Origin: Streptomyces pristinaespiralis
GTDB lineage: Bacteria; Actinomycetota; Actinomycetes; Streptomycetales; Streptomycetaceae
Assembly: GCF_001278075.1 (NCBI RefSeq)
Contig: NZ_CP011340.1
Span: forward strand, 2,790,001 to 2,854,000
Direction of reading: 5' to 3'
Length of the DNA: 64,000 nt
Below the pieces are notes generated by a model, which was given only the letters and a program-made list of their open reading frames with translations, had not been told where the DNA came from and did no database searches. A program made the position numbers and the translations under genes. Below are positions 1 to 64,000 of this stretch, in pieces. The number at the start of each line of letters is the position of its first letter. Within the stretch, counting starts at the first letter, position 1.

Positions 1-2505
1 GGTCACCAGCGCCTTGGCGGCCCCGCGGATGCGCCGGACGGCCTCCGGACGGCCCGGTTCCGCCGCGGGCAGCCCGCGTGTGTCGGCCTCCAGGGCGGCG
101 GCCGCGCGCAGCAGCGGCCAGGCGTACCGCTGGGTGCCGAGGGGGAAGCCGGACGCGACGGCGCGTGCGAGCTCGCGGCGTGCGTCGAGGATCCGGCCCT
201 GCGCGGCGGCGATCCGCAGGGCGACCGTGATCGCGGGAAGCGTCGCCTGCGGAACCGGATCGTTCGTGCCGAAGTGCTTGTGTGCCAGCGCCAGATGCTC
301 GACGGCTCCGGCGACGTCCCCGCGCTCGATGGCGATCCCGGCGAGCAGCACGGCGGCGCGGCCGCTCGGTCTCGGGCTCAGAGCGACGCGCAGGGCGTGT
401 GCCGCCGCCTCCTCGGCCTCGTCCCACCGGCCCAGGGAGAAGTGGGAATCGGCCAGGTTGTTCCTGATCCAGGCACGGCTGTCCAGCAGTCCGTACCTGC
501 CGACCATCCCGAGGCCCTCTTCGAGGACGCGGATCGCTTCCTGTGAGCGGCCGACGCTCTCCAGCACGGACGGCAGGTTCGTGTAGATGCGGCCGATGTG
601 CGCGGTCAGTCCGAGGCCGACGGCCCGTTCCTTGACCGCGTACATACCGGCCACGCCGCCCTCGACGTCGCCGGCGTCGGCCATCAGGCTGCCGAGGGTG
701 AGGCGGGCGCGGAGCTCGATGTCCTCCGCGCCGACCATGCGCGCGTACTCGACAGCCTGCTCGGCCGTCGCGAGGCTCTCCGCACCGGGGGCGTGCTCCT
801 TGCGCCAGGCCGCCGCCTCCGCGAGCACTTCCGCGTGCACCGCGGAGGGCGCCAGCCCCCGGACCAGGTCCTGGGCGGCGCTCAGTTCGGCCCATCCGTC
901 GCCGCGTCCCAGTGCGGAGATCAGCCGGGAGCGCTGGACCGAGAACCAGGCGGCCCGCAGCGGATCGTCCTCCGCCTCCGCCAGCCGCTGGCCGCGCTTG
1001 GCCGTCTTCAGTGCCCGTTCGCGTTCGCCGCAGAGCCGGCCCGCGACGGCCGCTTCCGCCATCAGGTCGAGATAGCGCAGCGGTGTGGTCGCCGGGTCGC
1101 AGCCGCACGGGGGGTAGACCTCGGCGTGGTCCAGGGGCCGCAGCTCCGAGCGGACGCTGTCGGGGGCGCTGTCCCACAGCTCCATGGCCCGTTCCAGCAA
1201 CCGCAGTTGCTCGGCGTAGGCGTGCCGGCGCCGGGCCCCGACAGAGGCTTTGAGCACGGCGGGCAGCGCCTTGGCGGCGTCGCCCGCGCGGTACCAGTAG
1301 GTGGCCAGGCGGGTGGCCCGCTCCTCCTCCCGTACGAGGGTGGGATCGCCCTCCAGCGCCTCGGCGTAACGGCGGTTGAGGCGGGAGCGCTCGCCGGGCA
1401 GCAGGTCGTCGCTGACGGCTTCACGGGCGAGGGAGTGCCGGAAGCGGTAACCGTCCCCGTCCGGCACGGCGAGCAGGATGTTCGCGCCGACCGCGGAGCG
1501 CAGCGCGGCGATGAGTTCGTCCTCCGGCAGACCGGCGACGGCCTGCAGCAGGCCGTGCTCGACGGTGGAGCCGCCTTCGGCGACGATCCGCACCACGCCC
1601 TGTGCGTCCTCGGGCAGCGCCTCCACGCGCACGAGCAGGATGTCGCGCAGGGAGTCGGGCAGGGCGGGGCAGTTGTCGTCGCTGAGGCCGGTGGCGAGCT
1701 CCTCGACGAAGAAGGCGTTCCCGTCGGAACGGTCGAAGACCTGGTCCACCAGGGCGGGGGCGGGCTCGGCCGCAAGGATGCCGGCCATCTGCCGCCGTAC
1801 CTCGGTCCGGTTGAAGCGCGGCACCTCGATGCGCTGCACCGTGCGCATGCGGTCGAGTTCGGCGAGGAACGGGCGCAGCGGGTGGCGCCGGTGGACGTCG
1901 TCCGAACGGTAGGTGGCGATCAGTACCAGCCGGCCGCGGCGCACGGTGCGGAACAAATAGGCGAGGAGGTGGCGGGTGGAGGCGTCGGCCCAGTGGAGGT
2001 CCTCCAGCACCAGGACCACGGTGCGGTCCGCCGCGACCCGTTCCAGCAGCCGTGAGGTGAGTTCGAAGAGGCGGGCCATGCCCTCCTCGTCGTGCCTGCT
2101 GTGTTCGCCGCCGGGCGCGGCGAGTTCGGGCAGGAGCCGGGCGAGTTCCTGCTCCTGACCGCCGGCGGCGGCCAGGAGTTCCTCCGGCAGCCGCCGGTGC
2201 AGGGAGCGCAACGCGGTCGAGAAGGCGGCGAACGGCAGCCCGTCCGCGCCCGTCTCGACGCATCCGCCGACGGCGACGACGGCGTCGCGGCGGCAGGCCT
2301 CGCTCAGCAGTTCCTCGACGAGCCGGGTCTTGCCGACCCCCGCCTCGCCGGCGATGAGCAGTGCCTGGGGCTCGCCCGGTCCCCCGGCCGGTGTCTGCGG
2401 GCCGACGCCGGCGGCGCGGTTGAGCGCGTCGGTGAGCACCCCCAGCTCACCTGCGCGGCCGACGAATACGGGGCTGACGGACCTGGTCTCCACGCCGCCG
2501 AGCAT
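1..2505 (-). CDS. Large AAA+ ATPase transcriptional regulator, LAL/LuxR type (3' end outside window)
   Basis: An open minus-strand frame gives 835 residues and runs off the left edge. It starts at the ATG reading MLGGVETRS. The N-terminal ATPase module follows the motif VFVGRAGEL (about residues 13-21), with Walker A GEAGVGKT (about 53-60) and Walker B VLVLEDLHWAD (about 163-173). The rest is helical and TPR-like. This layout is typical of LAL/MalT-like regulators, which usually end in a LuxR helix-turn-helix. That end is not visible, so DNA binding is inferred. A GTG five bases upstream is in another frame and gives only a 68-residue shadow. The ligand and targets are unknown. Confidence 0.85.
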   Translation of the reverse strand, partial: MLGGVETRSVSPVFVGRAGELGVLTDALNRAAGVGPQTPAGGPGEPQALLIAGEAGVGKTRLVEELLSEACRRDAVVAVGGCVETGADGLPFAAFSTALRSLHRRLPEELLAAAGGQEQELARLLPELAAPGGEHSRHDEEGMARLFELTSRLLERVAADRTVVLVLEDLHWADASTRHLLAYLFRTVRRGRLVLIATYRSDDVHRRHPLRPFLAELDRMRTVQRIEVPRFNRTEVRRQMAGILAAEPAPALVDQVFDRSDGNAFFVEELATGLSDDNCPALPDSLRDILLVRVEALPEDAQGVVRIVAEGGSTVEHGLLQAVAGLPEDELIAALRSAVGANILLAVPDGDGYRFRHSLAREAVSDDLLPGERSRLNRRYAEALEGDPTLVREEERATRLATYWYRAGDAAKALPAVLKASVGARRRHAYAEQLRLLERAMELWDSAPDSVRSELRPLDHAEVYPPCGCDPATTPLRYLDLMAEAAVAGRLCGERERALKTAKRGQRLAEAEDDPLRAAWFSVQRSRLISALGRGDGWAELSAAQDLVRGLAPSAVHAEVLAEAAAWRKEHAPGAESLATAEQAVEYARMVGAEDIELRARLTLGSLMADAGDVEGGVAGMYAVKERAVGLGLTAHIGRIYTNLPSVLESVGRSQEAIRVLEEGLGMVGRYGLLDSRAWIRNNLADSHFSLGRWDEAEEAAAHALRVALSPRPSGRAAVLLAGIAIERGDVAGAVEHLALAHKHFGTNDPVPQATLPAITVALRIAAAQGRILDARRELARAVASGFPLGTQRYAWPLLRAAAALEADTRGLPAAEPGRPEAVRRIRGAAKALVT

Positions 2506-2561
2506 CGCACAACCGTCCGGGGGCGCGGCAGCCGTTATCGGTGTGCCGGTCATGGCCCGGG

Positions 2562-2738
2562 TCATGCGGCCCGTGTGAAGTGGCTGCTGTCGGGCCGGCT
2601 CACCCGCCCCTCCTTTTCTTCGCCGCCGGACGGGCGCGTGGCGCGGCGAAGGCGCTGCGTGCGGGGGACGCGGCGCTCGGCGTCGGCCTCCCGGATCAGG
2701 TCGGCGCGGCGCAGTTGCTGGATGGCGTAGTCGAACAT
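2562..2738 (-). CDS. Small basic protein of unknown function (58 aa)
   Basis: The ATG is preceded by a strong ribosome site (AGGAGG, six bases upstream), which favours this start over an in-frame one 48 bases further up. The product begins MFDYAIQQLRRADLIREAD and is rich in Arg and Glu with a basic, disordered C-terminus. There is no signal peptide or membrane segment. I know no function. Similar short starts occur in many Streptomyces hypothetical proteins. It lies between the LAL regulator and the MFS gene on the same strand. Confidence 0.6.
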   Translation of the reverse strand: MFDYAIQQLRRADLIREADAERRVPRTQRLRRATRPSGGEEKEGRVSRPDSSHFTRAA

Positions 2739-2869
2739 GGTGTTCCTCCTGTGTCGGGGGCTCTCGGCCCCGTCGGACATGTCCACCCTCGTCCCCCAGT
2801 ACGGCCGTCCGCATCGGGCGACTGCCGGATCTCCGGGCGGCCGGCGGCTTAGGGCCGCGGCCGGGTGCC

Positions 2870-4102
2870 TTAGGTCTTGTCCGCCGGCCTTGGGCGGCCC
2901 CTGAGGACCCCCTCCTCACTTGTGACGGGTACCGCCACCGGTGCGGGCCGCCTCAGGCCGGGTGTCAGGGCGAGGGTGACCGCGACGGAGGCGGCGGCCA
3001 TCACGGTCATGGCGGTCGCGGGCGAGGTGAGCTGGGCGATGCCGCCCGCCATCGCCGCGGCGACGCCCTGCATGGTGAGCATCCCGGAGGAGTGCAGTCC
3101 GAAGGCGTGACCCGTCAGCTCGCCCGGGGTCAGGGACAGCAGGCGTTCCTGGAGCAGCAGACTGGCGGAGAAGCCGACCGCTCCCACGGTCACGGCCGCG
3201 AGCGCCACGGGCAGAGCCGGGTGCAGGAAGAAGATCAGATACGGGGCGGCGAGCAACAGCAGCAGGGGCGGCGCACCGAATCTGTCGCGCCGACGCGCGG
3301 ACAGGAAACGGCCGGTCAGGGCGTCCCCGGCCAGCATGCCCACCGCGGTGCAGGCGAACAGCAGTCCCGCGTGGCGCGGTGCGTAGGAGACGAAGAGGGA
3401 CTCGCAGCCGACGACGAGTCCGTTGGGCACCCACAGGGCGAGGTAGACGCGGCGCCGCGGTTTCGACGACCACAGGAGCGCGTTGGTCCGCCGGCTCTCG
3501 CTCACGGAGGGACGGCCTTTCGCGCGCGGCCGCCGCCTCGTGAGACCGATGCGGGCGACGGCCGCGGAGACGACGTACAGGGCGGCGCCGGTGAGCAGGG
3601 TCTCGCGCGGCGTCAGGACGTTGACGAGTACGCCGCCGACGGCGTAGCCGCAGACCTGGAGGCTTCCCGCGCACATGTTGTGGACGGAGCGGCCGAGCAC
3701 GTAGCCCTCCGTGGGAAGGATCTCCGTGAGCAGTCCGTAGCGCACTCCGCCGCCGACCGAGCCCACCGTGCCCTGGACGGACAGGATCACGAAGATGCCC
3801 CACACCGGCAGGCCCGGCAGCGCGAGGGCCGTGGTGGCCACGGCGAAGAAGAGCGCCAGGCCGACGGTGGCCGCGCGCGGTGGCAGGCGGTCCGCCGCGG
3901 ACAGCAGGACACTCGCGCCGATCATCTGCACCAGCTTCGGGCCGAACATGCTGAGGGCCGCGAGGAGCGGCAAGCCGGTCGAGTCGTGGACGAGCGTCCC
4001 GAGGGCCAGCCCGCTCACCGTCAGTGCCGCCACGTGAGCGGCGGAGACCGCGAGCAGCGGAGCGAACTCCGGTGTCTCGAAAAGCTCTTGGTAGGTGCGC
4101 AT
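2870..4102 (-). CDS. Major facilitator superfamily (MFS) transporter
   Basis: This is a 410-residue polytopic membrane protein with about 10-12 hydrophobic segments, split near residues 195-215 by a basic loop (TRRRPRAKGRP), as in two-bundle MFS exporters. The substrate cannot be told from sequence. The gene is divergent from an ArsR-type regulator across only 60 bases, and a near-palindrome sits between them, so the regulator probably controls it. No strong ribosome site precedes the ATG. By context it is probably an exporter (inference). Confidence 0.85.
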   Translation of the reverse strand: MRTYQELFETPEFAPLLAVSAAHVAALTVSGLALGTLVHDSTGLPLLAALSMFGPKLVQMIGASVLLSAADRLPPRAATVGLALFFAVATTALALPGLPVWGIFVILSVQGTVGSVGGGVRYGLLTEILPTEGYVLGRSVHNMCAGSLQVCGYAVGGVLVNVLTPRETLLTGAALYVVSAAVARIGLTRRRPRAKGRPSVSESRRTNALLWSSKPRRRVYLALWVPNGLVVGCESLFVSYAPRHAGLLFACTAVGMLAGDALTGRFLSARRRDRFGAPPLLLLLAAPYLIFFLHPALPVALAAVTVGAVGFSASLLLQERLLSLTPGELTGHAFGLHSSGMLTMQGVAAAMAGGIAQLTSPATAMTVMAAASVAVTLALTPGLRRPAPVAVPVTSEEGVLRGRPRPADKT

Positions 4103-4137
4103 GGACGGAGTGTCGGCAGGCGTCCGGTCGCGGAGTT

Positions 4138-4164
4138 AATGTTTCGCGGGGAGGCGAAACCATT
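4138..4164. promoter_or_regulatory. Inverted repeat in the MFS/ArsR intergenic region, candidate operator
   Basis: TTTCGC (4142-4147) and GCGAAA (4154-4159) are perfect arms around GGGGAG. Extension to AATG and CATT gives ten-base arms with one bulged base. The centre is the ribosome site of the downstream TTG start, so binding or folding here would affect both divergent genes. Autoregulation is an inference. Confidence 0.5.
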
Positions 4165-5164
4165 GGGCTGGTGGGAAGTCAACGCGGACACGCTCGCGAG
4201 GAGCCGGTTCGTCGTGTCCCCCCTCTGCGAGACGACAGCGAGCCTGATGGTCCTGCAGAAGGAATCGCCCGCTCATCCGGCCGAGCGGCGGTGGCTGGAG
4301 CTTCACCGGCCCGCCTACCGGGAGCGGCTGGCCGCCGACCCGGTCACCGCCCTGCTGGTGCCCGTCGCACTGGGCAGACACCGGTGGATCGCCGACTTCG
4401 TGACGCCGGTACCGTCCCGCGAGGGTGCGGCGCAGGGCGGTGCGGAGTTCTACGACGAGCTGGCACGGATCCGTGCGACGCCGGACGAGACCGCTCGCGC
4501 CGACCTCGAGGTCGCTCATCGCGGGCCGCTGCCGGACGCGTTGCTGCGTCCCGGTCTGCCGGAGCGCATCGCCGACCTGCTGGAGTGGGTGTGGCGGGAG
4601 GCCGTGGCGCCCGACTGGCCGCGGCGGCGGCGCGTCATCGAGGCCGATGTCGTCGCGCGTACAGGGCAGTTGAGCCGGGCGGGCTGGGCGGCCGCACTGG
4701 ACGACATCCATCCGGAGATGCGGTGGCTGGGCGACAACCGGCTGCAGGTCAACACCCGTGCCTTCCCGCCCCGGCGGCTGATGGGGTCGCAGCTGCTGTT
4801 CGTGCCGGTCACGCCGCGCACGGGATGGATATCCACGGACCGGGCGGACGCCGACGGCACGGTGCACCGGAACGCCGTGGTGTACCCGTGCTCGGGCACG
4901 CTGGCGGAGCCGGAGCGGGCCGCCGCCCCCCAGGCGCTGGCCAGGCTGCTCGGCGCCGGGCGGGCGAGCGTGCTGGTGCTCCTGGACAGCCCGATGAGCA
5001 CGACGCACCTGGTGGCGCTGACGGGCCAGGGTCTCGGCTCGGTGGGCCGCCACCTCAAGGTGCTCCTGGACGCCGGGCTGGTCGGCCGCCGCCGTGCGGG
5101 ACGGTCCGTGCTCTACTACCGCTCCCCCGCCGGCGACGTGCTGGTGCGGGCCCAGGGCTCGTAG
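4163..5164 (+). CDS. ArsR-family transcriptional regulator with long N-terminal domain
   Basis: The product is 333 residues from a TTG start. That start is preferred because GGGGAGG lies eight bases upstream and the protein then begins GWWEVNADTLA, the conserved opening of this family. An ATG 24 bases upstream is also in frame. The N-terminal 260 residues form a ligand/effector-like region (SRFVVSPLCETTASL near the start). The C-terminal 60 residues are a winged helix (VALTGQGLGSVGRHLKVLL, then GRRRAGRSVLYYR). There is no obvious metal-binding Cys set, so it is not a classic metalloregulator. It probably represses the divergent MFS gene. Confidence 0.85.
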   Translation: MGWWEVNADTLARSRFVVSPLCETTASLMVLQKESPAHPAERRWLELHRPAYRERLAADPVTALLVPVALGRHRWIADFVTPVPSREGAAQGGAEFYDELARIRATPDETARADLEVAHRGPLPDALLRPGLPERIADLLEWVWREAVAPDWPRRRRVIEADVVARTGQLSRAGWAAALDDIHPEMRWLGDNRLQVNTRAFPPRRLMGSQLLFVPVTPRTGWISTDRADADGTVHRNAVVYPCSGTLAEPERAAAPQALARLLGAGRASVLVLLDSPMSTTHLVALTGQGLGSVGRHLKVLLDAGLVGRRRAGRSVLYYRSPAGDVLVRAQGS

Positions 5165-5248
5165 CGGCCTCCGGGACGACGGCCGCCGGACGCGACGGGC
5201 CGGATCACGACCCGGGGATCACGGCCCGGGGTGCAACGGCCCGCGCGA

Positions 5249-6016
5249 TCACGGCTCGTAGACGTACGGCGTCGTCGTGCACAGAGCCGTGAAGCCGAGC
5301 CGCTGCAGGATGGGCCTGCTGTCGTCCGACGCGTCGACCTGCAGAAAGCGGACGCCCTCGGCCACGGCGAGACGGGCCCGGTGGGCGACCAGGGCGCGGT
5401 AGATGCCGCGGCCGCGCCACTCGGCCAGAGTGCCGCCGCCCCAGAGGCCGGCGAAGTCCGTCCCCGGGTAGCGTTCCATGCGGGCCGAGCAGACCGGGAC
5501 GTCGCCCGCCATCGCGACGGTGATGTCGATCGTGTCGGGGTCCTTCGCCAGTTGGACGAGGAGCTGCTCGCGCAGCCGGTCGCTGCTGGTGCCGAAGGCC
5601 TGCTCGTGCACCCGCGCCACGAGGTCGACGCCCGCCGGGCCGGTCACCGGCTCCAGCCGTACTCCGTCGGGCAGTCCGGCCCCGGCCGTCAGGTGCGCGG
5701 CCTCCCCGACCATCACCGTCTCGTCGGGCTCCGGGGTGAATCCGGCCGCGCGCAGCCGCGCGCCGAGGTCGTGCGGGGTGTCATAGCTGTACAGCTTCCA
5801 CTCGAAGGGGCGGGCGAGCCCGGAGAAGTACCGCACCTGACCGTCGATCACCGCGTCGGCGGTCTCCGGACGCAGCGCGGACCACAGGACACCGCTCCAG
5901 TCACCGTCGGCGCCGGTCCGGCGCACCACGTCGCCGACCGCCTCGCCCCCCGGGGCGTCCCGGCGCAGCTGCTGGTCGAACAGGGCGAGTACGGCTTGCT
6001 GATCACGTGGGTCCAT
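5249..6016 (-). CDS. GNAT-family N-acetyltransferase
   Basis: This is a 255-residue protein. I start at MDPRDQQAVLALF; an in-frame start 33 bases upstream adds residues of poor character. The acetyl-CoA motif appears near residues 195-215 (GTLAEWRGRGIYRALVAHRA), with the R-x-x-G-x-G/A pattern as RGRGIY. The C-terminal VDASDDSRPILQRLGF is the usual GNAT strand-helix. The substrate is unknown. It follows a second GNAT gene on the same strand after a gap of 66 bases and converges with the ArsR gene. Confidence 0.85.
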   Translation of the reverse strand: MDPRDQQAVLALFDQQLRRDAPGGEAVGDVVRRTGADGDWSGVLWSALRPETADAVIDGQVRYFSGLARPFEWKLYSYDTPHDLGARLRAAGFTPEPDETVMVGEAAHLTAGAGLPDGVRLEPVTGPAGVDLVARVHEQAFGTSSDRLREQLLVQLAKDPDTIDITVAMAGDVPVCSARMERYPGTDFAGLWGGGTLAEWRGRGIYRALVAHRARLAVAEGVRFLQVDASDDSRPILQRLGFTALCTTTPYVYEP

Positions 6017-6082
6017 CGGGGCATTGGAGCACTGCCCGCCCGGCCGCACCAGCGGATTTCCGCCGGTGCGGCCGGCAGCCCG

Positions 6083-6640
6083 CTACGCGGCCCGGCGCTT
6101 GCGCCACTCCGGGGCCAGCACCGACCAGATCTGCTCGTCGTGCCGCTCGCCGCGGTACAGGTAGAGCTCCCGCTGGGTGCCCTCGTGGGTCATGCCCAGG
6201 CGCTTGGCGACGTTGATGCTGGCGCGGTTGGCGGAGGCCACGATCCATTCGACGCGGTGCATGCCGCGCACCTCCACCGCCCAGTCGATGATGAGGGTCA
6301 CGGCGCGCGTGACCAGGCCCCGGCCGGCCGCGGCCGGTTCCAGCCAGCAGCCCGCCTCGCAGGTCCCCTGGGTCACGTCCATGGTGCGGAACATGACACC
6401 GCCGACGAGGGTGCCCTCCAGCCAGATGCCGTAGATGCGCCCCTTGTCCGCGGCCGTCTTGTCGGCGTACGACTGGAGGAAGGCCCGGGCGGCGGGGACG
6501 TCCTTGACGATGTCCGGGAGTCCGACGTGGCGGCCGATGTACTCGCGGCCGCGGTCGATGTGGGCGAAGAACTCCTCCGCCTGCCAGGGTTCGAGGGGAC
6601 GCAGTTCCGCTCCGTCGTCGCCGAGGCTGATGGCAAACAC
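6083..6640 (-). CDS. GNAT-family N-acetyltransferase, RimJ/RimL type
   Basis: The 185-residue protein starts at GTG with GAAGGAG just upstream. It has the RimJ/RimL layout: ELRPLEPWQAEEFFAHIDR at the N-terminus, a motif A of AAAGRGLVTRAVTLIIDWA, and RVEWIVASANRASINVAKRL, where the conserved Asn lies. Family members acetylate N-termini of ribosomal proteins or small molecules; which applies here is not visible. The MMPL gene ends... rather begins the next unit: MMPL's stop lies 27 bases beyond this start. Confidence 0.85.
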   Translation of the reverse strand: MFAISLGDDGAELRPLEPWQAEEFFAHIDRGREYIGRHVGLPDIVKDVPAARAFLQSYADKTAADKGRIYGIWLEGTLVGGVMFRTMDVTQGTCEAGCWLEPAAAGRGLVTRAVTLIIDWAVEVRGMHRVEWIVASANRASINVAKRLGMTHEGTQRELYLYRGERHDEQIWSVLAPEWRKRRAA

Positions 6641-6667
6641 AGTGCTCCTTCGATGGGCCGCGGGCCG

Positions 6668-8878
6668 TTACCGCACGAGCTCGCCGTCCTCGCGGGCCCG
6701 TGCCCCGGGGATCCTCGCATGTGCGGCCTCGCGGCACTCGGGCTTTTCGATGCTGATCCTGGGCAGCAGGCGGCCCATCCACCGGGGCAGCCACCAGTTC
6801 GCGCCGCCGAGCAGGTGCATCAGGGCGGGCACCAGCAGGGTCCGCAGGACGAAGGCGTCCAGCGCCACGGCCGCGGCGAGGCCGATGCCGAACATGGCGA
6901 TGACCCGGTCACCGCTGAGCACGAAGGCCAGGAAGACGGAGATCATGATGACGGCCGCGGAGTTGATCACGCGGCTGGTCTCCGCGAGTCCGACCCGTAC
7001 CGCGCGCCGGTTGTCACCGGTCTCGAGCCATTCCTCGTACATCCGGCTGACCAGGAAGACCTGGTAGTCCATGGAGAGGCCGAAGAGCACCGAGACCATG
7101 ATCACCGGCAGGAAGGGCTCGATGGGGCCCGCGCTGCCGAGGCCCAGCAGTTCGCTGCCCCAGCCCCACTGGAAGACGGCCACGACGATGCCGAAGGCCG
7201 ACGCGACGGCGAGGACGTTCATCACCGCCGCCTTCAGCGGGATGCCCAGCGAGCGGAACGCGAGGAGCAGCAGGAGGCAGCCGAGCGCGATGACGACGCC
7301 GACGAAGAGGGGCAGCTTGCCGACGATGATCTCCGCGAAGTCGTCGTAGCTCGCGGTGACACCACCGACGTGCACCTGGAGCGAGGTGCCGTTCTCCGCG
7401 ACCGGCAGGACCTCGGAGCGCAGCCGGTCGACGAGTTCGCTCGTCGTCCTCGACTGCGGCGCGGACTCGGGGACGACAGTGAGCACCGCCGTGTCCCCGC
7501 TGCTGTTGTAGGCGACCGGCCCGGCGGACGCGACGCCGTCGGTGGCCCCAAGGTCCTCCCGGAGCCGGTCCAGCGCCATGTGGTCGTCGGGTCCCTCCAG
7601 CTCGGCGACGAGCGTGAGGGGTCCGTTGACGCCGGGGCCGAAGCCGTCGGCGAGCATGTCGTAGGCCTGCCGGGTGGTGGCGGAGGCGGGTCCGTTGCCC
7701 TGGTCGGACGTGCCGAGGTGGAGCGAGAACGTCGGCAGGGCCAGCACCAGCATGACGACAGCGGCGAGAACGCCCAGCAGCTTGGGCCGGCGCTCGACGA
7801 AGGCGGACCAGCGGGCGGCGAAGCCGGTGGGCAGTTCGGGCTGCGGCCCCTGTTCGGCCAGCCGGCGGCGCTCGCGCCTGCTGAGGGCCCGCATGCCGAT
7901 CATCGAGAGCAGCGCGGGCAGCAGCGTCACGGACGCGGCGACGGTGAGGACGACGGTGAGGGACGCGGCGATCGCGACGCCGTTGAGGAAGCCGAGTCGC
8001 AGGATCAGCATCCCGAGGAGCGCGATGCAGACGGTGGCGCCGGCGAAGACGACGGCGCGGCCGGTGGTGGCCACGGCGTCGCGTACCGCCTCGTCCACCG
8101 GCAGGCCGCGCTTGAGCCCCTTGCGGTGTCTGGTGACGATGAAGAGCGCGTAGTCGATGCCGACGCCGAGGCCGATCAGGAGGCCCAGCATGGGCGCGAA
8201 GTCGGCGACGGTCATGACATGGCCGAGGAGAACGATGCCCGCGTAGGCGGTTCCGACGGACACGAGCGCCGTGGCGATGGGCAGCAGGCTGGCGGCGAGG
8301 GAGCCGAAGACCAGGAAGAGGACGACCGCCGCGACCGCCACGCCGACCATCTCGGCGAGATGACCGTCGGGCGCCTCGGTCAGGGCGACGGCGCTCCCGC
8401 CGAGTTCGACGTCCACCCCGTCGCCGGCGGCCGCCTTCGCGGTGTCGACGACGGCCCTGGCCTGCGCCTCGGTGATGTCCTCGACCTGGTGGTCGAAGGC
8501 GACCACGGCGAAGGCGGTGCGGGAGTCGGGGCTGATCTGCGCGGCGCCGTCACTGCCGTACGGGCTCACGACGGCGGCGATGCCGTCGAGCCCGGCGACG
8601 TCCTCGAGCATGCCGGACATGCGCTTCTCGACGTCGGGGGCCCGGACGCTGCCGCCGTCGGTGCGCCAGACGATGGTGTCACTGTCGCCGGCCCGGCCGT
8701 GGAAGCCGTCCTGGAGGAGGGCGGTGGCGCGGCCGGATTCGGTGCCCGGAACCTCGTAGTCGTTGGAGTACGCGGATCCGGCGACGCCCGCGGCGGCCGC
8801 GACGCCGCCGAGTGTGACGAGCCAGAGCAGGACGACGACGAGGCGGTGCGTGACGCACCACCGGGCAATTGCTGCCAA
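6668..8878 (-). CDS. MMPL/RND-family membrane transporter
   Basis: The 736-residue protein starts at TTG, supported by GGGGAG eight bases upstream. The first membrane helix (RLVVVLLWLVTLGGVAAA) is followed by a large outside loop, then a helix bundle, a cytoplasmic basic loop (RALSRRERRRLAEQG), and a second loop-plus-bundle repeat. This is the duplicated MMPL architecture. RND-type charged residues occur in membrane stretches (GLGVGIDYALFIVTRHRKG; FGLSMDYQVFLVSRMYEEW). Family members export lipids or polyketides using the proton gradient. The cargo is unknown. No biosynthetic genes flank it. Confidence 0.9.
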   Translation of the reverse strand: MAAIARWCVTHRLVVVLLWLVTLGGVAAAAGVAGSAYSNDYEVPGTESGRATALLQDGFHGRAGDSDTIVWRTDGGSVRAPDVEKRMSGMLEDVAGLDGIAAVVSPYGSDGAAQISPDSRTAFAVVAFDHQVEDITEAQARAVVDTAKAAAGDGVDVELGGSAVALTEAPDGHLAEMVGVAVAAVVLFLVFGSLAASLLPIATALVSVGTAYAGIVLLGHVMTVADFAPMLGLLIGLGVGIDYALFIVTRHRKGLKRGLPVDEAVRDAVATTGRAVVFAGATVCIALLGMLILRLGFLNGVAIAASLTVVLTVAASVTLLPALLSMIGMRALSRRERRRLAEQGPQPELPTGFAARWSAFVERRPKLLGVLAAVVMLVLALPTFSLHLGTSDQGNGPASATTRQAYDMLADGFGPGVNGPLTLVAELEGPDDHMALDRLREDLGATDGVASAGPVAYNSSGDTAVLTVVPESAPQSRTTSELVDRLRSEVLPVAENGTSLQVHVGGVTASYDDFAEIIVGKLPLFVGVVIALGCLLLLLAFRSLGIPLKAAVMNVLAVASAFGIVVAVFQWGWGSELLGLGSAGPIEPFLPVIMVSVLFGLSMDYQVFLVSRMYEEWLETGDNRRAVRVGLAETSRVINSAAVIMISVFLAFVLSGDRVIAMFGIGLAAAVALDAFVLRTLLVPALMHLLGGANWWLPRWMGRLLPRISIEKPECREAAHARIPGARAREDGELVR

Positions 8879-9081
8879 CGGACCGGCTCCCCTGGTGGTT
8901 CGTGGATCTTTGGTCGGGAACAGCCCGCAAAGAACTCATGACCTGCAAGGACACACTCTGGCAGTCAATCGTGATCGTTTGTCCCTTTTGTGGGGTGAGT
9001 CACACGCGTGCACACGGGTGCATAACGGTGCACATCGCGGACATCGATGCGCACCGTCCACCCCGTCGAACGGACGCCGCG

Positions 9082-11184
9082 TCAGCCCGAGACGCTGGGG
9101 CGGCCGTTCTCGATGTGTCCCATCAGCCGGCGCCGGAAGCCGGACTCACGCTGCGGCCCTTCGGCGGTCACCTCGAGGTCGTACCAGCCGTGCGCGTCGG
9201 CCGCCGAGTGCACGACGGTGCGGCTGCGACCGGGCTTCACGGTGATCCGGCGGGTCCAGCCGTGCAGGTCCGCCTCCTCGACGTAACCGAGGGGCCGCAC
9301 CGTGAACGTCAGGGGCGCGCGGCCGCTGTTGCGCAGCGTGAGGTGCACGTCGCGGTCGTGATGGTCGATGACGGAGCGGACCTCCGCGGTGCCCCGCGCG
9401 GGGCCGGCGAACTCCCTGCGGAAGCCGTTCGGGCCGGTGATCGTGAAACGGTAGTCCGCCCGCGTAAGGGGCACCGTCCATTGAGCCTCGCCCCTTACAT
9501 CCCGGTGCTGCGGCACGGGGAACTCACCCGCGTACGGGTAGAGCGCGAAGTGCGCGCTCGCCCGTCCGCTGTTGCGGAGCGCCACGGTGACCGCGTCGGC
9601 CGTCAGGGTCGCGTGGGCGTCCGGCTGGTACGGCAGAGGGCGCGCGGGACGCGTGCCCGGCTCCTGGACGGGCATCGCCTGCACCTCGGGCGGCAGCGGC
9701 CGCCAGCGGCCCGTGAACGCGGGTATCTCCCCCGGCTGCTCCACCGCCGGCTGGGGCCGTGCCCTGCCGAAGTCGAAGGCCGAGGTGAGGTCGCCGGTCA
9801 CGGTGCGCCGCCACGGGGTGATGTTGGGCTCCTCGACACCGGTCCACCGCTCCAGCAGCCGGATCACCGAGGTGTGGTCGAAGACCTCGGAGCAGACGTA
9901 GCCGCCGACGGACCAGGGTGAGACGACCAGCATGGGGACGCGGATACCGAGGCCGGTCGGGAGCCCCTGCCAGCGCTCGTCGGTGTCGTCGGCGGGCGGG
10001 ACGGGCGGCGGCACATGGTCGAAGAAGCCGTCGTTCTCGTCGTAGTTGATCAGGACCACCGTGCGCCGCCAGACCTCGGGGTGCGAGGCCAGGGCGTCGA
10101 GAACCTTGTAGACGAGGGAGGCGGAGGCGACGGGCGACGAGGTGCCGGGGTGCTCGGAGTCCACGGCCGACGGCACGAGGTAGGAGACGGCGGGGAGCCG
10201 GCCCGCGGCCACGTCGGCACGGAAGCTGTCGGCGAGTGTGCCGGTCTCGACGCGGCGCAGCCCGCGCTCGAAGAGCGACCGCTCGCTCTTCGACAGCGTG
10301 GCGACACCCCTCTCGAGCGACGCCAGCAGCGCGGCCCGCTCCGCGGCGTCCTCGGTCTCGCGGACCTTCGCGTAGAAGGCCTCCATGTACGTGAAGCCAC
10401 CGGACGCCGCCAGCGCCTTGCGCGCGATCTTCTTGAAGCTCGTGAAGAACTCGATGCTGTTGTCGGTGAAGTTCTCCCACTCCGTGTACGTCTTCCAGCT
10501 GCGGCCCGCCTGCTCCAGGCGCTCGGCGTACGTCGGCCACGGGTAGCCGGGGTGGGTGCCCTCCGCGTACGCGGCGTTGGTCACGGCACGCCTGCCGTCG
10601 GCCTCGTGTCCCGTCCAGCCGCTCCAGAGGTGGTTGCGGTTGGGGTTCGTCGAGGTGTGGATCGAGGAGTGGTAGGCGTCGCAGACGGTGAAGGTGTCCG
10701 CGAGCTCGTAGTGCAGCGGCAGGTCGCGCCGGTCGTAGTAGGCCATGGTCGCCGCGGTCTTCGCGGAGACCCAGCCGTCCATCCAGCCGTCGCGCCAGGC
10801 CTTGGCGCCGCCGCCCCACGAGTGGTCGAGGTCGCCGATGTACTGGAGGTCCTTCTGCTGCGCCGCCGCGGCCTCCCGCACGGGGAAGGGCAGGACCGTC
10901 CCCTGCGCCGCGGGCTGCTCGAAGACCGGCCTGCCGGAGGGGAGTTCCACGGCATTGCGGTCCCCGAAGCCGCGTACCCCGCGCAGTGTCCCGAAGTAGT
11001 GGTCGAAGGACCGGTTCTCCTGCATGAGGATCACCACGTGCTCGACCGCGCGCAGCCCGCCGGCCGGCGGTTCGGCGGCGAGCGCCGCCTGGAGGGACGG
11101 CGGCAGCAGCGATCCCGCGGCCGCCGCGCCGAATGCTCCTGTACCGAGCGCGAGCACTCTTCTGCGCGAAATCTCCGGTGACAT
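9082..11184 (-). CDS. Phosphocholine-specific phospholipase C, Tat-exported
   Basis: The 700-residue protein starts at ATG with GGGAGGT upstream; a longer open frame to 12015 lacks coding character. The N-terminus has a twin-arginine signal (SRRRVLALGTGAFGAAAAG). The phosphoesterase core opens with EHVVILMQENRSFDHYFGT, the family metal/nucleophile motif, and continues with INYDENDGFFDHVPPP. Two C-terminal beta-rich domains (about residues 500-690) match the usual tail of bacterial non-haemolytic phospholipases C. Exported folded, it should hydrolyse phosphatidylcholine or sphingomyelin and so scavenge phosphate. One GTTCACC occurs on the minus strand upstream, but not a paired PHO box. Confidence 0.92.
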   Translation of the reverse strand: MSPEISRRRVLALGTGAFGAAAAGSLLPPSLQAALAAEPPAGGLRAVEHVVILMQENRSFDHYFGTLRGVRGFGDRNAVELPSGRPVFEQPAAQGTVLPFPVREAAAAQQKDLQYIGDLDHSWGGGAKAWRDGWMDGWVSAKTAATMAYYDRRDLPLHYELADTFTVCDAYHSSIHTSTNPNRNHLWSGWTGHEADGRRAVTNAAYAEGTHPGYPWPTYAERLEQAGRSWKTYTEWENFTDNSIEFFTSFKKIARKALAASGGFTYMEAFYAKVRETEDAAERAALLASLERGVATLSKSERSLFERGLRRVETGTLADSFRADVAAGRLPAVSYLVPSAVDSEHPGTSSPVASASLVYKVLDALASHPEVWRRTVVLINYDENDGFFDHVPPPVPPADDTDERWQGLPTGLGIRVPMLVVSPWSVGGYVCSEVFDHTSVIRLLERWTGVEEPNITPWRRTVTGDLTSAFDFGRARPQPAVEQPGEIPAFTGRWRPLPPEVQAMPVQEPGTRPARPLPYQPDAHATLTADAVTVALRNSGRASAHFALYPYAGEFPVPQHRDVRGEAQWTVPLTRADYRFTITGPNGFRREFAGPARGTAEVRSVIDHHDRDVHLTLRNSGRAPLTFTVRPLGYVEEADLHGWTRRITVKPGRSRTVVHSAADAHGWYDLEVTAEGPQRESGFRRRLMGHIENGRPSVSG

Positions 11185-11464
11185 CCCCGACCTCCCGTCG
11201 ACGGCCAATGGTTCATCGTCGAGCCATTGCTCCGCAGGGACGGTAATCAGAGCGGATGTCGGCGAGAAGGCCTGGCGACATCCGCGTGGTGAACGTCCAA
11301 GAGTCCGGACGCCGAGTCCAAGCAACATCCGGCCAGTGACGGAATCTCCGGTTCCACCCGTGCGGGGCAGGGGCATCCGGCCTCGCCCGGCGCACGAGGG
11401 CGGGAATCGGCCGTGGTCCACAAGACGAGCGGATTTGTCGGCGCCGACTGGCACGATGGCCGAC

Positions 11465-12364
11465 ATGGAATACAGGGGGATCCACCAGACAGCCCTGACG
11501 CCCGCGGACGCCGCGGAGTTCGCCCGCATGCTCCATGACGCGCCCGGCCCGCATCTGGGCCGCGCACCCGTCCCCGTGCTCGTCCACGAGCCGGACACGA
11601 CCCCCGCCGGGCGCCGCCACGCGCTCCAGGGGGTGTACGACGCGATCGTGGCGCGGATCGGCGAGCCGACGCTGTACGGCGGCTCCGCACAGGGCCCGAG
11701 CGTCCGCTGGCGCGACGGCCGCAGAACCGTCCTGCTCGCCGGGGACCGGCAGCAGGTGGGGCTGTCGGTCCACGACACGCTGACCCTCGAGGGCGAGGAG
11801 CGGCGGGCCTTCGAGTGGCGCGGCGCGTGGTCCGGCGGCGAGCCGTACGACCCCGCGTTCCTTCCGTACGTCTGGCAGTTGGACCGCAGCGGCCCCGGCG
11901 AGCGCCCGACCTCCCGCCCGGGCGGCCGGCCCGCGGCGGACCTGGCGCAGTTCCAGTACGGGCTCCAACTGCTTCTCGCGGCGTGGGTGGAGCAGCTGCC
12001 GGTGCAGGTGGGCACCGACTGGGCGAGCTTCTGCCTGACCAGCGCCGTCGACCGGGGCCGCCAACTTCTCGTCTCCTACAGCCTGGAGGACGGTCTGCAG
12101 GCCTCGATCGACGACCGCGACGGGGAGAACGGCGAGGACCGCGCAGGGACGATGCTCGCCCGCGGGTGGCAGAGCAGGGACCGGGGCTGGTGGCAGACGG
12201 ACTTCGCCGATCCCGGACCTGACGACGCCGCGGACCTGGCCGCCCTCGTCGTCACCGAATTGTGCGCCCGCGGCACCAGGGCGCCGGAGGAACTGCGCGC
12301 GAGGGACGTGAGCTGCAAGGACCGCGGCGAGCTGTGGCTGCCGGGGCTGGGCGTCCGCCACTGA
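11465..12364 (+). CDS. Protein of unknown function (299 aa)
   Basis: The frame has strong coding character and begins MEYRGIHQTALTPADAAEF; an ATG nine bases upstream is also possible. There is no signal peptide or membrane helix. Charged N-terminal sequence leads into a stretch on VRWRDGRRTVLLAGDRQQV, then WASFCLTSAVDRGRQLLVS, and an acidic C-terminal half containing GWWQTDFADPGPDDAADLA. The alternating pattern suggests an alpha/beta chaperone-like or sensor fold, but I do not recognise the family. It is divergent from the phospholipase gene across 280 bases, so a shared regulatory region is possible. Confidence 0.65.
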   Translation: MEYRGIHQTALTPADAAEFARMLHDAPGPHLGRAPVPVLVHEPDTTPAGRRHALQGVYDAIVARIGEPTLYGGSAQGPSVRWRDGRRTVLLAGDRQQVGLSVHDTLTLEGEERRAFEWRGAWSGGEPYDPAFLPYVWQLDRSGPGERPTSRPGGRPAADLAQFQYGLQLLLAAWVEQLPVQVGTDWASFCLTSAVDRGRQLLVSYSLEDGLQASIDDRDGENGEDRAGTMLARGWQSRDRGWWQTDFADPGPDDAADLAALVVTELCARGTRAPEELRARDVSCKDRGELWLPGLGVRH

Positions 12365-12529
12365 CCACGGCGGTGCGCGAGGTCCACGGGCGGGGCCGGG
12401 GCCGGGCCGGCATCAGCGCCGTCCCGCCGCCCGTGCCGACGACATCGGAGCGTCGGCCGAGGACCGTTGCGAGGCGGCGGCCGGGCCGTCCTGTGCCGGG
12501 GGACGTGTCCCGGCGGTGGAGCAGTGTGC

Positions 12530-12559
12530 GGGCCGGTTCCTGACTCGAGGAACCGGCCC
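12530..12559. terminator. Hairpin between converging genes
   Basis: An 11-bp perfect stem (GGGCCGGTTCC pairing with GGAACCGGCCC) with an eight-base loop ends five bases from the stop of the small secreted protein gene, between two converging genes. It probably terminates in both directions. There is no U-tract, as is common in Streptomyces. Confidence 0.7.
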
Positions 12560-12564
12560 GGACC

Positions 12565-12852
12565 TTACGCGCCGAGCAGTCCCGTCACGGGCGCGGCCTG
12601 GCTGGTGAGGGGGTCGAGCTCGCCGGGCACCTCGGCGAGCCTGTTGAGGCCGGCGAGCTGCTCGGAGGTGCTCGGCAACTGCTCGCGGTGCTCCGGTGCG
12701 ACGGACCTCTCGGTGAGGGTGTCGACCGTGTCCATGACGGACAGCGTCCCGACGGGCAGTTCGGGTGAAGCCGCGGTCGCGGCGGGGGCCGCGAGCGCGG
12801 AGGCGCCGGTGGCGAGGGCGAGAGCGGCGAGTACACGTTGTGCTTTGGTCAT
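12565..12852 (-). CDS. Small secreted protein of unknown function (95 aa)
   Basis: The 95-residue product has a clear Sec signal: basic MTKAQR, a hydrophobic run (VLAALALATGASALA) and an Ala-x-Ala cleavage site near residues 25-28. The mature part, about 67 residues, starts SPELPVGTLSVMDTVDTLTE and has no Cys. It looks like a short helical or partly disordered wall or extracellular peptide. I know no function. A hairpin terminator follows the stop. Confidence 0.7.
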   Translation of the reverse strand: MTKAQRVLAALALATGASALAAPAATAASPELPVGTLSVMDTVDTLTERSVAPEHREQLPSTSEQLAGLNRLAEVPGELDPLTSQAAPVTGLLGA

Positions 12853-13518
12853 GTGCTGACAACGGCCCCGCTCCCTGATCGGTCACGCCCTGCCCCCATC
12901 CGCCCACGTGTGCGCACCCCGCCACGCGGCGGGGTGCGCCGGCCACATGCCCCGGACCGGGCCCTCGCCGGTGCTGTCCTGGCCGGTCCGGCCGCACGCA
13001 GCCGCCCCGCCCTGTGTCCGCGTGCCGGCCGCGCACCCCCGGGCCGAGCCGGACGGGGCCGGGCCGGGCCTGGGCGGGCCTGGCCGGGCCCTTCCGGGCC
13101 TGACCGGGGTGCGCGCCTGGGCGGGCCTTTCCGGGCTTTCCAGGCCTCGCCGGGGTGCGCGCCTGAGCGGGCCTGTTCGGCCCTGGCCGGGCCGGCCGCG
13201 CACCCCCGGGCCGAGCCGGACGGGGCCGGACGGGGCCGGGCCGGGCCAGGGTGCGCGCCTGGGCGGGCCTGTCCGGACAGGCCGCGCCCAGCCCGCCCGG
13301 CTGTGTCGGGAACCGGCCGCGCGAAGCCATGGGGCGCGCGGCTGTGCGGCGCGTGCGGCCGCCGCGTGCTCCCGTCCGGTCCTGGTCGGACGGCCCGCGC
13401 ACGCGGGACGGAGTCTGTCCTGGACGGGCGGTGCGGGCTCGGCCGGTCCGGGGCACGCGGACGGGGCCTCTCCCGGCCGGGCCTGGCCGGTTCGGGCACG
13501 CGAGCGCGCGGACGCGGA
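12853..13518. repeat. Gene-free GC-rich intergenic region with direct repeats
   Basis: I see no credible gene in about 670 bases: long open frames exist on both strands but follow low-complexity GGGCC/GGCCC composition. A 39-base direct repeat occurs at 13024-13062 and 13191-13229. A second motif, GGTGCGCGCCTGGGCGGG, occurs three times near 13108, 13155 and 13250, the middle copy with a base change. The segment looks like decayed tandem duplication between the small secreted gene and gatB. Function unknown. Confidence 0.6.
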
Positions 13519-13552
13519 AGGGCGGCGCGCACCCCCTGGTGCGCGCCGCCCT
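13519..13552 (-). terminator. Terminator of the gatCAB operon
   Basis: A perfect 15-bp stem (AGGGCGGCGCGCACC with its complement) closes on a four-base loop 18 bases past the gatB stop. It is the natural 3' end of the gatC-gatA-membrane protein-gatB transcript. Confidence 0.85.
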
Positions 13553-13569
13553 CGTCGTGCGTACGGCCG

Positions 13570-15081
13570 TCAGCCTTCGGTGACGCCCAGCTTCTGCAGG
13601 ATCAGTTCCTTGACCCTGGCCGCGTCCGCCTGGCCGCGGGTGGTCTTCATGACCGCGCCCACGAGCGCTCCCGCCGCCGCGACCTTGCCGCCGCGGATCT
13701 TGTCCGCGATCGCCGCGTTGGCCGCGATGGCCTCGTCGACGGCCGCGCCGAGCGCGCCCTCGTCCGAGACGACCTTCAGACCGCGCTTGTCCACGACGGT
13801 GTCCGGGTCGCCCTCGCCCGCGAGCACGCCCTCGATCACCTGGCGGGCCAGCTTGTCGTTGAGCGAGCCCTCCTTGACCAGCGCGGTCACCCGGGCGACC
13901 TGCGCCGGGGTGATCGCGAGCTCGTCCAGGGCCTTGCCCGACTCGTTGGCGCTGCGGGCCAGTTCGCCCATCCACCACTTGCGCGCCTGGTCGGCCGGAG
14001 CGCCCGCCTCGATCGTGGCGACGATCAGGTCGACCGCGCCGGCGTTGAGGATCGACTGCATGTCGTGCTCGGAGACGCCCCACTCCTCGCGGAGCCGGTT
14101 GCGCCGAAGACGCGGCAGCTCCGGCAGGGTGGCGCGCAGCTCCTCGACCCACTCGCGCGACGGCGCGACCGGGACCAGGTCGGGCTCGGGGAAGTAGCGG
14201 TAGTCCTCCGCCTCCTCCTTGATCCGTCCGGACGTCGTCGAGCCGTCGTCCTCGTGGAAGTGCCGCGTCTCCTGCACGATGGTGCCGCCGGACGAGAGCA
14301 CCGCGGCGTGCCGCTGGATCTCGAACCTGGCCGCCCGCTCGACGCTGCGCAGCGAGTTGACGTTCTTCGTCTCGGAGCGGGTGCCGAACTTCTCGGTGCC
14401 GTTCGGGCGCAGCGACAGGTTCACGTCGCAGCGCATCTGGCCCATCTCCATGCGCGCCTCGGACACGCCGAGGGCCCTGATGAGCTCGCGCAGCTCGGCG
14501 ACGTACGCCTTGGCGACCTCCGGTGCCCGTGCGCCCGCGCCTTCGATCGGCTTGGTGACGATCTCGATCAGCGGGATGCCGGCCCGGTTGTAGTCGAGCA
14601 GGGAGTGGGACGCGCCGTGGATACGGCCGGTGGCGCCGCCGACGTGGGTCGACTTGCCGGTGTCCTCCTCCATGTGGGCGCGCTCGATCTCCACGCGGAA
14701 GACCTCGCCGTCCTCGAGCTGGACGTCCAGGTAGCCGTTGAAGGCGATCGGCTCGTCGTACTGCGAGGTCTGGAAGTTCTTCGGCATGTCCGGATAGAAG
14801 TAGTTCTTCCGGGCGAAGCGGCACCATTCGGCGATGTCGCAGTGCAGCGCGAGGCCGATCTTGACGGCCGACTCGACGGCGACCGCGTTGACGACCGGCA
14901 GCGAGCCGGGCATGCCGAGGCAGGTGGGACAGGTCTGCGAGTTGGGCTCGGCGCCCAGCTCCGTGGAGCACCCGCAGAACATCTTGGTCTTGGTGCCGAG
15001 CTCGACATGGACCTCGAGGCCCATGACGGGGTCGTAGGACGCGAGGGCGTCCTCGTACGACACCGGTTCAGTGACGGTCAC
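13570..15081 (-). CDS. gatB: Asp-tRNA(Asn)/Glu-tRNA(Gln) amidotransferase subunit B
   Basis: The 503-residue protein contains the GatB signature [19 protein letters not shown] and Cys-rich zinc site ([10 protein letters not shown], then CPTC), followed by the C-terminal tail domain (residues about 340-500) that binds tRNA. With GatA and GatC it activates misacylated Glu-tRNA(Gln) or Asp-tRNA(Asn) and transfers ammonia to it. This is the route Streptomyces use in place of a glutaminyl-tRNA synthetase. It lies 16 bases after a small membrane gene and is the last gene of the operon. Confidence 0.97.
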
Positions 15082-15097
15082 GATGAAACTTTCCCTC

Positions 15098-15340
15098 TCA
15101 GCCCAGCAGAACGTCGTCGTCGCCGAGCCGCTTCAGCTCGCGGTAGAGGATGGCCAGGCCGGTGACGATGGCGGCGGCGGACACCGCGGCGTCGATCAGC
15201 CGCAGCACGTCGCCGTCCTGGCGGGCCAGCTTGGCCTGCTTGGCGACGCTGATCGCGCCGAACGCGGTGCTGCCGAGCGACACGTACAGCCCGGTCCTGG
15301 ACTTCTTGAAGTTCTTGGCCTTCTTTGCCATGGCACTCAT
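15098..15340 (-). CDS. Small membrane protein inserted between gatA and gatB (80 aa)
   Basis: The 80-residue product starts [14 protein letters not shown], very basic, followed by two hydrophobic stretches ([16 protein letters not shown] and [16 protein letters not shown]) split by a charged loop. Its ATG overlaps the gatA stop as ATGA, so translation is probably coupled. GGAGG lies ten bases upstream inside gatA. A second in-frame ATG lies nine bases on. I recall a similar ORF at this position in other Streptomyces, and its retention suggests it is real. No function is known. Confidence 0.75.
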
Positions 15341-16833
15341 AGCGACGGAGCCTCCTCGAGCAGCGGGTGACCCCAGCGTTCCACGAACGCGGCCTCGACG
15401 GCCGCACCGACCTTGTACAGACGGTCGTCCTTCATGGCCGGGGCGATGATCTGCAGGCCGACGGGCAGGCCGTCCTCCGGTGCGAGACCGCAGGGCAGCG
15501 ACATGGCCGCGTTGCCGGCCAGGTTGGTCGGGATGGTGCACAGGTCCGCGAGGTACATCGCCATCGGGTCGTCGGCGCGCTCGCCGATCGGGAAGGCGGT
15601 GGTCGGCGTCGTCGGGGAGACGATCACGTCGACCTGCTCGAACGCCTTCTCGAAGTCCCGGGTGATGAGGGTGCGGACCTTCTGCGCGGAGCCGTAGTAC
15701 GCGTCGTAGTAGCCGGAGCTGAGCGCGTACGTGCCGAGCATGATGCGGCGCTTGACCTCGTCTCCGAAGCCGGCCTCGCGGGTCAGCGCGGTGACGTCCT
15801 CCGCGGACTTCGTGCCGTCGTCGCCGACCCGCAGGCCGTAGCGCATGGCATCGAAGCGGGCGAGGTTCGAGGAGCACTCGGACGGCGCGATCAGGTAGTA
15901 CGCGGAAAGCGCCAGGTCGAAGGACGGGCAGTCCAGCTCGACGATCTCGGCGCCGAGCTCCTTCAGCAGCTCCACCGACTCGTCGAAGCGCTGCACGACG
16001 CCGGCCTGGTAGCCCTCGCCGCGGAACTGCTTGACGACGCCGACGCGCATCCCGGCCACGGAGCCGTTGCGGGCCGCCTCGACGACCGGCGGGACCGGCG
16101 CGTCGATGGACGTCGAGTCGAGCGGGTCGTGCCCGGCGATGACCTCGTGGAGCAACGCGGCGTCGAGGACGGTACGGGCGCACGGCCCGCCCTGGTCGAG
16201 GCTGCTGCTGAACGCGACCATGCCGTACCGCGACACTCCGCCGTACGTGGGCTTGACGCCGACCGTCGCCGTCACGGCGGCGGGCTGACGGATCGAGCCG
16301 CCGGTGTCCGTGCCGATGGCGAGCGGCGCCTCGTAGGCGGCGAGCGCGGCGCTGGAGCCACCGCCGGAGCCGCCGGGGATACGGGTGAGGTCCCACGGGT
16401 TGCCCGTCGGGCCGTACGCGCTGTTCTCGGTGGAGGACCCCATGGCGAACTCGTCCATGTTGGTCTTGCCGAGGATGACGACGTCGGCCGCCTTGAGGCG
16501 CCGGGTGACCGTCGCGTCGTACGGCGGGATCCAGCCCTCGAGGATCTTGGAGCCGACCGTGGTGGGGATGCCCTCGGTGGTGAAGATGTCCTTCAGCGCG
16601 AGCGGCACACCGGCGAGAGGACCGAGCTTCTCGCCCTTGGCGCGCTTCTCGTCGACGGCGCGGGCCTGCGCGAGGGCGCCCTCGCGGTCGACGTGGAGGA
16701 AGGCGTGCACCTTCTCGTCGACGGCCTCGATACGGGCCAGGTGTGCCTGCGTCACCTCGACGGCCGTGAGCTCGCCGGCGGCGATCTTCGTGGCGATCTC
16801 GGCGGCGGTGAGCTTGATGATGCTGTCCGACAT
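15337..16833 (-). CDS. gatA: Asp-tRNA(Asn)/Glu-tRNA(Gln) amidotransferase subunit A
   Basis: The 498-residue amidase-signature enzyme liberates ammonia from glutamine for GatB. The catalytic Lys lies in [13 protein letters not shown] and the cis-Ser/Ser pair in [16 protein letters not shown] and [13 protein letters not shown]. The length is normal for the family. It follows gatC by five bases and shares its stop with the next start codon (ATGA). The three subunits are co-transcribed. Confidence 0.97.
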
Positions 16834-16838
16834 GGTGA

Positions 16839-17135
16839 TTAGTCCTCCCCCAGGATCTGCGGCACCTTGAAACGCTGCTGCTCCTGGGCCGGGGCGCCGG
16901 AGAGCGCCTGCTCGGGGGTGAGCGACGGACGGACCTCGTCCGCGCGCATGACATTGGTCAGCGGCAGCGGGTGGGAGGTCGGCGGTACGTCTTGGTCGGC
17001 GACCTCGGAGACGCGGGCGACCGCGCCGATGATGTCGTCGAGCTGTCCGGCGAAGTGCTCGAGCTCTTCGCCGGACAGCTCCAGACGCGCCAGCCGTGCG
17101 AGGTGGGCGACCTCCTCGCGCGTGATGCCAGGCAT
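16839..17135 (-). CDS. gatC: Asp-tRNA(Asn)/Glu-tRNA(Gln) amidotransferase subunit C
   Basis: The 98-residue protein starts [20 protein letters not shown], the usual GatC opening, and has a Pro-rich central strap ([19 protein letters not shown]) that in solved complexes wraps around GatA and GatB. I chose the start with GAGG eight bases upstream; a longer frame to 17279 has no family similarity. It is the first gene of the operon. Confidence 0.95.
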
Positions 17136-17236
17136 GCAGCGATCCTCAGGGGTGAGTGTGATGGTTTTGCCCAATCCTATGGGGCGAGCGCCCGTGACCG
17201 TGAAACGGATTGCTCGGCCCCCGCCCCGCCGCTCCC

Positions 17237-17315
17237 CCGGACCGGGCCGCGCCCCGGTCCGGCGCGGGGTGACGCACACCCCGTGACCGCTGCGCGGGCG
17301 GCTCCGCGCCCGCGC
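17237..17315 (-). terminator. Two hairpins after the RmdB-like gene
   Basis: A ten-bp stem (CCGGACCGGG at 17237-17246 with 17253-17262) and an eight-bp stem (GCGCGGGC at 17292-17299 with 17308-17315) lie in the 226-base gap between the RmdB-like gene's stop and gatC. Either could end that gene's transcript. The gatC promoter must lie close by; I see no clear -10/-35 pair. Confidence 0.5.
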
Positions 17316-17361
17316 CGCGTACGGGGCGCCGAGCGCGTCACCGCCGCCATCCCAGCAGGGG

Positions 17362-19494
17362 TTACGTCACCGCACGGCCCGAGGTACGGTCCGCCCGTGG
17401 CTGGGGCGGGGGGATCTCGCCGGCCGCCGGGAGGGCCGGGCGGTGCCAGCCGTGCACTCCCCGGGCCAGCAGCCAGGCCGTGGCCTCCTGCGGCGGCATC
17501 GCCGCGGCGACCAGCCAGCCCTGCACCGCGTCGCAGCGCAGGTCCCTCAGCCGCTCCCAGGTCTCGTCGTCCTCGACGCCCTCCGCGACCACCAGCAGGC
17601 CGAGCGAGTGGGCGAGGTCCACGGTGCAGCGGACGATCTCCGCGTCCTCCGCGTCGACCGCGAGCCTGGCCACGAAGGAACGGTCGATCTTCAGCTCGCT
17701 GACGGGCAGCCGGCGCAGGTGGACCAGCGACGAGTAGCCGGTGCCGAAGTCGTCCAGCGACATCTTCACACCGTGGTCGGCGAGCCCGGCCAGGGTGTCC
17801 GCGGCCCGCTGCGGGTCCTCCAGCAGCACGTGCTCCGTTATCTCCAGCTGGAGCGCGCCCGCGGGCACGCCGTGCCGGGCGAGCCTGGCGGCCACGGCAC
17901 CGGCGAAGCCGGGTGTGTGGACGTCTCGGGGGGAGACGTTGACGGCGACCGGGACCTCGAGCCCCTGCGCGCGCCATCTGGCGACCTGGGCGAGCGCCGT
18001 CTCGAGGACGTACTCGGTCAGGTGCGGCATCAGGCCGGAGGACTCCGCGATGGCGATGAACTCGTCCGGGGGGACCCGCCCGCGCTCGGGGTGGACCCAG
18101 CGGACCAGGGCCTCGAGACCGGCGACGTGCCCGTCGAAGCGGACCTTGGGCTGGTAGTGGAGTTCGACGTCTCCGGCGTCCAGCGCGCGGCGCAGGTCGC
18201 CGAGGAGACCGAGCCGGTCGGGGGTGTTGCTGTCGCGCTTGGACTCGTACACCTCGACGCCCGTGCGGTCGCGCTTGGCCTGGTACATCGCCACGTCCGC
18301 GCGGCGCAGCAGCCCTTCGGCGTCCAGCGCGTGGTCGGGGAAGACGGCGAGTCCGGCGCTGGCCTCCAGGACGAGGGTCAGCCCGTCGAGGTCGAGCGGG
18401 GAGGACAGTTCGGCGACGAGGTGCCTGGCGATCCGCTGGGCGGAGGTCGTGGAGTCGGCGGTGGGCAGCAGCACCGCGAACTCGTCGCCGCCGAGTCGTG
18501 CGGCCTCCGCGCCCCGCGGCAGGGCGAGCCGGAGCCGGTCGGCGATCTGCAGCAGGAGCCGGTCCCCCGCGAGGTGACCGAGTGTGTCGTTGACCGACCG
18601 GAAGCGGTCGAGGTCGATCAGGACGAGCGCGGCGCGCGCGCCGCTGCTCTCCGCGTCCTCCAGTGCGGACCAGGTGCGCTCCAGCAGCCACTGACGGTTG
18701 GGCAGTCCCGTGAGCGGGTCCCGCAGCTGCTCCTCGGCCCTGGCCCTGGCGATCCACAGCGTGTAGTCCAGCGCGATCAGCGGCACCGCGAACAGGGGCA
18801 GCAGCAGCGGCATCGCGACGGCGACGACGCAGATCAGCGGAGCTATGCCGACGAGCGCGACGGCGACGAGGCCCTGCCGCAGCAGGGCCGTGCGTGCGAC
18901 GGTCGGCAGACCGCCGGCCTGCGGTGCCAGCACGTACCAGAGCAGCAGCCGGGTGGCGCCCAGATACGCGGTCGCGGCGAGGATCACCTCGGGCGCGGCC
19001 GCGGGCTCCCAGCTGAGCGGGTCCCAGGGCCGCTCGACGGTGGGCACGACGTCGAAGAGCGCGAGCGCGAGCGCCGCCGCTCCGATACCGAGGACGTCGA
19101 CGGCGCCGTGCAGCACGCCCTGCCGCCAGCGGTTGCGGCAGGCGGCGCCGACGAGGGCCACCACGGCCAGGGAGACCAGACCCGCCGCCACCCAGCCGAA
19201 CAGGAGCAGGGTGGCCAGCGTCAGCGCGGCCCCCGATCCGGCGCCGCCCCACCAGCGGTCGCGGCCGAGGGCGACAAGATGTCCGACGATGATCCCGGTG
19301 AGCACGGCGAGCGACCAGCCGACGGTGCCGGCGGGGAAGAGCGCGCGCTCCTCCTGGAGATTCCGTACGACTCCGATGCCCAGCACGAGCGCGGCAGTTG
19401 CCACGACGGCCGCGGGCAGGCCGGGTTTCCTGCCCACCAGGGCCGCGAGTGCACGCGGCCGTGAGACCGGGGCGGCGCTCTCGGTCGGTTTCAT
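17362..19494 (-). CDS. rmdB: GGDEF-EAL cyclic-di-GMP protein, RmdB-like
   Basis: The 710-residue protein starts [17 protein letters not shown] with GAGAGGGA upstream. Residues about 25-250 contain six to eight membrane segments. The GGDEF domain (about 275-430) has an intact LGGDEFAVL, but the inhibitory RxxD site upstream reads RGAE. The EAL domain (about 455-690) has [25 protein letters not shown] and VVAEGVED, all expected of an active phosphodiesterase. In S. coelicolor, RmdB is a c-di-GMP phosphodiesterase that influences aerial growth. The domain order and position between ligA and gatC support the name. Assignment by position is from memory. Confidence 0.88.
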
Positions 19495-19802
19495 TCCCGT
19501 CCCTCTCACAGCCGGCGGTGCCTCGCGATGGCTCCCGTTGTCATGCCACCACGACTGAATCCCACCACGCAGCCGTGCACGACAGGCGCACATTTCAACA
19601 GTAGGCGCGGGAGACCCGCACGGGCAGCGCTCTACAGCTCTTGCCCGAATGCGACCCGGCCACCCTTATCCATCTGGTATGCGCTGAACGGGTGACCTGT
19701 AGTGGGCGTTCGACCGGCGCTCCGAGCGTCCGGATCCTGCCCCTCGTGCCGCAGCGATGCGCCTCGCGCGCCCCCGTCGAGCGCCCGTCCGAGCCCCTTT
19801 TG
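19495..19802. other. Intergenic region between rmdB-like gene and ligA stop
   Basis: This stretch of about 308 bases contains no convincing gene. It is the upstream region of the RmdB-like gene (minus strand) and includes a modestly AT-richer segment near 19585-19700. No clear -10/-35 pair, operator palindrome or riboswitch motif was recognised. Confidence 0.5.
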
Positions 19803-22016
<2,214 letters not shown>

Positions 22017-23030
22017 TTACTCAGGGTTGTCCGCGAGGGATCTCGCGGCGCGGACGCAGTGGGCGAGCGCCGCCCGGGCGTACGCGGGCGAGGCGCCCGC
22101 GAGCCCGCACGTCGGAGTGATCACGATCGACTCGGCGAGAGTCCCCGGATTCAGCCCCAGCCTGCGCCACAGCGTCCGTACACCCTTGACGATATCGGCG
22201 CCCACCGACAATCCGTCCGACGCGGCGTCGGTGGAGGGGACGACGCCCGCGAAGAGCTTCGTGCCGGCCTCCACAGCCTCACCGATGGACTCCTCGTCAC
22301 GTTCCGTGAGCAGACCGAAATCGAACGAGATCCCCTGGACGCCGGCGCGGCGCAGCAGCGCGAACGGCACGTCCGGCGCGCAGGAGTGCACGACCACCGG
22401 CCCGTCCGTGGCGGCCATGACGTCGCGCAGCGTGCTCTCGACGACCTGCCGGTCGACGGCACGGTACGTGCGGTACCCGCTGGCCGTCCTGACCTGCCCG
22501 CGCAGCACCGCAGTGAGGGACGGCTCGTCGAGCTGGAGCACCACACGGGCGCCGGGAACACGGCGGCGCACCTCGGCGAGGTGATCACGCAGCCCCTCGG
22601 CGAGGGACGCGGCGAGGTCCCGGCAGGCGCCGGGGTCGCCGAGCGCCGCCTCGCCGCCGCGCCGCTCGAGGGCGGCGGCGAGCGTCCACGGGCCGACGGC
22701 CTGCACCTTCAGCGGGCCCTCGTAGCCCTGGGTGAACTCCTCCAGCGCGTCGAGGTCCTCGCCCATCCAGGAGCGGGCCCTGCGGGTGTCGCGGCCGGGC
22801 CGGTCGCTGATCCGCCAGCCGCTCGGCTCCACATGGGCGTACATCTCCACGAGGAGGCCGACGGTCCGGCCGATCATGTCCGCGCCCGGTCCCCTGGCGG
22901 GCAGTTCCGCCAGGTGCGCGAACTCCTCGAAGGACCCGGTGACCGTCCTCGCCGCCTCGCGTGCGTCGCCGCCGGGCAAGGAGCCCACGCCGGTCGCGGG
23001 GCCCCATCGGAACTCGTTCTTCTCGCTCAC
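22017..23030 (-). CDS. Cobalamin-independent methionine synthase-like protein (C-terminal domain type)
   Basis: The 337-residue protein has the fold and motifs of the MetE catalytic half only. It begins FRWGPATGVGSLPGGDA. Zinc-site residues are visible as VVVHSCAPDVPF and ITPTCGLAGASP. Full MetE is about 750 residues, so this is a single-domain homologue, as in archaeal and many actinobacterial proteins. It may transfer a methyl group from a corrinoid or other donor to homocysteine, but that substrate is not established here. It lies 25 bases after an SDR gene in the same operon as ligA. Confidence 0.8.
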   Translation of the reverse strand: MSEKNEFRWGPATGVGSLPGGDAREAARTVTGSFEEFAHLAELPARGPGADMIGRTVGLLVEMYAHVEPSGWRISDRPGRDTRRARSWMGEDLDALEEFTQGYEGPLKVQAVGPWTLAAALERRGGEAALGDPGACRDLAASLAEGLRDHLAEVRRRVPGARVVLQLDEPSLTAVLRGQVRTASGYRTYRAVDRQVVESTLRDVMAATDGPVVVHSCAPDVPFALLRRAGVQGISFDFGLLTERDEESIGEAVEAGTKLFAGVVPSTDAASDGLSVGADIVKGVRTLWRRLGLNPGTLAESIVITPTCGLAGASPAYARAALAHCVRAARSLADNPE

Positions 23031-23055
23031 CCCGGCAGCGTACGTGTCCCCGCGC

Positions 23056-23754
23056 TCAGCGCCCCGGCCGCACCGTCAGATCGTTGATCTCCGCGTCGCG
23101 CGGCAGGTCCAGGGCGGTCAGGATCGCCGTGGCGACCGATTCGGGGTCGATCCAGCGGGAGGGGTCGTACTCCTTGCCCTCCTGCGAGTGCACCTTGGCC
23201 TGCATGGGGCTCGCGGTACGCCCCGGGTAGACGGAGGTGACCCGTACACCGGCGGCGTGCTCCTCGTGCCGCAGGGAGTCGGCGAGGGCCTTCAGTCCGT
23301 GCTTGGAGGCGGCGTACGCGGCCCACTCGGCGTGGGCGGCGAGGCCGGCGCCGGAGTTGACGAAGACCACATGGCCCTGGGCGGCCCGCAGTTGGGGAAG
23401 GAACAGCCGGGTCAGCTCGGCGGGCGCGATCAGATTCACGTTGAGCTGCTGGCGCCAGGTCTTCGGGCGCAGGTCGCCGACCGGTCCGAGGTCGACGATG
23501 CCGGCGATGTGCAGCAGCGAGTCGACGCTCGACGGCATGGACTGCTGCCCGAGGGCCCAGGAGATCCGGTCGGGGTCCGCGAGGTCGGCGACGAGCGTGC
23601 CGGCTCCCGGGTAGCGCGCTTCGAATTCCTTGGCCCGGCCCGCGTCCCGCGCGACGAGGACGACATCGTCGCCCCGCTCGTGCAGACGACGGGTGACGGC
23701 AGCGCCGATGCCGGATCCGGCGCCGGTGATCAGATGGGTGGTCATGCCCGCCAT
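23056..23754 (-). CDS. Short-chain dehydrogenase/reductase (SDR)
   Basis: This is a 232-residue classical SDR. The nucleotide-binding Gly motif TGAGSGIGAAV is at residues 7-17, and the catalytic Tyr-Lys pair is in AAYAASKHGLKAL (YxxxK). The Ser before it is in VFVNSGAGLA. The likely cofactor is NADP(H), because basic residues (VLVARDAGRAKE) follow the second strand. The substrate is unknown. It lies seven bases after the LOG gene, so the two are probably co-transcribed. Confidence 0.9.
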   Translation of the reverse strand: MAGMTTHLITGAGSGIGAAVTRRLHERGDDVVLVARDAGRAKEFEARYPGAGTLVADLADPDRISWALGQQSMPSSVDSLLHIAGIVDLGPVGDLRPKTWRQQLNVNLIAPAELTRLFLPQLRAAQGHVVFVNSGAGLAAHAEWAAYAASKHGLKALADSLRHEEHAAGVRVTSVYPGRTASPMQAKVHSQEGKEYDPSRWIDPESVATAILTALDLPRDAEINDLTVRPGR

Positions 23755-23761
23755 GCTCGCA

Positions 23762-24301
23762 CTACCGGATGCCGGCGGACTCCTCGAGGTACGCCATGGC
23801 GCCGGCGCCGTCCTCGGCGAAGAACACGAGCTCGGTGAGCGGCAGGGGCAGGAAGCCCTCGTCCTCCATCCGCTGGAACTGCTGCTTGAGTCCGTCGTAG
23901 AACCCCGCGGCGTTGAGCAGGACGACCGGCTTGGTGTGATGGCCGTGCTTCTTCAGCTCCAGGATCTCCGTCGCCTCGTCGAGCGTCCCGGTGCCACCGA
24001 CCATGATCACGACGGCGTCGGACCTGGCGAGCAGCAGCGCCTTGCGCTCCGCGAGGTCCTTGGCGATCACCATCTCGTCGGCGTTCGCCCGCGCCTTGGA
24101 CCGGAGGAACTCGACGGAGACGCCGATCAGCCGCCCGCCGGCCTCCTGCACGCCGTCCGCGACGACCTTCATCAGTCCGCTCTCCGAGCCGCCCCACACC
24201 AGTGTGTGACCGCCCTTGCCGATGAGCTCGGCGAACTCGCGGGCGGGGCGGGTGTAGCGCTCGTCGAGATCGGCGGCGGAGAGGAAGACGCAGATGTTCA
24301 T
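23762..24301 (-). CDS. LOG-family protein (Rossmann-fold phosphoribohydrolase type)
   Basis: The 179-residue protein begins MNICVFLSAADLDERYTRPA. Motifs of the TIGR00730/LOG family are present: GGSESGLMKVVADG and the active-site segment VGGTGTLDEATEILELKK. The usual PGGxGTxxE has Val for Pro here. Characterised members hydrolyse nucleoside 5'-monophosphates, including cytokinin ribotides. The start uses an ATG with GGTGG upstream. It heads the SDR, MetE-like, ligA group and is divergent from an alpha/beta hydrolase gene. Confidence 0.85.
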   Translation of the reverse strand: MNICVFLSAADLDERYTRPAREFAELIGKGGHTLVWGGSESGLMKVVADGVQEAGGRLIGVSVEFLRSKARANADEMVIAKDLAERKALLLARSDAVVIMVGGTGTLDEATEILELKKHGHHTKPVVLLNAAGFYDGLKQQFQRMEDEGFLPLPLTELVFFAEDGAGAMAYLEESAGIR

Positions 24302-24391
24302 GCGACCACCGTAAAGGGGGGCACCGACATCCCTTACGGAATTTTTCCGCCGGAGCGATGAGTTCTCACGAGCGGCCCGGTCAGCTCTCTC

Positions 24392-25192
24392 ATGGACACC
24401 ACCATGAGCGCGGCCGTGATGAAGGCCGAGTCCGCGGACGGCACTCTCATCGCCTACGAACGGCGCGGCGCCGGACCGGCGTTGGTGCTGGTCGGCGGAG
24501 CGCTGTGCACGTCCGCGTCGGACGCGCCGCTGGCCGGGCTGCTCGCCCCGCATTTCAGCGTGTTCACGTACGACCGCCGCGGCCGGGGGGCGAGCGGCGA
24601 CACGGCCCCGTACGCGGTGCGGCGCGAGATCGAGGACCTGGCCGCCGTCATCGGGGCGGCCGGCGGGCGGGCCGCCGTCCACGGCACGTCCTCGGGCGCC
24701 GCGCTCGCGCTGCGCGCCGCCGCGGCCGGCCTGCCGATCACCCAACTGTCGCTCTACGAACCTCCGTTCGATACGGAGCCGGCGGCCGGGCAGGGCAGTA
24801 CCGAGTACGTCGACCGGATGACGGCACTCCTCGCACAGGGGCGGCGGGGCGACGCGCTCGCCGTGTTCATGGCCGCTGTGGGGATGCCCGAGGAAGCCGT
24901 GGCCGGGCTCCGTCCGCTGCCGGTGTGGTCCGACATGGAGGCGCTGGCGCACACCTTGGCGTACGACCACGAGGTGATGGGCGACGGCCTGGTGCCGACG
25001 TCGCTCCTCGCCTCCGTCACCGCCCGTGTGATGGTGGTCGACGGCGGCGCGAGCCCGGTCGGGATGCGCGACGCCGCACGCGCGGTGGCGACGGCCCTCC
25101 CCCGCGGCCGCCACCACACTCTGACGGGCCAGACGCACGAAGTGGCCCCGCACGTCCTGGCGCCGACGCTGATCCGGTTCTTCCACGCGTGA
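24392..25192 (+). CDS. Alpha/beta hydrolase
   Basis: This is a 266-residue alpha/beta-hydrolase fold enzyme. The oxyanion/strand-3 region is LVLVGGALCTS and the nucleophile elbow is HGTSSGAALALRA (G-x-S-x-G). An acidic residue follows in MVVDGGASPVG and the catalytic His in TGQTHEVAPHVL. The fold is clear; the substrate is not. It is followed by a second, distinct alpha/beta hydrolase on the same strand, 110 bases later. Confidence 0.85.
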   Translation: MDTTMSAAVMKAESADGTLIAYERRGAGPALVLVGGALCTSASDAPLAGLLAPHFSVFTYDRRGRGASGDTAPYAVRREIEDLAAVIGAAGGRAAVHGTSSGAALALRAAAAGLPITQLSLYEPPFDTEPAAGQGSTEYVDRMTALLAQGRRGDALAVFMAAVGMPEEAVAGLRPLPVWSDMEALAHTLAYDHEVMGDGLVPTSLLASVTARVMVVDGGASPVGMRDAARAVATALPRGRHHTLTGQTHEVAPHVLAPTLIRFFHA

Positions 25193-25302
25193 GAGGCGTG
25201 AGGGTTCCGCGTCGCACGCGGGCGGACCTGGCCGTAAGTGCCGTGCCATGGCGGCCAGTTCGCGCCGAACCTGCCCTTGATCGCATCTGTAGAGTTCCCG
25301 GC

Positions 25303-26121
25303 ATGAGCCGAGTGACCGTCAACGGTGCAGCGATCCACTACAGCGACCAGGGCCCGGCCGACGGCGTGCCCGTCGTCCTCGTCCACGGGCACCCCTTCAA
25401 CCGCTCCCTCTGGGCGCCCCAGACCGAGGCCCTGACCGCGGCCGGGTACCGCGTGATCACCCCCGACCTGCGGGGTTACGGCGAGAGCGAGGTGGTCCCC
25501 GGCAAGACCCTGCTCTCCGACTTCGCCGACGACATCGCGGGCCTCCTCGACCGTCTCGGTCTCGAGCGCGTCGTGGTCGGCGGTGTCTCCATGGGGGGCC
25601 AGATCGCGATGGAGTTCCAGCGTTCCTACGCGCCGCGCGTGCGGGCGCTGGTCCTGTCGGACACCTCCCCGGTCGCGGAGACGGAGGAGGGCAAGGCCTT
25701 CCGCAACAGCCTCGCCGACCGGCTGCTCGCCGAGGGCATGGACGGGTACGCGGACGAAGTGATCGACAAGATGCTGGCGGCGTACAACGTCACGGCCATG
25801 CCGGACGTCGCGGCGCAGGTGCTGACGATGATGCGCACGACGGCACCCGAGGGCGCGGCGGCTGCCCTCCGCGGCCGCGCGGAGCGGCCGGACTACCGGG
25901 ACACGCTGGCCGCGGTGAAGTCACCGGTGCTGATCGTCGTGGGGACGGACGACGCGTACACCCCTGTCTCCGACGCGGAGGCGATGCGTGACCTGATCCC
26001 GCACGCCACGCTCACGGTGATCGAAGACGCGGGCCACCTCCCGGGGGCCGAACAGCCCGCGCGGTTCAACAAGGCGCTGCTGGCGTTCCTCGACGAGCAG
26101 GTGGTCCAGGGCACTTCCTGA
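25303..26121 (+). CDS. Alpha/beta hydrolase, epoxide-hydrolase/haloperoxidase-like
   Basis: The 272-residue enzyme begins MSRVTVNGAAIHYSDQGP. It contains LVHGHPFNRSLWAPQ (HGxP oxyanion motif), PDLRGYGESE, the nucleophile elbow GGVSMGGQIAMEFQ (S-x-G around Ser), VVGTDDAYTPVSDAE with the acid, and EDAGHLPGAEQP with the His. It belongs to the general hydrolase-1 group that includes non-haem haloperoxidases and esterases. The true substrate is unknown. Confidence 0.88.
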   Translation: MSRVTVNGAAIHYSDQGPADGVPVVLVHGHPFNRSLWAPQTEALTAAGYRVITPDLRGYGESEVVPGKTLLSDFADDIAGLLDRLGLERVVVGGVSMGGQIAMEFQRSYAPRVRALVLSDTSPVAETEEGKAFRNSLADRLLAEGMDGYADEVIDKMLAAYNVTAMPDVAAQVLTMMRTTAPEGAAAALRGRAERPDYRDTLAAVKSPVLIVVGTDDAYTPVSDAEAMRDLIPHATLTVIEDAGHLPGAEQPARFNKALLAFLDEQVVQGTS

Positions 26122-26160
26122 TCCGCCGGGTGCGGCCGGGCGGGACGGGACGACGGCCGG

Positions 26161-26766
26161 GCGACCGCCGTCGCCCGCTGGCGGCGGGGTGCCTGACCGC
26201 CGTCGCTGCGGCGCTGGTTGCCCGACCACGTCACCCGCGGCGGGGCCGCCTGGGCGACCGCCGTCGCCCCCTGCCGAAGGCGCTGACACATCGCCCGCGG
26301 CGGGGATGTCGGACCACGTCGGCCCCGACGCGGCCCCCTCGGCGAACCGCCGTCGCCGACGACGGGGCCCTTGAGCCAGGCCACTACCGGCGGTGCCTAC
26401 CGCCGTCGCCGCGACAGGGACTGCCTGGCGGGGCCGCCTGGGCGACCGCCGTCACCGACGAGAGAGTGTGAGCGAGGGCGTTCCCATCGGCGGCGGGGTG
26501 CCTGACCGCCGTCGCCCGCTGCCGAAGGCGCTGCCCGACACATCGCCCGCGGCGGGGATGTCGGACCACGTCGGCCGCGACGCGGCTCCCTCGGCGAACC
26601 GCCGTCGCCGACGACAGAGTGTGTGAGCGAGGGCGTTCCCGTCGGCGGCGGGGTGCCTGACCGCCGTCGCCGCGACAGGGGCTGCCCGACCACGTCACCC
26701 GCGGCGGAGCCGCCTGGGCGACCGCCGTCGCCGTCCGCGGCGGGACGCCTAGGCGACCGCCGTCGC
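26161..26766. repeat. Mosaic GC-rich repeat block that enters the 3' end of mnmA
   Basis: I count 11 copies of a core close to GACCGCCGTCGC between 26161 and 26766. Larger blocks are also duplicated: about 96 bases at 26267-26362 recur at 26517-26613, and a segment on GAGCGAGGGCGTTCCC recurs near 26470 and 26625. The last copy encodes the final mnmA residues (RATAVA) and its stop. No credible gene is seen between the hydrolase stop and mnmA. Rearrangement or slippage duplication is likely. Confidence 0.75.
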
Positions 26767-27876
26767 CCGCCGGGTCGTCGTCGCGAGTGTCGCCGAGCCG
26801 ACCACCCGCGTGCCGTCGTAGAGGACGACCGCCTGGCCGGGGGCCACGCCGCGGACCGGCTCGGTGAAGGTGACGCGCAGCTCGGAGCCGTCGACCAGCT
26901 CGGCCGTCACCTCCGTCTCGCCGCCGTGGGCGCGCAGCTGGGCGGTGTACGTGCCGGGGCCCTCCGGGGCCGCGCCGCACCAGCGGGGCTTGATCGCGGT
27001 GAGGGCGGTGACGTCGAGGGCCTCGACCGGGCCGACGGTCACCGTGTTGTTCACCGGGGAGATGTCCAGGACGTAGCGCGGCTTGCCGTCGGGCGCGGGG
27101 TGGCCGATGCGCAGGCCCTTGCGCTGCCCGATGGTGAACCCGAAGGCTCCCTCGTGACTGCCGAGCTTCTTGCCCGACTCGTCGACGATGTCGCCCTCCG
27201 CGGTGCCGAGGCGGTCCGCCAGGAAGCCCTGGGTGTCGCCGTCGGCGATGAAGCAGATGTCGTGGCTGTCGGGCTTCTTCGCGACCGCGAGCCCGCGCCG
27301 CTCGGCCTCCGCCCGGATCTCGTCCTTGGTGGTCAGCGTGTCGCCGAGCGGGAACATCGCGTGCGCGAGCTGCCTCTCGTCGAGGACGCCCAGCACGTAC
27401 GACTGGTCCTTGGCCATGTCGCTGGCCCGGTGCAGCTCGCGGCTGCCGTCGTCCTTCAGGACGACGGTGGCGTAGTGGCCGGTGCACACCGCGTCGAAGC
27501 CGAGCGCGAGGGCCTTGTCGAGCAGCGCGGCGAACTTGATCTTCTCGTTGCAGCGCAGGCACGGGTTGGGCGTGCGGCCCGCCTCGTACTCGGCGATGAA
27601 GTCCTCGACCACGTCCTCACGGAAGCGTTCCGCCAGGTCCCACACGTAGAAGGGGATACCGATGACGTCCGCGGCGCGGCGCGCGTCGCGCGAGTCCTCG
27701 ATGGTGCAGCAGCCACGGGCACCCGTGCGGAAGGACTGCGGGTTCGCGGAGAGCGCCAGGTGCACACCGGTCACATCGTGACCGGCCTCTGCCGCGCGGG
27801 CGGCGGCGACGGCGGAGTCCACGCCGCCGGACATGGCGGCGAGGACGCGGAGGGGGCGCTGGGAAGTCTCAGTCAT
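26749..27876 (-). CDS. mnmA: tRNA 2-thiouridylase
   Basis: The 375-residue enzyme adds sulfur to U34 of Lys, Glu and Gln tRNAs. The ATG giving [15 protein letters not shown] is used; the longer frame to 28143 has no family similarity. The PP-loop [13 protein letters not shown] binds ATP. The catalytic Cys residues are in [12 protein letters not shown] and [11 protein letters not shown]. The C-terminal beta domain is normal until the last residues, where the TRRATAVA end is a copy of the adjacent repeat. Sulfur probably comes from the cysteine desulfurase encoded about 3 kb away. Confidence 0.95.
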
Positions 27877-27937
27877 AGCGCTACCAGGGTACGGGTGCCG
27901 GGGAACCGAAAGCTCGCGAGTATGCGTTGTGACCGTC

Positions 27938-28636
27938 ATGGGCAGCGAGAAGAAGCACGACGGCGGCAAAAAGCACAGAGTGAGCCGGCGGGCCGTGCTG
28001 ATCGGCGGCGGGGCGGCGGTCATCGGCGGGGGCGTGCTGGTCGAGGAGGAGCTGCGCCGGCTGTGGCGGGGTATGCCGTGGGTGCGCACTCCGCGCAAGG
28101 AGGGCGAGATCGACCACGCGGGCGCGCAGTGGGTCGCCGCCAACGCCGCGAACTGGCGGCTGGCCGACCGGCCCGACGACTACGAGATCGACCGGGTCGT
28201 CATCCATGTCGTGCAGGGCAGCTATCCCACCGCGCTCAAGGTCTTCCGGGACCCCCTGCACGGCGCGGCGACCCATTACGTGGTGCGCAAGGACGGCCAT
28301 GTGGCGCAGATGATCCGCGAGCTGGATGTCGCGTACCACGCCGGAAACCGCTCGTACAACGAGCGCAGCATCGGCATCGAGCACGAGGGCTTCGTGGACC
28401 GGCCGCAAAACTTCACCGACGCGATGTACCAGGGCTCGGCGAAACTGACCGCGGACATCTGTGTGCGTCACGGCATACCGGTGGACCGGGAGCACATCGT
28501 GGGACATGTCGAGGTCCCGGGGACGGACCACACCGACCCGGGGCCGCACTGGGACTGGCCGAAGTACATGAAGCTGGTCGCGGCGTCGATGCCGGCGGCC
28601 CGGCAGGCGGCTGAGGCGGCGGAGAAGACCGCCTGA
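27938..28636 (+). CDS. Zinc N-acetylmuramoyl-L-alanine amidase (amidase_2), Tat-type signal
   Basis: The 232-residue protein starts [18 protein letters not shown] and has a twin-arginine-like signal ([19 protein letters not shown]). A GTG nine bases upstream is also in frame. The amidase_2/PGRP domain covers about 70-215. Zinc ligands are plausibly His in [10 protein letters not shown] and His/Asp in [16 protein letters not shown]. It should cut the bond between muramic acid and L-Ala of peptidoglycan outside the membrane. It is divergent from mnmA across 61 bases, a compact shared promoter region. Confidence 0.88.
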
Positions 28637-28707
28637 GCGACGGCGTCCGAGCGCTCGCGCCGGGACGTCGACCCATGCGTCACCTGCTGCGCGCGACGGC
28701 GCCGGTG

Positions 28708-29541
28708 TCACCTTTTCCGCGCGTCGGCTTCGGTGTCGTTCTCCGACGCCGACACCCCGGCGGTCGGCCGCCGGTGACGGTGGAGCTGCCGGGCCACGAA
28801 CCCCACGATCGCCACGGCGACGACAGGCACCACCTGCCACGGGAGTCCGAGCCACATGGCCGGGAACCCCACGGCGAAACAGGTGCCCAGCATGGTGAAG
28901 AACAGCGCCTTGCCGTACCGGCGCCAGGTGAACGGCTCGACGGCTCGGGGCCTGAGGAGCCGCACCGAGCCGAATCCCAGGGCCAGTGCCGCGACGAGCC
29001 CCAGGAGAGTGCCCAACGCGGCCGTCATCTGGGACTCGTGCCGGGGTTCCTCGGAGGTGCTCTGCCGTACACCGTCCCTTTCGAGCACGACGATGTCGCC
29101 CCGCCACGTGGTGGCCGCGACCTCGTCCCGCGGTCGCAGCACCTGCAGCAGCGGCCCGGGATCACCGAACGACACGGTGACCCCGTTCTCGAAAGGCGCG
29201 CCGTTCAGGGTCGCCCGGAAGCTGGAGCTCTTGGAGCCCCTGTCGACCACCACGCGCTCGACGGTGAACGTACCCGTACGCAGGCAGTCCTCCCACCACG
29301 GAGCGCTCACGCCGGCGGCACACGGCTCGGCCACCGTGTACTGCCGGTACCGCTCGACCTCGGCAGGCAGCCACTGGGTGAAGAGGAGCCAGCAGGCGAT
29401 GGCCGGGAGCAGGCCCGCCGCGATCAGCGCCGCACCCGCCAGCCGTGTCCGTCCCGCTGCTCGCCGGCCGGGCCGGCCGGCACCGCTCGGCGCGGCTGCG
29501 CCAGGTCCGTCGGATGCGTGGGGCCTGTCCGTCGTCGCCAT
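28708..29541 (-). CDS. Membrane protein of unknown function (277 aa)
   Basis: The 277-residue product has a disordered N-terminus, a hydrophobic helix near residues 35-56 (LAGAALIAAGLLPAIACWLL), an extracellular-type loop with Cys (VAEPCAAGV, WWEDCLRTG) and at least two further helices (TAALGTLLGLVAALALGFG; VVPVVAVAIVGFVA). The two Cys could form a disulfide. I do not recognise a family. It converges with the amidase gene and is followed on the minus strand's upstream side by the cysteine desulfurase. Confidence 0.7.
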   Translation of the reverse strand: MATTDRPHASDGPGAAAPSGAGRPGRRAAGRTRLAGAALIAAGLLPAIACWLLFTQWLPAEVERYRQYTVAEPCAAGVSAPWWEDCLRTGTFTVERVVVDRGSKSSSFRATLNGAPFENGVTVSFGDPGPLLQVLRPRDEVAATTWRGDIVVLERDGVRQSTSEEPRHESQMTAALGTLLGLVAALALGFGSVRLLRPRAVEPFTWRRYGKALFFTMLGTCFAVGFPAMWLGLPWQVVPVVAVAIVGFVARQLHRHRRPTAGVSASENDTEADARKR

Positions 29542-29753
29542 GTGATGCCTGCCCTTCCACGCCCGCCCCGGCCGAAGGCCCGCGCCACCGCGAGGAGGGA
29601 TCCGGGCCCGCCGCCACACCTTCTCCCGGCACGGCGCGGGCGGACAACGAGGGCGGCAGGCAGCAGGAGCGCGCGCTCCACTTCCGTGTTCCGGCAACCT
29701 CGCCGCCGGCTCGGCAGGGGTCCCGCGAGGGGCTGGCGTCCGAACGAGAGGCC

Positions 29754-30917
29754 CTAGGTCAGGCCCGCCGTACGCGCCCGCTGGACCGCCGGGCCGATGG
29801 CCTGGGCGACCGCTTCCACGTCGGCCTTCGTCGAGGTGTGGCCGAGGCTGAAGCGCAGGGTGCCGCGGGCGAGGTCGGGGTCGGTGCCGGTGGCGAGCAG
29901 GACGTGGCTGGGCTGGGCGACGCCGGCGGTGCAGGCGGAGCCGGTGGAGCATTCGATGCCCTGGGCGTCGAGCAGCAGGAGCAGCGAGTCGCCCTCGCAT
30001 CCGGGGAAGGTGAAGTGCGCGTTGGCGGGGAGCCGGTCGTCCGGGTCACCGCCGAGGACGGCGTCGGGGACGGCGGCCCGCACGGCGCGCACGAGGTCGT
30101 CGCGCAGGGAGCCGACGTCGCGGGCGAAGTCCTCGCGGCGCTCGGCGGCCAGCCGGCCGGCCACCGCGAAGGCGGCTATGGCCGGGGCGTCCAGCGTGCC
30201 GGAGCGTACGTGGCGTTCCTGGCCGCCGCCGTGCAGGACGGGGACGGGGCTGTACTCACGGCCGAGCAGCAACGCGCCGATGCCGTACGGACCGCCGATC
30301 TTGTGACCGGAGACCGTCATCGCGGCGAGCCCCGACGCGGCGAAGTCGACGTCGAGCTGGCCGAACGCCTGGACCGCGTCCGCGTGCAGCGGTACGTCGA
30401 ACTCCTTGGCCACGGCGGCGAGTTCGACGACCGGCATGACGGTGCCGATCTCGTTGTTGGCCCACATGACGGTGGCGAGGGCCACGTCGTCCGGGTTCCG
30501 TCCGACGGCCTCGCGCAACGCCTCGGGGTGGACCCTGCCGTAGGAGTCGACGGGAAGGTACTCGACGGTCGCGCCCTCGTGCTCGGCGAGCCAGTCGACC
30601 GCGTCGAGCACGGCGTGGTGCTCGACCGGGCTGGCCAGTACGCGGGTGCGGGCCGGGTCGGCGTCGCGGCGTGCCCAGTACAGGCCCTTGACGGCGAGGT
30701 TGTCGGCTTCGGTACCGCCCGAGGTGAAGACGACTTCGCTGGGCCGGGCGCCGAGTGCCTCCGCGAGCGTCTCGCGGGCCTCCTCGACGGTACGGCGGGC
30801 CCGTCGCCCGGCCGCGTGGAGTGCGGAGGCGTTGCCGGTGACGGAGAGCTGGGCGGTCATCGCCTCGACGGCCTCCGGCAGCATCGGAGTGGTCGCGGCG
30901 TGGTCGAGGTAAGCCAT
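29754..30917 (-). CDS. Cysteine desulfurase (IscS/NifS class)
   Basis: The 387-residue PLP enzyme starts [19 protein letters not shown]. The PLP-binding Lys is in [15 protein letters not shown], and the substrate-binding His in [12 protein letters not shown]. The active-site Cys lies in the flexible loop [17 protein letters not shown]. It converts cysteine to alanine and an enzyme persulfide. In many Streptomyces such a gene is close to mnmA, and that pairing suggests it is the sulfur donor for tRNA thiolation here (inference). A separate role in Fe-S assembly cannot be excluded. Confidence 0.92.
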
Positions 30918-31050
30918 GGTGGCCTCGATTCTACGAGGCTCACCGGGGGGCGCGGACGCGGCGCAGGGGTGCACGGACCTCGGGCCTGCGCTCCGGGCGG
31001 GGCGGTGGGGGGCCGGGAGCGGCTCCGTCCCGGCCGGGACCTTCGGCGGG

Positions 31051-31446
31051 TCAGCCGCCGAAGCCCCAGACGACGGTGCCGTCGACGGTCACGAGCACGG
31101 CGAGCACCACGAGGTCGGCGATGCCGAGGGCGAGGCCGAGCAGGGCGCGGCCGCGGCGTGCGGTGCCGCGCCGGAGGGCGAGGGCCGCGAGCACGACGGC
31201 GGCGGGGCCGAGCACGATGTTCATGACGAGCAGCCCGACGAGGCCGAGCACGAAGGCCGCGACGGCCATGCCGTCGGCGTCCTTGCGCCGCTCCACCGCG
31301 GGGTCGTCCGCCGGGCCGTTCGTGGGGCCGTTCTTCGGGCCGTTCGTGGGCGCCGGCGCCTCTGCGCGGTCTTCGGTGCCGAGGGCGGCGGCAGGGCGGC
31401 GGTCACCGCCGCGGTGCCGGGGACGTACGAGTTCGGCGAGTTGCAT
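31051..31446 (-). CDS. Small membrane protein with DUF4190-like domain
   Basis: The 131-residue product begins [20 protein letters not shown] with AAGGAGAG upstream. A disordered N-terminal part repeats NGP ([15 protein letters not shown]). Two hydrophobic helices follow ([18 protein letters not shown] and [19 protein letters not shown]), separated by a basic turn ([10 protein letters not shown]), the usual DUF4190 layout. Function unknown. It lies 44 bases downstream of a 53-residue membrane peptide gene and probably forms one transcript with it. Confidence 0.75.
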
Positions 31447-31490
31447 GACGTCTCTCCTTCCGGTTCCGGTACGAGGACTGTGCGGGCGGT

Positions 31491-31652
31491 TCAGTCGCGG
31501 CGGGCCCGGCCGCGCTCGCGCACGGCGAAGACGAGCAGCCAGCAGCCGATGACGGAGGCCGCCACCAGCGAGACGGACGCGGGGAGTTGGACCACGGCGC
31601 CCAGCATGATTCCCAGCAGAAGAAGTGCTGCTACAAGGGCGATCATCGTCAT
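31491..31652 (-). CDS. Small membrane peptide (53 aa)
   Basis: The 53-codon frame starts at ATG with GAAAGG directly upstream and reads MTMIALVAALLLLGIMLGA, then a second hydrophobic stretch (SLVAASVIGCWLLVFAV) and a basic end (RERGRARRD). This is a two-helix hairpin protein. Length and codon use support it as real although short. It is divergent from a TetR regulator, with a palindrome between them. Function unknown. Confidence 0.65.
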   Translation of the reverse strand: MTMIALVAALLLLGIMLGAVVQLPASVSLVAASVIGCWLLVFAVRERGRARRD

Positions 31653-31670
31653 CCTTTCGGCGACTTCTCG

Positions 31671-31698
31671 GTGAACACTTGTGAGTACGACTGTTCAC
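31671..31698. promoter_or_regulatory. Inverted repeat between TetR gene and small membrane gene, candidate operator
   Basis: GTGAACA (31671-31677) and TGTTCAC (31692-31698) form perfect seven-base arms with a 14-base spacer. The spacing and location upstream of a divergent TetR gene fit a TetR operator. Regulation of both flanking genes is an inference. Confidence 0.55.
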
Positions 31699-31752
31699 TG
31701 ACTGGTGAGTCTACTCTTCCCTTCTTCGGAGAACGGTTGTTTACTCAATGCC

Positions 31753-32373
31753 ATGAGTCACACCGTCGGCATCCGCCAGGCCCAGAAGCAGAGGACTCGC
31801 CAGGCCCTTCTCGACGCCGCGCTGCGGCTGCTCGAGGAACAGAGCCTGAGCAGCCTCGGCCTGCGCGAGGTCACCCGGGCCGTGGGTGTCGCGCCGACCG
31901 CGTTCTACCGGCACTTCCGCGACACGGCGGACCTCGGGGTGGCGCTCGTCGAGGAGACGCTCGGCAGCCTGCACCTCACGATCGGGGAGGCACTGCGGGA
32001 ACCACGCGACGAGGCCCGCATCGAGCGGACCGTCGCACTGGTCGCCGCGCTCGTGCGCACCTCCCCCGCACACGTCCGCTTCATCGCCCGCGAGCGGCAC
32101 GGCGGCGTGGCGGCGGTCCGGGCGGCGATAGGCGAACAGCTCGACCGGTTCTCCGAGGAGGTGGCGGCCGCGTTCGCCGGTGAGCCGGAGTCGGCCGGCT
32201 GGAGCCAGGAGGACCTGAGGATGCTGGCCGGCGTGTACGTCGACCACATGGTGATGACGGCCTCGTCCTTCCTGGAGGCAGGCCCCGGGGGCGAGGACAG
32301 GGTCCGCGCCCTGGCCGTGCGGCAGTTGCGCCTCATCAGCCTCGGCCGCCGCCACTGGCTGGACGGCCCCTGA
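31753..32373 (+). CDS. TetR-family transcriptional regulator (FabR-like)
   Basis: The 206-residue protein begins MSHTVGIRQAQKQRTRQALL. The helix-turn-helix spans about 25-60 (GLREVTRAVGVAPTAFYRHF). The C-terminal helices are the ligand/dimer domain. The N-terminus resembles FabR-like regulators of fatty-acid metabolism. The nearest gene downstream is a thioesterase, convergent, and the divergent neighbours are small membrane proteins. An in-frame upstream ATG adds 16 residues without similarity; I reject it. The ligand is unknown. Confidence 0.9.
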   Translation: MSHTVGIRQAQKQRTRQALLDAALRLLEEQSLSSLGLREVTRAVGVAPTAFYRHFRDTADLGVALVEETLGSLHLTIGEALREPRDEARIERTVALVAALVRTSPAHVRFIARERHGGVAAVRAAIGEQLDRFSEEVAAAFAGEPESAGWSQEDLRMLAGVYVDHMVMTASSFLEAGPGGEDRVRALAVRQLRLISLGRRHWLDGP

Positions 32374-32392
32374 CCTTCCGCCGGAAACGCGT

Positions 32393-32424
32393 CGGCTGCC
32401 TCCCGCCTGGGCGGGAGACAGCCG
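32393..32424. terminator. Hairpin between TetR and thioesterase genes
   Basis: A 15-bp stem with one mismatch (CGGCTGCCTCCCGCC at 32393-32407 with 32410-32424) and a very short loop lies between the converging TetR and thioesterase genes. It can serve both as a terminator. Confidence 0.75.
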
Positions 32425-32472
32425 GAGTCGTCTTCGGGGGCCGGGTGCGCCGGCCCGGCAGGGCCGCGGGGG

Positions 32473-33324
32473 CTACTGACCCCTCGGAGCCTTGGCCAGC
32501 TGGCGGGACTGGGCCACCAGGCGGTCCGCGGAGTCCCAGACGTCCGCGTCCTCCTCCAGGAAACCGCCCGCCAGGTTCCGCGTCGTGATCGAGACCCGCA
32601 GCGGTCCGGGCGCCGGGCGGCAGCGGATGTGGGTGGTCAGTTCGACCGTCGGGGTCCAGCCGGAGAGCCCGAGCTCGAACGACGTCGGCGGCAGCGCGTC
32701 CACCGTCAGCAGCAGGGACAGCGGGTCCGCGTCGCGACCGTCCGCGAGACCGAACCAGCCCCGCATCTCGCCCTTGCCGGAGGGCGCGCCGATCGCCCAG
32801 CCGACGGTGGCCGGGTCCAGCTTGATGTCCAGCCGCTCGGTGATCGCGGAGCTGCCGGGGATCGAGGGCTGCCCGTCGGCCGGTCCGAGGCAGTGCTCGA
32901 GCGGCGGGATCGCCGGCGGCTCGGCGGAAGTACGGACGTCGTCGGGCAGCGAGTCCAGGTCGCCGTACGTCGCCAGCACGCGGATCCGCTCCACCTCGGT
33001 GCCGTCCTCCTCGTACTGGAAGAGCGACGCCTGACCGGTGGAGAGCGTGCGACCGGTGCGCACGGTCTGGGTGCGGATCACCGCGGGTCCCGGCTGGGAG
33101 GCCGTGAGGTAGTGCGCCGACACGGAGAAGGGGTCGGGGTGCGGCAGCGCGTCGCCGAGCGCCCGACCCATGAGGGCCAGCAGATAACCGCCGTTGACGG
33201 CGTGGATGATCGTCCAGCCCGCCGAGAGTTCCACGTCGTAGACGCCGTCCTCGCGCCGCGTGATCGCCGTGTCGCGGTCGAATTCACTGTTGCCGACGGT
33301 CGCCTGAGTCGCTGCTTCTGCCAT
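32473..33324 (-). CDS. Acyl-CoA thioesterase, double hotdog type
   Basis: The 283-residue protein has two hotdog halves. The first contains AGWTIIHAVNGGYLLALMG, and the second contains MRGWFGLADGRDADPLSLL and LTTHIRCRPAPGPLRVSI. The layout is that of the TesB-like family, which hydrolyses acyl-CoA esters; chain-length preference is not visible. The ATG has no clear ribosome site, so the message may be leaderless. It is convergent with the FabR-like TetR gene, and a lipid-related role for both is plausible but not shown. Confidence 0.85.
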   Translation of the reverse strand: MAEAATQATVGNSEFDRDTAITRREDGVYDVELSAGWTIIHAVNGGYLLALMGRALGDALPHPDPFSVSAHYLTASQPGPAVIRTQTVRTGRTLSTGQASLFQYEEDGTEVERIRVLATYGDLDSLPDDVRTSAEPPAIPPLEHCLGPADGQPSIPGSSAITERLDIKLDPATVGWAIGAPSGKGEMRGWFGLADGRDADPLSLLLTVDALPPTSFELGLSGWTPTVELTTHIRCRPAPGPLRVSITTRNLAGGFLEEDADVWDSADRLVAQSRQLAKAPRGQ

Positions 33325-33393
33325 GGCGGTACGGTACAACAGACAACTACTAAGCGGTAGCTTTGTGCACCGGGTCACGCTGCTGCCGACTGG

Positions 33394-34050
33394 TCATGAC
33401 TCGCTGGTCTGCGAACGCCGGTTCCAGGCACGCGGCGCCCGCCAGTGGAAACGCATCGCCAGCAGCCGCAGGACGAACGCCGTCACCACGGCCAGCCCGC
33501 TGGTGAACGGGTTCAGGGCCTCGAAGCGGATGCAGAGCACGACCATCGCCGCACCCACCATCGCCGGCACGGCGTACAGGTCACGGTCCCAGCGCAGCAG
33601 TGAAGGCACTTCGTTGGCCAGCACATCGCGCAGCACACCGCCGCCGACGGCCGTGGCGAGGCCGAGAGTGGCGGAGGACGTGAGTCCGAGGCCGTACTCG
33701 TACGCCTTGGTCGTGCCTGTCACGCAGAACAGGCCGAGTCCGGCAGCGTCGAAGACGTTGACCGCCACCTGGATCCGCTCCACGTGCGGGTGCAGGAAGA
33801 ACACCAGCGCCGTGGCGACCAGTGGCGTGACGAAGTACCCGAGATCGGTGAAGGCGGCGGGCGGTACGGCCCCGATGATCAGGTCGCGCAGCAGCCCGCC
33901 GCCCAGCGCCGTGACCTCGGCGAGGACCGCCATGCCGAACACGTCGAAGTTCTTGCGGACGGCGAGCAGTGCCCCGGAGATCGCGAAGACGAAGATGCCG
34001 ACGATCTCGAGAGAATGCTGGACGGAGGGCGTGAACAGTTCTTGGAGCAC
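33394..34050 (-). CDS. Trimeric intracellular cation channel-type (TRIC/UPF0126) membrane protein
   Basis: The 218-residue protein has six to seven hydrophobic segments with the duplicated GGGLLRDLIIG and GGGVLRDVLANE motifs that mark the UPF0126/TRIC family. Bacterial members form trimeric cation or organic-ion channels. It starts at GTG, reading MLQELFTPSVQHSLEIVG. The start codon lies inside a hairpin and no ribosome site is seen. It follows the oligopeptide transporter genes on the same strand by 46 bases. Confidence 0.88.
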   Translation of the reverse strand: MLQELFTPSVQHSLEIVGIFVFAISGALLAVRKNFDVFGMAVLAEVTALGGGLLRDLIIGAVPPAAFTDLGYFVTPLVATALVFFLHPHVERIQVAVNVFDAAGLGLFCVTGTTKAYEYGLGLTSSATLGLATAVGGGVLRDVLANEVPSLLRWDRDLYAVPAMVGAAMVVLCIRFEALNPFTSGLAVVTAFVLRLLAMRFHWRAPRAWNRRSQTSES

Positions 34051-34078
34051 CGGACAGTTCTACAACGCCCGGTGCTCC
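34044..34078 (-). terminator. Hairpin after the peptide-transporter operon, over the TRIC start
   Basis: A ten-bp perfect stem (GGAGCACCGG at 34044-34053 with 34069-34078) and a 15-base loop lie 19 bases past the last transporter stop. On the minus strand the TRIC start codon (GTG, 34048-34050) sits in its 3' arm. It may terminate the operon or restrict TRIC translation. Confidence 0.5.
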
Positions 34079-34096
34079 AAGGTGTGCGGCGGTCCG

Positions 34097-35514
34097 TCAG
34101 CCGGTCTTGGCCGACTCCGCATCGGAGGCGTCCGACTCCGCAGCGTCGTCCTCGTCGGGACCGGCTGCGTCCGCGTCCGCGTCGGCGTCTGCCGCAGCCG
34201 GCGCGTCGACCGCCGGGGCCGGCGCGTCGTCCTTCGCGGGGACGGCGGCCTCGACCTCGGCCTCGGCCTCGCCCTTCGCGGGAACGTCGGCCTCGACCGG
34301 CGCGTCGGCCTCGGCCGCGGCCTCCTCCGTCTCCGCCGGCTCGTCGGCCTCAGCGGACGCCTTCTCCGGCTCCTGCTCCTTCTTCTTCTCCGGCTCCGGC
34401 TCCGACTCCGCGGCCTCGTCCCCGGACGACTGCGCCGGGATCGCGACCTTGTCGGCGTCCGGGCCCTCCGCCGCCACGGCCTTCGTCTCCGTGACCGCCT
34501 CGATGCCGGTCGGCCGTGTCAGCTCCAGCGTCCCCGCCTCGATCTCGGCGGCGAAGTGGCAGGCCACCTTGTGCCCGTCACCGACGTCCGTCAGCACCGG
34601 CCGCTCGACCGCGCACCTGTCCTGGGCCCACGGGCACCGGGTGTGGAAGCGGCAGCCGGCCGGCGGGTTCGCCGGCGAGGGCAGGTCGCCCTGGAGCAGG
34701 ATCCGCTCGCGCCGGTCCTCCACCTCGGGGTCGGGGACCGGGACCGCCGACATGAGCGCCTTGGTGTACGGGTGCTTGGGCCCCGCGTACAGCGCGTCGC
34801 TCGGCGCCTCCTCCACGAGGGAGCCGAGGTACATGACCCCGATGACGTCCGAGATGTGCCGGACGACCGCAAGGTCGTGGGCGATGACGAGGTACGTCAG
34901 GCCCATCGACTCCTGGAGCTCCTCCAGCAGGTTGATCACCTGCGCCTGCACCGACACGTCGAGTGCCGAGACCGGCTCGTCGCAGATGATCACGTCGGGC
35001 TCGAGGACCAGCGCGCGGGCGATGCCGATGCGCTGGCGCTGGCCGCCGGAGAACTCGTGCGGATAGCGGGAGAGCGCGTTGGTGGGCAGGCCCACCTTGC
35101 CGAGGATCTCCTTGATCTTCTCCCGGCGCTCGTCCTGGTCCTTGCCGATCCCGTGCGCGGCCATGCCCTCGCTGAGGATGGACTCGATGTTCTGCCGTGG
35201 GTTGAGGCTGCCGAGCGGGTCCTGGAAGACCATCTGCAGACGCCGGCGGTACCGGCGCATCTCCTCCTCCGGCAGCTTCGCCAGGTCCGTGCCGTCGAAG
35301 AGGACCTCGCCGTCGGTGATGTCCACGAGCCGCAGCACACCGCGGCCGAGCGTCGTCTTGCCGCAGCCCGACTCGCCCACCAGCCCGTACGTCTGACCGG
35401 CCTCGACCTTGAGCGACACACCGTCGACCGCGTAGACATGGCCGACCGTGCGGTTGAAGAGGACGCCCTTCCTGACGGGGAAGTGGACCTTCACGTCGTC
35501 GAGTTCGAGCAGGC

Positions 35515-35518
<4 letters not shown>
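34097..35518 (-). CDS. Oligopeptide/dipeptide ABC transporter ATPase with acidic C-terminal tail (OppF/DppF type)
   Basis: The 473-residue protein starts [20 protein letters not shown]. The ATPase core (about 1-270) has Walker [13 protein letters not shown], signature [15 protein letters not shown] and Walker [13 protein letters not shown]. The C-terminal OppF-type Cys region ([14 protein letters not shown]) follows. An unusual tail of about 145 residues, almost only Ala, Glu, Asp, Pro, Ser and Lys, ends the protein; ordinary family members stop near 330 residues. Its ATG overlaps the previous stop as ATGA. It powers peptide import with the OppD-type subunit. Confidence 0.93.
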
Positions 35519-36513
<995 letters not shown>

Positions 36514-36519
36514 GGGACT

Positions 36520-37482
36520 TCAGCCTCGCAGCTTCGGGTCGAGGGCTTCGCGCATGGCCTCGCCGAGCAGGGTGAAGCCGAGGGCGGTGATGATGATGCC
36601 GATGGCGGGGTAGGCCGCCATCATCGGCTCGTTGTCGAAGAACCGTTCTGCCTGGGCGAGCATGACGCCCCACTCCGGGATGGCCGGATCGGGGTTGCCG
36701 AGGCCCAGGTAGGACAGGGCCGCGGCCTCGATGATCGCGGTGGCGAGGCTCAGCGTCGCCTGGACGATCACCGGGCTGAGCGAGTTCGGCAGGATCTGGG
36801 TGAGGACGATCCGCTTCTTCCTGATGCCGAGCGCCTTGGCCGCGAGCACGTAATCGCTGCTGCCCTGGACCAGCATCGAACCGCGGAGCAGCCGCGCGAA
36901 GATCGGGATCTGCACGACGCCGACCGCGATCATCACGGTGGTCAGCGACTGCCCCATCACCGCGGCGATGGAGACCGCCAGCAGCAGCGACGGCAGCGAG
37001 AGCATGATGTCGGTGAAGCGCATGATCACGGTGTCGACGCGCTCACCGGTCCTGCCGCCGAGGGTCGCCGCGGCGCCGGAGAGAACGCCGACGAGCGCGC
37101 CGACGATCAGACCGATCAGCATCGACACCACGCCGACCATCAGGGTCTGCCGGGCGCCGACGAGGATCCGGGAGAACATGTCCCGGCCGAGGTGGTCGAG
37201 GCCGAACCAGTTGTCGCCGCGGGCGCCGACGAACTGCCCCTTGTTGGCGAAGACCTCGCCGCGCCACGTCTGGGCGGACGGGCTGTGCGGAGCGAGCCAC
37301 GGTCCGACGATCGCGAGGAGCACGAACAGCGCGATGATGACGGCGCCGATGATGGCCATCTTGCTGGCCCGCAGCCGCCGCATGGCCTCGCGCCACAGAC
37401 TCGCGCCGCTGGTGACCTCGGAGGTCTGCATCAGCTCCGCGAGCCGGTCGATCTTGTCGGCCTTCTTCGTCATGGTCGTCAC
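36520..37482 (-). CDS. Oligopeptide/dipeptide ABC transporter permease (OppC/DppC type)
   Basis: The 320-residue permease starts at GTG one base after the upstream stop; an ATG nine bases on is also possible. A cytoplasmic N-terminus (KADKIDRLAELMQT) precedes about six membrane segments. The EAA loop that docks on the ATPase is AAKALGIRKKRIVLTQILPN. It forms the membrane channel with the OppB-type subunit. Confidence 0.93.
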   Translation of the reverse strand: MTTMTKKADKIDRLAELMQTSEVTSGASLWREAMRRLRASKMAIIGAVIIALFVLLAIVGPWLAPHSPSAQTWRGEVFANKGQFVGARGDNWFGLDHLGRDMFSRILVGARQTLMVGVVSMLIGLIVGALVGVLSGAAATLGGRTGERVDTVIMRFTDIMLSLPSLLLAVSIAAVMGQSLTTVMIAVGVVQIPIFARLLRGSMLVQGSSDYVLAAKALGIRKKRIVLTQILPNSLSPVIVQATLSLATAIIEAAALSYLGLGNPDPAIPEWGVMLAQAERFFDNEPMMAAYPAIGIIITALGFTLLGEAMREALDPKLRG

Positions 37483-37483
37483 G

Positions 37484-38488
37484 TCAGTGCACCCGCACTC
37501 TCGGGTCGATAAGGCTGTACGCGAGGTCGACCAGGAGGTTGATGAGGACGTACACCATCGCGATGAAGAGGATGAACCCGACGAGCACCGGGTAGTCGCG
37601 GGCGTCGATCGAGGTGCGGATGAAGTTGCCGATCCCGTTGAAGGAGAAGACCGACTCGGTCAGCACCGCGCCGGAGAGCAGGCTTCCGGTCAGCAGACCC
37701 ACGGCGGTGACCACCGGCAGCAGCGCGTTGCGCAGCACGTGCCGGCCGCGGACGACCCGCTTGTCGAGACCCTTGGACTCGGCCGTGCGGACGTAGTCCT
37801 CGCCGAGGACCTCGAGGACGCTGGCGCGGGTCATGCGCACGATGACGGCGAGCGGGATGGAGGACAGCGCTATGGCGGGCAGGATCAGATGGTGGATCGC
37901 GTCCAGGCTGGCGTCCAGCTCACCGGTCAGCAGGCCGTCGAGGACGGCGAATCCGGTGACGTCCGTGGCGTCCATGCCGGTGTCGAGCCGTCCGTAGCTC
38001 GGGAACATCTGCAGCTGGACGGCGAAGATCCCCTTGAGGATCAGGGCGAGGAAGAAGACCGGGATGCAGATGCCGATCAGCGATCCGGAGACGGCGCCGA
38101 CGTCGAGCCAGCCGCCGCGGCGCTTGGCCGCCAGGTAGCCCATCGGGATCCCGACAACGATGGCAATGCCGATGGCGACGATGCTCAGTTCGACCGTCGC
38201 CGGGAACCGCGTCGCGAATTCGTCCCACACCGGCTGACCGGTCTGGGTGGACGTGCCGAGGTCCAGTTCGAAGATGCGCTTGAGGAAGCGCCAGTACTGG
38301 ACGTAGACGGGCTGGTCGAGCCCGAGGGCCCGGTTGATACGCGCCACTTCGGCTTCGGTCGCCCGCTCGCCCAGGATCGCTGAGGCGGGTCCGCCGGGCA
38401 GCCGGTTCAGCCAGAGGAAGAGCAGAACCGACAGGCCGAGCAGGGTGGGTATGAGCTGTAGCAGTCTTCGTACGACGAGTCGCAGCAC
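37484..38488 (-). CDS. Oligopeptide/dipeptide ABC transporter permease (OppB/DppB type)
   Basis: The 334-residue permease starts at GTG, reading MLRLVVRRLLQLIPTLLGLS, the typical first helix of OppB. An open frame runs further upstream but has no similarity. The EAA loop is VRTAESKGLDKRVVRGRHVL. About six membrane segments are visible. It follows the binding-protein gene after a strong hairpin. Confidence 0.93.
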   Translation of the reverse strand: MLRLVVRRLLQLIPTLLGLSVLLFLWLNRLPGGPASAILGERATEAEVARINRALGLDQPVYVQYWRFLKRIFELDLGTSTQTGQPVWDEFATRFPATVELSIVAIGIAIVVGIPMGYLAAKRRGGWLDVGAVSGSLIGICIPVFFLALILKGIFAVQLQMFPSYGRLDTGMDATDVTGFAVLDGLLTGELDASLDAIHHLILPAIALSSIPLAVIVRMTRASVLEVLGEDYVRTAESKGLDKRVVRGRHVLRNALLPVVTAVGLLTGSLLSGAVLTESVFSFNGIGNFIRTSIDARDYPVLVGFILFIAMVYVLINLLVDLAYSLIDPRVRVH

Positions 38489-38518
38489 CCCGCGTGCCCC
38501 TTTCTTACGTGCGTCGAT

Positions 38519-38563
38519 GCGGGTCCGCCCGGCCACCGAGGTTCTGTGGCCGGGCGGACCCGC
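38519..38563 (-). terminator. Hairpin between the binding-protein gene and the permease genes
   Basis: A perfect 18-bp stem (38519-38536 with 38546-38563) with a nine-base loop lies between the binding-protein stop and the first permease. Such structures partly stop transcription or protect upstream mRNA, giving more binding protein than permease. Confidence 0.75.
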
Positions 38564-38574
38564 TGGGGTTTCGA

Positions 38575-40245
38575 TTACTTGAAGGAGACCTCGGCGAAGT
38601 TCTCCTGCGTCAGCGGGGAGACCTTCGGCGGGTTGACGTTCTTGGCGAACGCGATCGCCGGCGGGGACGCCGAGATCGGGACACCCGGGACGTACTCCAT
38701 GATCGTCTCGTTGGCCTTCTTGTAGGCCTCCACACGACCCGCGGGGTCGGTGACCTTCGAAGCGGCGTTCACCGAGTCGAAGACCTTCTTGTCGTCGAAG
38801 CCCCACTGCTTGTCGGGACCGGCGAACCAGGTGCCGATGAAGTTGTAGCCGTCGTTGAAGTCACCGGTCCAGCCGAGCATGTGCAGGGCGCAGGAGCCGG
38901 CCTCGGTGGCGTCCAGGTAGTCCGGGGCCCACTTCATGGCCTTCGGGGTGACCGTGATGCCGGCCTTCTCCAGGTCGGCCTTCATACGCTCGAACATGTC
39001 CTGCGGCGCCGGCATGTAGGGGCGCGTGACCTCGGTCGGGTAGCAGAACTCGATCTTGAGCTTCTCCTCACCGGCCTTCTTGAGGAGTTCCTTGGCCTTG
39101 TTGGTGTCGAACGGGTAGGTCTTCACCTTGTCCGAGAAACCGGCGACCGTGTCGGGCATGAACTGGGTCGCGGCCTTGCCGCCCTCGGGCAGCTGCGTCT
39201 TGACGATGCCCTCGCGGTCGATGGCGTGCGAAATGGCCTGCCGGACCTCGAGCTTCTTCAGCGCGGGGTTCTTCGACTGCGTCATACCGACGTAGAAGAT
39301 GTTGAAGACGTCACGGGTCGGGACCTCGTAACCCTCCTTCTCCAGCGTCTTCACGTCGGCCGGGGCGACCAGGTCGTAACCGTCGATGTCACCGGCCTGC
39401 AGCGCCTGACGGCGGCCGGCCTCGGTGTCGATCGTGCGGAAGACCAGGTTCTTGACCTTGGCCTTCTCACCCCAGTAGTCGTCGAAGCGCTCAAGGGTGA
39501 CTTCCTTGTTGCCCTTGTTCCACTTCGTGATCTTGTACGGGCCGGTGCCGGCGACCGTGCCGGCCTCCTGGCTGTACTTGGGGTACGTGATCGCGTCGCC
39601 CTTGGCGGTCGCGTCCTGCTTCTCGTACTCCTTGATGGCCTTCGGCGAGTGGATCGCCAGCGCCTGGAGGGAGAAGCCGCCGGGCAGGTTCGCCGAGGGC
39701 TCGTTGACCTCGATGACCGCGGTGTTCTCGTCCTTCGCCGTGCAGGACTTGTAGTTCGGCTTGGGGGCTTCCTTGTCCTCGTTCTTGGCGAAGCCGCCCA
39801 TGATGGTCTGCCAGTAGTAGGAGACCGCGCTCGACTGGTAGGTGCCCTTCCAGTTGAACCAGTGGTCGTAGTTCGCGCAGACCGCGGCGGCGTTGAACGC
39901 CTCTCCGTCGTGGAACTTCACACCCTTGCGCAGGTTGAACGTCCACACCTTGCCGGCCGGGTCGCTGGACCACTTCTCGGCAAGACCGCCGACGAGCTTG
40001 CTGCCGCCGGACTCGTGCTCGAGCAGGGCCTCGAAGGCCTGACGGGTGACCCGGAAGGTCTCACCGTCGCTCGCGAGCGCAGGGTCGAGGGAGCCGGGGT
40101 CACCGGCGCCGGCGAACACGAACGTGTCCTTGTCGCCGCCCTTGTCACCGTCCTTGCCCCGCTCGCTGGCGCAGCCGGTGGCGATCAGGCCGACGGCCAC
40201 CGCCGCCGTGATCGCCCGGACAGCTCCGGACTTGAATATTCGCAT
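38575..40245 (-). CDS. Peptide-binding lipoprotein of the ABC transporter (SBP_bac_5)
   Basis: The 556-residue protein has a lipoprotein signal: basic MRIFKSGAVR, a hydrophobic run and the lipobox LIATGC, with Cys about residue 25. The mature part contains the family motifs ALASDGETFRVTRQAFEALL and VWTFNLRKGVKFHDGEAFNA. It is anchored on the outer face of the membrane and delivers peptides to the permease. It is the first gene of the operon, followed by two permeases and two ATPases. Confidence 0.95.
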   Translation of the reverse strand: MRIFKSGAVRAITAAVAVGLIATGCASERGKDGDKGGDKDTFVFAGAGDPGSLDPALASDGETFRVTRQAFEALLEHESGGSKLVGGLAEKWSSDPAGKVWTFNLRKGVKFHDGEAFNAAAVCANYDHWFNWKGTYQSSAVSYYWQTIMGGFAKNEDKEAPKPNYKSCTAKDENTAVIEVNEPSANLPGGFSLQALAIHSPKAIKEYEKQDATAKGDAITYPKYSQEAGTVAGTGPYKITKWNKGNKEVTLERFDDYWGEKAKVKNLVFRTIDTEAGRRQALQAGDIDGYDLVAPADVKTLEKEGYEVPTRDVFNIFYVGMTQSKNPALKKLEVRQAISHAIDREGIVKTQLPEGGKAATQFMPDTVAGFSDKVKTYPFDTNKAKELLKKAGEEKLKIEFCYPTEVTRPYMPAPQDMFERMKADLEKAGITVTPKAMKWAPDYLDATEAGSCALHMLGWTGDFNDGYNFIGTWFAGPDKQWGFDDKKVFDSVNAASKVTDPAGRVEAYKKANETIMEYVPGVPISASPPAIAFAKNVNPPKVSPLTQENFAEVSFK

Positions 40246-40338
40246 GGGTCCACCCCGAGGTTCCGCCGTGGGAGAGGTCTTGACGGCCGAACACTACAGA
40301 CGGGAGACACCTGGGAGAACAGTCCGGATAGCGGTGAT

Positions 40339-40367
40339 ACCTACTCGAGACCCGGACACTCAACAAA
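40339..40367 (-). promoter_or_regulatory. Possible sigma-70-type promoter of the peptide-transporter operon
   Basis: On the minus strand TTGTTG (40362-40367) and TAGGTA (40339-40344) are 17 bases apart, about 95 bases upstream of the binding-protein start. The hexamers match Streptomyces HrdB promoters moderately. A transcript start has not been shown. Confidence 0.35.
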
Positions 40368-40456
40368 CCGGGCAGATACGGGACATCCCCGCCAGGCGAT
40401 TTAACACCCTTGACATCCGACGGAGTTCGGTCCCGCAATGTACGCAGCGTCCCAGC

Positions 40457-41248
40457 TCAGCGGGTGTGCGGCGGAGGGTAGCCGTACCCGCCGCCGGTGG
40501 GCGGGGCCCCCGCGTGGGCGTCGCGGTCGTAGAAGGGGCGGGCATTGACGCGCATCCACATGGTGACCGGGTCGTACTCGTCGGCCATGGCCACGGTCGA
40601 CACCGGAAGGCCGTCCGGCACGGCGGCCACCGACTGCTGCATCATCACCCGCACCGTCTTGACCGACTGCGGGCCGGTGTCGTACAGATCCAGACCGATG
40701 GCCAGATACGCGGGGCCCACCGCGGGCTGCACCCAGGCACGCCGCAGCGAGCGGACGGAGGGGGTGCGGTGGGCGTTCTGCGTGAGCAGGGCGTAGAACT
40801 GCGGGATCTCGATCGCGGGGTCCGACAGCCGCAGCGGTCCCGCCGGCATCCGGTCGAGGCCGGTGGCGATACGGCGCAGATCCAGCCACGGCACGCCGAC
40901 ACCGCCGCCGGGCGCGTGCGGGTTCAGCCAGATGCCCCAGCGGTCCGGGTAGAGGGCGCGGGCGATGTCCCGGCCGGTGGTGATCTCGTGCGCGCGGTTC
41001 CAGCCGGAGACGGCGAGCTCCTGGGGGGAGGTGACGCACGGGGCGTAACAGACGCCGTCGATCTCCATGTTCCCGTACTGGGCGTCGGGCGAGCCGGGCT
41101 GCCCGTGCCACAGCAGCATCCAGATCCGGCCGCCGGCGGGGTCGGCGAGGGCGTGCAGCAGCGCCTCGTACGCGTCGTAGCGGCCGGGAGTCACCTGGCG
41201 CAGCATGTGCTCGACCTGCCCGGCCGCCGCGGTGCCTGACGCACTCAC
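40457..41248 (-). CDS. SseB-family protein with C-terminal extension
   Basis: The 263-residue protein starts at GTG (reading SASGTAAAGQVEHMLRQV), with GAGGGG eight bases upstream; an in-frame ATG 27 bases earlier is less well supported. The SseB domain covers about 15-130 (QVTPGRYDAYEALLHALAD, WMLLWHGQPGSPDAQ, MEIDGVCYAPCVTSPQEL). A C-terminal domain has RAWVQPAVGPAYLAIGLDLY and a Gly/Pro-rich end. The name comes from enhanced serine sensitivity in E. coli, but the biochemical function of the family is not known. A related gene lies just upstream. Confidence 0.8.
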   Translation of the reverse strand: MSASGTAAAGQVEHMLRQVTPGRYDAYEALLHALADPAGGRIWMLLWHGQPGSPDAQYGNMEIDGVCYAPCVTSPQELAVSGWNRAHEITTGRDIARALYPDRWGIWLNPHAPGGGVGVPWLDLRRIATGLDRMPAGPLRLSDPAIEIPQFYALLTQNAHRTPSVRSLRRAWVQPAVGPAYLAIGLDLYDTGPQSVKTVRVMMQQSVAAVPDGLPVSTVAMADEYDPVTMWMRVNARPFYDRDAHAGAPPTGGGYGYPPPHTR

Positions 41249-41381
41249 CCTGTTCCGCCCCTCGTTCGGTCCCACCGTTCCGCACAGCCCCTGTCAGGCT
41301 GGTCAGGCCATCAAACCAGCTTAATCGGCCCTCCTGGCAAAGACTTGACCACTGGTCTCTCTTTCGTGTCGGGCCCGAGTC

Positions 41382-42131
41382 CTACGCGTGCTGTCGTTGA
41401 TAGAAGGGACGCACGCGCTCGAGCATCCAGTCGGCCACCGGATCCTGCGCGACGTCGAGAAGCACCAGGTTGACCGGCCACGGCGGCTGGACCCGGCCCA
41501 TGGCCCGGCCGAGGGCGTCCATGGGGGCGTTGCGTTCGACGCCTTCCCAGGACGAGAGCTGCACACCGATGAAGAGCGTCGGCGCGTCGCCCTCGATGGA
41601 GGCGAGCACGCGGCGGCCGGTCAGCACGACGCCGACGGCCTCGAACTCACCGGCCGCGGCGGCGAGGAAGTCGACCGGCTCCTCCTGCCAGTCCGGTTCG
41701 AAGAGCCGCACCCGGCCGCCGGAGGCGGGACCCTCGAGCGGTGTCCGCCCCGCGCGGCACAGTTCGGCGACCGCGGCGGGCGGCAGGGGGGCGCCGACGG
41801 CGCCGCCCGGGTTGACGGCGATGCCGAGCTGCGGCGGCAGTCCGCGGGCGAATTCCCGCGCGGGCGCGACGGTGAACGGCATATGGGCGCCGACGCACTG
41901 CAGGAACTGCTGCTCCGAGCTGAAGACGGGGACGTACGCGGCGCCGTCGATCTCCATGGTCGGCAGATCGAGGTCCCGGCTCTCCTGGCTGCCGCCGTTG
42001 GGCAGCGGAACCCATATCGGGCTGCGGCCGAGCACCTCGACGAGGCGGCCTCCGGCCGCGGGGTTGCCGAGGGAGGCGGCGAGCACCTCTTCGAGCTCGT
42101 TGCCGGGCCAGCCGGTGCGGGGTATGTCCAT
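41382..42131 (-). CDS. SseB-family protein
   Basis: The 249-residue protein begins MDIPRTGWPGNELEEVLA with AAGGA upstream. The N-terminal domain has LDLPTMEIDGAAYVPVFSSE and LQCVGAHMPFTVAPAREFA, matching the neighbour's SseB domain. The C-terminal half ends ADWMLERVRPFYQRQHA, much like MRVNARPFYDRDA in the next gene. The two genes are probably ancient duplicates. No active site is apparent, and the function is unknown. Confidence 0.8.
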   Translation of the reverse strand: MDIPRTGWPGNELEEVLAASLGNPAAGGRLVEVLGRSPIWVPLPNGGSQESRDLDLPTMEIDGAAYVPVFSSEQQFLQCVGAHMPFTVAPAREFARGLPPQLGIAVNPGGAVGAPLPPAAVAELCRAGRTPLEGPASGGRVRLFEPDWQEEPVDFLAAAAGEFEAVGVVLTGRRVLASIEGDAPTLFIGVQLSSWEGVERNAPMDALGRAMGRVQPPWPVNLVLLDVAQDPVADWMLERVRPFYQRQHA

Positions 42132-43056
42132 GCGGTGTCCTTCGTGCGGGCCCCTGCGGTGGGCGCTTGCGTGTTCGTGCGCGGCACGTCGGGCGGTGTA
42201 CGCGACGCGCCGCGACGACCCTAGCGGCCGGGGCGCGGGCCGCTGCGCGGTGCACTTCCCGGGCCCACCCCTGCGACCTGACGGCCGCGGGGGCCCACCC
42301 GGGGTCCGGGCGCGCCCGGACCCCGTACGGCCTTCGGCCGTGCCCCCGAACTCCCCCAGCCGTGGGAGGCGCCCCAGGCGGGCCGGCCTTCTCGGCCCGC
42401 GGCGGCCGCGGGGGCCAAGTTCCGGGTCCTGGGCGGGCCCCGGACCCCTTACGGCCTTCGGCCGTGCCGGGCGAGGGGGAGGCGCCCCAGGCGGGCCGGC
42501 CTTCTCAGCCCGCGGGGGCCGAGTTCCCGGTCCTGGGCGGGCCCGGACTCCGTACGGCCTTCGGCCGCGCCCTCGAACTCCCCCAGTGTGGGAGGCGCCC
42601 CAAGCGGGCTGACTTTCTCGGCCCGCGGCGGCTGCGGGGGTCGAGTTCCGGGTCCGGGACGGGCCCGGACTCCGTGCGGCCTTCGGCCGTGCCGGGCGGC
42701 CGCGGGAGGCGCCCCAAGCGGGCTGCTTTCTCAGCCCGCGGCGGCCGCGGGGGCCGAGTTCCCGGTCCGGGGGCCCGGGACCCCGTACGGCCTTCTGGCC
42801 GCGCCCCGAACTCCCCCAGCCGAGGGCGCCCCGGGCGGGCTGGCTTTCTCGGCCCGCGGCGCCGCGGGGGCCGAGTTCCCGGTCCGGGGCGGGCCCCGCG
42901 ACCCCGTACTCGAACGCCGGGCGGGGTGACTTTGTCAGCCCGTCGGCGATTCGGGGCGATTCCAGCCCCGCCGGCGTTCGAGGCGCCGGGGGCGCAGGGG
43001 CGCGGAGCCCACGGGAAACCACCGCGCGGTGCCCGGGCCGGGCGCGGGGCCGCCCG
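42132..43056. repeat. Gene-free region with a 113-bp tandem repeat
   Basis: About 925 bases between the SseB-like and P-loop genes hold no credible gene. Units begin near 42367, 42480, 42593, 42707 and 42823 (spacing 113, 113, 114, 116) at AGGCGCCCCA, and each contains a hairpin around ACGGCCTTCGGCCGT and GCCCGCGGCGGCCGCGGGGG or a close relative. A degraded unit precedes these. The last 80 bases contain a motif resembling a common Streptomyces intergenic repeat (CAGCCCCGCCGGCGTTCGAGG). Rare substitutions between units indicate recent expansion. Confidence 0.8.
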
Positions 43057-43725
43057 TTACTCGAAGCCCAGGCGGCCCAGCGTTCCCGCTGCCTCGCGGT
43101 CCAGGAGGACCGCCGACGCGCAGCCGGCCGGCAGGCGTCCCGCCTCCGCGTCGGAGACCAGGTGGGAGACGGCCCGGCGGTGGCGGGCGAAGGCGTAGCC
43201 GGAGACGCCGCGGCCCCGCTCCCGCTGGCCGGCTCTCGCGACCTGGGGCGTCACGTCCAGCAGCACCAGGTGGAGGGACGTGCCGCGCCGCCGTGTCTCA
43301 CGGGCGAGCCAGCGCCGCACCCACGCCTGGGTGCCGCAGTCGTGCACGACGACGCTCTCGCCCGAACGGAGGGCACGCCGCAGTCCGGCGTAGTGCGCGA
43401 GGCGCACCAGCGGGCGGTAGACGGCGTACGGCAGGAAGCGGGGCGCGCGGGCGTCCCAGCGGTCCCGCGTGTCCTGCGAGTCGATGCCGAGACCCCTCGC
43501 CGCGCGCCGGATCAGCGTGGATTTTCCGCTGCCGGGCAGGCCGGAGACCACCACCACGTCACCGGCGGCGAAGACCAGGCTGTGCGGGCTGCGCCCGGCC
43601 CGCTGCCGCAGGTCGCGCAGCACGGGCAGGGCGGTCGTGACCGCTCCGGCCCGTGACGGGACGGCGGACATGCCCGGTGGCGCGGGCACCCCCGTGGTCG
43701 TGGCGTATGCACCGGTCGGCTGCAA
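43057..43725 (-). CDS. P-loop NTPase, predicted kinase-like
   Basis: The 222-residue protein starts at TTG with GGGGAGGGGG about nine bases upstream. Residues about 55-70 hold Walker A (SGLPGSGKSTLIRRAA). A conserved acidic/His segment VVVHDCGTQAWVRRWLARET and Arg-rich C-terminal helices (RRAVSHLVSDAEAGRL) suggest the AAA_33 or zeta-toxin-like kinase superfamily. The phosphate acceptor is not known. There is no toxin-antitoxin partner nearby; the gene is divergent from the glycine-riboswitch operon. Confidence 0.7.
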   Translation of the reverse strand: MQPTGAYATTTGVPAPPGMSAVPSRAGAVTTALPVLRDLRQRAGRSPHSLVFAAGDVVVVSGLPGSGKSTLIRRAARGLGIDSQDTRDRWDARAPRFLPYAVYRPLVRLAHYAGLRRALRSGESVVVHDCGTQAWVRRWLARETRRRGTSLHLVLLDVTPQVARAGQRERGRGVSGYAFARHRRAVSHLVSDAEAGRLPAGCASAVLLDREAAGTLGRLGFE

Positions 43726-43885
43726 CGTCGTCCCCCTCCCCGTGTCGGGTCATCCCTCACCCTTGCCCATGAAGTGTAAAGAATTGGTAATACGGCTCAA
43801 GTGTTTTCAGGGCGGCCTCACGCTCCACTCTTCCCGGATGCGTGCAATGATGTGCGCGCCAACTCCATACCGGCCGCTTGAATCC

Positions 43886-44086
43886 ACGCGGGAGAGTCCC
43901 TGCCACCCCTGTGGCGGGCGCCGAAGGAGCAAGTTCCTCCCTTGAATCTCTCAGGCCCCGTACCGCGTGCGATGAGGCAGATCTGAAAAGCGAGCCGCAT
44001 TCGAGTGGCTCCACCCAAGGTGCAAGTCACGACTACCCGTACGCGTAGTCGGGGCGAACCTCTCAGGTTCCGATGACAGATGGGGA
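43886..44086 (+). ncRNA. Tandem glycine riboswitch upstream of gcvT
   Basis: Two glycine aptamers are visible. The first (about 43886-43970) has GGGAGAGTCCC, GCCGAAGGAGCAAG and TTGAATCTCTCAGG. The second (about 43980-44086) has ACCCAAGGTGCAAG, GCGAACCTCTCAGG and ATGACAGATGGGGAGG. These are the known conserved segments of the class. It should turn on the glycine-cleavage operon when glycine is high. The expression platform appears to include the gcvT ribosome site region at 44112-44124. Confidence 0.88.
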
Positions 44087-44123
44087 GGATTGTCCTCGCA
44101 GCCATGCCCTGGGAGCCACACCT

Positions 44124-45239
<1,116 letters not shown>

Positions 45240-45318
45240 TCCTCCGGGTGCCGGAAGTGATCGTCCGCACCCTCTCCCCGTTCACCAGCACTCCCCCGCG
45301 TACAGGAGAATTCAGGTC

Positions 45319-45693
45319 ATGAGCAACCCCCAGCAGCTGCGCTACAGCAAGGAGCACGAGTGGCTGTCGGCCGCCGAGGACGGCGTGTCGACGGTCGGCA
45401 TCACGGAGCACGCGGCCAACGCGCTCGGCGACGTGGTGTACGTCCAGCTCCCCGAGGTCGGTGACACGGTGACCGCGGGCGAGACCTGCGGCGAGCTGGA
45501 GTCCACCAAGTCGGTCAGCGACCTGTACTCCCCGGTCAGCGGTGAGGTCACCGAGGCCAACGAGGATGTCGTAGGCGACCCGTCGCTGGTGAACTCCGCG
45601 CCCTTCGAGGGCGGCTGGCTGTTCAAGGTGCGTGTCAGCGAGGAGCCGAAGGACCTGCTCTCCGCGGACGAGTACACCGAATTCGCCGGCTGA
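45319..45693 (+). CDS. gcvH: Glycine-cleavage H protein
   Basis: The 124-residue lipoyl-domain protein begins [20 protein letters not shown]. The lipoylated lysine lies in [18 protein letters not shown]. It carries the aminomethyl group between the P and T proteins. It sits 79 bases after gcvT with AGGAG upstream, and 33 bases before glyA. Normal length for the family. Confidence 0.97.
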
Positions 45694-45726
45694 CCAAGCG
45701 CTGACCAAGACCTTAGGGACCGAGTG

Positions 45727-46986
45727 ATGTCGCTTCTCAACACCCCTCTCCACGAGCTGGACCCGGACGTCGCCGCCGCTGTCGACGCCGAGCTCCACCG
45801 TCAGCAGTCCACCCTCGAGATGATCGCCTCGGAGAACTTCGCTCCGGTCGCGGTCATGGAGGCCCAGGGCTCCGTCCTCACCAACAAGTACGCCGAGGGC
45901 TACCCGGGCCGCCGCTACTACGGCGGCTGCGAGCACGTCGACGTGGTCGAGCAGATCGCCATCGACCGCATCAAGGCGCTCTTCGGCGCCGAGCACGCCA
46001 ACGTGCAGCCCCACTCGGGCGCGCAGGCGAACGCGGCGGCGATGTTCGCGCTGCTGAAGCCGGGCGACACGATCATGGGCCTGAACCTGGCCCACGGCGG
46101 TCACCTGACCCACGGCATGAAGATCAACTTCTCCGGCAAGCTCTACAACGTGGTCGCGTACCACGTGGACGACGCCACCGGCCAGGTCGACATGGCCGAG
46201 GTCGAGCGGCTCGCCAAGGAGTCCAAGCCGAAGCTGATCGTGGCCGGCTGGTCCGCGTACCCGCGTCAGCTGGACTTCGCGGCCTTCCGCCGGATCGCCG
46301 ACGAGGTCGGCGCCTACCTGATGGTCGACATGGCGCACTTCGCCGGCCTGGTCGCCGCGGGTCTGCACCCCAACCCGGTGCCGCACGCCCACGTCGTCAC
46401 CACGACCACGCACAAGACCCTCGGCGGTCCGCGCGGCGGTGTGATCCTCTCCACGGCCGAGCTCGCCAAGAAGATCAACTCCGCGGTCTTCCCGGGCCAG
46501 CAGGGCGGCCCGCTGGAGCACGTCATCGCGGCGAAGGCGGTCTCCTTCAAGGTCGCCGCCTCCGAGGACTTCAAGGAGCGCCAGCAGCGCACGCTGGACG
46601 GCGCCCGCATCCTGGCCGAGCGCCTGGTCCAGGCCGACGTCACCGAGCACGGCGTCTCCGTCCTGTCCGGCGGCACGGACGTGCACCTGGTCCTGGTGGA
46701 CCTGCGCAACTCCGAGCTGGACGGCCAGCAGGCCGAGGACCGTCTCCACGAGGTCGGCATCACGGTCAACCGCAACGCCATCCCGAACGACCCGCGGCCG
46801 CCGATGGTCACCTCGGGTCTGCGGATCGGCACGCCGGCGCTGGCCACCCGCGGTTTCCAGGACGAGGACTTCCGCGAGGTCGCGGACATCATCGCCGAGG
46901 CGCTGAAGCCGTCGTACGACGTGCCGGCGCTGCGCGCCCGCGTGACGGCCCTGGCCGAGAAGCACCCGCTCTACCCTGGTCTGTGA
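45727..46986 (+). CDS. glyA: Serine hydroxymethyltransferase
   Basis: The 419-residue PLP enzyme interconverts serine and glycine with tetrahydrofolate. It starts at ATG (reading [19 protein letters not shown]); a GTG one codon earlier is possible, with AGGGA upstream. The PLP lysine is in [17 protein letters not shown], and the folate/substrate region includes [19 protein letters not shown]. With GcvT and GcvH it couples glycine breakdown to one-carbon supply. It ends the operon at a hairpin. Confidence 0.96.
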
Positions 46987-47020
46987 CGGATCTCCCGTAA
47001 CCGACCCGAACAAAACAAAA

Positions 47021-47058
47021 GGGGCACCGCGCACACTGGACCGTGCGCGCGGTGCCCC
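47021..47058 (+). terminator. Hairpin after glyA
   Basis: A 12-bp stem (GGGGCACCGCGC at 47021-47032 with 47047-47058) follows an A-rich stretch 34 bases after the glyA stop. It probably ends the glycine operon before sdaA, perhaps with some read-through. Confidence 0.8.
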
Positions 47059-47181
47059 GCACCACGTAAGCACCCCGCACACGCAATGCCTCTGCGCCCA
47101 CCGCCACCCGTACACGAGGCGCTGCGCGCCGCTGCACCACACGGCAGACAACGGCGTCTACCACCCCACAAGGAGTTCCCA

Positions 47182-48552
47182 GTGGCCATCTCGGTCTTCG
47201 ACCTGTTCTCGATCGGCATCGGCCCGTCCAGCTCCCACACGGTGGGCCCGATGCGCGCCGCCCGGATGTTCGCCCGGCGCCTGAAGAACGAGGGCCTGCT
47301 CGCCCACACCACGGCGATACGGGCCGAGCTGTACGGCTCGCTGGGCGCGACCGGGCACGGCCACGGCACTCCCAAGGCGGTCCTGCTGGGCCTCGAGGGC
47401 AACTCTCCGCGGACCGTCGACGTCGAGAGCGCCGACGAGCAGGTCGAGCGGATCAGGACGGACGGGCGGATCAACCTGCTCGGCGCCCACGAGATCGACT
47501 TCGACTTCGACGAGGACCTCGTCCTGCACCGCCGTAAGGCCCTGCCGTACCACGCCAACGGCATGACGGTCGTCGCCCGCGACGCCGAGGGCACGACGCT
47601 GCTGGAGAAGACGTACTACTCCGTCGGCGGCGGTTTCGTCGTCGACGAGGACGCGGTGGCGGGCGACAACCCGATCGTCCCCGAAGACACCGTCCTGAAG
47701 CACCCCTTCCGTACCGGTGACGAGCTGCTGCGCCTCACCAAGGAGACCGGCCTGTCGATCTCGGCGCTGATGCTGGAGAACGAGAAGGCCTGGCGCACCG
47801 AGGAAGAGATCCGGGAGGGGCTGCTGGAGATCTGGCGGGTCATGCAGGCCTGCGTCGCGCGCGGCATGTCCCGCGAGGGCATCCTGCCGGGCGGTCTCAA
47901 GGTCCGCCGGCGCGCCGCGACCACGGCCCGCAAGCTGCGCTCCGAGGGCGACCCGCAGGCGCTCGCCATGGAGTGGATCACGCTCTACGCGATGGCCGTG
48001 AACGAGGAGAACGCGGCCGGCGGCCGGGTCGTCACCGCCCCCACGAACGGCGCCGCGGGCATCATCCCGGCGGTCCTGCACTACTACATGAACTTCGTGC
48101 CCGGCGCCGACGAGAAGGGCATCGTCGACTTCCTGCTCGCCGCGGGCGCGATCGGCATGCTCTTCAAGGAGAACGCCTCGATCTCCGGCGCCGAGGTCGG
48201 CTGCCAGGGCGAGGTCGGCTCCGCCTGCTCGATGGCCGCGGGCGCGCTCGCCGAGGTCCTCGGCGGCTCCCCGGAGCAGGTCGAGAACGCCGCGGAGATC
48301 GGCATGGAACACAACCTGGGCCTCACCTGCGACCCGGTCGGCGGCCTGGTCCAGATCCCGTGCATCGAGCGCAACGGCATGGCGGCGGTCAAGGCCGTCA
48401 CGGCCGCGAAGATGGCGATGCGCGGCGACGGCAGCCACAAGGTGTCCCTGGACAAGGTCATCAAAACGATGAAGGAGACCGGCGCCGACATGTCGGTCAA
48501 GTACAAGGAGACCGCCCGCGGCGGTCTCGCGGTGAACATCATCGAGTGCTGA
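47182..48552 (+). CDS. sdaA: L-serine ammonia-lyase (L-serine dehydratase), iron-sulfur type
   Basis: The 456-residue enzyme converts serine to pyruvate and ammonia. The GTG start is used because AAGGAG lies eight bases upstream and the protein then opens [19 protein letters not shown], the normal SdaA start. The Fe-S cluster Cys residues are in [16 protein letters not shown] and [16 protein letters not shown]. It is a fused, single-chain type. Placed after glyA, it disposes of serine made from glycine. Confidence 0.96.
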
Positions 48553-48558
48553 GGCTCT

Positions 48559-48604
48559 GGGCCCTGACCAGCTCTTTTGCGTCTTTCAGCGCTGGTCGGG
48601 GCCC
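48559..48604 (+). terminator. Hairpin after sdaA
   Basis: A 14-bp stem with one G-T pair (GGGCCCTGACCAGC at 48559-48572 with 48591-48604) and an 18-base T-rich loop starts six bases past the sdaA stop. It is the likely terminator. Confidence 0.75.
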
Positions 48605-48890
48605 GTCCTGCCCACACAGGGGAAGTACAGGGCTCGGTCCGCTCGCACGGCGGTGGGTTCGCGCAGGGTCCGCATGATCGCGTCGAGGTCGCTCAGGGCC
48701 TGCGCGCAGAAACCCGAGTCCCGGGTCGCCGCCTCGCCGCGTTCGTCGCAGGCCGGCGATGCTGCCGGGTTCGCGAACCGCCAGCCGGCACAGGGGACTT
48801 GCAGGTGACCGTGGTGGGGGACCCCGCTCCGAGCTTGAGCCACTCCAAGGCCCCCGGACCGCTGAGGGTCACGCCCGGCAGCCCAGGATT
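48605..48890. other. Intergenic region between sdaA and the EF-hand gene
   Basis: About 290 bases separate the sdaA hairpin from the EF-hand gene's terminator. A 102-residue minus-strand open frame here lacks a ribosome site and recognised similarity, so I do not call it as a gene. It could be a decayed remnant. Nothing else is seen. Confidence 0.4.
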
Positions 48891-48946
48891 CCACGGGACA
48901 TGGGAAGGCCCCCGGCGCGTGCCGGGGGCCTTCCCATGTCCCGTGG
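48891..48946 (-). terminator. Very strong hairpin after the EF-hand gene
   Basis: A perfect 26-bp stem (48891-48916 with 48921-48946) with a four-base loop (GCGT) ends two bases before the EF-hand gene's stop codon. This is an exceptionally long exact palindrome, acting as a terminator for the minus-strand gene and possibly for both directions. Confidence 0.85.
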
Positions 48947-48948
48947 GA

Positions 48949-49164
48949 TCAGGCCTTGTTCAGGTGGGCCCAGAACTCGTCGAACGACAGGAGCTTGTCC
49001 TTGTCGGTGTCCTGTGCGGCGATCACGGCCTCGGCCACCGACTCGGTGACGTTCCAGTCACCCATCTGAGCCATGGCCGTCTTGTACTCGGCCGCGGTGA
49101 TGAAGCCGTCGCCGTCCGCGTCGTAACGGTCGAACGCCTTGCGTGCTGACTCGATGTCCGCCAC
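48949..49164 (-). CDS. EF-hand calcium-binding protein, CabD-like
   Basis: The 71-residue protein begins MADIESARKAFDRYDADGDG. It has two EF-hand loops: DADGDGFITAAE (about 15-26), a canonical 12-residue loop, and DTDKDKLLSFDE (about 52-63), which has Lys at positions often taken by Gly. It is cytosolic and of the small two-hand type known in Streptomyces as CabD (SCO5464 in my recollection). A calcium buffer or sensor role is established for the family. The partner is unknown. Confidence 0.88.
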   Translation of the reverse strand: MADIESARKAFDRYDADGDGFITAAEYKTAMAQMGDWNVTESVAEAVIAAQDTDKDKLLSFDEFWAHLNKA

Positions 49165-49266
49165 CGGTCCACCCCTTCTTGGTGCATTACTGACGGGGGT
49201 CAGATTATCGGCCCGCGTCGTCGATCATGGAGGCGAGGCCTGTACCCACGAACGGGGAGAGAAGCG

Positions 49267-49905
49267 ATGAGCGACGAACTGGCACGGATTCTCGCCGCCG
49301 CGGCCGAGGGGCGGTTCCCGCCCGCGGACGGCGGGGTGACGGTGATGGACCGGCCCGGTGCGCGGGACGAGGGCGTGGTGGCCTTCACCGCGCACTCGGT
49401 CGTCTTCACCGCCGAGGACCCTGAGTGGATACGGGCCGAACTGGCGGCCACCGCCTCCGACCGGCTGGCCGCCACCATGAACCCTGGTTTCCTGGCGGCC
49501 CTCATGAGGCGCACCGGACGGTCGATGGACACCATCGATCTGGTGACGGTCGCGGACGCGCTGCCCGGGGAGCCCGATGTCGAACTGCGCGAGATCCAGG
49601 ACCGCGAGCATCCCCGGGTGGTCGGCGCCCTGAAGCGCCGCGACGACGTGCGGGTGTGGGCGGCGGACGGCGGGGTGCTCGTGCTGGGCCGCGGGCTGGC
49701 CGGCCGCTGGGAGGTGTCCCTCGAGGTCGACGAGGAGGCGCGGGGCCGGGGCGTCGGTCCCCGGCTCGCCGTCGCCGCCCGGCACCTGGTGCCAGGGCCG
49801 GTGCTGTGGTCCCAGCAGTCACCGGGCAACGCACGCAGTGTGCGGGCGTTCCAGCGCGCCGGGTTCCGGCCGGTCGCCTCCGAGGCGATCCTCGCCGCAT
49901 GTTAG
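49267..49905 (+). CDS. GNAT-family N-acetyltransferase
   Basis: The 212-residue protein begins MSDELARILAAAAEGRFPPA with GGGGAGAGAAG upstream. The N-terminal half (to about residue 100) is a divergent domain; the GNAT core is C-terminal: EVSLEVDEEARGRGVGPRLA contains the acetyl-CoA motif (RGRGVG) and SPGNARSVRAFQRAGFRPV the usual final strand-helix. It is divergent from the EF-hand gene and convergent with the ADP-ribosyltransferase gene. The substrate is unknown. Confidence 0.85.
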   Translation: MSDELARILAAAAEGRFPPADGGVTVMDRPGARDEGVVAFTAHSVVFTAEDPEWIRAELAATASDRLAATMNPGFLAALMRRTGRSMDTIDLVTVADALPGEPDVELREIQDREHPRVVGALKRRDDVRVWAADGGVLVLGRGLAGRWEVSLEVDEEARGRGVGPRLAVAARHLVPGPVLWSQQSPGNARSVRAFQRAGFRPVASEAILAAC

Positions 49906-49912
49906 GACGCGG

Positions 49913-49953
49913 GAACGCCGCCCCGGGGGCCGTCGGCCCCCGGGGCGGCGTTC
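49913..49953. terminator. Hairpin between GNAT and ADP-ribosyltransferase genes
   Basis: A perfect 19-bp stem (49913-49931 with 49935-49953) with a three-base loop lies between the converging GNAT and ADP-ribosyltransferase genes. It probably works for both directions. Confidence 0.85.
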
Positions 49954-49966
49954 TGCCGCTCAAGGG

Positions 49967-50590
49967 TCACAGGCGCCAGGGAAGGTAGTTCGGGTTGTCC
50001 CGGCACTCGCTCATGATCTCGCGCTTGGTCTGCTTGTCGACGGGGCACGCGCCGACGATGAAGTCCCGGGCGATGCCGCCGGGGAAGGCCACCTCGGCCT
50101 GCTCCGCCCACCGGTGGGTGTCACCGATGGTCCGGTTGACGTCGATGCCGCCGGGAGCGTCGATGTAGTAGTTCCAGGCGCTCTTCCACTGCTTGTAGAG
50201 ATCGTGGTCGTAGGTCGTCGAGACGAACGGCGACGGCTGGTTGACGAGGACGTACTTCTCGATGTCGTACTGGCCGTTCTGCGGCGCCTTCGGGTGGAAG
50301 CCCTGATCGAAGATGACCTCGGGGGCGCGTCCGTCGGCCCGGTACAGCTGCCTGCAGTTGTCGCGGAACGACGGCTTCGGTGTGATCCGGTCGATGTCCA
50401 CGCTGCGGTCGGCGGCGGCGTGGAGCGGGTCGCCGAGGTCCGGGCACGTGGCGGTGGCGGCGGCCCGAGCGGCCGGGGCCGCGGGTGTCGATGCGGTTCC
50501 TGCGGCGGTCCCTGCCGCTGCGGGGACGAGGGTGGCGGCCAGGGCCAGCGTGAGCACGGCGGCCCGGCGCCGCGAGCGAGTGGTGATCAT
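49967..50590 (-). CDS. Secreted ADP-ribosyltransferase, ScARP/scabin type
   Basis: The 207-residue protein has a Sec signal (basic RSRRRAAVLTLALAATLVP, cleavage near residues 30-45). The catalytic signature of the pierisin-like/scabin ADP-ribosyltransferases is present: Arg84 in QLYRADGRAPEVIF, Ser-Thr-Thr at 124-126 in PFVSTTYD, and Gln-x-Glu at 164-166 in WAEQAEVAFPGG. These enzymes transfer ADP-ribose to guanine bases; ScARP (SCO5461 in my recollection) does so in S. coelicolor, and scabin in S. scabiei. I start at the ATG opening MITTRSRRRAAVL; a longer open frame exists. No immunity gene is evident. Confidence 0.88.
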   Translation of the reverse strand: MITTRSRRRAAVLTLALAATLVPAAAGTAAGTASTPAAPAARAAATATCPDLGDPLHAAADRSVDIDRITPKPSFRDNCRQLYRADGRAPEVIFDQGFHPKAPQNGQYDIEKYVLVNQPSPFVSTTYDHDLYKQWKSAWNYYIDAPGGIDVNRTIGDTHRWAEQAEVAFPGGIARDFIVGACPVDKQTKREIMSECRDNPNYLPWRL

Positions 50591-51113
50591 GGGGACACCA
50601 TCCCGGTCCGACGGCACCGGACCGCGCACGGTCACCCGCTGGTGGGCGAGTTGTTCACCTGGTCACCGGACACGCCGGTGCGGCCGACGGGGCGCCGCCC
50701 GGGCTGCGGGTGGGCGGCGAGCCCGTGCGGCCGCTACCGAGGGGGATGCGCGCCGGCTGCCGACCGGTGCGCCCAAGACCGTTCCAAGAACCATTCAAGA
50801 GGCCATATGATCGATGAATCACTCCCTGGGTGGGATAGTTATGCATGGAATGCCAGGCAAGTGGGCCAGCTCACCTACGATTCATCGACGACATGTCCCA
50901 TTCAGGACCTTTTGGTCGCTTATAGGATTTTGGAGATGGGGCGTCCGTCTGCCATAGTCGACGGCACGACCTCCATTGACCCGGGCACGGTCGACATCAG
51001 CGGCCGTGGATACACCCCCCAATCCACGGCGCTCCACACAGAAGCCCCCAGCCGCCGCCATCGCGGCGCACGGGGGCTTCTGTGCGTCGCGGCCCACCGT
51101 CGTCCGGCGTGCG
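50591..51113. other. AT-richer intergenic region with inverted repeats
   Basis: About 520 bases hold no credible gene. The part from about 50790 to 50960 is much richer in A and T than its surroundings. CGATGAATC (50812-50820) pairs exactly with GATTCATCG (50879-50887), with small inner symmetries such as GCATGGAATGC. CCGTGGAT/ATCCACGG (51004-51011 and 51022-51029) forms another hairpin. The promoter of the ADP-ribosyltransferase gene should be here. A small RNA or a mobile-element remnant is possible. Confidence 0.5.
51037..51084 (-). terminator. Terminator of the anti-sigma-like gene
   Basis: A 13-bp stem (CACAGAAGCCCCC at 51037-51049 with 51072-51084) encloses a smaller GCCGC/GCGGC stem, 30 bases past the stop of the minus-strand anti-sigma-like gene. 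Confidence 0.75.
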
Positions 51114-51617
51114 TCAGCGGTCGACGACCCGCATCTCGAACCAGGTGGTCTTGCCGCGCGGCAGCAGATCCACGCCCCAGCGGTCGGCGAGCTTGTCGAC
51201 GAGGAACAGCCCCCGGCCGCTGGTGTCCATCTCACCGACGGGCATCAGACAGGGCAGCCCCCGGGACGGATCGCGCACCTCGATGCGGATCCAGCCGCGG
51301 CGGCGCAGCATCCGTAAGCCGAACACCCGTGCTCCGGTGTGGCGTACCGCGTTGCCGACCAGCTCGGAGACGAGCAGGACCGCGTACTCACCGGTCTGCG
51401 CCGGCAGCGCCCACTGACGCAGCACCACGCACTGGGTGAGGCGGCGGGCGGTCGCGGCGGACTCGGGCCGGGAGGGGAGACGCACCTCCGCGTCGGTGGG
51501 ATTGCCGTACAACTCGACGGCCTTGAGGGCCTGTTCGTCGTCGGCGGCCGGTACCCACCGTGCGGCGGTCGCGCCGACGCGCTGCCGCGGTTGTCCCACA
51601 CCCTCGAGGCCCGCCAT
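51114..51617 (-). CDS. RsbW-type serine-kinase/anti-sigma-like ATP-binding protein
   Basis: The 167-residue protein starts MAGLEGVGQPRQRVGATAAR. The GHKL ATPase motifs are present: N box ELVGNAVRHTGARVFGL and G box DTSGRGLFLVDKLADRWGVD. The family includes anti-sigma-factor kinases of the SpoIIAB/RsbW group, abundant in Streptomyces. The sigma factor or anti-anti-sigma partner is not in the immediate neighbourhood, so target and role are open. The upstream region is shared with ramR, divergent across 433 bases. Confidence 0.85.
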   Translation of the reverse strand: MAGLEGVGQPRQRVGATAARWVPAADDEQALKAVELYGNPTDAEVRLPSRPESAATARRLTQCVVLRQWALPAQTGEYAVLLVSELVGNAVRHTGARVFGLRMLRRRGWIRIEVRDPSRGLPCLMPVGEMDTSGRGLFLVDKLADRWGVDLLPRGKTTWFEMRVVDR

Positions 51618-52050
51618 GGCTCCATCATGGCCCCTGCGGCCCGTCCGCGTGGCCGTTCCCGCGGAACGGAGCCCCGGGGAGCAGGACCGCCCGACCGGCT
51701 CGGGCGGCACCCGGCCCGGACGTCACAAGGCGCCGCCCACCCGTCCGCACCTGGCAGAAGGCCACCCTCACGAGTGACGCCGGCACCCCGGACACCGGCG
51801 TGCCGGCCTGCCGCCCGCGGTCACCGGGGAGCGCTATCAGGCCATTTGTCGCGCGGCGCCCCACGGCGGAGCCGTCGATGGCCTGCACCGGTTCACCGGG
51901 CCGCGTACTCATCCGGCCAACACGCCATCGCGTGCGCCCCTGTGCTCCCGAATGCCCCGTTCCCCGAACCATCGCGGGGGCACTCAGAGGAGGGGCGGAT
52001 CACGAGCGTCACGCCGGACAGGCGTGGCGGGCATACCCAAGGGGTGGGAA
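51618..52050. other. Divergent intergenic region upstream of ramR
   Basis: This 433-base gap contains inverted repeats at 51653-51667 (CGTTCC with GGAACG) and 51779-51807 (GCCGGCAC with GTGCCGGC). The promoters of ramR and the anti-sigma-like gene should be here, but I see no unambiguous -10/-35 pair. No credible gene is present. Confidence 0.45.
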
Positions 52051-52638
52051 ATGATACGGGTGACCGTGGTGTACGAGGCCGGGCTGCTGCGGGCGGCGCT
52101 CGAGGAACTGCTGCGCTGCGGTGGTGATTTCGATGTCTCCTCCGCCTCGCACTGGCCGCAGAGACCGATCCCCGGCGCTTCGGTGCCGGACGTGTACGTC
52201 GTCGACGCCGAGTGCCTGGAGCCGGCCCGGGCGGCCGACAGGACGGCGACCGGAAGGGGCGCGCTCGTGGCGCTCGTCCCGGCGCAGCGACCAGGGGTGC
52301 TGCGAAGGGCCCATCAGGCCGGTGCCCTCGGGTTCGTCGACAAGGACGGCTCCAAGAGCCGATTACTCACAGCGGTGCGCCGCGCCGCGAAGGGGGACCG
52401 CTTCGTGGACGAGGCACTCGCGGCCGGATTCCTGGCGGCGGCGGAGATGCCCCTGACGCAGAGAGAGTTGAGCGTTCTGGCGCTGGCCGCCAAGGGAGAG
52501 CCGATCGCGGACGTCGCGGCGTCGTTGCACCTGTCGGAGGGGACGGTCCGCAACTACATGGCGAGCGTCATCCGCAAGGTGGGGGCCCGCAACCGGGTGG
52601 ACGCGATCCGCATCGCACAGGGAGCCGGCTGGACCTGA
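52051..52638 (+). CDS. ramR: RamR-type orphan response regulator of the SapB locus
   Basis: The 195-residue protein begins MIRVTVVYEAGLLRAALEEL with AAGGGGTGGG upstream. The receiver domain is atypical: the usual N-terminal acidic pair is Tyr-Glu (VVYEAG), though an Asp remains in VYVVDAECLEP. The C-terminal LuxR helix-turn-helix covers about 135-190 (LTQRELSVLALAAKGEPIAD, LSEGTVRNYMASVIRKVG). RamR is the known transcriptional activator of the ram operon. Codon 105 (52363-52365) is TTA, the codon read by the bldA tRNA. The gene is convergent with ramB. Confidence 0.88.
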   Translation: MIRVTVVYEAGLLRAALEELLRCGGDFDVSSASHWPQRPIPGASVPDVYVVDAECLEPARAADRTATGRGALVALVPAQRPGVLRRAHQAGALGFVDKDGSKSRLLTAVRRAAKGDRFVDEALAAGFLAAAEMPLTQRELSVLALAAKGEPIADVAASLHLSEGTVRNYMASVIRKVGARNRVDAIRIAQGAGWT

Positions 52639-52652
52639 TCCGGGTCGGCAAA

Positions 52653-52698
52653 CCGGCCGGTCCGGCACGCGGACGGACCGCGGCCGCCGACCGGCCGG
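52653..52698. terminator. Hairpin between converging ramR and ramB
   Basis: CCGGCCGGT (52653-52661) pairs with ACCGGCCGG (52690-52698) over a 28-base loop that can pair further inside. It lies between the ramR stop and the ramB stop and could end both transcripts. Confidence 0.45.
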
Positions 52699-52699
52699 A

Positions 52700-54475
52700 T
52701 CAGCCGCCGGTGCCGTGCCAGTGCCCGACCAGGTCCCGGTACAGCGCGGAACGCACGAGCAGTTCCTCGTGCGTTCCGCACGAGGCGCGCGTGCCGTCGA
52801 GGACGAGGACGCGGTCCGCCCGGAGCGCCGACGACAGCCGGTGGGCCACCACCACCAGGGTCCCGGGCCGGGCGGCGAGAGCACGCTCCGCCACCGCCTC
52901 CGTCGAGGGATCGAGGTGGGACGTCGCCTCGTCGAGCAGCAGCACGGGCGCCGGGGACAGGTGGGCACGGCCCAGGGCGATCAGCTGCCGCTCGCCCAGG
53001 GAGAGCGTCCGCGGCGTCAGTGTCGCGTCCAGACCGCCGACCCTGGCCACGAGCGGCTCCAGCCGCAGCGCCCGCACGGCCTCCTCCACGGCGGCTCGCG
53101 GAGCCTGCGGGCACAGGTAGCACAAGTTGTCCCGGAGCGTGCCGGTGAACACGTACGCGTCCTGCGGGAGAAGGGCGCGCAGGCACGTCGGATCCGTGGA
53201 CGACGCCGGCGCCACTGAACGGCCGGCCAGCCGCACCGCCCCCTCGGACGGCGCCAGCGTGCCGGCCACCACCTGGAGAAGTGTCGACTTGCCGATGCCG
53301 CTCGGCCCGACCACCGCGAGGTGCTCCCCCTCGGCGACGGTCAGGTCCAGCCCGTCCAGGACGGGACGGGCACGCGACCCGAAGGAGACCCGGACGCCCC
53401 GCAGTTCCACCGCCGCCCCACCGGTCCTGGGGCCGGGCCCGGAGCCTGCGGCGGGAGGGGGGACGGCCGTGTCCGGGTACGGCTCGGTGAGCCGGCCCAG
53501 GACCACGAGCAGCCGGGCGCCCGCGGCGCCCAGCACCGTCATCAGCGAATGCAGGGCGGGAAGCAGGGCCTGGAGCAGATAGGTCAGGGCACCCGCCAGC
53601 GCTCCCGCCGTGACCCCCTGTCCCAGCAGCCACGGCGTACAGACCAGGAGGAGGAGGACCGGCAGCTGGCCGGCCACGGCCACGGCGAGCGTGCGCACGG
53701 CCGCCCAGCGGGCCATCGACCGGGCCGCGGCGGCGGCCTCGCCGACATCGAGCCGCCCCTGTGCCTCCGCCGCGTCCTGCGTGCCGCAGGCGACGATGTC
53801 GCGCAGGGCCGTCGTGACGTTCTGCGCGTGCCTGCCGATCGCCTCGTCCGCGTCGAGGTAACGGTGCTGGGCGCGGGCCATCGGCAGCAGCGACGCCATG
53901 AAGAGCGTGACCCCCAGCAGCAGCGGCGGCAGGACGATCAGCAGGAACTGCGGTGCCAGCGACAGCAGACCGACCGCGGCCCCGGCGGCGACGAAGACGA
54001 AGGAGCGCGCGGTGAGCACCAGTCCCGCGAAGCTGTCGCGGGCGATCTCCGTCTGGCTGGTCAGCCGGGAGACGGCCGTGCCGTCGACCGAGCCGCCGAG
54101 GGCGGTGGCCTTGCGCAGCGCGTGCGTCACCGCTCGGCGGACCAGGGCGTCGCGCAGCGGCTCCGTCAGGTCGGCGAGCAGGGCGAAGACACCGCGGGTG
54201 ACGGGGGTACTCAGCACAATCACCCCGGCCGCCAGCGCCAGCCAGAGCAGACCCGTCACGGTGTCCGCCCGGAGGAACCCGTCGTCGAGCGCTCTGGCGA
54301 CCCCGTAACCACCGAGGAACGTCTGCACGGACTCGGCGGCGGACAGGGCCACGAGCCCGAACAGGGTCCGCTTCCTGCCCAGGAGGAAACGCCGCGCCGG
54401 TGCCGCCAGCCGGCGGGCGGCCGCCCGGTCCGTGAGGGCGGGGCCGTGAGCGGGCCGGTCGGCGGGCCGGCTCAT
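52700..54475 (-). CDS. ramB: ABC transporter, RamB-type half (SapB export)
   Basis: The 591-residue half-transporter starts at ATG (reading [18 protein letters not shown]), overlapping the ramA stop as ATGA. An open frame continues further upstream but overlaps ramA in another register. Six membrane segments cover about 30-290. The nucleotide-binding domain has canonical Walker [17 protein letters not shown] (about 387), signature [15 protein letters not shown] and Walker [14 protein letters not shown], with Lys and Glu intact. With RamA it should export the mature peptide. Confidence 0.9.
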
Positions 54476-56811
54476 CGCCCCCTCCCCCGGCCGCGGCGTG
54501 CGACCACGGCGGCGGGCGGCCACCCGGCCCGCCGTGGCGGTACCGCCCCCGGCGTGCGTGACGGGTCCTGCGCAGGCACGCGGTCGGGCGGGTCCGACGA
54601 GTCCGGCGGGTCGGGCGGGTCCGAGGGGTCCGACAGGTCCGACGGGTCCGACGAGTCCGACGAGTCCGACGGGTCCGACGGGTTCGACGGGTCCGAGGGG
54701 TCCGGCGCAGGTACGGGACCCGCCACGGGCGGCGCAGCCGGCGCCGGCACGCGGTCCGACGGGTCCGACGGGTCCGACGGGTTCGAGGGGTCCGGCGGAG
54801 GCACGGGACCCGCCACGGGCGGCGCAGCCGGCGCCGGCACGCGGTCCGACGGATCCGACGGGGCCGGCGAGTCCGGCGGGTCCGAGGGGTCCGAGGGGTC
54901 CGGCGCAGGTACGGGACCCGCCGCGGGCGGCGCAGCCGGCGCCGGCACGGGGTCCCCGGAGGTCGGCGGGGACGGGGTGGCCGGTTGTGCCGGCACCGGC
55001 TCGGGGACGAACACCGCACGGTAGTCCGGGTCCCGCCACAGCTCGCCGTGCGGCGCGACGCGCCGGACGCGGCCCGCCTCCAGCCAGATCACCAGGTCGG
55101 CCCGGGCGGCGGTGGACACCCGGTGCGCGACGACCAGCCGCGTACCGGTGAACGAGGCACCCGACAACGCGAGTTCCACCTGCCGTTCCGTGGCCGTGTC
55201 GAGGCTCGAGGTCGCGTCGTCCAGGATCGTCAGCCGCCCTCGGCGTACGAAGGCCCTGGCCAGGCCGAGGCGTTGCCGCTCGCCCCCGGACAACGGCGCC
55301 TGGTCCAGCGGTGTCCCGTACCCGTGGGGCAGCAGGCGTACGAAGTCGTCGGCGTGCGCGAGGACCGCGGCGTGCCGGACCCGGTCCCCGCTCGCGTCCA
55401 CGGCTCCGGCCGCCACGGCCTCGGCCACCGTGCCGCCGTGGAACTCCGGTCGCGCGAAGGCGTAGGCGACGCGGGCGCGCAGGTCACCCCGCTCCACCTG
55501 GGCCAGCGGCGTGCCGTCGAGGAGCACCCGTCCCTCGTCCGGGTCCTCGAGCCGGCCGGCGACGGCGGCGAGGCTGGACCTGCCGGAGCCGGACCGGCCC
55601 ACCACGGCGGCCGTCGCGCCTCCGGGCACCTTCAGCGTCACGTCCGTGAGCAGCGGCACCCCGCCGCGCACCAGACCGACGCCGCTGAGTTCCAGGGTGC
55701 CGTTTCCGTCCTCCGGCAGGGCCGCGCAGCCGTGGGGCATCGGCTCGAGGTCCGCGAGCTCAGCCGTGCGACGGGCCGCGCTGCGGGCCCGCACGAGCGC
55801 GCCGAGCGGGGAGGCGACGCCGCCGACGCCCGCTGCGAGCGCCGCGTAGCGCGAGGCTGCCAGCAGGTCCCCCACGCTCAGGGCGCCTTGGGAGACGCGG
55901 ACACCGCCCACGGCGAGGACGGCGGTGACGAGCAGCGGCAGGAGCACGCCGCTGTGCGCCACGGCGCGGCCGTGGACGGTCCACATGCGCCGTCCGTGCA
56001 GAGCGAGTTCGTCGAGCGGGGCGAGGACGCGCCGCGCCTCGCGTCCGAGGGTGCCCGCCGCGGCAACCGTACGGGCGCCCTCCAGCGCCTCGGCCAGCCG
56101 GGCCGCGATGTCGGCCTGCACCCGCTGGTAGCGGCCGACGCTGTCGGACGAATGACGGGCGAAGGCGCGCAGCAGCAGAAGCAGCAGCGGAACACCGGCC
56201 AGGAATACGGCGGCGGTCCACGGATCGATGAGCGCGAGTGCCACGAGGGCGCCCACGGGGGCGAGCAGCGAGGAGACGATGGTGGCGAGCGCCGCGGGCG
56301 CGGCGCCACTGTCCGCGGCGTTCACACACAGCCGGGCGGCGACGTCACCGGGAGAGTACGGCGCCGCATGCGAGAGCGGACTGCCGAGCAGCCCCTTCAA
56401 CGCCCGGATGCGTACCCAGGCGGTGGCGCGGGCACCGGCCAGTTGGCTCAGCAGGACGCGTGCGGCCTCCAGGATGACCTCACCCGCCAGCAGCACGGCG
56501 CTCAGCGCGAGCCATGGTCCCGCCCCTGTGCGTCGGTCCAGCATCAGGTCGAGCGCGTGCCCGATGACGGCGGGGACCGCGAGCGCGCACCCGGCGGCGG
56601 CGGTCGAACAGAGGCCGAGAACGGCAGCGATGAACCAGGTGCGCCGTACCGTGCCGCGCAGGAGTGCGTCTCCTCCGCCCACCGGCGGCGTACGGCCCTT
56701 CTCCGGCCGCTCCTCGCCACGGGTGTTCACCGCCGACCGCTCCCGGTCGCGCGGTTCCTCGTCGCGCCGTCGCCTGCCCCGTGGCCGCTCTGCCCGTTCC
56801 AGCCTCGTCAC
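54472..56811 (-). CDS. ramA: ABC transporter, RamA-type half with degenerate ATP site and repetitive tail
   Basis: The 779-residue protein starts at GTG (reading [20 protein letters not shown]); an internal start is possible, since the first 45 residues are charged and disordered. Membrane segments occupy about 55-330. The ATPase domain has Walker [12 protein letters not shown], in which Lys is replaced by Arg, and Walker [11 protein letters not shown], in which the catalytic Glu is Asp. The signature is [15 protein letters not shown]. After about residue 607 comes a tail built from repeats of DPSDPSDP and [15 protein letters not shown]. The ATGA overlap with ramB supports the frame to the end. 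Confidence 0.85.
54498..54960. repeat. In-frame minisatellite encoding the RamA tail
   Basis: Runs close to GTCCGACGG (nine bases, three codons, DPS on the minus strand) are interrupted by three copies of a longer block starting near 54701, 54791 and 54899 (90 and 108 bases apart, both multiples of nine). The period keeps the ramA frame. Expansion by slippage is likely. Confidence 0.8.
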
Positions 56812-56920
56812 CCCTCTCGGTCACCCGCCCGCGGCGCTCCTGCCCGCAGGACCCGGGGACCGCTCCGGGGGCCCGGCGGGCCGGAACCGTCCGCCCTGGG
56901 CCCCGCGTTCCGGACGCCGC

Positions 56921-56951
56921 GGCGCCCCCGGAGACGTGCTCCGGGGGCGCC
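56921..56951 (-). terminator. Hairpin between ramS and ramA
   Basis: A 13-bp perfect stem (GGCGCCCCCGGAG at 56921-56933 with 56939-56951) with a five-base loop lies 43 bases past the ramS stop and 109 bases before ramA. It probably limits read-through, favouring precursor peptide over transporter. Confidence 0.7.
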
Positions 56952-56994
56952 GGGACTCCGCAGCGACTGCCGCCGCTCGCGGAGCCGCGCCGGA

Positions 56995-57123
56995 TCAGTT
57001 GCAGGTGGTCACGCTGAGGCTGCTGTCACCGCAGAGCAGCAGGCTGGCGCGGCTACCGGTCTCGACGTCGCCGATGGCCTCTTCCTTCGGGGTCTCCATC
57101 GACTGCAGGTCGAGCAGGGTCAT
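56995..57123 (-). CDS. ramS: SapB-type lanthipeptide precursor RamS
   Basis: The 42-residue precursor starts with AGAGG upstream (MTLLDLQSMETPKEEAIGDV). The leader has the LDLQ motif that class III synthetases recognise, and the core, about the last 21 residues, contains TGSRASLLLCGDSSLSVTT followed by Cys-Asn. Ser and Cys residues can form two labionin or lanthionine rings. As I recall SapB, this differs at one core residue (Val for Ile, position 17). The peptide is a surfactant needed for aerial growth on rich medium in S. coelicolor. It lies between ramC and ramA. Confidence 0.93.
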   Translation of the reverse strand: MTLLDLQSMETPKEEAIGDVETGSRASLLLCGDSSLSVTTCN

Positions 57124-57151
57124 GATCTTTTCCTCTCTGTCGGGGACGGTG

Positions 57152-59773
57152 CTACTGACGACCCCGTGACGGGGCCGGATCTTGGGGGTGCCGCAGCGGC
57201 GGCAGGAACGGCAGCTGCGCCGGGCGGTCGCCGAGCGCCGCCGCCAGCGCAAGCAGGCAGCCGGCCGTGCCGGTGGACAGGTCCATCGACAGCCGCATCA
57301 TCTGCTCACCGGGAAAGGCCAGTCGGCCTTTGTAGGACATGGCGTGCCAGGCAAGGGAGCGGACCTGGCGGCGGACGTCCTCCGCCGTGGTGCCGGGGCC
57401 GCCCGTGGTGGTACGCGCGAGGTGCAGGACCATGCCGGCGGCGCCGCGGAAGAGGCCGGGCTGTGCGTAGAACGTGGCCTGCGCGGCCCGTACGATCTCG
57501 CCTCGCGCCCGGTCGAAGGTCCCGTCGCGGCGGTGGGCCGCGTAGTCGTCGAGCACCATGCCGATGCCGGCGCTGCCCGCTCCCAGGTAGGGCATCGTGC
57601 GCCAGCCCTCGTCCACCTGAAGAGTGCCCCCGGCACCGTGCACGCACCGGGACAGGTCGTCGCTCAGCGCCTCGGCCGCGAGGTCGAGCAGCGCGGTGTC
57701 CCCGGTGCGCTCGTAACGGCGCACGAAGAACAGCGCGCGGCCCGCGGACCCGTGCAGCAGCCCGGTGCGCCGTGTGCTCCGCCCGGTCCCGGCGCGGGCC
57801 GGGACGGGGCGGGCAGTCAGTTCCGCGCAGCGGGAGGCGGCGTCGTGCAGGGCCGCCTCCCCGGTGGCGGCGGCGAGGGCGTCGAGGGCGAGGCCGATCC
57901 CGGCCGTGCCGCTGTGCAGGTCGGGTGAGAGCGCCGACCAGTCCTCTTCGAGGATCCGTCCGGCCAGTTCCAGGGCAGGGCCGGGGTGTCCGAGCCGGTG
58001 AAGGGTCCAGGCGATGCCGGCGAGGCCGTCGTAGAACCCGAGCGGAGTGCCCGATTCGGGTGCCTTGGCGTGGCGCAGCAGCCATTCCTCGGCGCCGGGG
58101 CAGGACGGGGAGCCGCTCTCGCCGAGCGCGTGGAGCACTCCGGCGGTGCCGTAGCCGAAGGACGCTCCACCGCCCGCGGTCGCGAACTGGGCGATGTCGC
58201 CCGGGAAGTACCGGTCCTCGCGCTCCGGGGTCGCGGACGCCGCGATCGCCTTGGCCATCGAGTCGCGGCTGCGCGGCCAGTCGTCCGGATCCACCGGAAG
58301 GAACCGGCCGGGTCCTCGCGCCGGTGCGTGGAGCGGGCCGCCGGCCGGGTCGCGCCCGATCTCCCGTACGGCCGCGTCGAGGAACTCACGGGGCACCGGG
58401 AAGTGCGCTGCCGCGAGGTCGGCCAGGTGCGCCGCCTTGTCCCGGTCGACGGCGAACAGGCTGGTGAGCGGCAGGAACAGGGCGATCCGCAGGCAGGCCA
58501 GCGCGTAGCGGTCGACATCGATGCCGCGCCGGTCGGCGGGTGCGACGAACGCCGGGTGGGCGACGATCTGCCGGCCGCGCTCCTCCACGGGGCGTGCCGC
58601 TTCGAAGTCCAGGAGTACGACGGACTCCTCGTCCTCGGCGACCATGATGTTGAACAGGTGCAGGTCGTTGAAGACCACTCCGCGCGCGTGGACGTCGGCC
58701 ACGGCCTGTTCGACCAGGCCGTGCATCCGCATCGCCCACCGCGTGTACTCCTCCAGCCGCTCGGGCGTCGGATCCGCGTCGATCAGCGGGTGCCGGCGGG
58801 CGAAGAAGGAGTTGAGCGGCTTGCCCGCCACATGTTCCAGTGCGAGGAAGTGGTGCTCGCCCAGCACGAAGCTGTCCACGACCTCCGGGGTGCAGGCGAG
58901 CCCCGTCAGCTGCCGCAGCGCCCGGTGTTCCCGGTCCAGGCGGGTCACCGCGTCGGCGCCGTCGGCGGCGAGGCCGGCGTGCGGGCGGGCCTCCTTGAGC
59001 ACGACCCGGGCGCCGGTGGCCTTGTGGTGGGCCTCGTAGACACCGCCGCCGTTGGAGAAGTGCAGCGCCTTGTCGACGGTGTACGGCAGATCCGTGACGG
59101 CCACCGCGCCGCGGGCCTCGAGATGGGGCCGCAGATAGTCGGGCGGGGTGATCCACTCGGGTATCCGGAACACGGGCTCGCGCCGGTCGGGCACCAGTAC
59201 GCCGGCACCGTTCTCGATCGCGGGGCGCAGCTCGCCCTGCTCGTCGTAGCAGTGGCGGCGGGTGAAGCTTCCGTAGCGCAGGTGCACCGGCCCCGCGCCC
59301 CAGCGCAGATCGCTGAGGATGTACGGGCCGGGCTCGCCGTCGAGCAGCGCGGCGAGGTCGCCCGCGATCCGTCCGCACCGGGTCTCGTCCGCCGGGTAGA
59401 CCGTGATGAACTTGCCGCTCGAGGCGCGGTCGGCGTACTTGGCGTTGCGCTGATGCAGCAGGTAGCGGCTCGGGACGAACTTGAACGCGACCTCGTGCGC
59501 CAGGCAGTACGTCCGGACCTTGGCGAGCACCGACTCCGCGTTGCCGAGAGAGGCGGAGACGTGGATCTTCCAGCCCTGGGACGGCAGCTCCCGGTCCACC
59601 GGCCGCAGGGCGAGCCAGTCGCCCGTGCGGTGGCTGAGCCAGCCCTCGGGGACCGGCAGCCGCGCCGCCTCGTACAGGGAGCCGTCAGCGGTCTCCTCTG
59701 CGAACGCCAGGCGGTGCGGCGCGTCGTAGAAGTGCCGGTCGGCGTCGCAGAAGACCGCGTACCCCTTGTTCAC
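57152..59773 (-). CDS. ramC: Class III lanthipeptide synthetase RamC (LanKC)
   Basis: The 873-residue enzyme starts at GTG (reading NKGYAVFCDADRHFYDAPHR), with GGGAG upstream; a longer frame adds 13 residues. It has an N-terminal lyase-like part (about 1-220), a kinase domain (about 225-500; VVFNDLHLFNIMVAEDEE and LLDFEAARPVEE), and a C-terminal cyclase-like domain (about 530-870; LLHGSAGRALFF, PYLGAGSAGIGMVLDDY). The Cys-rich zinc site of LanC is missing, as in other RamC proteins. It phosphorylates, eliminates and cyclises RamS. It heads the operon. Confidence 0.95.
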   Translation of the reverse strand: MNKGYAVFCDADRHFYDAPHRLAFAEETADGSLYEAARLPVPEGWLSHRTGDWLALRPVDRELPSQGWKIHVSASLGNAESVLAKVRTYCLAHEVAFKFVPSRYLLHQRNAKYADRASSGKFITVYPADETRCGRIAGDLAALLDGEPGPYILSDLRWGAGPVHLRYGSFTRRHCYDEQGELRPAIENGAGVLVPDRREPVFRIPEWITPPDYLRPHLEARGAVAVTDLPYTVDKALHFSNGGGVYEAHHKATGARVVLKEARPHAGLAADGADAVTRLDREHRALRQLTGLACTPEVVDSFVLGEHHFLALEHVAGKPLNSFFARRHPLIDADPTPERLEEYTRWAMRMHGLVEQAVADVHARGVVFNDLHLFNIMVAEDEESVVLLDFEAARPVEERGRQIVAHPAFVAPADRRGIDVDRYALACLRIALFLPLTSLFAVDRDKAAHLADLAAAHFPVPREFLDAAVREIGRDPAGGPLHAPARGPGRFLPVDPDDWPRSRDSMAKAIAASATPEREDRYFPGDIAQFATAGGGASFGYGTAGVLHALGESGSPSCPGAEEWLLRHAKAPESGTPLGFYDGLAGIAWTLHRLGHPGPALELAGRILEEDWSALSPDLHSGTAGIGLALDALAAATGEAALHDAASRCAELTARPVPARAGTGRSTRRTGLLHGSAGRALFFVRRYERTGDTALLDLAAEALSDDLSRCVHGAGGTLQVDEGWRTMPYLGAGSAGIGMVLDDYAAHRRDGTFDRARGEIVRAAQATFYAQPGLFRGAAGMVLHLARTTTGGPGTTAEDVRRQVRSLAWHAMSYKGRLAFPGEQMMRLSMDLSTGTAGCLLALAAALGDRPAQLPFLPPLRHPQDPAPSRGRQ

Positions 59774-59790
59774 GCGCACTCCCTCGGTCG

Positions 59791-59847
59791 GTGACAGGAG
59801 TGACGTTGTCACGCGCGGCCAGGCGCCCGACAGTCACCGCTGTCACC
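59791..59847 (-). promoter_or_regulatory. Cluster of GTGAC/GTCAC motifs upstream of ramC, candidate regulator sites
   Basis: GTGAC occurs at 59791 and 59800, GTCAC at 59808, 59833 and 59842. The two GTGAC are nine bases apart, and so are the last two GTCAC; 59800-59812 is a palindrome (GTGACGTTGTCAC). This arrangement in front of the ram operon suggests paired binding sites, perhaps for RamR. Binding is not shown. Confidence 0.45.
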
Positions 59848-59959
59848 TTCCGAACGTGCGGTACGCACAGGTAACCAGGGCGGGATGCGGCAGCCGGCCC
59901 CGCGAACAGGCCCGCGGCCCGCGGCAGGGCCGGGGCCGGGATCAGGACCGGCAGAGCGG

Positions 59960-60727
59960 TCAGAGGAACTTGGCCTTGCCCGGGCCTTCCTCGACGAAGC
60001 TGCGCATGCCGCGTTCCCGGTCCTCCGTGGCGAACAGGCCCGCGAACCAGTTGCGTTCGACGGCGAGTCCGGTCTCGATGTCCGTCTCGAGCCCGGCGTC
60101 CACCGACTCCTTCGCCGCGCGCAGCGCCAGCGCGGGCCCCTTGGCCAGGGCCGCGGCCCAGGCGTGCGCCTGCTCGTACACCTCGGCTGCGGGGACGACA
60201 CGGTCCACGAGGCCGAGGGAGAGCGCCTCTTCCGCCTTGACCATCCGGCCGGTGAAGATCAGGTCCTTGGCGCGGGAGGGGCCGATCAGCCGGGACAGCC
60301 GCTGGGTGCCGCCCGCGCCCGGGATCAGGCCCAGCAGGATCTCCGGCTGGCCGAGCTTGGCGTTGTCGGCGGCGATCCGGTAGTCGGCGCAGAGCGCGAG
60401 CTCGCAGCCGCCGCCGAGGGCGTAGCCGGTGACGGCCGCGACGACGGGCTTGGGGATACGGGCCACGGCGGTGAAGGACTCCTGCAGGGCCCGGGAGCGC
60501 ACGACCATCGCCGCGTGGTCCATGGCCTGCATCTCCTTGATGTCCGCGCCCGCCGCGAACACCTTCTCGCCGCCGTAGAGGATCACCGCCCGCACGTCGT
60601 CGCGGCGGCCGGCCTCCTCCGCGAGCTCGCGCAGCCGGTCCTGGACGGCGATGTCGAGGGCGTTCATCGGGGGGCGGTCGAGCCTGATGGTGCCGACGCC
60701 TTCGGAGACTTCGAGTGAAACGGTCAT
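59960..60727 (-). CDS. Enoyl-CoA hydratase/isomerase family protein
   Basis: The 255-residue crotonase-fold protein starts MTVSLEVSEGVGTIRLDRPP. Oxyanion-hole motifs are AAGADIKEMQAMD and GYALGGGCELALCADYRI; the acid region includes LGLIPGAGGTQRL. It hydrates or isomerises an unsaturated acyl-CoA, probably in fatty-acid oxidation. Nothing links it to the ram genes next door beyond position. It lies about 186 bases beyond ramC's start. Confidence 0.9.
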   Translation of the reverse strand: MTVSLEVSEGVGTIRLDRPPMNALDIAVQDRLRELAEEAGRRDDVRAVILYGGEKVFAAGADIKEMQAMDHAAMVVRSRALQESFTAVARIPKPVVAAVTGYALGGGCELALCADYRIAADNAKLGQPEILLGLIPGAGGTQRLSRLIGPSRAKDLIFTGRMVKAEEALSLGLVDRVVPAAEVYEQAHAWAAALAKGPALALRAAKESVDAGLETDIETGLAVERNWFAGLFATEDRERGMRSFVEEGPGKAKFL

Positions 60728-60758
60728 GCAGGAGAGGTTAGTGCGCGTTAACGCGCGG

Positions 60759-60791
60759 GGGCCCGGTGCTGTTGCTCACAGCGCCGGGCCC
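60759..60791 (-). terminator. Hairpin after the first L,D-transpeptidase gene
   Basis: A 14-bp stem with one G-T pair (60759-60772 with 60778-60791) and a five-base loop lies 13 bases past the stop of the minus-strand L,D-transpeptidase gene. Confidence 0.75.
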
Positions 60792-60804
60792 TCTCGTCCG
60801 CGTC

Positions 60805-62052
60805 CTACGCGGTCCACTCCGACCAGGACATGTTCCAGCCGTTGAGGCCGTTGTCCGGAGCGATCTGCTTGTCCTTGGAGTTCTTCACGATCACCACGTC
60901 GCCGATGATCGAGTTGTTGTAGAACCACGCCGACGGGGTGTTCTTGTCGTACGCGCCGCGCACGTCCCGCAGCCCGATGCACCCGTGGCTGACGTTCGCC
61001 GAGCCGAACGTCCCTGCCGAGGCCCAGTAGTTGCCGTGGACGAAGGTGCCCGAGGTGGACAGCCTCATCGCGTGCGGCACGTCCTTGATGTCGTACTCGC
61101 CGCCGAATCCCACGGTGGCGCCGTTCATCCGGGTCACCTTGTACTTCTCGCTGATGACCATCTGACCGTTGTACGTGGTGGTCGACGGCGCTCCGGCGGT
61201 GATCGGGATGTTCTTGATCTCCTTGCCGTCGCGCACGACCTTCATCGTCTTGGCGCTCGCGTCGACGGTGGAGACCTGGCTGCGGCCGATGGTGAACGAG
61301 AAGCTCTTGGCCTGCTTGCCGTACACGCCGGGGCGGCCTTCGACACCGTCCAGGTTGAGCTTCACGGTGACCTTCGTGCCCGCCGCCCAGTACTTCTCGG
61401 GGCGGAAGTCGAGGCGGTCGTTGCCGAACCAGTGGCCCTCGACCGGGACGGACGGCTCCGCGGTCACCGTGATGGCCTTCTCGACCGCGGCCGGGTCGGT
61501 GATGCCGCGGGTGAAGTTGATGGAGACCGGCATGCCGACGCCGACGGTGGAGCCGTCCTCCGGCGTGTAGTGCCCGATGAAGGTGTTCTTGGGCACCAGC
61601 GTCGTGAAGGTGGTGTCCTTGGCGGACTCACGGCCGTCCGCGTCCTCCGCGACGGCGTGCACCTTGTACTTGGTGGCGCCCGCCAGGTGCTGCAGCGGCT
61701 GCCAGCTGGCCCCGTCCGCGGCGATCTTGCCCTCGATCTTCGTGCCCTTGTCGTCCTGCACGGTGACCGTCGTCAGCTTGCCCTTGGCCGCGGTCACCTT
61801 CAGGGCGCCCATGGTCGCGACCGCGTCAGCGCCGTCCTTCGGCGAGATGGTGACCACCGCCTGGGAGGCCGCGTTCTCGACCTTGCCGCTGCCGTCCTTG
61901 CCGCCCGGGTCCTTGTCACCGCCCTTGGCGGAGCCGCCGCCCCCGCAGGCGGTCAGTACCAGCATCGCCCCCATGACCAGAGCGGACAGCACGGCGCCCC
62001 CGCGCCCGCGTCCGGTTCCGGCCGATGCCCCCGATATCGGCTGCCCGTTCAC
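60805..62052 (-). CDS. L,D-transpeptidase lipoprotein with Ig-like domain
   Basis: The 415-residue protein starts at GTG (reading NGQPISGASAGTGRGRG), with GAGGGGAG upstream; another GTG 21 bases up is in frame. A lipoprotein signal ends in the lipobox VLTAC. Ig-like domains cover about 60-250. The YkuD catalytic domain has the motif HGNYWASAGTFGSANVSHGC, with the Cys nucleophile in SHGCIGLRDVRG. It cross-links peptidoglycan through 3-3 bonds on the outer surface. A second, similar gene follows upstream on the same strand. Confidence 0.93.
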   Translation of the reverse strand: MNGQPISGASAGTGRGRGGAVLSALVMGAMLVLTACGGGGSAKGGDKDPGGKDGSGKVENAASQAVVTISPKDGADAVATMGALKVTAAKGKLTTVTVQDDKGTKIEGKIAADGASWQPLQHLAGATKYKVHAVAEDADGRESAKDTTFTTLVPKNTFIGHYTPEDGSTVGVGMPVSINFTRGITDPAAVEKAITVTAEPSVPVEGHWFGNDRLDFRPEKYWAAGTKVTVKLNLDGVEGRPGVYGKQAKSFSFTIGRSQVSTVDASAKTMKVVRDGKEIKNIPITAGAPSTTTYNGQMVISEKYKVTRMNGATVGFGGEYDIKDVPHAMRLSTSGTFVHGNYWASAGTFGSANVSHGCIGLRDVRGAYDKNTPSAWFYNNSIIGDVVIVKNSKDKQIAPDNGLNGWNMSWSEWTA

Positions 62053-62175
62053 AGTCGTGTACTCCCCTCGCACGGCCTGGCAACGCCACGGCCCCCACCC
62101 CCGCGCGCCTCACGCACGCACGGCGATAGATAATCACACCGCAGGTCGTCAAATGTGCACCCGAATGTCACCGTT

Positions 62176-62199
62176 CGGTCCCAAGTCGTCCTGGGACCG
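62176..62199 (-). terminator. Hairpin between the two L,D-transpeptidase genes
   Basis: CGGTCCCA (62176-62183) pairs with TGGGACCG (62192-62199) across an eight-base loop, about 43 bases past the stop of the upstream L,D-transpeptidase gene. It may separate the two transcripts. Confidence 0.5.
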
Positions 62200-62241
62200 T
62201 GCCGGGGCCGCCTTCGGTGCGGGTGAGAGGGTTCTGCCCGG

Positions 62242-63468
62242 TCAGCGCAGCGCCGAACCCGCCTTCCAGCGCTGCCAGTCCAGGTTCCAGCCGCCGAGGC
62301 CGTTGTCCGGCGCGACCGTCCTGTCCTTGGACCTCACGACCTCCACCACGTCCCCGATCAGGGTCCGGTCGAAGAACCAGCCCGCCGGGGATTCACTGCT
62401 GCCGCCCTTGTCGTCCCTGAGCCCCACGCAGCCGTGCGAGACGTTGTCCGAGCCGAAGGTGTCGGCGGGGGTCCAGTAGTTGCCGTGCAGGAAGGTGCCC
62501 GAGGTGGTCAGCCGGATGGCGTGCGGCACGTCCTTGATGTCGTACTCGCTCTTGCCGTCCTTCTTCGTGAAGCCGACGGTCGCGCCGTTCATCCGGGTCA
62601 CGTCGAACATCTCGGTGACCACCATCTTGCCGTTGTACGTCGTGGACTTGGGCGCGCCTGCGGTGATCGGGACGGTCGCCAGGACCTGCCCGTCGCGCAC
62701 CACCTCCATGGTGTGCGCCGCCGCGTCGACCCGGGACACCTGGGACCGGCCGATCGTGAAGGAGACGGTCCTGTGCTGGATGCCGTACACGTCCGGCGCC
62801 GCCTCCACGTCCCGCAGCCGCATGTCGACCGTGACCTCGGTGCCCGGCTTCCAGTACGTGCGGGGGCGGAAGTCGAGCCGTTCCTTGCCGAACCAGTGGC
62901 CGGCGACCTCCACCGGCGGCTGCGAGCGCACCCGGATCGCGCGCTCCACGGCGGCCCGGTTCTCGATCTTCCGGTTGAAGGTGAAGGAAACGATCATCCC
63001 CGTGCCCACGGTCGAACGGTTCTCCGGTTTGAAGTAGCCGATGAACCGGCTGTCCGGGACCAGGGTCGTGAACGTCGTGTGGCGGGCGGAGCGCCGGCCG
63101 TGCCCGTCCAGCGCCACCACGTCCACGCTGTACTTGGCGGCGAGCTTCAGCCGGGTGCCCTTCTCGGGCGCCCAGCGCAGCCCGTCGCCGGAGATGCGCC
63201 CCTCGACCACGGTCTTCGTGGCGTCCTCGATCCGGGTGACCTCGACCCGCTCCAGCCGCCCGCTGGGCAGCCGCACCTCGACCGTGTCGTCGGGGCGCAC
63301 CTCCTTCGCGCCGTCCTCGGGTGTGACCCGGATGGTGTCCTTCGTCCCCCGCGGTTTGTCGCCGATGCCCGGCACACCGCCGGAGCAGCCGACGAGGCCC
63401 GCGACGAGTCCGGCCCCTGCCAGGGCGACCGCGGCCCTGTGCCCTGCCCGCTTCAGTACATGTCTCAC
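62242..63468 (-). CDS. L,D-transpeptidase lipoprotein with Ig-like domain (second copy)
   Basis: The 408-residue protein is a paralogue of the next gene. The signal reads RHVLKRAGHRAAVALAGAG and ends at the lipobox LVGC; I start at the GTG that gives this n-region, and a GTG seven codons earlier is an alternative. Ig-like domains cover about 45-240. The catalytic motif HGNYWTPADTFGSDNVSHGC precedes VGLRDDKGG. It forms 3-3 cross-links in the cell wall. The tandem pair suggests a recent or maintained duplication. Confidence 0.93.
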   Translation of the reverse strand: MRHVLKRAGHRAAVALAGAGLVAGLVGCSGGVPGIGDKPRGTKDTIRVTPEDGAKEVRPDDTVEVRLPSGRLERVEVTRIEDATKTVVEGRISGDGLRWAPEKGTRLKLAAKYSVDVVALDGHGRRSARHTTFTTLVPDSRFIGYFKPENRSTVGTGMIVSFTFNRKIENRAAVERAIRVRSQPPVEVAGHWFGKERLDFRPRTYWKPGTEVTVDMRLRDVEAAPDVYGIQHRTVSFTIGRSQVSRVDAAAHTMEVVRDGQVLATVPITAGAPKSTTYNGKMVVTEMFDVTRMNGATVGFTKKDGKSEYDIKDVPHAIRLTTSGTFLHGNYWTPADTFGSDNVSHGCVGLRDDKGGSSESPAGWFFDRTLIGDVVEVVRSKDRTVAPDNGLGGWNLDWQRWKAGSALR

Positions 63469-63666
63469 GTACCGGTCAACGACGACCACCCTGTGGGGGC
63501 AACGTGAACGGCGGGCGATGTTGGGACGGGGGCGGCGCGGGCAGAAATGGTGACAGGACCACGCGTGGGGTGCCGCGGCCGGGACGCCGCGGGCAGTGCT
63601 CCTTGCGGGACCTGCCGCCCGGGAGCACCCCGAGCGGGGGCCCGACGAGCCGCGGGAGGCCGGCAG

Positions 63667-64000
63667 GTGTCGAGCGCAGCCGAGCAGGAGACGGTGCGGG
63701 AGAAGGTGCCGGGCGATCCGCCCGTCACCCGTTCGGCGGAGGCCGGCCCGGCCGCACGCCGTTCACGGACGGACGCCCGGGAGACGGACACGGCATCCCG
63801 CAGACCACCCGTGTGGCCGGGGGCGCCGACCCCTCTGGGCGCGCGGTACCGGGTGGGGCCGGACGGGGTGGCGGGGACCAACTTCGCGCTGTGGGCCGGC
63901 GGGGCGGAGGGGGTGGAGCTCTGCCTCTTCGACGAACGGGGTGCGGAGACCCGGCTGCCGCTGACCGAACTGACCCATGAGATCTGGCACGGCTTCGTGC
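63667..64000 (+). CDS. glgX: Glycogen debranching enzyme GlgX, N-terminus (3' end outside window)
   Basis: Only 111 residues are visible. The frame starts at GTG with GGGAGG about nine bases upstream. After a disordered, charged N-terminal stretch of about 60 residues comes [18 protein letters not shown] and [20 protein letters not shown], the usual GlgX/isoamylase opening (an N-terminal carbohydrate-binding fold). GlgX cuts alpha-1,6 branches of glycogen. The disordered lead is longer than in some family members, so a start further in is possible. The gene is divergent from the L,D-transpeptidase pair. Confidence 0.85.

Follow-up and report, generated by a model that had tools for sequence, protein, structure and literature searches.

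SapB is a small surface-active peptide that aids Streptomyces in raising aerial threads. The window analysed here (the whole stretch of DNA examined, 64,000 nucleotides of the Streptomyces pristinaespiralis chromosome) contains the genes for a peptide of this type, with ramCSAB spanning 52700-59773 on the minus strand and ramR facing it (Table 1). Each of the five reading frames is uninterrupted, and ramB begins with an ATG that shares bases with the stop codon of ramA (ATGA). A preliminary description had reported a complete ramC/ramS/ramA/ramB minus-strand unit with convergent ramR, which the coordinates, open frames and family matches bear out; its assignment of the locus to the SapB-type class III group with canonical gene order is supported by strong family matches and by the relatives described below.

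Table 1. Genes and other features of the ram locus (window positions).
Feature	Position	Strand	Description	Basis
ramR	52051..52638	+	195-aa LuxR/GerE-type activator, convergent to ramCSAB	GerE/LuxR domain, 3.1e-16 (Pfam)
ramB	52700..54475	-	ABC transporter, 591 aa	
ramA	54472..56811	-	ABC transporter, 779 aa as called; long low-complexity C-terminal tail	
Tandem-repeat array in RamA tail codons	54589..54955	-	Pro/Ser/Asp-rich	TRF
GC-rich hairpin in ramS-ramA gap	56920..56952	-	14-bp stem	fold of 105-nt region
ramS	56995..57123	-	SapB-type precursor, 42 aa, core TGSRASLLLCGDSSLSVTTCN	
ramC	57152..59773	-	class III lanthionine synthetase LanKC, 873 aa; GTG start	
ramC upstream region	59774..59885	-	blocks common to relatives	alignment

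Gene families, genome context and gene order

The full RamS sequence, MTLLDLQSMETPKEEAIGDVETGSRASLLLCGDSSLSVTTCN, matches both PF19402 (2.3e-18; 66.8 bits, cut-off 24.3) and the SapB_AmfS_lanti model NF033212 (1e-19; 70.3 bits, cut-off 25). Two SxxSxxxC motifs can be read directly from its core, and the core letters and LDLQ leader motif given in the preliminary description are both as stated there. RamC scores 1141.9 bits against the lanthi_synth_III model NF038151 (cut-off 575) and 387.7 bits against the class IV LanL model NF038150, below the cut-off of 650. RamC_N (3.1e-78), Pkinase and LANC_like all exceed their Pfam cut-offs in this protein, and relaxing the Pfam threshold for RamC to E <= 1 brought in nothing beyond weak kinase-like matches. 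The solved domain 7wj6, deposited as a serine/threonine protein kinase and which we take to be a LanKC kinase domain, aligns with RamC residues 227-496 (7.8e-97), the lysine, NDLH..N and DFE segments of RamC being matched in the alignment; full-length LanKC entries match as well (for example 8sao, 2.3e-71).

RamA and RamB both match ABC transporters in Pfam/NCBIfam profile searches, so that the locus holds the two ABC exporters and the convergent LuxR-type regulator by which a SapB/AmfS locus is recognised. A receiver domain in RamR was matched by no Pfam model at E <= 0.001, and the response-regulator models of NCBIfam score under their cut-offs.

The host genome is a single contig of 8,532,592 bases with one RamS match and eight chaplin-domain matches; the latter are absent from 14 control genomes. 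The LanKC model, which also matches in 12 of the 14 control genomes (above cut-off in one), has 39 matches in the host genome, one of them above cut-off; the other 38 are partial, lie in the kinase part and score below cut-off, and a second class III system was rejected on this ground. With up to 18 candidates scored per genome, 205 of 392 genomes of the genus proved to carry the RamS family, 204 of them above cut-off, against none of the 14 controls.

Gene order was compared in 80 named loci, the best 80 of 148 RamC relatives (72 Streptomyces, 7 Nocardiopsis, 1 Kitasatospora), each oriented by ramC. A ramA match is present in 78 and a ramB match in 77; the ramB match of L110 (34%) lies nearly all inside the ramA match and is not an independent ramB. 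In 68 of the 80, the best ramR match lies downstream of ramB on the opposite strand, hence convergent, and excerpts of PMC10090380 state that S. coelicolor ramR controls a convergently transcribed ramCSAB operon. This is the canonical arrangement. The 12 of these best 80 loci without a convergent ramR count against reading the window as an ordinary SapB locus. Eleven have no ramR match at E <= 1e-10, and the stretches of seven (L032, L046, L049, L053, L082, L108 and L110) end early; that of L053 stops ~650 bases past its ramB match, without a ramR match. Two other layouts were seen: in L034 (Streptomyces sp. YS415) the sole ramR match lies upstream of ramC and on its strand, and the other four of the eleven, the Nocardiopsis loci L058, L069, L071 and L078, are full-length stretches that carry ramC, ramS, ramA and ramB but lack any ramR match in the vicinity at that threshold.

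When the region upstream of ramC was aligned with 14 others, picked for closeness and spread, blocks such as GGTTACC and TGACAGCGG proved common to the relatives. To judge from these blocks, the region is likely to hold a candidate promoter and RamR site; a promoter/terminator scan yielded nothing of use.

The variant core position and the ring system

The published SapB core has Ile at a position where RamS of the window has Val, and the preliminary description had implied that this one-residue variant was new. Val is common at the variant position and is the commonest residue in every set examined: Val, Ile and Leu number 60, 15 and 5 in the 80 named loci (best 80 of 148 RamC relatives), 57, 51 and 12 in the 120 listed of 328 RamS protein homologues (cluster representatives), and 16, 12 and 2 among the best RamS matches (L001-L030, the window's own locus included), although these sets overlap and favour close relatives and so do not give genus-wide frequencies. 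All 21 residues of the core are matched exactly in 37 of the 80 named loci (best 80 of 148) and in L021, the nearest relative examined, and the same core ends 9 of the 120 listed homologues (of 328), against 2 of 120 for its Ile form; an Ile form is also found among relatives, one example being Streptomyces tendae JCM 4610 (L103). A novel core variant is rejected, Val being common among relatives, and Val should not be taken as the mark of a new SapB. A literature text search for the core strings returned no paper, a result that says little because figures lie outside such a search.

The change could in principle mark a functionally distinct morphogen: according to the available passages of PMC13380574, Thr in place of hydrophobic residues abolished the activity of durhapeptin, which is strain-selective. 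Val, Ile and Leu, however, are all found at the variant position in homologues and each is hydrophobic, and we consider a distinct function extremely improbable. Val for Ile is best regarded as a common natural variant, probably neutral in effect.

By analogy with the family, RamR would activate ramC, whose product would phosphorylate and then eliminate the core serines and form two thioether ring systems, with Cys10 and Cys20, from the SxxSxxxC motifs of RamS. The leader would be cut off by a protease encoded outside the locus, none of the five genes encoding one; RamA and RamB would export the hydrophobic peptide, which would lower surface tension and thereby allow aerial hyphae to rise. Homology makes it plausible that the peptide is produced and is surface-active.

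The locus is of the known SapB/AmfS family, and its product is expected to be one CH2 lighter than the Ile form (calculated neutral monoisotopic masses after four water losses, 2011.946 vs 2025.961). Two lanthionines plus two dehydroalanines are isobaric with two labionins, so the mass test proposed in the preliminary description cannot decide ring type; intact mass could confirm the presence of the product, but cannot alone assign its rings.

Either outcome is possible from each SxxSxxxC motif, and the same kind of locus might yield a peptide with two labionin (Lab) units instead of two lanthionines (Lan) and two dehydroalanines. The window's exact core is present in the S. rochei NRRL B-2410 locus (L068), a possible source of rochsin A, and the portions of PMC13380574 consulted attribute two Lab units to rochsin A of S. 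rochei and Lan, Lab or mixed products to synthetases grouping with RamC and AmfT. The same portions give two Lan units each for SapB and AmfS, and the window RamS is close to SapB-type precursors, which argues against the two-labionin product; we regard that product as unlikely and lanthionine as more likely than labionin. With a core identical to the window's in L068, it may be that this core can give labionin rings. A literature text search for rochsin found nothing beyond the durhapeptin paper (PMC13380574).

The RamA tail and the ramS-ramA hairpin

From about residue 605, RamA continues into a Pro/Ser/Asp-rich tail of ~174 residues encoded by the tandem array. In L127 (genome G173), the nearest relative examined, the tail is ~60 residues long and lacks the array, and blastn against this locus leaves 312 window bases (~54584-54895) unaligned. 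This estimate of the insertion was drawn from the blastn breakpoints and the translated tail because MAFFT gapped the two RamA tail regions badly. Across the 77 readable of the 80 named loci (best 80 of 148), RamA tails have a median of 25 residues and range from 4 to 701. Three of the named loci have tails longer than the window's: L051, where the length is due to repeats; L070; and L091, where the stretch contains unknown bases. In L070 (Streptomyces sp. I6), RamA and RamB form one continuous frame, possibly a natural fusion or a sequencing frameshift. Repeat-like RamA tails were also seen in L094, L096, L097 and L107.

The unusual length of the tail counts against the reading of an ordinary SapB locus, and it could reflect relaxed selection on a locus that is decayed or silent. 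The frames are, however, all open, which argues against decay; the blocks upstream of ramC are common to relatives; and L127 keeps 92% protein identity to the window in RamC, RamB and RamR and 90% over 606 aligned RamA residues. A decayed or silent locus is accordingly very unlikely.

The 105-nt region with the hairpin between ramS and ramA folds with a z-score of -3.76, and one of 200 shuffles folds equally well. Stretches of up to 110 nt after ramS, one from the window and 79 from the 80 named loci (L031-L110; best 80 of 148), were compared with G-U pairs allowed. A perfect stem of at least 10 pairs is present in 73 of these 80 sequences, the other 7 not reaching that length, and 61 of the 80 beat all 50 of their mononucleotide shuffles, counts that are not independent since the loci are related. 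Of the 70 named loci with both such a stem and a ramA match, 67 have the whole hairpin ahead of the ramA match, and in three (L031, L035, L095) the two overlap. In 18 picked sequences, two of the 12 consensus pairs show both-sided changes that preserve the pair and one is broken in two sequences; covariation contributes little to the folding energy (-0.63 of -30.13 kcal/mol). No Rfam family reached its gathering score over 51900-60200. The terminator scan does not report the hairpin, as its rule demands a T-run, and in a literature text search the term stem-loop at ramS/ramA was absent from the matching Streptomyces SapB papers.

We propose that the hairpin is an attenuator or a stabiliser of the mRNA end, which would keep precursor transcripts above exporter transcripts. 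The broader proposal, that this widely conserved element sets a high ratio of precursor to exporter in most SapB producers and that RamA in the present lineage has in addition acquired a repeat tail, probably disordered, through recent expansion, stands in our view at roughly even odds. The hairpin could then be a simple handle on the balance of peptide and transporter in the operon.

Relation to known SapB and AmfS loci

The analysis establishes which genes are present, how they are arranged, which families they belong to and what the core sequence is. We read the whole, with a probability of about 95%, as a SapB morphogen locus (ramCSAB-ramR) of a Streptomyces chromosome, complete and ordinary in its make-up. 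It is of an already known kind, the feature put forward as interesting is a natural variant that occurs commonly, and as a discovery it matters little.

S. coelicolor RamS, like that of the window, has two SxxSxxxC motifs and an LDLQ leader. In the excerpts of PMC10090380, the S. coelicolor ramCSAB-ramR locus agrees with the window in gene content, convergent ramR and a 42-aa RamS, whereas its RamA is 635 aa long, as against the 779 aa called here. The loci of S. rochei NRRL B-2410 (L068), S. aureus NRRL B-2808 (L032) and S. lateritius JCM 4389 (L037) encode a 21-residue core identical to the window's beside a RamC that is 69-76% identical, but their RamA tails have ~32-62 residues, compared with ~174 in the window. 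The core of Streptomyces griseus AmfS is more divergent from the window core; the family model NF033212, which covers AmfS by name, also matches the window RamS. The AmfS locus of S. griseus has, in the part of PMC13380574 available, the gene set amfTSAB-amfR.
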